From the IMG/VR virus record IMGVR_UViG_3300038369_000022, positions 1 through 20,883 of that record: a stretch of DNA of 20,883 nucleotides. One strand, 5' to 3'. Below the pieces are notes generated by a model that saw nothing but the letters and a program-made list of their open reading frames with translations, did not search any database and was not told the origin of the DNA. The DNA is from a virus. The first letter of the stretch is position 1; every line of letters begins with the position of its first letter. This document shows positions 1 to 20,883 of this stretch, piece by piece. A program made the position numbers and the translations under genes.

Positions 1-2
1 CA

Positions 3-443
3 GGTGATAACGAAAAGACTTGTACTATTACTGGTACAGATGTTTTTGGTAATGCTTTGACTGAAGTTATAACATCAACTGGATCAGCAGAAGCAGTAGC
101 AGGTACAAGTTTATTTTTAACTGTTACCGCAGTTGAATGTTCAGCACAATATGCAGCGAACATAAAAGTTGGATCAGGAACATTGTGTGCTCAAGCAGTA
201 GAAAGTTCTAATAGAGTAAGATTAAAAGGTATGTCCGTGGTGTCAGGTGGCACAGCAGGTGATGTAGAGTTTATAAATGGCACACCTGAAAGTGGCACTA
301 CATTATTTAAATCAAGGACTATTGGAACAGCTAATAACACCATAGATAGAACCATACCTTCTGAGGGTGTTCTGTTTGAGAGTGGAGCTTGTGTAAAGTA
401 TACTTTAGATACGGCAGATAATATAACTGTATTCTACGCATAG
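3..443 (+). CDS. Probable virion structural protein, 3' end (5' partial)
   Basis: The reading frame is open from the first base of the window to a TAG at 441-443, giving 146 residues with no N-terminus. A TTG at position 57 could act as a start, but the frame continues upstream with residues of the same Thr/Gly-rich type (CTITGTDVFGNALTE), so a partial gene is more likely. The composition is rich in Thr, Ser, Gly and Val with few charges, as in beta-rich phage capsid decoration, head-fibre or tail proteins. I do not recognise a named domain. It sits just before a run of small basic proteins and head-tail adaptor genes, which fits a head or head-completion role. That role is inferred from context only. 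Confidence 0.72.
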   Translation, partial: GDNEKTCTITGTDVFGNALTEVITSTGSAEAVAGTSLFLTVTAVECSAQYAANIKVGSGTLCAQAVESSNRVRLKGMSVVSGGTAGDVEFINGTPESGTTLFKSRTIGTANNTIDRTIPSEGVLFESGACVKYTLDTADNITVFYA

Positions 444-451
444 AGGTAGAT

Positions 452-739
452 ATGGCAGAAAAAGGCACAATGAAGGGTCACACTATAAAAGGGGGACATA
501 AACGCCCCACTAAAGCTGGTGCTGGCATGACTAAAAAAGGTGTTGCCAAGTATCGTAGAGACAACCCTGGATCTAAATTAAAAACCGCTGTTACTGGGAA
601 AGTTAAGCCTGGTAGCAAAGCTGCAAAAAGACGCAAATCCTTTTGTGCACGTAGTGCTGGGCAGATGAAGAAGTTCCCTAAAGCTGCGAAAAACCCAAAT
701 AGCCGTTTACGTCAAGCACGTAGACGATGGAAATGTTAG
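452..739 (+). CDS. Small basic phage protein, DUF6321-like
   Basis: 95 residues, strongly basic, with MTKKGVAKYRRDNPGSKLKT at about residues 26-45 and KPGSKAAKRRKSFCARSAGQ at about 52-71. These two segments resemble a conserved family of small phage proteins that I recall as DUF6321, common in marine myoviruses and podoviruses; its function is unknown. The C-terminus is an Arg/Lys tail ending in RRRWKC. It starts with ATG after a GAGGTAGA ribosome-binding stretch, 8 bases after the preceding stop, and opens a run of four basic proteins. The net positive charge suggests binding to nucleic acid or to acidic virion parts, but that is inference. The coding call is firm; the family name is from memory. 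Confidence 0.85.
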   Translation: MAEKGTMKGHTIKGGHKRPTKAGAGMTKKGVAKYRRDNPGSKLKTAVTGKVKPGSKAAKRRKSFCARSAGQMKKFPKAAKNPNSRLRQARRRWKC

Positions 740-748
740 GAGATTAAA

Positions 749-1402
749 ATGGAAATGATGGGCGGCTCCATTGAGGAGTATAAAAAAAGATTAAACAAAA
801 GTTTAAAACAACCAAAAAAGAATAAAAGAGGTGGTGGAGCAAATAAACCTCAAGGACCTATGGCTCAACTTGCTAAAAAGAAAAGAGATAAGTTAAAGAG
901 TGAAGTAGGCACTAACAAAACAAAAACAAAGAGTGTTTTGGGTATAACTGATTTCGCAAAAACACCAAAACCTCCTACAACTAAAAATATAAAAAAGGGA
1001 ACATTGGGGGCTAGAAATAGACCTACACCTAAAGCTCCTGATACTAAGAATATAAAGAAGACTTCTAGGGGTGACGCTATAACAGGTATGCCTAAACCAA
1101 AACCCGATTTAATTAAAAAGAAAGCCAAAAAAGGTCCTATAGTCACTAAAGAACAATTAGAAAAGTCTGGTTTATCTTTAAGAGATTACATGAACATGAT
1201 GCAAGGTAAGACTCGTAGAGATAAAAAAGGTCCAGAGATGAGTGATGAGGCTTTTGAGGCAAGACGTAATAACCCAAAGAAAATGATGGGTGGTGGTATG
1301 CTTAAACCTAAAAAGAAAATGATGGGTGGTGGCATGACCAAAATAAAGTATAGAGGTGGTGGTATCGTTAGACAAGGCGTACGTCCAACTAAATACATAT
1401 AG
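749..1402 (+). CDS. Lys/Gly-rich repetitive basic protein, function unknown
   Basis: 217 residues, very rich in Lys, with Met-Gly-Gly-Gly motifs. The N-terminus is MEMMGGSIEEYKKRLNKSLK. The middle holds two TKNIKK segments inside Pro/Lys-rich sequence, then SLRDYMNMMQGKTRR, and the C-terminal third carries two KKMMGGG units 12 residues apart followed by YRGGGIVRQG. A GGAGATTAAA ribosome-binding site precedes the ATG. The protein is probably largely disordered. Lys-rich proteins with MGGGM or GGG motifs are frequent in marine phage genomes and are normally annotated as hypothetical. Antisense frames here are a by-product of the skewed composition. No function is assigned; binding of DNA or packaging in the virion would fit the charge. 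Confidence 0.82.
   Translation: MEMMGGSIEEYKKRLNKSLKQPKKNKRGGGANKPQGPMAQLAKKKRDKLKSEVGTNKTKTKSVLGITDFAKTPKPPTTKNIKKGTLGARNRPTPKAPDTKNIKKTSRGDAITGMPKPKPDLIKKKAKKGPIVTKEQLEKSGLSLRDYMNMMQGKTRRDKKGPEMSDEAFEARRNNPKKMMGGGMLKPKKKMMGGGMTKIKYRGGGIVRQGVRPTKYI
1277..1348 (+). repeat. Two-copy 36-base tandem repeat within a basic-protein gene
   Basis: The bases aagaaaatgatgggtggtgg occur at 1277-1296 and again at 1313-1332, exactly 36 bases apart and in the same frame. Each copy continues with a pyrimidine plus ATG and then diverges. They encode KKMMGGGM twice in a 12-residue period. It looks like a recent in-frame duplication or slippage product. Confidence 0.8.
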
Positions 1403-1410
1403 GTGTTCAG

Positions 1411-1632
1411 ATGAGAACGTATTACAAAACAGGTGGCTCCGTAAGAAAAAAGAAAAAGAGTAAAAGCAGAGTCAACGAAGCTGGTAACTACACTAAACCA
1501 TCTTTACGTAAACGTATCTTTAATAGGATAAAAGCTGGTGGTAAAGGTGGTAGACCTGGTCAGTGGAGTGCTCGTAAAGCTCAGATGATGGCTAAAGCCT
1601 ATAAGAAAGCAGGTGGAGGTTACACTAGTTAA
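1411..1632 (+). CDS. Small basic phage protein with GQWSARKAQ motif
   Basis: 73 residues. A Lys/Arg-rich N-terminus (residues 1-25) is followed by NYTKPSLRKRIFNRIKAGGK and GGRPGQWSARKAQMMAKAYK, ending in KAGGGYTS. The GxxGGxPGQWSARKAQ...YKxxGGGY pattern is one I recognise from a short conserved protein found in many phages and some bacteria (possibly the DUF5872 group; I am not certain of the name). Its function is unknown. The predicted fold is a short helical domain after a flexible basic arm. Its stop shares an A with the next gene's start (TAATG at 1630-1634), so the two are probably translationally coupled. Confidence 0.85.
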   Translation: MRTYYKTGGSVRKKKKSKSRVNEAGNYTKPSLRKRIFNRIKAGGKGGRPGQWSARKAQMMAKAYKKAGGGYTS

Positions 1633-1892
1633 TGGCGTTAAAGAAGTCACAAAGGAGTTTAAAAGCATGGGGTAAGCAGAAGTGGCGTACCAAAAGTGGT
1701 AAACCTAGTACACAAGGGCCAAAGGCAACAGGCGAGCGTTACTTACCTGAAAAAGCAATTAAGGCTCTTTCGTCCGCTGAATACGCCCGTTCTACGGCTG
1801 CTAAACGCAAGGCAACTAGAAAAGGTAAACAAGTGGCTAAACAGCCCAAAAAGATTGCTAAAAAAACGAGAGCATATAGAAAGTTTACGTAA
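1632..1892 (+). CDS. Small basic phage protein with KWRTKSGKPS...GERYLPEKAIKAL motif
   Basis: 86 residues with the conserved-looking core KKSQRSLKAWGKQKWRTKSG, then GERYLPEKAIKALSSAEYAR, then a Lys-rich tail (KRKATRKGKQVAKQPKKIAK). I recall close relatives in marine phage genomes, always as small hypothetical proteins. The motif layout suggests a compact helical domain (residues about 30-55) between two basic tails. The ATG overlaps the preceding stop by one base. An overlapping frame (1696-1941) has no comparable motif and is rejected. Function is unknown; the family member next door has similar charge and size, so the two may act together. Confidence 0.87.
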   Translation: MALKKSQRSLKAWGKQKWRTKSGKPSTQGPKATGERYLPEKAIKALSSAEYARSTAAKRKATRKGKQVAKQPKKIAKKTRAYRKFT

Positions 1893-1912
1893 GGTAAAAG
1901 AAAGTTTAGGAT

Positions 1913-2596
1913 ATGGCGACATCGGGAACAACAGCGTTTGACATGGACTTCACGGAGATAGCTGAAGAGGCTTGGGAACGTGCAGGTAGAGAAATGCGTT
2001 CGGGTTATGATTTAAGGACTGCTCGCAGATCCATGAATCTAATGACTATCGAATGGCAGAATCGTGGTATTAATATGTGGACTATAGAAGAGGGCACACA
2101 AGCTGTGTCTGCTGGTACATCTCAGTATACACTCCCTGCAGATACCATAGATCTTCTCGATCATGTGATACGTACAAATGCAGGTAATACCACTACACAA
2201 TCTGATCTTACCATAAGTCGTATAGGTGTGAGCACATACGCATCAATACCGAACAAGTTGACAAGAGGTAGACCGATTCAGGTATGGGTCGAGCGTTTAG
2301 CTGCAGCCCCTAGAATAAACTTGTGGCCTGTACCTGATACCAGTTACACATTCGTATATTATAGAATGAGAAGAATAGAAGATGCAGGTAATGGTGTAGA
2401 AACTGCAGATATGTCTTTTCGTTTCTTACCTTGTTTGGTGGCAGGTTTAGCTTATCACATAGCTATGAAAGTGCCTGAACTAGCACCAAGAATAGAAATG
2501 TTAAAAGCAGCGTATGACGAGCAATATGGGCTAGCTGCTGGAGAAGATAGAGAAAAAACATCGGAACATTTTGTTCCTCGTGTGAATAGGATTTAA
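1913..2596 (+). CDS. Head-tail adaptor-like protein (P22 gp4 / T7 gp11 type), copy 1
   Basis: 227 residues. The helical N-terminus, containing EIAEEAWERAGREMRSGYDL and then RTARRSMNLMTIEWQNRGIN, is followed by a beta-rich middle (GTSQYTLPADTIDLLDHVI; RGRPIQVWVER; INLWPVPDTSYTFVYYRMRR) and a helical C-terminus (FRFLPCLVAGLAYHIAMKVP, then an amphipathic helix). This order matches adaptor proteins that form a ring under the portal and connect it to the short tail, such as P22 gp4 or T7 tail tubular protein A. The assignment is from remembered family patterns, without a search. The start fits the family pattern (MATSGT...). It is followed after 2 bases by the zinc-ribbon-like gene. A second protein of similar plan lies at 3176-3820. 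Confidence 0.82.
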   Translation: MATSGTTAFDMDFTEIAEEAWERAGREMRSGYDLRTARRSMNLMTIEWQNRGINMWTIEEGTQAVSAGTSQYTLPADTIDLLDHVIRTNAGNTTTQSDLTISRIGVSTYASIPNKLTRGRPIQVWVERLAAAPRINLWPVPDTSYTFVYYRMRRIEDAGNGVETADMSFRFLPCLVAGLAYHIAMKVPELAPRIEMLKAAYDEQYGLAAGEDREKTSEHFVPRVNRI

Positions 2597-2598
2597 AT

Positions 2599-2925
2599 AT
2601 GTCAAATAGGTTTGCAACTAACAACAAAGCGTTAGCCGAATGTGATATATGTGGTTTTAGATATAAATTAAAAGAACTACGTGATTTGATAGTAAGAGGT
2701 AATAATACTAACTTAAAAGCGTGTATAGAATGTTGGGGTCCCGATCATCCACAGAATAGACAAGGTATGTTTCCTGTGCATGATCCTCAAGCTATACGTG
2801 ATCCAAGACCTGATTTTGCTGGTTATCCGTCCAGTAGAGCGTTAATATATTCAGGTTCTGAGTTTCATAAATTAAGTTTCCCTGCGTCTGTGGTCGTGGG
2901 GCAAGTAACAGTAACCACTTCATAA
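2599..2925 (+). CDS. Zinc-ribbon-like small protein in the head-tail module
   Basis: 108 residues. Cys15-x2-Cys18 (CDIC) and Cys42-x2-Cys45 (CIEC) are 23 residues apart and form a plausible four-cysteine zinc-binding site. After it come GPDHPQNRQGMFPVHDPQAI and RDPRPDFAGYP, then a short beta-rich C-terminus. Proteins of this kind occur beside adaptor genes in marine podoviruses, as far as I recall, and are probably virion proteins. The function is unknown; a structural zinc clasp between adaptor and nozzle is one possibility, but this is inference. It starts 2 bases after the adaptor stop. Loss of all four cysteines in relatives would argue against metal binding. Confidence 0.83.
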   Translation: MSNRFATNNKALAECDICGFRYKLKELRDLIVRGNNTNLKACIECWGPDHPQNRQGMFPVHDPQAIRDPRPDFAGYPSSRALIYSGSEFHKLSFPASVVVGQVTVTTS

Positions 2926-2935
2926 GGAGAATAAT

Positions 2936-3172
2936 ATGAACAGATCTGATATGGGAAAACAAATTAATAACCCTGGAGGCAAAAAAATACCTGCTGATGC
3001 TAAAGGATTACAAGCATTAAAAAAGGAAAGGCCAGATGTGGTTAAAAAAATGGGTTTTATGAAAAAAGGTGGTATGGTGGAAAAGTATAGTAATGGTGGT
3101 TTAATCGGTGGTAAGATTAAAGCTAGAGGCGCAGGTTGTGCTAAAAAAGGTTATTCTTTTAAGGCTAGTTAA
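2936..3172 (+). CDS. Small Lys/Gly-rich basic protein
   Basis: 78 residues, preceded by an AAGGAGAATAAT ribosome-binding stretch. Residues 15-45 (KKIPADAKGLQALKKERPDV, then VKKMGFMKKGG) look helical and basic. The rest is Gly-rich, with KYSNGGLIGG and the ending RGAGCAKKGYSFKAS. The ending resembles the RG(A/C)G..KRG..F tails found on many small phage proteins of unknown function. It shares the GG(M/L) motif style of the protein at 749-1402. It lies between the zinc-ribbon-like gene and the second adaptor gene, only 3 bases before the latter, so it is almost certainly co-expressed with head-tail proteins. No function assigned. Confidence 0.8.
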   Translation: MNRSDMGKQINNPGGKKIPADAKGLQALKKERPDVVKKMGFMKKGGMVEKYSNGGLIGGKIKARGAGCAKKGYSFKAS

Positions 3173-3175
3173 GTT

Positions 3176-3820
3176 ATGAATTATACAAGTTTAAAAGCAA
3201 ATGTAGAAGAAATATGTGAACAGACGTTTACAGCAGACCAACACGCTTTATTTGCACAGCAGGCAGAACAGAAGATATTTAATTCTGTAGAGTTACCAGC
3301 CATGCGTAATGTTGATAGTAGTAGTTTAACTGCTGGTAATGAGCTGTACACTACACCTGACGGGTATTTATACACTTATAGTTTAGCGATAGTGAACAAC
3401 GATACTCAAACTTTTTTATTAAATAAAGATTCTAATTTTTTAAGAGAGGCATATCCTGTAACTACAACTGCTAAACGTGGATTACCAAAGTTTTATGCTT
3501 ATCATAGCACTTCAGGTTCAAATGTAAAATTTATGTTTTCTCCAATTCCAGATGCTAATTATACATTAGAACACATATACGCAAAGTATCCTACATCTAT
3601 TGTGACTGCAGGTGGCACATATCTTGGAGATAACTTCGATACAGCATTGTTAAATGGTACATTACTAGAGGCAATTAGATTTCAAAAAGGCGAACCTGAT
3701 ATGGTAGCTTTATATGATAAACATTTTTTACAGGCTATAACATTACTTAAACAAGCTGGAGATGGTAAACTTAGACAAGATTATTATCGTTCTGGACAGT
3801 TTAAGACTAATGTGGGTTAG
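3176..3820 (+). CDS. Head-tail adaptor-like protein, copy 2
   Basis: 214 residues. The helical N-terminus (YTSLKANVEEICEQTFTADQ, then HALFAQQAEQKIFNSVELPA) is followed by a beta-rich centre (LYTTPDGYLYTYSLAIV; GLPKFYAYH; KFMFSPIPDANYTLEHIYAK) and helices at the C-terminus (ALLNGTLLEAIRFQKGEPDM; HFLQAITLLKQAGDGK). The order of elements, including the GxP...F/W and P-x-PDxxY strands, parallels the protein at 1913-2596 and phage adaptor proteins, so I call it a second adaptor-like protein. The two sequences are not close, so they are distant relatives or simply share a fold. One may be the adaptor and the other a tail completion protein. Confidence 0.75.
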   Translation: MNYTSLKANVEEICEQTFTADQHALFAQQAEQKIFNSVELPAMRNVDSSSLTAGNELYTTPDGYLYTYSLAIVNNDTQTFLLNKDSNFLREAYPVTTTAKRGLPKFYAYHSTSGSNVKFMFSPIPDANYTLEHIYAKYPTSIVTAGGTYLGDNFDTALLNGTLLEAIRFQKGEPDMVALYDKHFLQAITLLKQAGDGKLRQDYYRSGQFKTNVG

Positions 3821-3829
3821 GAGATATAG

Positions 3830-4261
3830 ATGGCTATAACACAGGCTATGTGTACATCGTTTAAAGTAGCTCTACTAAATGGAGAAATGGATTTTAGTAG
3901 CGACACATCTCAGTCTTTTAAAATAGCTTTATATACATCTTCTGCAGATTTAAGTGCTGCGACTACAGCTTACAGCACAACTAATGAAGTTTCAGGCACA
4001 GGATACGATGCAGGTGGTAAGGCTATCACCATAGCAGCAAATCCTACGTCATCAGGCACTACAGCCTTTTTAGATTTTTCTGATGTTACTTGGAGTTCTT
4101 CTTCTATAACAGCTAGAGGAGCTTTGATATATAAAAGTGCGACAGGTGATCCTGCAATAGCAGTAATTGACTTTGGAGAAAATAAACAATCTAGTTCTGG
4201 GAACTTTGTTATATCGTTTCCCATAGCTGATGCTAATAATGCGATCATACGCATACTGTGA
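3830..4261 (+). CDS. Virion structural protein, beta-rich (hypothetical)
   Basis: 143 residues with a strong AGGAGATATAG ribosome-binding site. Sequence features are SFKIALYTSSADLSAATTAY, NEVSGTGYDAGGKAITIA, then SGTTAFLDFSDVTWSSSSIT and ARGALIYKSATGDPAIAVID. I recognise this pattern from a widespread phage structural protein of unknown exact role, usually encoded next to tail fibres. It is almost all beta and has few charges. The position just before a large fibre suggests a tail-tip, fibre-base or head-decoration part. Coding is firm; the role is inferred. Confidence 0.83.
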   Translation: MAITQAMCTSFKVALLNGEMDFSSDTSQSFKIALYTSSADLSAATTAYSTTNEVSGTGYDAGGKAITIAANPTSSGTTAFLDFSDVTWSSSSITARGALIYKSATGDPAIAVIDFGENKQSSSGNFVISFPIADANNAIIRIL

Positions 4262-4271
4262 TGGAGTTAAG

Positions 4272-4334
4272 ATGAAGTTCTTGCATATATTAACTTGTTC
4301 GTGTAATAATTTAAGTAATCGTGAGGTTTTATAA
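4272..4334 (+). CDS. Possible 20-residue leader peptide ahead of the large fibre gene
   Basis: An ATG at 4272 is preceded by GGAG (4263-4266) and opens a 20-codon frame ending in TAA at 4332-4334, directly against the ATG (4335) of the 790-residue fibre gene. The peptide begins MKFLHILTCSCNN and is hydrophobic at the start. It fills most of one of the two longest gene-poor gaps in the window (73 bases). It could be a translated leader that couples translation into the fibre gene, or chance: a short frame in AT-rich DNA is weak evidence on its own. Confidence 0.35.
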   Translation: MKFLHILTCSCNNLSNREVL

Positions 4335-6707
4335 ATGGCTACAGCGTATACTACATCTTTAAAATTAGCGTTACCTACACAAGGAGAATTGACAGGTACT
4401 TGGGGAGACACGCTTAATAATCAAGTAACTTCTATGATAGAAGAAGCTGTTGCTGGGTTAAAAACTATAAATACTTGGAGTACAAACTCTGCTACATTAT
4501 CTACAGCAGACGGCACAACCTCTGAATCACGAGCAGCTATTTTAAATTTAACAGATACAACCTCTGATTTAAGTGGTGCAGGCACTGTAATATGCCCTGC
4601 AGCAAGTAAAGTTTACATAGTTAAGAACGCTACTGGACAAACAATTACAGTTAAAACAGCTTCAGGTAGTGGTATTGCTATACCAGATGGTACAACTGGG
4701 TTTGTGTATTGTGACGGCACAAACGTACTAGAAGCACTAACAAACGTAGCTGGTAACTTAGTAGTTGGTGGTAATGCTTCTATAGGTGGTAATCTTACTG
4801 TAACAGGTACAACCACATTTAATGGTGGCACACTTACTCTTGGTGATGCTAACACAGATAACATTGTGTTTGGTGGTGAGGTAGATTCTAACATTATACC
4901 TGATGATGACGACACACATGATTTAGGATCGTCTAGTAAGAAATGGAAAGATATATACATAGATGGCATAGCTTATATAGATGCTGTAAATCTTGCTGGA
5001 ACAGCAATAACTGCTACAGCAGCAGAAATAAATATACTTGATGGCGTAACGTCCACAGCATCAGAGCTTAACATATTAGATGGTGTAACATCTACAGCAG
5101 CAGAACTTAATATATTAGATGGTGTAACAGCCACCACCGCAGAATTAAATATACTTGATGGTGTAACAGCCAGTGCTGCTGATATTAATTTAATTGATGG
5201 TATTACAAATGGAACAGTATCGGCATCAAAAGCTGTAATAGTTGATTCAAACAAAGACATAAGCGGATTTAGAAATCTTAGTATTACAGGTGACTTAACA
5301 GTTGCAGGTGATGATATTACCATGGGGACTAACACTTCAGGTAACTTACTTGTTGCAGATGGAACAAACTTTAACTCTGTAGCAGTAGGCGATTTATCAG
5401 AAATATCTTCAGTAGCAAACGATGATGTATTTTTAGCAGTAGACACTTCTGGTGGTGGTCTTAAAAAGATTACAAGAAGTACAATCGTATCAGGACTAGC
5501 TGTTGGTGGTGTCGCTTTATCTAACATAGTAGAGGATACAACTCCTCAACTTGGTGGCAACTTAGACATGAATGGTCAAGATATTGTTACTACCTCAAAT
5601 GCTAACATCGAACTTGCTGCAAATGGAACAGGAAAAGTAGTTGTAAAAGGTAATACCAATCAGGGAGCTATACAATTAAATTGTGAAGCAAACTCACACG
5701 GACAAATCATAATAGCTGCACCACACTCAGAAAGTGCATCTAACACTTTAACTTTACCAAGCACAGGTGGTGATGCTAGATTAGTCTCAACATCTTCAAC
5801 TGCTACACTAACAAACAAAACATTAACAGATCCTGTAATAACAAACATGACAGGCTCTACAATAACATTAGACTCTGCAGGAGACATCACTCTTGATGCA
5901 GGTGGTGCAGACATATTGTTAAAAGATGATGGTACAACTTATGGTGGACTTAGTAACAATAGTGGTGAACTTCTTATAAAGTCAGGCACTACAACTGCCA
6001 TGACATTCAGTGGTGCTAACGTAACACTAGAAGGTAACTTAACTGTATCAGGTACAACCACTACAGTAAATTCAACAACAGTAAATTTAAATGACCATAA
6101 CATTGTATTAGATAGTGGTAATAGCACAAGTGCAGTGGTAAATGGTGCAGGTATTACAATAGAGGGTGGTTCAGGTGATGACGCTACATTTAGCTATAAT
6201 ACAACAGGCCCTAAGTTTGAATTAAAATTAGGTTCAAACCACGAAGATTTACAAGTTGACCAACTAATAGCAGCATCTTTAGATATATCAGGAGATGTAG
6301 ATGTAGACGGAACTTTAGAAACAGACGCATTATCTATCAATGGTACGACAGTTACGTCAACCGCAGCAGAATTAAACATACTTGATGGTGTAACATCAAC
6401 AGCATCAGAGCTTAATATACTTGATGGTGTTACATCCACAACAGCAGAACTTAATATATTAGACGGTGTTACCTCAACAACAGCAGAGTTGAACATCTTA
6501 GATGGCGTAACATCCACAGCAGCAGAGCTAAATATTATGGATGGTAATACATCCGCTTCCTCTACGACATTAGTAGATGCAGACAGAGTAGTAACAAATG
6601 ACAATGGAACAATGAAGCAGGTCGCTTTATCTGATGTCAAAACATATTTAAGTAGTGCAGGGTTTACCACAGACGACCCAACTGCACTTGCAATAGCGTT
6701 AGGATAA
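4335..6707 (+). CDS. Long phage tail fibre with AELNILDGVT repeats
   Basis: 790 residues. The N-terminal LKLALPTQGELTGTWGDTLN (residues 9-28) is a recognised start for marine phage fibre proteins and probably attaches to the tail. Next come beta-rich modules such as GNLTVTGTTTFNGGTLTLGD and DDTHDLGSSSKKWKDIYIDG (near residues 197-216), a first block of five 13-residue repeats (228-292), a middle section with ATLTNKTLTDPVI and DITLDAGGADILLKDDGTTY, and a second block of five repeats (676-740). It ends STTLVDADRVV...LSDVKTYLSSAG. Such fibres form long trimers that reach toward the host. There is no S74 chaperone at its end. Long antisense frames across it only reflect its composition. Confidence 0.92.
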   Translation: MATAYTTSLKLALPTQGELTGTWGDTLNNQVTSMIEEAVAGLKTINTWSTNSATLSTADGTTSESRAAILNLTDTTSDLSGAGTVICPAASKVYIVKNATGQTITVKTASGSGIAIPDGTTGFVYCDGTNVLEALTNVAGNLVVGGNASIGGNLTVTGTTTFNGGTLTLGDANTDNIVFGGEVDSNIIPDDDDTHDLGSSSKKWKDIYIDGIAYIDAVNLAGTAITATAAEINILDGVTSTASELNILDGVTSTAAELNILDGVTATTAELNILDGVTASAADINLIDGITNGTVSASKAVIVDSNKDISGFRNLSITGDLTVAGDDITMGTNTSGNLLVADGTNFNSVAVGDLSEISSVANDDVFLAVDTSGGGLKKITRSTIVSGLAVGGVALSNIVEDTTPQLGGNLDMNGQDIVTTSNANIELAANGTGKVVVKGNTNQGAIQLNCEANSHGQIIIAAPHSESASNTLTLPSTGGDARLVSTSSTATLTNKTLTDPVITNMTGSTITLDSAGDITLDAGGADILLKDDGTTYGGLSNNSGELLIKSGTTTAMTFSGANVTLEGNLTVSGTTTTVNSTTVNLNDHNIVLDSGNSTSAVVNGAGITIEGGSGDDATFSYNTTGPKFELKLGSNHEDLQVDQLIAASLDISGDVDVDGTLETDALSINGTTVTSTAAELNILDGVTSTASELNILDGVTSTTAELNILDGVTSTTAELNILDGVTSTAAELNIMDGNTSASSTTLVDADRVVTNDNGTMKQVALSDVKTYLSSAGFTTDDPTALAIALG
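5016..5210 (+). repeat. First block of five 39-base (13-residue) fibre repeats
   Basis: Five contiguous copies of a 39-base unit encode TAAEINILDGVTS and variants (TASELNILDGVTS, TAAELNILDGVTA, TTAELNILDGVTA, SAADINLIDGITN). The last copy is the most diverged, as expected at a repeat edge. Repeats of this type form regular turns of a trimeric fibre shaft. The same unit recurs at 6360-6554. Confidence 0.93.
6360..6554 (+). repeat. Second block of five 39-base (13-residue) fibre repeats
   Basis: Five contiguous copies encode TAAELNILDGVTS, TASELNILDGVTS, TTAELNILDGVTS twice, and a diverged last copy TAAELNIMDGNTS. The block has the same number of units as the one at 5016-5210 and the same order of TAA then TAS for its first two units, so the blocks may descend from a duplicated cassette. 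Third-position changes show that the copies are not brand new. Confidence 0.93.
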
Positions 6708-6711
6708 TAAC

Positions 6712-7077
6712 ATGGCAAATACATTTAAAACAGTCACATTTGCAGCCGAGCCAGCCAGTGCAGGGACTCCATATGTAATGTATACAGTGGCAGGAAGCAC
6801 TACAACTGTTGTCTTAGGTTTAGTTCTTGCAAATATACATACAGCACAAGTTACAGCAACAGTCAGGTTAGTTAGTGATACAGGTAGCAGAGGTGGTTCA
6901 AACAACGTAACAAACGGAACAAGTATTATTGTACAAGATGCACCCATACCTGTTGGAAGTAGTTTAGAGCTACTATCGGGTAACAAAGTTGTATTAGAAG
7001 CTACCGATCAAATTACTATAGATTGTTCTGTAGCAGACAAATTAAGTGGCACACTAAGTATTATGGAGATAACATAA
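6712..7077 (+). CDS. Small beta-rich virion protein, related in plan to 17573-17902
   Basis: 121 residues beginning MANTFKTVTFAAEPASAGTP. The pattern is YTVAGSTTTVVLGLVLANIH, then strands, then NGTSIIVQDAPIPVGSSLEL and NKVVLEATDQITIDCSVADK, ending LSIMEIT. This is a compact beta-sandwich type pattern (a YxxxxxxTxxVxxLxxAN opening and a VxLExxDxIxxxxS ending) seen in small phage structural proteins; the exact role is not known. It sits between the long fibre and the 361-aa fibre, 4 bases after one and one base before the other. A small protein near the nozzle gene (17573-17902) shows the same plan. A fibre-base or tail-tip part is plausible. Confidence 0.82.
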   Translation: MANTFKTVTFAAEPASAGTPYVMYTVAGSTTTVVLGLVLANIHTAQVTATVRLVSDTGSRGGSNNVTNGTSIIVQDAPIPVGSSLELLSGNKVVLEATDQITIDCSVADKLSGTLSIMEIT

Positions 7078-7078
7078 G

Positions 7079-8164
7079 ATGGCATACATCGGTAATCCAC
7101 CTGCTAATAGATTTGTAGCACCTAAAGCAGCGTCTGTATTTTCAGGCGATGGTTCTACAACTGCATTTACATTAGACCATGCAGTAGGGTCTGATGAAGA
7201 TATACTTGTATCGGTGGATGGTGTTATACAAGAGCCATCTGTAGCATATGCAGTTAGCAACGGAACTACACTTACATTTACTGCTGCACCATCAAGTAAC
7301 TCAGGTAATAATATCTTTGTGTATTATTTGTTTAGGACAGTAGGCACAGTAAGTCATCCAAGTAATAATGCGTTACAAGCATCGGATATAACCATAGACA
7401 CCACGACCTTAGTAACAGATAGTACAAATAATCGTGTGGGTATGGGAATTGTAAGTCCTGATGGAACTTTGCACGTTCATTCTGCTACAGCAGGAAGTGT
7501 TACAGCTAATACGGATGCTGATGATTTAGTAGTTGAAAATAGTGGTCACGCAGGAATAAATATTTTAAGTCCTGATGCAAATAGGTCAGCCATACAGTTT
7601 GGACACACCTCTGATAATTTAAAACTGCAAATTAGACATGATGGTGGAACTAGTCTAAGTCAAATTATTTCTGACGATACACTTACCTTTAATGTAGGTG
7701 GTGGTACGGAGAGGATGAGAATTGACACGAATGGTCATATAACCAAGCCAACTCAACCAGCTTTTTCAGTAGCACCACCTAGTAATCAACTTAATGTATC
7801 AGATAGTGATGTTATTGTATTATCAAATGAAGCATTTGACCAAAATGGAGATTTTGCATCTAACACATTTACTGCACCAGTTACTGGAAAGTATCAACTA
7901 CAAGTTACTGGTAGGGTTGACCAAATAGATACAGATGCTAATTGGGTTAGAATTGAAATGGTTACTTCTAATAGAGAATATCAAGAAAGTATAATTGACC
8001 CTGATGCTTTTGATAGAGATCCTGATCATTGGTCTTTTCATTTTGCTTTATTAGCAGATATGGATGCTAATGATACAGTATTTTTAAGATGGGGTCAGTC
8101 AGGTGGTAGTGCTACGGCTGACGTTGATACACAATTTCGTTTTTCAGGCTACTTAGTAGCATAA
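7079..8164 (+). CDS. Tail fibre protein with MAYIG anchor and C1q-like C-terminal domain
   Basis: 361 residues. The N-terminus MAYIGNPPANRFVAPKAASV, followed by FSGDGSTTAFTLDHAV and ILVSVDGVIQEP, is a T7 gp17-type tail-attachment pattern common in phage fibres. The middle has a shaft segment (RVGMGIVSPDGTLHVHSATA; FNVGGGTERMRIDTNGHI). The C-terminal ~130 residues (from QPAFSVAPPSNQL) contain FDQNGDFASNTFTAPVTGKY and end FRFSGYLVA, which resembles the C1q/TNF-like jelly-roll fold used as a trimeric head for binding. That head is shared with the protein at 8513-9016. It probably contacts the host surface. The fold call is from motif resemblance; specificity is unknown. Confidence 0.88.
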   Translation: MAYIGNPPANRFVAPKAASVFSGDGSTTAFTLDHAVGSDEDILVSVDGVIQEPSVAYAVSNGTTLTFTAAPSSNSGNNIFVYYLFRTVGTVSHPSNNALQASDITIDTTTLVTDSTNNRVGMGIVSPDGTLHVHSATAGSVTANTDADDLVVENSGHAGINILSPDANRSAIQFGHTSDNLKLQIRHDGGTSLSQIISDDTLTFNVGGGTERMRIDTNGHITKPTQPAFSVAPPSNQLNVSDSDVIVLSNEAFDQNGDFASNTFTAPVTGKYQLQVTGRVDQIDTDANWVRIEMVTSNREYQESIIDPDAFDRDPDHWSFHFALLADMDANDTVFLRWGQSGGSATADVDTQFRFSGYLVA

Positions 8165-8203
8165 GCCAAGAGTGAAACAACTCAATCATAAAGGAGATAA
8201 AAA

Positions 8204-8503
8204 ATGGCAAATCACACAAAGACAATAACATTAACAGATTTACAACAAAAGATTTTGTCTAATGATTTATACAATGACGTATCTGACAACAAAGGTATAG
8301 ACGAGTGGTTGGATGGTGCAATCAATGGCAAGATAAACAACTGTTGGAAGCGTATGCAGACAGAGTGGACTACAAAGTTGATGAACGACAGTAGCTTCAC
8401 AGACCCCATACCAAGCAACCAAGCAGACTTTGTTGCACTTGTAACTGCAAGAAGTGACTATAAGACACGCAAACAAAGAGATGATGCAAATAAAATTGAG
8501 TAG
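8204..8503 (+). CDS. Small helical protein between fibre genes, function unknown
   Basis: 99 residues with a strong AAAGGAGATAAAAA ribosome-binding site. It is mostly charged and helical, with ITLTDLQQKILSNDLYNDVS, IDEWLDGAINGKINNCWKRM, and the C-terminal FVALVTARSDYKTRKQRDDA. I recall similar proteins between tail-fibre genes of marine phages, with the DGAINGKINxCxxRM segment as their most typical part. It is not beta-rich, so it is unlikely to be a fibre; a chaperone or assembly factor for the neighbouring fibres is a reasonable guess, nothing more. The 39 bases ahead of it hold only the ribosome-binding site. Confidence 0.8.
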   Translation: MANHTKTITLTDLQQKILSNDLYNDVSDNKGIDEWLDGAINGKINNCWKRMQTEWTTKLMNDSSFTDPIPSNQADFVALVTARSDYKTRKQRDDANKIE

Positions 8504-8512
8504 GAATAACGA

Positions 8513-9016
8513 ATGGCATTAACAAAAATACAAGGTTCAGGCATAAGTGGTGTAACTATTTCTGCTAACAATGAAATAAATATGACATCACAACCTGCTT
8601 TTAGTGTTCACAAAAATGGCACACATCAAGAAAATTTTGCCAATGATGGTTCAGCAGTCACAGTTACTTGGAGTACAGAAAGGTTTGATAATAATAACGA
8701 TTTTTCATCAAATACATTCACTGCTCCTGTTACAGGAAAATATCTTTTAACTTTGGTAATGAGAATTAATACTTTAGATACAGTGCCAACTTATTATATT
8801 CCTACGATAGTAACATCTAATCAAAGTTATAGAGACATTATAGACCCTAATTACGCATCCGACCTTAATTATAAGGCTTTTAAAGTAGTAGTAGTAGCAG
8901 ATATGGATGCAAGTGATACTTGCACCGTAACAATGCAACAAAGTGGGGGAGACCAAGCTAGTGATATCAACGGTGACAATCCTTACACATATTTCACAGG
9001 TGCATTACTATGTTAG
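8513..9016 (+). CDS. Short fibre-like protein: adaptor plus C1q-like head
   Basis: 167 residues. A short N-terminus (MALTKIQGSGISGVTISANN) is followed by NMTSQPAFSVHKNGTHQENF and a C1q-like domain whose centre reads FDNNNDFSSNTFTAPVTGKY. It ends TYFTGALLC. The head matches the C-terminal third of the 361-aa fibre: both contain QPAFSV, then F(D)(Q/N)N(G/N)DF(A/S)SNTFTAPVTGKY, (I/V)VTSN(R/Q), I(I)DP, and ADMDA(N/S)DT. So this protein is essentially that head without the long shaft. It could assemble with the larger fibre or offer a second binding specificity. The start follows an AGGAATAACG site. Its short N-terminus (MALTKIQGSGI) is a pattern known from other phage fibre proteins. Confidence 0.85.
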   Translation: MALTKIQGSGISGVTISANNEINMTSQPAFSVHKNGTHQENFANDGSAVTVTWSTERFDNNNDFSSNTFTAPVTGKYLLTLVMRINTLDTVPTYYIPTIVTSNQSYRDIIDPNYASDLNYKAFKVVVVADMDASDTCTVTMQQSGGDQASDINGDNPYTYFTGALLC

Positions 9017-9026
9017 GAGATAATTT

Positions 9027-10826
9027 ATGGCATATATAGGAGTCAGTCCATCTAACGGAGTTCGTAGGGTTCACACCTACACTGCCACAGCATCGCAGAC
9101 CACATTTAGTGGTGCAGGTGCAGAGGGTACATCTTTAAGTTACAAAGACAGTAACTTTGTAGATGTGTATCAAAATGGTATCAAGTTAGGTGATGCAGAC
9201 TATACATCAACAAGTGGTACATCAATCGTACTAGCACAAGGAGCATCCGTAGATGACCTCGTGGTAGTCGTAGTATTTGATGTGTTCTCGGTAGCAGACA
9301 CTGTAAGTAAAGCAGATGGTGGTACGTTTGATGGTGCAGTTACTATGGCAGGTACACTTGGGGTTACAGGTGCTACTACATTAACAGGTGGTGTGTCAGG
9401 TAACACAACATTTAGTGGTGAGATAATAACATCTACAAGTGGCACATCAAATGTAAGAATTGGAGAAAATGCAGGAGATGCTATTGCAAGTGGAGGAAAT
9501 TATAATGTACTCATTGGAGATGAAGCTGGAACAGCACTTACAACTGGTGATAATAACACATTTGTAGGATATGCTTCTGGAGATGCTCAAACAGTTGCAG
9601 ATAACAATACAGCAGTTGGGTATGAAGCATTAAGTACAAATGTAAATGGTAGTGCATGTGTTGCTATAGGTTACAGAGCTTTAAAAACACAAAACTATGG
9701 TAGTGCTACAGATTCTTTCAATGTTGCGATTGGAAATGTAGCAGGAACATCAATAACTACTGGTACTTTAAACACTTTAGTTGGCTCAATATCTGGAGAT
9801 GCACTAACTACTGGTATTACAAATGTTGCACTCGGATATGGTTCATTGACCTCTGACACAGCAGGAAACAGGTCAACTGCTTTAGGTTACAACACACTTC
9901 AGAATCAAAATCTTTCTAGCTCTACAGATACTTACAATACAGCAGTAGGATTTCAAGCAGGTATAAGTGTAACAACAGGACTCTACAATACGTTAATGGG
10001 TGGACAAGCAGGTGATGCCTTAACTGATGCTGACTATAACACTTATATTGGATACAGTGCTGGTGGTGCTGATGATTTAGGAAGTTATAATGTTGCAGTG
10101 GGAGCAGGTGCTTTATCAACTTTAAATTATTCAGGTGCAACAAATGGACAGAATGTAGCAGTTGGATATAATGCCCTACAAGATCAAACAACAGCAGTGC
10201 AAAATACTGCTGTAGGAAATCATGCTGGTGGAGGTGTTACTACAGGAAGTTACAATATCTTTATAGGAAATGCAGCAGGAGACCATGATAACCCTACTAC
10301 AACTGGTGGTCCTAATATTGTTATAGGTGCATATGCAGACACTTCGGCTGGAGCAAGTACTCATCAAATTGTTATGGGGTATAATGTTACTGGGTCTGGA
10401 GATAACAACTTTACTTTTGGTAACACAGGCACAGATTCAAATATTGCTTTTGGTGCAACATCTATAACTGCGCCATCAGACATTAGACTTAAAGAAGATA
10501 TTAAAGACGAAACTGTAGGTCTTGAATTTATAAATGAACTAAGACCTGTGACATTTAGGTGGAAAAAAGCAAAAGATGTGCCATCTGAAATGAAAGTACA
10601 TTCTGATTCAGAAGAAAGAGTTATGAATGGTAAATATAATCATGGATTCATAGCACAAGAAGTTAAATCTGTAATTGATAAATATGACATTAAAGATGGT
10701 TTTGGAATGTGGACAGAAGATGAAGTAGATGGTAGACAAAGAGTTGCACCATCAGAATTAATACCTATGCTTGTGAAAGCCATACAAGAGTTATCAGCAG
10801 AAATAAAAGCATTAAAAAGAGAGTAA
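9027..10826 (+). CDS. Tail fibre with S74 intramolecular chaperone (autocleaving) C-terminus
   Basis: 599 residues. MAYIGVSPSNGVRRVHTYTA starts a tail-attachment domain (about 1-95), followed by a short shaft and then a long head-type repeat region (about 142-480) with motifs such as NTAVGYEAL, NVAIGNVAGTSITTG and NTFVGYASG. Residues 484-599 form a Peptidase_S74 / endosialidase-type intramolecular chaperone: SDIRLKEDI (Ser484, Asp485, Arg487, Lys489), FRWKKAKDVP, HGFIAQEV, and a C-terminal coiled-coil LIPMLVKAIQELSAEIKALK. In this family the chaperone helps the trimer fold and then cuts itself off just before the Ser of SDxRxK, so cleavage before Ser484 is predicted. It would serve as a receptor-binding fibre. 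Confidence 0.93.
   Translation: MAYIGVSPSNGVRRVHTYTATASQTTFSGAGAEGTSLSYKDSNFVDVYQNGIKLGDADYTSTSGTSIVLAQGASVDDLVVVVVFDVFSVADTVSKADGGTFDGAVTMAGTLGVTGATTLTGGVSGNTTFSGEIITSTSGTSNVRIGENAGDAIASGGNYNVLIGDEAGTALTTGDNNTFVGYASGDAQTVADNNTAVGYEALSTNVNGSACVAIGYRALKTQNYGSATDSFNVAIGNVAGTSITTGTLNTLVGSISGDALTTGITNVALGYGSLTSDTAGNRSTALGYNTLQNQNLSSSTDTYNTAVGFQAGISVTTGLYNTLMGGQAGDALTDADYNTYIGYSAGGADDLGSYNVAVGAGALSTLNYSGATNGQNVAVGYNALQDQTTAVQNTAVGNHAGGGVTTGSYNIFIGNAAGDHDNPTTTGGPNIVIGAYADTSAGASTHQIVMGYNVTGSGDNNFTFGNTGTDSNIAFGATSITAPSDIRLKEDIKDETVGLEFINELRPVTFRWKKAKDVPSEMKVHSDSEERVMNGKYNHGFIAQEVKSVIDKYDIKDGFGMWTEDEVDGRQRVAPSELIPMLVKAIQELSAEIKALKRE
9450..10466 (+). repeat. Degenerate head-type repeat region in the S74 fibre
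   Basis: Residues about 142-480 carry repeated units built around N(T/V)(A/F/L)(V/I)G(Y/N)...AG or AL, spaced roughly 18-28 residues apart, for example NVRIGENAGDAIASGGNYNV, NTFVGYASGDAQ, NTAVGYEALSTN and NTAVGNHAGGGVTTGSYNIF. The pattern resembles the left-handed beta-roll heads of trimeric adhesins of the YadA type. The copies are too diverged at base level to be recent duplicates. Confidence 0.75.
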
Positions 10827-10827
10827 T

Positions 10828-11100
10828 ATGACAAGAACAGCAGAAGAGATAGCACAAGCACATAAGGCTTGTTTAGATGGAGCAGATACAATCAATGTTG
10901 TAATCGCTACCCATGCAAAAGGCAGTGATGCAACAGAAGATGACTTTGGACATGGCATGACACATGACGAGAAGAAAGAAAGAGTTGCTCGTAGTGTTAG
11001 CTATCTTAAATATCAGAAGACGTTAACGGATTGGGATAAAGAAGATTTTACAGTTATAGATAAAGCTATAAAAGACGCAGATATATTTACAGGAGACTAA
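10828..11100 (+). CDS. Small acidic protein downstream of the S74 fibre, function unknown
   Basis: 90 residues beginning MTRTAEEIAQAHKACLDGAD. It continues with a charged helical body (TEDDFGHGMTHDEKKERVAR; SVSYLKYQKTLTDWDKEDFT) and ends AIKDADIFTGD. The start is one base after the fibre stop (taatATG), so it is co-translated with the fibre. It has no signal peptide or membrane segment. I have seen similar small proteins after marine phage fibres but know no function; a fibre assembly role is inferred from position alone. Confidence 0.78.
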   Translation: MTRTAEEIAQAHKACLDGADTINVVIATHAKGSDATEDDFGHGMTHDEKKERVARSVSYLKYQKTLTDWDKEDFTVIDKAIKDADIFTGD

Positions 11101-11101
11101 T

Positions 11102-12193
11102 GTGACCAAAGCAGCAGAATTAGCAAAGATGGGTGAAGTCCTAACCAATAGTCAGATTGGTAGAAAAAACATCATAATTAATGGTGGTATGCAAATTTCA
11201 CAAAGATCCACATCAGAAACAGGTTTAGGTGCTGCCTCTGGTTACTTTACATTAGATAGATATTACATGGTTGAAAATGATGCTTCAGCAGGTAGATTTA
11301 CTATGTCACAATCTGCTGTCACAGATTTAAAGGGTTTCTCAAACGCATTAAAAATTGATTGTACAACAGCAGATACCTCTATAGCAGCAGGTGAAGCATT
11401 AATCATACAATATAGAGGTGAGGGTTTTGATTGCCAACAACTTAAAGCAACAAGTACAACAACAAGAGCTTTTACTTTATCATTCTATGCCAAATCAAAT
11501 GCAAGTAGAGCCATAGCATCAGAAATTAATTTTTCAAATGGAACAAATAAAAGTGCAAGTAAATTACACACTATTGGAACATCGTGGGCAAGATATACAA
11601 TGACAGTTCCTGCTGCAAGTAGTACACAAATTGACAATGATAATTCACATGAACTAAGTGTAAACCTTTGGCTTCATGCAGGTTCTACCTTTTCAAGTGG
11701 AACAATGAGTGCATCACTAGAACCCATAACAAATGCAAATAGAGCAGTAGGAATAGGAAGCATATTTGCATCAACTGACAACGAAATAGAAATTACAGGC
11801 ATACAACTAGAAGTAGGCTCACAAGCCACACCATTTGAGCATAGGTCATTTGGGGAAGAATTACTTTTGTGTCAGAGGTATTTTCAAAAGTATTCTGATG
11901 TTTCTGGAGAAGGTTATATAACAAATGGTATGATAACAGGCACTAGATTTTATGGAGTTATTAGATGGTCTACAACGATGAGAGCAGTGCCAACAGTTGC
12001 AGGAACTAGTGGTGATTTTAACGTACAAAGTTCAGCTAATAGTGCAAGTGGTTATAGTATAGATGAACAACATAATCCAACAGTTGATTCTGTCCGTCTT
12101 AGAACTGGCTCAAATAGTAACTTAACAAATGGTCAAGGTGCTATTTTAAGATTTGGAGAAGCAGGAAATTTAACAGCAGATTCGGAGTTATAA
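11102..12193 (+). CDS. Receptor-binding-type tail fibre protein, GTG start
   Basis: 363 residues. The N-terminus contains NIIINGGMQISQRST at about residues 21-35, followed by YFTLDRYYMVENDAS; this NGGMxISQR...LDRY pattern is typical of tail-fibre and receptor-binding proteins in many phages. The middle has beta-sandwich features (AFTLSFYAKSNASRAIASEI; WARYTMTVPAASSTQ; EITGIQLEVGSQATPFEHRS), reminiscent of carbohydrate-binding modules. The C-terminal 100 residues (from ELLLCQRYFQKY) are more variable in type, ending GEAGNLTADSEL. The start must be GTG at 11102: the ATG at 11100 is followed at once by TGA, and the next codons give TKAAELAKMGEVLTNSQIGR. It probably binds surface sugars. Confidence 0.88.
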   Translation: MTKAAELAKMGEVLTNSQIGRKNIIINGGMQISQRSTSETGLGAASGYFTLDRYYMVENDASAGRFTMSQSAVTDLKGFSNALKIDCTTADTSIAAGEALIIQYRGEGFDCQQLKATSTTTRAFTLSFYAKSNASRAIASEINFSNGTNKSASKLHTIGTSWARYTMTVPAASSTQIDNDNSHELSVNLWLHAGSTFSSGTMSASLEPITNANRAVGIGSIFASTDNEIEITGIQLEVGSQATPFEHRSFGEELLLCQRYFQKYSDVSGEGYITNGMITGTRFYGVIRWSTTMRAVPTVAGTSGDFNVQSSANSASGYSIDEQHNPTVDSVRLRTGSNSNLTNGQGAILRFGEAGNLTADSEL

Positions 12194-12195
12194 AT

Positions 12196-12381
12196 ATGGA
12201 TATTCAATCAGCACAATATGTACAAGATGAAGGTGGTCAAAACAGTTGTATTAAACTTGTTTTATCAAATATGCCAAATAATGTTCCGTATTTATTAGTA
12301 CCTTTGAGTAATGACAACAGACACTACCAAGCAATCCAAGAATGGGTAGCTGAAGGCAACAAGATAGAGGAAGCTGATTGA
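12196..12381 (+). CDS. Small phage protein with W-x-AEGN-x-I-x-EAD ending
   Basis: 61 residues: MDIQSAQYVQDEGGQNSCIK, then LVPLSNDNRHYQAIQEWVAE, ending GNKIEEAD. The ending (Y-x-x-I-x-x-W-V-x-E-G-N-x-I-x-x-A-D) is a familiar pattern in small proteins next to phage fibres and in fibre-assembly contexts; the function is not established. The start lies 2 bases after the fibre stop and the end overlaps the next start (TGATG at 12379-12383), so it is tightly linked to its neighbours. Confidence 0.83.
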   Translation: MDIQSAQYVQDEGGQNSCIKLVLSNMPNNVPYLLVPLSNDNRHYQAIQEWVAEGNKIEEAD

Positions 12382-12593
12382 TGGAAGAAAAATCAAATAT
12401 TATAAGTATAAACGACAAGAAGTATGACGCTAGTAATCTCACTAAAGAACAGGGTTATTGCATAGAACAGATACAAGAGTGTCAGACAGAAGCACACAAA
12501 TTAAAAAAACAATTAGATAGAGTAACTATTTCTCAGAATGTTTACACCAACAATCTCATACAACTTTTGAAAGATAAAGAGGTAAAGGAGTGA
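12381..12593 (+). CDS. Small helical protein, DUF6447-like
   Basis: 70 residues from ATG at 12381. A TTG three bases upstream (12378) would add one Met, but the ATG forms the usual TGATG overlap with the previous stop. The N-terminal beta segment IISINDKKYDASNLTKEQGY is followed by a long amphipathic helix, IEQIQECQTEAHKLKKQLDR plus QNVYTNNLIQLLKD. This matches my recollection of DUF6447 (short proteins with I-x-(I/L)-(N/D)-(D/G)-K-x-Y plus a helix), whose function is unknown. The coiled-coil-like helix suggests oligomer formation. Its stop overlaps the next gene's GTG by 4 bases (GTGA). Confidence 0.82.
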   Translation: MEEKSNIISINDKKYDASNLTKEQGYCIEQIQECQTEAHKLKKQLDRVTISQNVYTNNLIQLLKDKEVKE

Positions 12594-12748
12594 AGGTATC
12601 AGACGTGAAGGCACAAATAGACACACACGAAGCTGTTTGTGCAGAAAGATGGAAAGAGACTATATTAAGAATAAAACGTATCGAGCATATAATGATAGGT
12701 ACTGCAGGAACAACAATTATCCTTTTAGTGGGGTTATTAGTAAGGTGA
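12590..12748 (+). CDS. XhlA-like small membrane protein (putative lysis accessory), GTG start
   Basis: 52 residues from GTG at 12590, overlapping the previous stop by 4 bases (GTGA) and preceded by AAAGGA. Sequence: MKVSDVKAQIDTHEAVCAER, a charged helical stretch (residues 21-33, ETILRIKRIEHI), then one membrane segment IMIGTAGTTIILLVGLLV (34-51). A helical N-terminal part followed by a single C-terminal TM is the layout of the haemolysin XhlA family, whose phage members act with holins in lysis. The family call is by layout plus recollection of similar marine phage proteins. Its place upstream of the holin and lysozyme genes supports a lysis role. An alternative is a small membrane anchor unrelated to lysis. 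Confidence 0.72.
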   Translation: MKVSDVKAQIDTHEAVCAERWKETILRIKRIEHIMIGTAGTTIILLVGLLVR

Positions 12749-12754
12749 TTATAT

Positions 12755-13507
12755 ATGGATCCTGTAACAATATCATTAGCTATGGGCGTAGCGTCAAAAG
12801 CATTTGATGCAATAAAAAAAGGATTTTCGGTAGGGCGTGACATAGAACAAATGTCTGGTGATATCGGACGCTGGATGGGAGCTGTATCTGATGTTGACAA
12901 CGCTGAAAAACAAGCAAAGAATCCTCCCCTTTTCGGTAAATTGTTTAAAGCTGGGTCTATTGAAGAGGCAGCTCTCTCTGCTTATGCAGCTAAAAAGAAA
13001 CTTGAGGAACAAAGATACGAACTCAAGATGTTTCTAAATATGACCTATGGGCCACAGGCTTATGACGATCTATTAAAGATGGAAGGTCAAATACGAAAAG
13101 AACGACAGCAAACAATTTACAAACAACAACAGTTACGAAGGCAAATAGGTGAGGCTATCACTTGGTTGATTGTTGTGGGTATTATAGGTGGTTTTTGCGT
13201 GTTGGTTGCAGGTATATGGATAAAAAAAGCAAAAGCATACGAGTACAAATCTAAAGATTATTCTAGGCAACAACAAGAATGGCGTAATCCAGACCCAAAA
13301 AAGTACACAACTTGTAGACTTAAAAAAAGAATTACGTCAAAATATACAGACAAAAGAGCTTGTATCTATGAGGGAGGAAATAGAACTTTTACAATGTTGA
13401 TCGAAACATGGTGCCCTAAAAAATATAAGTGTGTGTATGATCCGAATGGCACTGAACCAGACATAGATAAAGTTATGGAAAGTCTTAGGAGTATAGGTAG
13501 AAAATAA
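12755..13507 (+). CDS. Single-TM protein with Cys-rich C-terminal domain, function unknown
   Basis: 250 residues. The N-terminal MDPVTISLAMGVASKAFDAI resembles phage proteins with an amphipathic start. A helical region follows (about 64-133), including SIEEAALSAYAAKKKLEEQR and YGPQAYDDLLKMEGQIRKER. One TM helix spans about residues 135-156 (ITWLIVVGIIGGFCVLVAGI). The C-terminal ~90 residues contain Cys187, Cys203, Cys220 and Cys226 around TSKYTDKRACIYEGGNRTFT and PKKYKCVYDPNG. If the basic stretch after the TM stays inside, the Cys region is cytoplasmic; if it is exported, the cysteines may pair. I recall similar hypothetical proteins in marine phages. It sits between lysis-type membrane proteins, so a lysis-related role is possible but unproven. 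Confidence 0.8.
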   Translation: MDPVTISLAMGVASKAFDAIKKGFSVGRDIEQMSGDIGRWMGAVSDVDNAEKQAKNPPLFGKLFKAGSIEEAALSAYAAKKKLEEQRYELKMFLNMTYGPQAYDDLLKMEGQIRKERQQTIYKQQQLRRQIGEAITWLIVVGIIGGFCVLVAGIWIKKAKAYEYKSKDYSRQQQEWRNPDPKKYTTCRLKKRITSKYTDKRACIYEGGNRTFTMLIETWCPKKYKCVYDPNGTEPDIDKVMESLRSIGRK

Positions 13508-13821
13508 TGGCAGCAAAAAAATTACAAGTAAAAAGTAAATACAACGAATATGATTTAGATGGTGATGGCATAGTTTCTGATGAAGAACTTGCTAACATGA
13601 AAGAAATAAAAGAAACAGAAACCGCTCTTCGCAAGAATCTTGCACAACTACGTATGGCTAGATACACACTAATAGCTATGGGTGCGTTTACTTTAGCTAT
13701 GTTTTTTGTTGATGTAGAACGTGTCAAAGCATTAGCTGACATAAGTAATTTGTTTTATTTGTCAGGAGCTGGTATAGTAGGAGCATACATGGGAACAACT
13801 GCTTGGATGAATAAAAAATGA
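13507..13821 (+). CDS. EF-hand plus two-TM protein, putative holin
   Basis: 104 residues. Residues 16-27 read DLDGDGIVSDEE, a textbook 12-residue EF-hand calcium loop: Asp at 1, 3 and 5, Gly at 6, Val at 8, Ser at 9, Glu at 12. After a charged linker there are two hydrophobic segments, about 52-68 (YTLIAMGAFTLAMFFVD) and about 81-98 (NLFYLSGAGIVGAYMGTT), with a basic tail. Two-TM proteins of this size in a lysis region are usually holins. I recall EF-hand/holin-like proteins in marine phages. Calcium binding by a lone EF-hand next to a membrane would be unusual but is strongly suggested by the motif. The start overlaps the preceding stop by one base (TAATG). Confidence 0.82.
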   Translation: MAAKKLQVKSKYNEYDLDGDGIVSDEELANMKEIKETETALRKNLAQLRMARYTLIAMGAFTLAMFFVDVERVKALADISNLFYLSGAGIVGAYMGTTAWMNKK

Positions 13822-14018
13822 CAGCATTTATGTTAGCATGCTATCTTAACGGAGTCGCACAAGGTGCGATATATTTTAAATCTGTTAATGATTGCACATA
13901 TTATACTAAATTTTTAAGTGAACAGGAGTTTGACAGCGAGCTAGGTGAAAAGCAAACATACAAATGTATATGCAAACTTGTGCCGCAAGTTAATGAAAAG
14001 AAAGTGAGGGTATATTAA
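13818..14018 (+). CDS. Small Cys-containing protein in the lysis region, function unknown
   Basis: 66 residues starting with ATG at 13818, overlapping the previous stop by 4 bases (ATGA). The start MTAFMLACYLNGVAQGAIYF is hydrophobic, but too short and polar to be a clear signal peptide or membrane helix. Cys residues at about 8, 26, 50 and 52 (KCICK) and the body KSVNDCTYYTKFLSEQEFDS suggest a small disulphide-bearing domain exposed outside the cytoplasm. No family recognised. Its stop shares an A with the 3TM holin start (TAATG at 14016-14020). Lysis-accessory or superinfection-exclusion roles are possible guesses. Confidence 0.72.
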   Translation: MTAFMLACYLNGVAQGAIYFKSVNDCTYYTKFLSEQEFDSELGEKQTYKCICKLVPQVNEKKVRVY

Positions 14019-14413
14019 TGTTACAAGCACTGATAGGTCCAGTAACAGGTCTACTGGATAAGTTTATACCTGATGCAGATCAGAAGGCAAAGCTCGCTCA
14101 CGAGATAGCTACCATGTCTGAAAAACATGCGCAGGAGGCTTTGCTTGCACAGTTAGAAATAAACAAAGCAGAAGCTGCTAGTGGCTCTATATTCAAGGGC
14201 GGCTGGCGACCAGCAGTTGGATGGGTCTGCGCGATTGCTTTTGCCTATCATTTTATCGTAAAAGATCTAATTATATTTGGTGCAAGTTTTGCTGGTGCAG
14301 AACTACCAGAGCTGCCTGAATTTGATATGGGTACACTTTTAACTGTTCTTGGCGGCATGCTCGGCATTGGAGGACTCAGGACATACGAAAAACAGAAGGG
14401 TTTAACAAAATAA
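14018..14413 (+). CDS. 3TM-type holin (GTA-holin family, PF11351-like)
   Basis: 131 residues. After an amphipathic N-terminal segment (LIGPVTGLLDKFIPDADQK), a helix AHEIATMSEKHAQEALLAQL and the linker EINKAEAASGSIFKGGWRPA, hydrophobic segments lie at about 66-90 (WRPAVGWVCAIAFAYHFIVK) and 105-121 (MGTLLTVLGGMLGIGGLR), with IIFGASFAG between. The N-x-x-EA...F-x-x-GWRP-x-x-GW signature is typical of the 'Holin of 3TMs, for gene-transfer release' family. Holins open the inner membrane at the end of infection and let the endolysin reach the wall. The lysozyme gene lies about 700 bases downstream, and lacks a signal peptide, so it needs such a hole. Confidence 0.9.
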   Translation: MLQALIGPVTGLLDKFIPDADQKAKLAHEIATMSEKHAQEALLAQLEINKAEAASGSIFKGGWRPAVGWVCAIAFAYHFIVKDLIIFGASFAGAELPELPEFDMGTLLTVLGGMLGIGGLRTYEKQKGLTK

Positions 14414-14448
14414 CACAAGACTTATTTAGACATTTAAGGATACATACA

Positions 14449-14568
14449 ATGAAAAGAAAAGTTAAAAAAGTTATGAAAGGACTGCAGAAGGCCAGTAAAA
14501 CACATGCAGCACAGGCTAAAATGTTAAAGAGTGTTTTGAAAAATGGTAAGAAAAAGAGGTCAAAATGA
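14449..14568 (+). CDS. Tiny basic protein (39 residues)
   Basis: 39 residues: MKRKVKKVMKGLQKASKTHA, then AQAKMLKSVLKNGKKKRSK. It is nearly a single amphipathic basic helix. AAGGA at 14436-14440 gives a good ribosome-binding site. The pattern VMKGLxKASKxHAxQAKxLK is one I recall from several marine phages as a conserved small protein, so it is unlikely to be chance. Its stop overlaps the next start by 4 bases (ATGA). Function unknown; its charge fits nucleic-acid binding or virion packaging. Confidence 0.78.
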   Translation: MKRKVKKVMKGLQKASKTHAAQAKMLKSVLKNGKKKRSK

Positions 14569-14711
14569 GTTTATACAGAAACATACAAGCAAAAAGAAAA
14601 AGAATAAAAGCTGGTAGTGGAGAAAAGATGCGTAAACCAGGTACAAAGGGTGCACCCACCAAGAGAAACTTTGCAAGAGCAAAGCAAACGGTAAAGAAAA
14701 AGAAAGTATAA
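14565..14711 (+). CDS. Tiny basic protein with RKPGTKGAPT motif (48 residues)
   Basis: 48 residues starting with ATG at 14565 inside the ATGA overlap. Sequence MSLYRNIQAKRKRIKAGSGE, then KMRKPGTKGAPTKRNF and a Lys-rich tail. The (S/G)LY-x-NI-x-x-KR-x-RI-x-AGSGEKMRKPG-x-KGAPT pattern is one I recognise from small proteins in many phages, both cyanophages and others; no function is known. The stop shares an A with the next start (TAATG at 14709-14713). Confidence 0.85.
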   Translation: MSLYRNIQAKRKRIKAGSGEKMRKPGTKGAPTKRNFARAKQTVKKKKV

Positions 14712-14998
14712 TGGCAAAAAAAAGAGATCCTAAAGTAGGGACAGGTAAAAAACCAAAGGGTTCTGGGAGACGATTATACACAGATGAGAACCCAAAAGAC
14801 ACCGTTGGTATCAAATTTGCCACAGAAGCAGACGCAAGAGCTACGGTTGCAAAAGTTAAGAGAGTCAGTAAACCTTTTGCGAGAAAGATACAGATACTTA
14901 CAGTCGGTGAACAGAGAGCAAAAGTGATGGGTAAGAATAAAGTGGCTAGTATATTTAAAAGAGGTAAAGAAGCCATAAGAAAGGCACACAAAAAATGA
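14711..14998 (+). CDS. Conserved small basic phage protein (GTGKKPKGSGRRLYTDENP type)
   Basis: 95 residues. Opening KRDPKVGTGKKPKGSGRRLY is followed by TDENPKDTVGIKFATEADAR, TVAKVKRVSKPFARKIQILT, VGEQRAKVMGKNKVASIFKR and a basic tail. I recall near-identical wording in proteins from T4-like cyanophages and other marine phages, where it is a conserved hypothetical protein. The middle (about 30-75) looks like a small alpha/beta domain with basic arms on both sides. It follows two other tiny basic proteins with overlapping starts and stops, so the three are one translation unit. A virion or nucleic-acid-associated role is inferred only. Confidence 0.88.
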   Translation: MAKKRDPKVGTGKKPKGSGRRLYTDENPKDTVGIKFATEADARATVAKVKRVSKPFARKIQILTVGEQRAKVMGKNKVASIFKRGKEAIRKAHKK

Positions 14999-15108
14999 TG
15001 TGGACTTGGTTGCGATTAGCTAAATTTTTTAATAAGATTGGTAATTATTTTTACTATAAACACGTACAATCTTTAAGACAAAAGCAGGTAAAAGATGGAC
15101 TTAGATAA
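14998..15108 (+). CDS. Tiny Trp/Tyr-rich protein overlapping the lysozyme start
   Basis: From ATG at 14998 (an in-frame ATG at 14995 would add one residue) to TAA at 15106-15108: 36 residues, MWTWLRLAKFFNKIGNYFYY, then KHVQSLRQKQVKDGLR. It is an aromatic, basic amphipathic helix. The FF-x-(K/R)IG-x-YFY-x-KH-x-x-x-LR pattern is familiar to me from short phage ORFs, which supports translation. It overlaps the last bases of the upstream gene (ATGATG) and runs 14 bases into the lysozyme gene in another frame. The helix could lie on a membrane surface. Function unknown. Confidence 0.65.
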   Translation: MWTWLRLAKFFNKIGNYFYYKHVQSLRQKQVKDGLR

Positions 15109-15553
15109 ATTACAAGAAGAATTAGCAGAAGATGAAGGGTGTAAATATGAAATTTACAATGATCATTTGGGGTATGCGACTTTTGGGATTGGGCATTTGG
15201 TTACTGATTCTGATTTAGAATATGGGCAAGAAATTGGAACAAAAGTATCTAAAGAAAGAGTCGATGAGTGTTTTAAAACTGATATAGAAATAACCATAGA
15301 AGACTGTAATATTTTATACAGTAATTTCAATGACATACCAGAAGAAGCTCAACTAATACTAGCAAATATGATGTTTAATCTTGGTCGTCCTCGTCTAAGT
15401 AAATTTTTAAAGTTAAAAGCAGCCGTGGATGATGAAGATTGGATGGAGGCATCTGTGCAGATGATGGACTCGAAATGGGCAAAACAAGTGCCTAATCGTG
15501 CAAAAAGGCTTTGTGAAAGAATGGAGAAGTTATCTTGGCTATTCAAGCAGTAA
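15095..15553 (+). CDS. T4-type lysozyme endolysin (GH24)
   Basis: 152 residues, close to the 164 of T4 lysozyme. It cleaves the MurNAc-GlcNAc bond of peptidoglycan. The catalytic triad is clear: Glu14 in AEDEGCKYEIYNDHLGYATF, Asp23 and Thr29, with the same 9- and 6-residue spacings as T4 Glu11, Asp20 and Thr26. GIGHLVT (31-37) follows, as in T4. The C-terminal half holds NMMFNLGRPRLSKF (91-104) and SKWAKQVPNRAKRL (126-139), matching T4's NMVFQMG and SRWYNQTPNRAKR regions. There is no signal peptide, so release depends on a holin. Its last bases contain the start of the next gene. Confidence 0.96.
   Translation: MDLDKLQEELAEDEGCKYEIYNDHLGYATFGIGHLVTDSDLEYGQEIGTKVSKERVDECFKTDIEITIEDCNILYSNFNDIPEEAQLILANMMFNLGRPRLSKFLKLKAAVDDEDWMEASVQMMDSKWAKQVPNRAKRLCERMEKLSWLFKQ
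15523..15529 (+). promoter_or_regulatory. Ribosome-binding site inside the lysozyme gene
   Basis: GGAGAAG lies 5 bases before the TTG at 15535. It is within lysozyme codons, so it serves the nozzle-like gene only. With it, the TTG start gives the family-typical N-terminus (MAIQAVKLKPGINREGTRYT), which decides the start over any downstream ATG. Confidence 0.7.
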
Positions 15554-17379
15554 AATTAAAACCTGGGATTAATCGTGAAGGCACTAGATACACCACAGAA
15601 GGTGGGTATTACGATGGAGATAAAATACGTTTTAGACAGGGCACACCTGAGAAAATAGGTGGTTGGGAGCTTATATCTGCAGGAACTTATTTAGGTGTAG
15701 CAAGATCACTTCATAACTGGGTTAGTTTAGGAGGTCAAAACTTTATAGGGGTAGGCACTAATCTAAAATATTATATAGAATTAGGTGGTAATTATAACGA
15801 TGTCACACCTTTACGTGCTACTGTATCATTAACTAATCCATTTACTACCACATCTGGGTCCACCACTGTATTAGTCACAGATACAAATGGAGGGTTTGTA
15901 GATGAAGATTTTGTAACATTTAGTGGTAGTAGCGCAGTTGGTGGTTTGACTATAACTGGTGAGTTTCAAATAGATTTAGTATCTGCTACTTCTTATAATA
16001 TAACTGTGTCTTCTGCTGCTTCATCTTCTGCTACAGGAGGTGGGTCCGTATCAGCAGCATATCAAGTAAATGTTGGCTCTGCGTTTGCCATACCTCTTAC
16101 AGGTTGGGGTGCTGGTGGCTGGGGTGCTGGTGCTTGGGGTGTTGGAGAATCTTCTATAAACGAAGTGCGTATATGGAGTCACTCTAACTTTGGTGAAGAT
16201 TTAGTATTTGGACCCAATAGTGGTAGTATATACTATTGGGATGCTACGAATGGTGTTACTACCAGAGCCGTTGAATTATCTACTTTATCTGGTGCATCAG
16301 ATGTTCCGTTACTACAAAATATTATTTTAGTATCAGATATAAGTCGTTTTGTATTTTGTTTAGGTGTAAATCCCATAGGAGGCAACACTATAGATCCTAC
16401 TTTGGTGCGATGGTCAGATCAAGAAGATGCAGCTAATTGGACACCATCTGCAACTAATCAAGCAGGTAGTTTAAGACTGTCTCGTGGCACTAAAATAGTC
16501 GCAGCATCTCAAGCTAGACAAGAGGTGCTTGTATGGACAGATTCTTCTTTATATTCCCTGCAGTATGTTGGTGCACCTGCTGTGTGGACAGCTACATTAG
16601 TTGGTGAAAACATATCTATATCTTCACAATTATCAGTGTCTTATGCAAACGGTGTAGCGTATTGGATGGGTAAAGATAAGTTTTATATGTATGATGGTCG
16701 TACACAACCGCTAAGATGTGACGTTCGTAAATATATCTTCAATGATTTTAACACTCAACAATATGCACAAGTGTTTTCTGGCACTAACGAGTCTTTTCAT
16801 GAGATATGGTGGTTTTATTGTAGTGAGAGTGTTAATAATATAGACAAATATGTAATATATAATTATTTAGAAAAGGTATGGTATTATGGTACTTTAGCAC
16901 GTACAGCGTGGCTTGACTCTGGATTGCGTGATAAGCCGTTAGCAGCCACATATAGTAACAACCTTGTAAATCACGAAACTGGTATCGATGATAATGTAAC
17001 TGGCACAGCAGCAGCTATAACAGCATACATAGAATCTTCAGACTTTGATATAGGTGACGGTGACAGATTCTCATTAGTAAATCGTGTAGTGCCTGATGCT
17101 TCATTTGACGGCTCTACAGCAGATAGCCCAGTTGCAACTATGACTCTACATGCACTAGGTGGCTCTGGGTCTGGTCGTAATTCACCTGCTTCAGAAGGTG
17201 GAGTTAGTAATGCTACTATAACACGCACAGCAACAAGTCCTGTTGAAGTATTTACAGATTTAATAAATATAAGAGTGCGAGGACGACAATTATCCATGCG
17301 TTTTGAGTCCTCTGCAACAGGCGTTACATGGCAGTTAGGTACACCTAGATTAGATATTAGACCAGATGGGAGGCGTTAA
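15535..17379 (+). CDS. Tail nozzle / packaged-DNA stabilisation-like protein, TTG start
   Basis: 614 residues. The start MAIQAVKLKPGINREGTRYT and EGGYYDGDKIRFRQGTPEKI, the GWGAGGWGAGAWGVGE segment (about 190-205), then NFGEDLVFGPNSGSIYYWDA and SRFVFCLGVNP, and the end WQLGTPRLDIRPDGRR are all features I recall from a conserved protein of short-tailed marine phages. It occupies the position and size class of P22 gp10 / T7 gp12 nozzle proteins that close the tail and hold the DNA in. A Ser/Thr-rich insert (about 100-178, including TSGSTTVLVTDTNGGFVDED) looks like an added beta domain. The gene overlaps lysozyme by 19 bases. The nozzle role is inferred by analogy. Confidence 0.85.
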   Translation: MAIQAVKLKPGINREGTRYTTEGGYYDGDKIRFRQGTPEKIGGWELISAGTYLGVARSLHNWVSLGGQNFIGVGTNLKYYIELGGNYNDVTPLRATVSLTNPFTTTSGSTTVLVTDTNGGFVDEDFVTFSGSSAVGGLTITGEFQIDLVSATSYNITVSSAASSSATGGGSVSAAYQVNVGSAFAIPLTGWGAGGWGAGAWGVGESSINEVRIWSHSNFGEDLVFGPNSGSIYYWDATNGVTTRAVELSTLSGASDVPLLQNIILVSDISRFVFCLGVNPIGGNTIDPTLVRWSDQEDAANWTPSATNQAGSLRLSRGTKIVAASQARQEVLVWTDSSLYSLQYVGAPAVWTATLVGENISISSQLSVSYANGVAYWMGKDKFYMYDGRTQPLRCDVRKYIFNDFNTQQYAQVFSGTNESFHEIWWFYCSESVNNIDKYVIYNYLEKVWYYGTLARTAWLDSGLRDKPLAATYSNNLVNHETGIDDNVTGTAAAITAYIESSDFDIGDGDRFSLVNRVVPDASFDGSTADSPVATMTLHALGGSGSGRNSPASEGGVSNATITRTATSPVEVFTDLINIRVRGRQLSMRFESSATGVTWQLGTPRLDIRPDGRR

Positions 17380-17573
17380 TGGCTGTAGATAACACAAGAT
17401 ATGGTGTAGGTTTCCGTGCTCCAGCATTACCATTTCCTACTCCTGAATACGACCAACAAAACGCAGAACAACTTAATAATGTATTACGTTTGTATTTTAC
17501 TCAGGTAGATACAGCGTTAAGAAATGCTGTTATATCGGACAGAGCTGAAGCAACAGGGTGGTTTTTAAGCTAA
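17379..17573 (+). CDS. Small conserved phage protein downstream of the nozzle gene
   Basis: 64 residues: MAVDNTRYGVGFRAPALPFP, TPEYDQQNAEQLNNVLRLYF, TQVDTALRNAVISD and a short tail. The P-x-P-x-x-x-YD...QL-N-x-LRLYF-x-Q-(V/L)D pattern is recurrent in marine phages just after the nozzle-type gene. It is mostly one amphipathic helix with a Pro-rich start and may form an attachment point on the tail. Its ATG shares an A with the nozzle stop, and its own stop shares an A with the next start (TAATG), so three proteins are translated in close linkage. Confidence 0.85.
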   Translation: MAVDNTRYGVGFRAPALPFPTPEYDQQNAEQLNNVLRLYFTQVDTALRNAVISDRAEATGWFLS

Positions 17574-17902
17574 TGCCTAATAAATACGTAAATGCAAAAA
17601 AAGATTTATCTAGCACTAGTGTGACAACACTATATACAGCACCTGCATTAACTACAGGTATTGTTAAATCTATACTCGTGTCAGAGGACTCGGGAAACGC
17701 AGATACAATAACTTTAACAATAACAGATGCAGAGTCTTCTCCTGCTACTTTTAGTTTATTTAAAACAAAATCTGTTAGTGCAAATGCTACAGTAGAACTA
17801 CTAACGGCTCCTCTAGTTGTAGAAACTGGAGAAATATTAAAAGTTACAGCTGCTACAGCTAATAGATTACATGTCGTTGCCAGTATATTAGAGGTGTCGT
17901 AA
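17573..17902 (+). CDS. Small beta-rich virion protein, related in plan to 6712-7077
   Basis: 109 residues from ATG at 17573. Five upstream codons starting at a GTG (17558) lie inside the previous gene and lack the TAATG junction used throughout this region, so they are not preferred. Sequence MPNKYVNAKKDLSSTSVTTL, YTAPALTTGIVKSILVSEDS, then LKVTAATANRLHVVASILEV. The opening Y-T-x-P...T-x-x-V-K-S-I and the ending TGEILKVTA...HVVASILE match the layout of the protein at 6712-7077. It is all-beta in appearance with few charges, likely a tail part near the nozzle. Function unknown. Confidence 0.83.
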   Translation: MPNKYVNAKKDLSSTSVTTLYTAPALTTGIVKSILVSEDSGNADTITLTITDAESSPATFSLFKTKSVSANATVELLTAPLVVETGEILKVTAATANRLHVVASILEVS

Positions 17903-18381
17903 TGCAGACTGTAGATAGTAATAATAAATTACTTGATATGTCTAGTATAATGGCTATGGCATCAGATCAATTAGGTTATATGTACAGAGGTAGCTCTTTA
18001 AATATAGAAACAATATTAGCTACATTGGCTAAAGAAACAAGTCTGCCTGATACAGATGTAGTGCAGATAGGAAATACTGTGTTTATTGGTCATACGGGCA
18101 AAGGGGATAAAAAATCTAAAATGCACGGGAGACCTTTAAACGTAGACACAAGTAGAAATTTTATACGTAATATGTTAAAATACGGAGGATACTTGCAAGA
18201 TAAAGATATTACACATTATTCTACTTATTTTAAAGGTGAAGCGTTAGTGCCTGCTATAAAAATTATACAAAAACGCTTGTTAAGTGTAGATACTGATATG
18301 TATTTAGGTCAACCTGAAGGTGATGACGGGTATCTCGTTTACGTAAAATTTGGTAAAGATCCTTTGAACGAGATGTTTTAA
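17902..18381 (+). CDS. Phage protein of unknown function between nozzle and ejection-type genes
   Basis: 159 residues starting MQTVDSNNKLLDMSSIMAMA. It has mixed composition: a helical start (SDQLGYMYRGSSLNIETILA; TLAKETSLPDTDVVQIGN), a beta piece (TVFIGHTGKGDKKSKMHGRP), helices (SRNFIRNMLKYGGYLQDKDI; HYSTYFKGEALVPAIKIIQK), and an end in EGDDGYLVYVKFGKDPLNEM. The middle GHTGKGDKKSKMHGR is basic and glycine-rich, possibly a phosphate- or nucleic-acid-contacting loop. I recognise no family. Soluble, no signal peptide or TM. The order (after nozzle accessory proteins, before a giant protein) suggests a virion or ejection role. The start shares an A with the previous stop. Confidence 0.8.
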   Translation: MQTVDSNNKLLDMSSIMAMASDQLGYMYRGSSLNIETILATLAKETSLPDTDVVQIGNTVFIGHTGKGDKKSKMHGRPLNVDTSRNFIRNMLKYGGYLQDKDITHYSTYFKGEALVPAIKIIQKRLLSVDTDMYLGQPEGDDGYLVYVKFGKDPLNEMF

Positions 18382-18382
18382 C

Positions 18383-20883
18383 ATGGCTCCTATTCTTGAC
18401 CCCATAAAAGATATTATTAAAAAACCAATTAAGTGGATTGGTGATGTAATATCAGATGTTGGTGATTGGATTGTTGATGAAATAATTGAGCCTGTTGTAG
18501 ACACCATAGAAGGCACTATAGATGCTTTATTAGACGATCCTGTAAAAACTATAGCTACTATAGCTGCGGTTGCTACAGGAAATGCGTGGGCTCTGCCTCT
18601 TATAGAGGGTGCTGACGTTGCCATAGAAGGTGGTGATATTGGTGATATTTTAGAAGCAACTGCTAAAGCGTATGTAGCACAACAAGTTGGGGCGGCTGCA
18701 GGTGAGTACGCAGGTAAAGCTGCTGCATCTAGTGCAACCTCGGCAGCACAAGCAAAAATAGTTGGGTCTATTGTTGCACAAGGCACATCTAGTGCTACAG
18801 CTGCTGTGATATACGGACAAGATCCTGTTGAGGCATTCTTGAAAGGTGGTGTGCAAGCTGGTGTGTCTGCAAGTTTAGGTCAATTATCAAAGAATACAGA
18901 TTATCAAAAACTACCACAAGCAGCTAAAAATGTAATAGAAACATCTATAACGGCTACATTATCAGGACAAGATGTGACTCCTGAAATGATAGCTGGTGCA
19001 GTGACTAAAGCGTATGTAACTGCTGAAACAGTAGGATCATATTTAAACAAGACTGAATATGATGAATTTGGAGATGTATTACCTAAAGATTTTAACGATG
19101 CGCAAATTGCAGCCATAACAAATGGTATATTAAATACAGCAAATGCAGCTTTTGCAGGGGGAGATGTACCAAAAGCTATAATGGACTCTGTAATGAAGTA
19201 TGGAGCTACAGAACTTAGCAAAACAATAGATAAAAAAGTTAAAAATACAATAGATAAAGTAACAGGTAATTATGAAGTTACTCAAGAAAAAGCACAAGAA
19301 GTTGACGATGCACTAGATGACTACGAAGCAGCAGCAGCTAATTATAATTCCGTTGCTGATGAGATGAAGCCTAGATTTGATGAACGTGCTAGATTAAAAG
19401 GCATCGTAGATGATTTAAGAGTTAAATTACAAAATACAAACACAGAAAACGAACCTGCTTATCAATCTGCTTTAGATAAATATAATTCAGCTGTAAAAAC
19501 GTATAATTCTTATGCTACACAGTTAGATAAAGACTATACAAATAATTTTAAACCTTTGTTAGATAAATACAAAGCTGAAGCAGATGCAGCGTATGGTTCT
19601 CTTGATAAATTAACGACAGAATATAACACGTTAAAAGATGCGTTAATATCCAGTGGAGATCAGTTGGATGACGTGCTTAAACCTGTTCAAAGTGCAACTG
19701 ATAAAGCATTTGTAACTGCTATGATTGGTGAGGATTTTAACCCAGAAGAATATGCAAAATTAAATGGTTTAGACGATGGCGGAGAAACAGGTGAAGCAGT
19801 AGATCCGTACTATCATTGGCTTACTGTAGGTAAAGAAGAGGGTTTACCTGTAAACGCAGAACAATATAAGGTGCAATATACACAAAAAAGAAGTGATTTG
19901 TTAAATGAAGCCTTAAGTAAAGCAGGACTAAATTTAAGTAATTTAACCAAAGAACAACAAAAAACTATAATAGATAATTTTGATGCTAATTACGACGATA
20001 TACAAACATTAAATTTAGTAGATACAGATAGTCTTGGATTAGATATAAGTAAAAATTATTTAATAGACTCTATTAACAACTCTAATGCGTCTCAAGAACA
20101 AAAAAATAAATCAATAAATGATGTTAATACGCTTTTTAATGAAAATACGTCAACAGAAGAAAAATTTAACCAAGTTAAGTCTGTTACCAATAATGTTAAA
20201 ATAGATTCTGGTCAAGTAGTTGCAAAAGCAGAGGGCATAACTGATGAAGATATAGTCACTGGTAAAGCTCAAATACATATAGATAAAAATGGGTTAGTAA
20301 ATTGGAACGACATTAGTGGATTAGAACTCCCAAAATGGGATTCTAGGTATAATACAGTAGTAAAGAAAGTACCACATCCTACAATATCTGGCGCATTTGC
20401 TGTGGTAGATGCAGGCACAAACAAGTATTTAGATATTAACGAAGATGGTAGTCCTACAGTTCGTATTCCTATAAATGTTGGAAATACCCTTGAAGATTTA
20501 CGAAAAAACGACCCTGCTTCTTGGGCTAAACATGTAAATAGTTTGGGGTATAAAGGTGGTCAACTTTTAAATGAAGTAACAAATGCTGTAAAAGGCACTA
20601 TGGTTGACCACTATGAGTTAGTAAAAAATATCTACAAATACGCTGCTGAAACAAACACAGGTAAAGATATAATAAATAGTGATGGGTTTAAAAACCTTAG
20701 TGGTATTGCTGCAGAAGCAGGGGGAGAACTATTACAAGCTGCTAACACATTAGTATTACTTGTAGGTATAAATCCTGCATCTACTCCACTGGGTAAAACT
20801 GCTAGAGAAATGATATCTCTCGGTGGGGATATGAAAACTGATGAGTGGAAGGCGGCTAAAAAATCTATAGACGATAGAATAGC
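18383..20883 (+). CDS. Very large internal/ejection-type virion protein, N-terminal part (3' partial)
   Basis: The ATG at 18383 opens a frame with no stop to the window end: 833 codons so far. It begins with amphipathic and hydrophobic segments (MAPILDPIKDIIKKPIKWIG; TIATIAAVATGNAWALPLIE at about 57-76), followed by an Ala/Gly-rich stretch (to about 165). From about 305 to 435 the sequence is helical and coiled-coil-like (DDALDDYEAAAANYNSVADE; SALDKYNSAVKTYNSYATQL). Near residue 477 is YHWLTVGKEEGLPVNAEQY, a short motif found in large phage virion proteins. Another hydrophobic stretch lies near 774-795. Composition and position are those of internal or ejection proteins of short-tailed phages. 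No enzymatic domain appears in the visible part. Confidence 0.8.
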   Translation, partial: MAPILDPIKDIIKKPIKWIGDVISDVGDWIVDEIIEPVVDTIEGTIDALLDDPVKTIATIAAVATGNAWALPLIEGADVAIEGGDIGDILEATAKAYVAQQVGAAAGEYAGKAAASSATSAAQAKIVGSIVAQGTSSATAAVIYGQDPVEAFLKGGVQAGVSASLGQLSKNTDYQKLPQAAKNVIETSITATLSGQDVTPEMIAGAVTKAYVTAETVGSYLNKTEYDEFGDVLPKDFNDAQIAAITNGILNTANAAFAGGDVPKAIMDSVMKYGATELSKTIDKKVKNTIDKVTGNYEVTQEKAQEVDDALDDYEAAAANYNSVADEMKPRFDERARLKGIVDDLRVKLQNTNTENEPAYQSALDKYNSAVKTYNSYATQLDKDYTNNFKPLLDKYKAEADAAYGSLDKLTTEYNTLKDALISSGDQLDDVLKPVQSATDKAFVTAMIGEDFNPEEYAKLNGLDDGGETGEAVDPYYHWLTVGKEEGLPVNAEQYKVQYTQKRSDLLNEALSKAGLNLSNLTKEQQKTIIDNFDANYDDIQTLNLVDTDSLGLDISKNYLIDSINNSNASQEQKNKSINDVNTLFNENTSTEEKFNQVKSVTNNVKIDSGQVVAKAEGITDEDIVTGKAQIHIDKNGLVNWNDISGLELPKWDSRYNTVVKKVPHPTISGAFAVVDAGTNKYLDINEDGSPTVRIPINVGNTLEDLRKNDPASWAKHVNSLGYKGGQLLNEVTNAVKGTMVDHYELVKNIYKYAAETNTGKDIINSDGFKNLSGIAAEAGGELLQAANTLVLLVGINPASTPLGKTAREMISLGGDMKTDEWKAAKKSIDDRI

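Follow-up and report, generated by a model that had tools for sequence, protein, structure and literature searches.

The window, that is, the whole 20.9-kb virus record that was analysed, belongs to a marine phage and contains a run of tail-fibre genes on the plus strand. The features that concern us here are the following:

6712..7077, plus strand: conserved gene of 121 amino acids (aa) directly upstream of gene A, PHROG 1276-like
7079..8164, plus strand: gene A, a long fibre of 361 aa, with an anchor (about residues 1-90), a shaft (about 91-212) and a C1q head (220-361)
7715..7765, plus strand: linker upstream of the gene A head, RMRIDTNGHITKPTQPAF, where the DNA shared with the B gene of locus L030 starts
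7736..8161, plus strand: C1q-like head of gene A
8165..8203, plus strand: conserved leader between the stop of the C1q head and g99; contains a ribosome-binding site and possibly a GAGU-GAAACA-ACUC hairpin
8204..8503, plus strand: g99, a gene for a small protein of 99 aa that accompanies C1q heads and probably acts as their assembly chaperone or cap
8513..9016, plus strand: gene B, short (167 aa), with a MALTK-type N-terminus of about 20 aa and a C1q head; without a partner gene of its own
8573..9013, plus strand: C1q-like head of gene B
9027..10826, plus strand: gene C, a fibre of 599 aa, with an A-like anchor and a C-terminal S74 domain in place of a C1q head

Gene A has an N-terminal anchor shared with known tail fibres, as is expected of a receptor-binding phage fibre: its residues 1-154 match phrog_18673, annotated as tail fiber (E 1e-16), and its residues 1-97 match the tail fibre of Puniceispirillum phage HMO-2011 at 52.6%. 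A Phage_T7_tail match in the same protein fell below the Pfam cut-off. For gene B, no known anchor was found in Pfam or PHROG, and only the short MALTK-type N-terminus precedes the head. C1q heads are present at the position of gene C in some other phages. The g99 gene, which lies between genes A and B, was absent from a preliminary description of this DNA. An Rfam search of the window gave no match. The gene at 6712-7077 and an ORF at 17558-17902 both match PHROG 1276 and are possible paralogues encoding a small virion protein. A fibre-like protein of 790 aa with many ELNILDGVT-type repeats is encoded at 4335-6707, and four small ORFs in succession (452-1892) encode products very rich in K/R, which perhaps bind DNA.

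The preliminary description had claimed that the long fibre and the short protein share a C1q-like head, and this proved to be correct: both ORFs are present, and the common region covers residues 220-361 of the protein encoded by 7079-8164 and residues 21-167 of that encoded by 8513-9016. Heads of the same family are thus found at the C-terminus of both proteins, in one case on a shaft and in the other almost bare. In a BLASTP comparison of the two proteins, 59 of 148 residues are identical (40%; 98.6 bits, E 1e-29); the DNA of the two heads has one 28-bp blastn match and also a 59-nt stretch at 71%. Assignment to the C1q/TNF domain by sequence profile comes from the gene A head, together with the family profile: Pfam C1q (PF00386) matches residues 228-360 of the gene A protein with 24.9 bits against a cut-off of 23.7, and the gene B protein alone has no Pfam match. 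The beta jelly-roll fold of this domain was seen for the gene B head only, in a predicted structure (AlphaFold2, mean pLDDT 88.9, pTM 0.81). A Foldseek search of the PDB with this model returned 348 chains at E <= 0.001, C1q/TNF chains making up most of the 50 listed, among them the CBD of the short tail fibre of cyanophage A-1(L) (8ke9, E 4e-8) and C1QL2 (4qpy, E 6e-8).

When the window proteins alone were searched against PDB sequences, nothing useful was obtained. When a profile of 44 relatives was compared with PDB sequences, it matched C1q-related factor (1e-5) and cerebellin-1 (2e-12), the latter with an inflated score because the matched chain consists of three fused copies. The anchor half of the profile gave weak matches to antibody light chains (E 1e-4 and worse), which were taken as spurious. 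Matches of the gene A protein to designed SAKe repeat proteins were discarded, as they lie mostly outside the head. The sequence blocks that had been quoted as shared by the pair are indeed found in both heads, but they are not specific to the pair, being conserved throughout the 44 sequences. In the numbering of the short protein, A71, P72, G75, Y77, D132 and D135 are invariant, and T70, V73, T101, S102, N103, D130, M131 and A133 are conserved in at least 90% of the sequences. Our best guess is that both heads have a receptor-binding role.

The two heads belong to the same family with 40% identity, their genes lie close together, and a long and a short gene recur as a pair in relatives. These observations would fit the earlier proposal that one head arose from the other by duplication in this lineage, gene B being copied from gene A or the reverse, and then diverged. 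The proposal was not borne out by the comparison with heads of other phages. The set used consisted of 52 distinct heads from the window, the loci fetched with gene A (the best 80 of 196) and one locus fetched with gene B, after dropping L082 and L083, which are copies of the window, and heads with E >1e-10, and after collapsing identical heads. The window pair is 41.4% identical, compared with a median of 43.3% over all pairs of the 52 heads. Within this phage family, the two heads thus align no better with each other than with other C1q heads, an outcome that the preliminary description itself had linked to independent acquisition. Both heads are far closer to heads at the other position in other phages: within the 52-head sample, the nearest relative of the gene A head is the head of the short (B) gene of L030 (77.5% over 142 residues), and that of the gene B head is the head of the long (A) fibre of L021 (79.6% over 147 residues). 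Both cross-position pairings are also found in the 52-head tree and in the DNA, where 7715-8164 of the window matches 4356-4805 of L030 at 79% without gaps, and 8590-9010 matches 3796-4216 of L021 at 87%.

The AU test rejects the two window heads as sisters (p 4.3e-8), and forcing them together costs 117 log-likelihood units. In addition, dS within the window pair is 2.04, and hence saturated, compared with 0.65 and 0.40 to the cross-position relatives in L030 and L021, respectively. The dN/dS between the heads, a comparison that had been suggested by region and was computed over the head plus 16 upstream codons, is uninformative because of this saturation. The cross-position nearest relatives, the DNA blocks, the AU test and the dS values exclude a recent duplication or gene conversion inside this genome. 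We also identified 32 genes that have a MALTK-type start and are situated before gene C, and that bear other heads; although they were selected by this start and place, they indicate that gene B represents a fibre position in its own right, as opposed to a gene A that has lost its shaft. Duplication in this lineage is therefore highly improbable. An ancient duplication at the base of the entire head family may have occurred, but this would not be specific to this phage. The two window heads look as if they were drawn separately from a head pool common to phages, and not copied from each other.

Across the family, knowing which fibre gene carries a head says almost nothing about the ancestry of that head. 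Gene position (A, B, C or other) changes 15 times on the 52-head tree, compared with a mean of 15.5 after shuffling, and values as low were obtained in 91 of 200 shuffles. When 92 heads were labelled by N-terminal cluster, 39 changes were counted on a quick tree built from few columns, compared with 41.7 for shuffled labels (as low in 19 of 200). The A and C anchors fall in one cluster in this N-terminal clustering, which means that it is position, and not anchor family, that separates A from C. Ten of the 18 head pairs that are at least 70% identical are located on N-termini without detected homology (blastp threshold E 1e-4 from the protein start), although the pairs are not all independent, three of them coming from L006, L112 and L121. 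The heads of L112 and L121 are 98% identical, with a dS of 0.04, on N-termini without detected homology, and in two more of the 18 pairs, L038/L039 and L005/L019, the heads occupy different gene positions on related anchors. Exchange is not perfectly free, because nearest heads are found on a common anchor in 37 of 92 cases, which is somewhat above chance (shuffled mean 29; as high in 57 of 1000 shuffles).

The DNA matches give an indication of where the junctions lie. The match between the A head of L009 and the B head of L026 starts at the head start, those of window/L030 and L005/L019 start about 6-7 residues upstream of it, and that of window/L021 starts about 5 residues inside the head; the DNA blocks end at the head boundaries. 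It is likely that the linker at 7715..7765 is an exchange boundary. For distant heads that are complete and reach at least 100 bits, the linker shows a nucleotide identity of 0.68 and the end one of 0.63, compared with 0.42-0.57 over most of the head. The raised ends are not by themselves proof of homologous recombination, because conserved motifs within the head reach equally high values (0.64-0.75). At L039, positions 6001-6945 join a gene A anchor (94% DNA identity to gene A of L038) to a shaft and head that resemble gene C of L038 (8188-9177; 92.5% at the DNA level), which either reflects an A-C fusion that occurred in nature or is an artefact of assembly. Since the contigs are metagenomic, some fusions, and especially that of L039, which lies near a contig end, may be assembly chimeras.

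Most of the loci analysed were fetched by their similarity to the window, the best 80 being retained per scan. A scan of IMG/VR with g99 found 395 relatives, and among the best 80 of these, three loci without a readable upstream gene were dropped. In 74 of the remaining 77, corresponding to 65 distinct proteins, the gene preceding g99 bears a head of this family. These head-bearing proteins range from 166 to 1474 aa and have varied N-termini. The distance from the last head codon to the start of g99 is 39-50 bp in 65 cases, 13-14 bp in eight, and 118 bp in one broken gene. In this last case (L136, upstream of 2384), the head ORF stops 118 bp 5' of g99 and the remainder is apparently readable further on, as in a frameshift-like break. 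The three exceptions, L095, L102 and L103, have another head on gene A (with a weak 23-bit match in L103) and a C1q gene B in each case; gene A's own small partner gene is visible in two of the three, and at L102 it was not found as an ORF.

The same association was observed when loci were fetched by gene A (the best 80 of 196, of which 16 A genes with <700 bases downstream were dropped). In this set, 23 of 24 A genes whose head belongs to the close family are followed by g99, compared with none of the 19 with another head (21/22 and 0/16 after deduplication). At the exception, L019, position C is occupied by a second C1q head, and g99 comes after that head. When the gene A head belongs to a diverged C1q subfamily, it is not accompanied by g99 (0 of 12; 8 distinct proteins), the split between close and diverged subfamily having been made after seeing the result; at the five such loci that were inspected (L040, L042, L049, L057 and L077), a different gene of 87-90 aa follows. 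To these we add a neutral set of 80 loci that were fetched by the upstream 121-aa gene and hence blind to heads and g99, 49 of which were usable (30 were too short and one was a duplicate). In this set, g99 is present in five of the six loci with a strong C1q head and in none of the other 43 (Fisher 3e-6), the positive loci being only six in number and the sixth (L224, without g99) ending inside the head gene; weaker C1q-like matches occur in nine of the 43 loci without a strong head or g99. g99 is thus located directly 3' of one class of fibre tip and is inherited together with it, as expected of a fibre chaperone.

A single g99 accompanies multiple heads. Exactly one copy is found in all 15 independent groups with two or three strong heads, the window included, and two copies in one locus were not found in any of 231 loci (fragments and duplicates included), although metagenomic contigs may miss a second copy elsewhere. 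When a C1q gene B has g99 just upstream, it has no partner of its own (14 of 14, including the window and three loci fetched by g99); there is no room for one because gene C starts 14-21 positions after the last B codon. When gene B carries another head, a different small gene comes next in 29 of 32 cases; at L008, one of the remaining three, such a gene is present but overlaps gene B at its end. The gene B counts leave out the weak-head loci L052, L038, L123 and L020, of which all but L052 have a small partner gene. Conversely, a C1q gene B that is not preceded by g99 is followed directly by it in six of six loci, a weak count because five of the six were fetched by g99 itself. At L172 and L210, which belong to the neutral set, g99 likewise follows directly after a C1q gene B that has no C1q fibre upstream.

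Small genes at equivalent positions in relatives include two that are Phage_tail_APC according to Pfam and one just below the XkdW cut-off. The S74 domain is an intramolecular chaperone, and Pfam names it as such. No small gene follows 25 of 32 S74 fibres; of the other seven, three precede a MSKAAD gene, taken as another tail gene. Gene C of the window is an S74 fibre with a small gene after it. The 54 fibres with neither C1q nor S74 are followed by a small gene in 26 cases, by none in 23, by an unread gap in four and by g99 in one; in this fibre-partner count, L027 was scored 'no ORF' although its g99 sits 13 bp 3' of the head. The presence of a partner is therefore not set by head type alone, given that gene C of the window has one and 23 of the 54 other fibres have none.

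No significant match to any family was found for g99 in Pfam or PHROG, the known chaperone families Phage_tail_APC, Caudo_TAP and XkdW included. Its predicted model is all-helical (pLDDT 72, pTM 0.42) and gave no significant PDB match, so that the term chaperone is based on position and co-occurrence. Searches with tblastn using two g99 versions gave no match in 50,697 phage records, and none of 24 candidate stretches in a bacterial and archaeal genome collection was confirmed as g99. Its conservation is informative with respect to another possible role. In T2-type phages, gp38 is a tip adhesin, and g99, which follows directly after the head and goes with it, could by analogy be the tip adhesin itself, sitting on the C1q head and giving specificity. 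However, 30 other g99 sequences are 79-97% identical to the window copy (a range biased upward, as most were fetched by g99), compared with 33-72% for head-bearing proteins relative to the gene B protein, which is the opposite of what a specificity-determining tip should show, and a single g99 copy accompanies several different heads. This makes an adhesin role unlikely, and the conservation of g99 against the variation of the head-bearing proteins favours a helper.

The leader of about 40 bp and g99 are strongly conserved at the DNA level across different fibres. Where the gene before g99 is not a C1q gene (L095, L102 and L103), the leader is absent, as it is from a few loci in which the gap measures 13-14 bp. 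Its possible hairpin of 4 bp with a GAAACA loop shows partial covariation (10 cells changed on both sides versus 3.2 in shuffles), and RNAalifold predicted no structure in the leader. The strong conservation would also be compatible with g99 being a passenger, kept because the DNA formed by head, leader and g99 offers homology for recombination, and having no functional link to the head. This is rather unlikely in view of L095, L102 and L103, which retain g99 without the leader while having a different gene A head and a C1q gene B, and of L172 and L210 from the neutral set, where g99 lies directly next to a C1q gene B without a C1q fibre upstream.

Our best explanation as a whole, in which we have considerable confidence, is that the heads are cassettes exchanged across positions and phages, and that g99 is a trans-acting helper of this head class. 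Genes A, B and C would represent three fibre positions used for host recognition, each of them having an N-terminal attachment sequence that differs from the others in belonging to that position. The C1q-like heads would form C-terminal cassettes that move from one of these positions to another and from phage to phage; their 5' junction would lie at the conserved linker or close to it, and their 3' junction at the head stop codon. The two heads of the window would accordingly come from different branches of the head pool. The g99 product would assist this class of heads specifically, most likely as an assembly chaperone or as a transient cap, and because it would act in trans, one copy could serve every C1q head in the genome. 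Both heads would then be part of the virion and bind receptors. An extension of this explanation, for which we see an even chance, is that g99 functions as a licence: with one trans-acting helper, any fibre position could accept a C1q head without a partner, so that marine phages of different kinds would exchange heads even between fibre genes that are not homologous, and would assemble virions in which a single chaperone serves two or three different heads.

The almost bare gene B head deserves separate consideration. With only about 20 residues before the head and no shaft, gene B could encode a decoy or a regulatory copy that remains outside the virion. In this respect it matters that the stem-CBD of the A-1(L) short tail fibre binds host cells and the CBD without the stem did not (PMC10966104); this CBD (8ke9) is the best Foldseek match of the gene B head, but with 18% identity. 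Against a decoy, genes at the B place have a MALTK-type start irrespective of the head that they carry (they were picked by this start), which is what a docking peptide would lead one to expect, and the place of gene B within the run of fibre genes is fixed. We therefore regard a decoy or regulatory role as quite unlikely, and favour a gene B head that, like that of gene A, would be part of the virion.

Exchange of fibre tips has precedents. Tetart in 1998 and Haggard-Ljungquist in 1992 reportedly described the swapping of distal fibre adhesins in T-even phages and the exchange of tail-fibre and assembly proteins in P2/Mu. In these systems, recombination at conserved motifs swaps the tip together with its assembly protein. 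These exchanges are known to take place at the same gene position, whereas the heads described here also cross fibre positions.

C1q heads have been published as variable receptor binders of phages (PMC3909814, PMC7468147), and metaviromic islands of marine phages contain putative receptor-binding proteins with C1q domains (Mizuno et al. 2014, PMC3909814). The heads in that study resemble ours in being located beside tail-fibre genes, hypervariable and proposed to act in host recognition; the variability reported, in the part of the text available, is between populations, and neither head exchange between fibre genes nor a dedicated small partner is described there. C1q domains and domain swapping have also been published for the fibres of injection systems (PMC12923769). 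The unrelated Alteromonas phages A5 and V22 share modules of a tail fibre and its cognate chaperone (PMC10579305). As in our case, a fibre and a downstream chaperone, proposed to cap the fibre, are common to distant phages, but the fibre and chaperone families are different ones and occur as pairs, whereas here one g99 accompanies one to three heads; the term C1q has no occurrence in that text. A TNF-like tail fibre with a separate small phage-encoded chaperone, gp24/gp25, is known from Pam3 (PMC9608196), where gp25 is a two-domain chaperone of 162 aa, whereas g99 has 99 aa and is predicted to be all-helical. Neither cross-position exchange of C1q heads nor a C1q-specific partner gene was found in the titles and abstract openings of the open-licence literature, among the matches listed. 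Head swapping together with a cognate chaperone is thus already known, and the addition made here seems to be cross-locus exchange under one shared small gene.

These results turn an apparent gene duplication into evidence for a pool of receptor-binding heads common to ocean phages, and suggest what may be the function of g99, a conserved gene for which 395 relatives were found in IMG/VR. They also provide a simple genomic rule that can be checked in new genomes, namely that g99 is present when there is at least one head of this class, and once only, and suggest how phages could hold several host-binding specificities together at low gene cost.

The second C1q subfamily seems to have a small gene of its own. 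The heads of this subfamily are followed by a different small gene (MAEIKVTVSDTQ...), located at 7069-7338 in L042, 3227-3496 in L057, 1134-1394 in L040 and 1388-1651 in L049. An hhalign comparison of g99 with these MAEIKV-type genes gave a probability of only 30%. Immediately downstream of C1q-domain genes, distant relatives of the second-subfamily small gene occur in cultured Synechococcus phage S-SRM01 (tblastn E 0.04) and Limnohabitans phage DC33 (E 1e-4). The latter (L237, PQ492659.1) is filed under Inoviridae despite its 39 kb and an 848-aa gene ending in a C1q domain, which is perhaps a taxonomy error.
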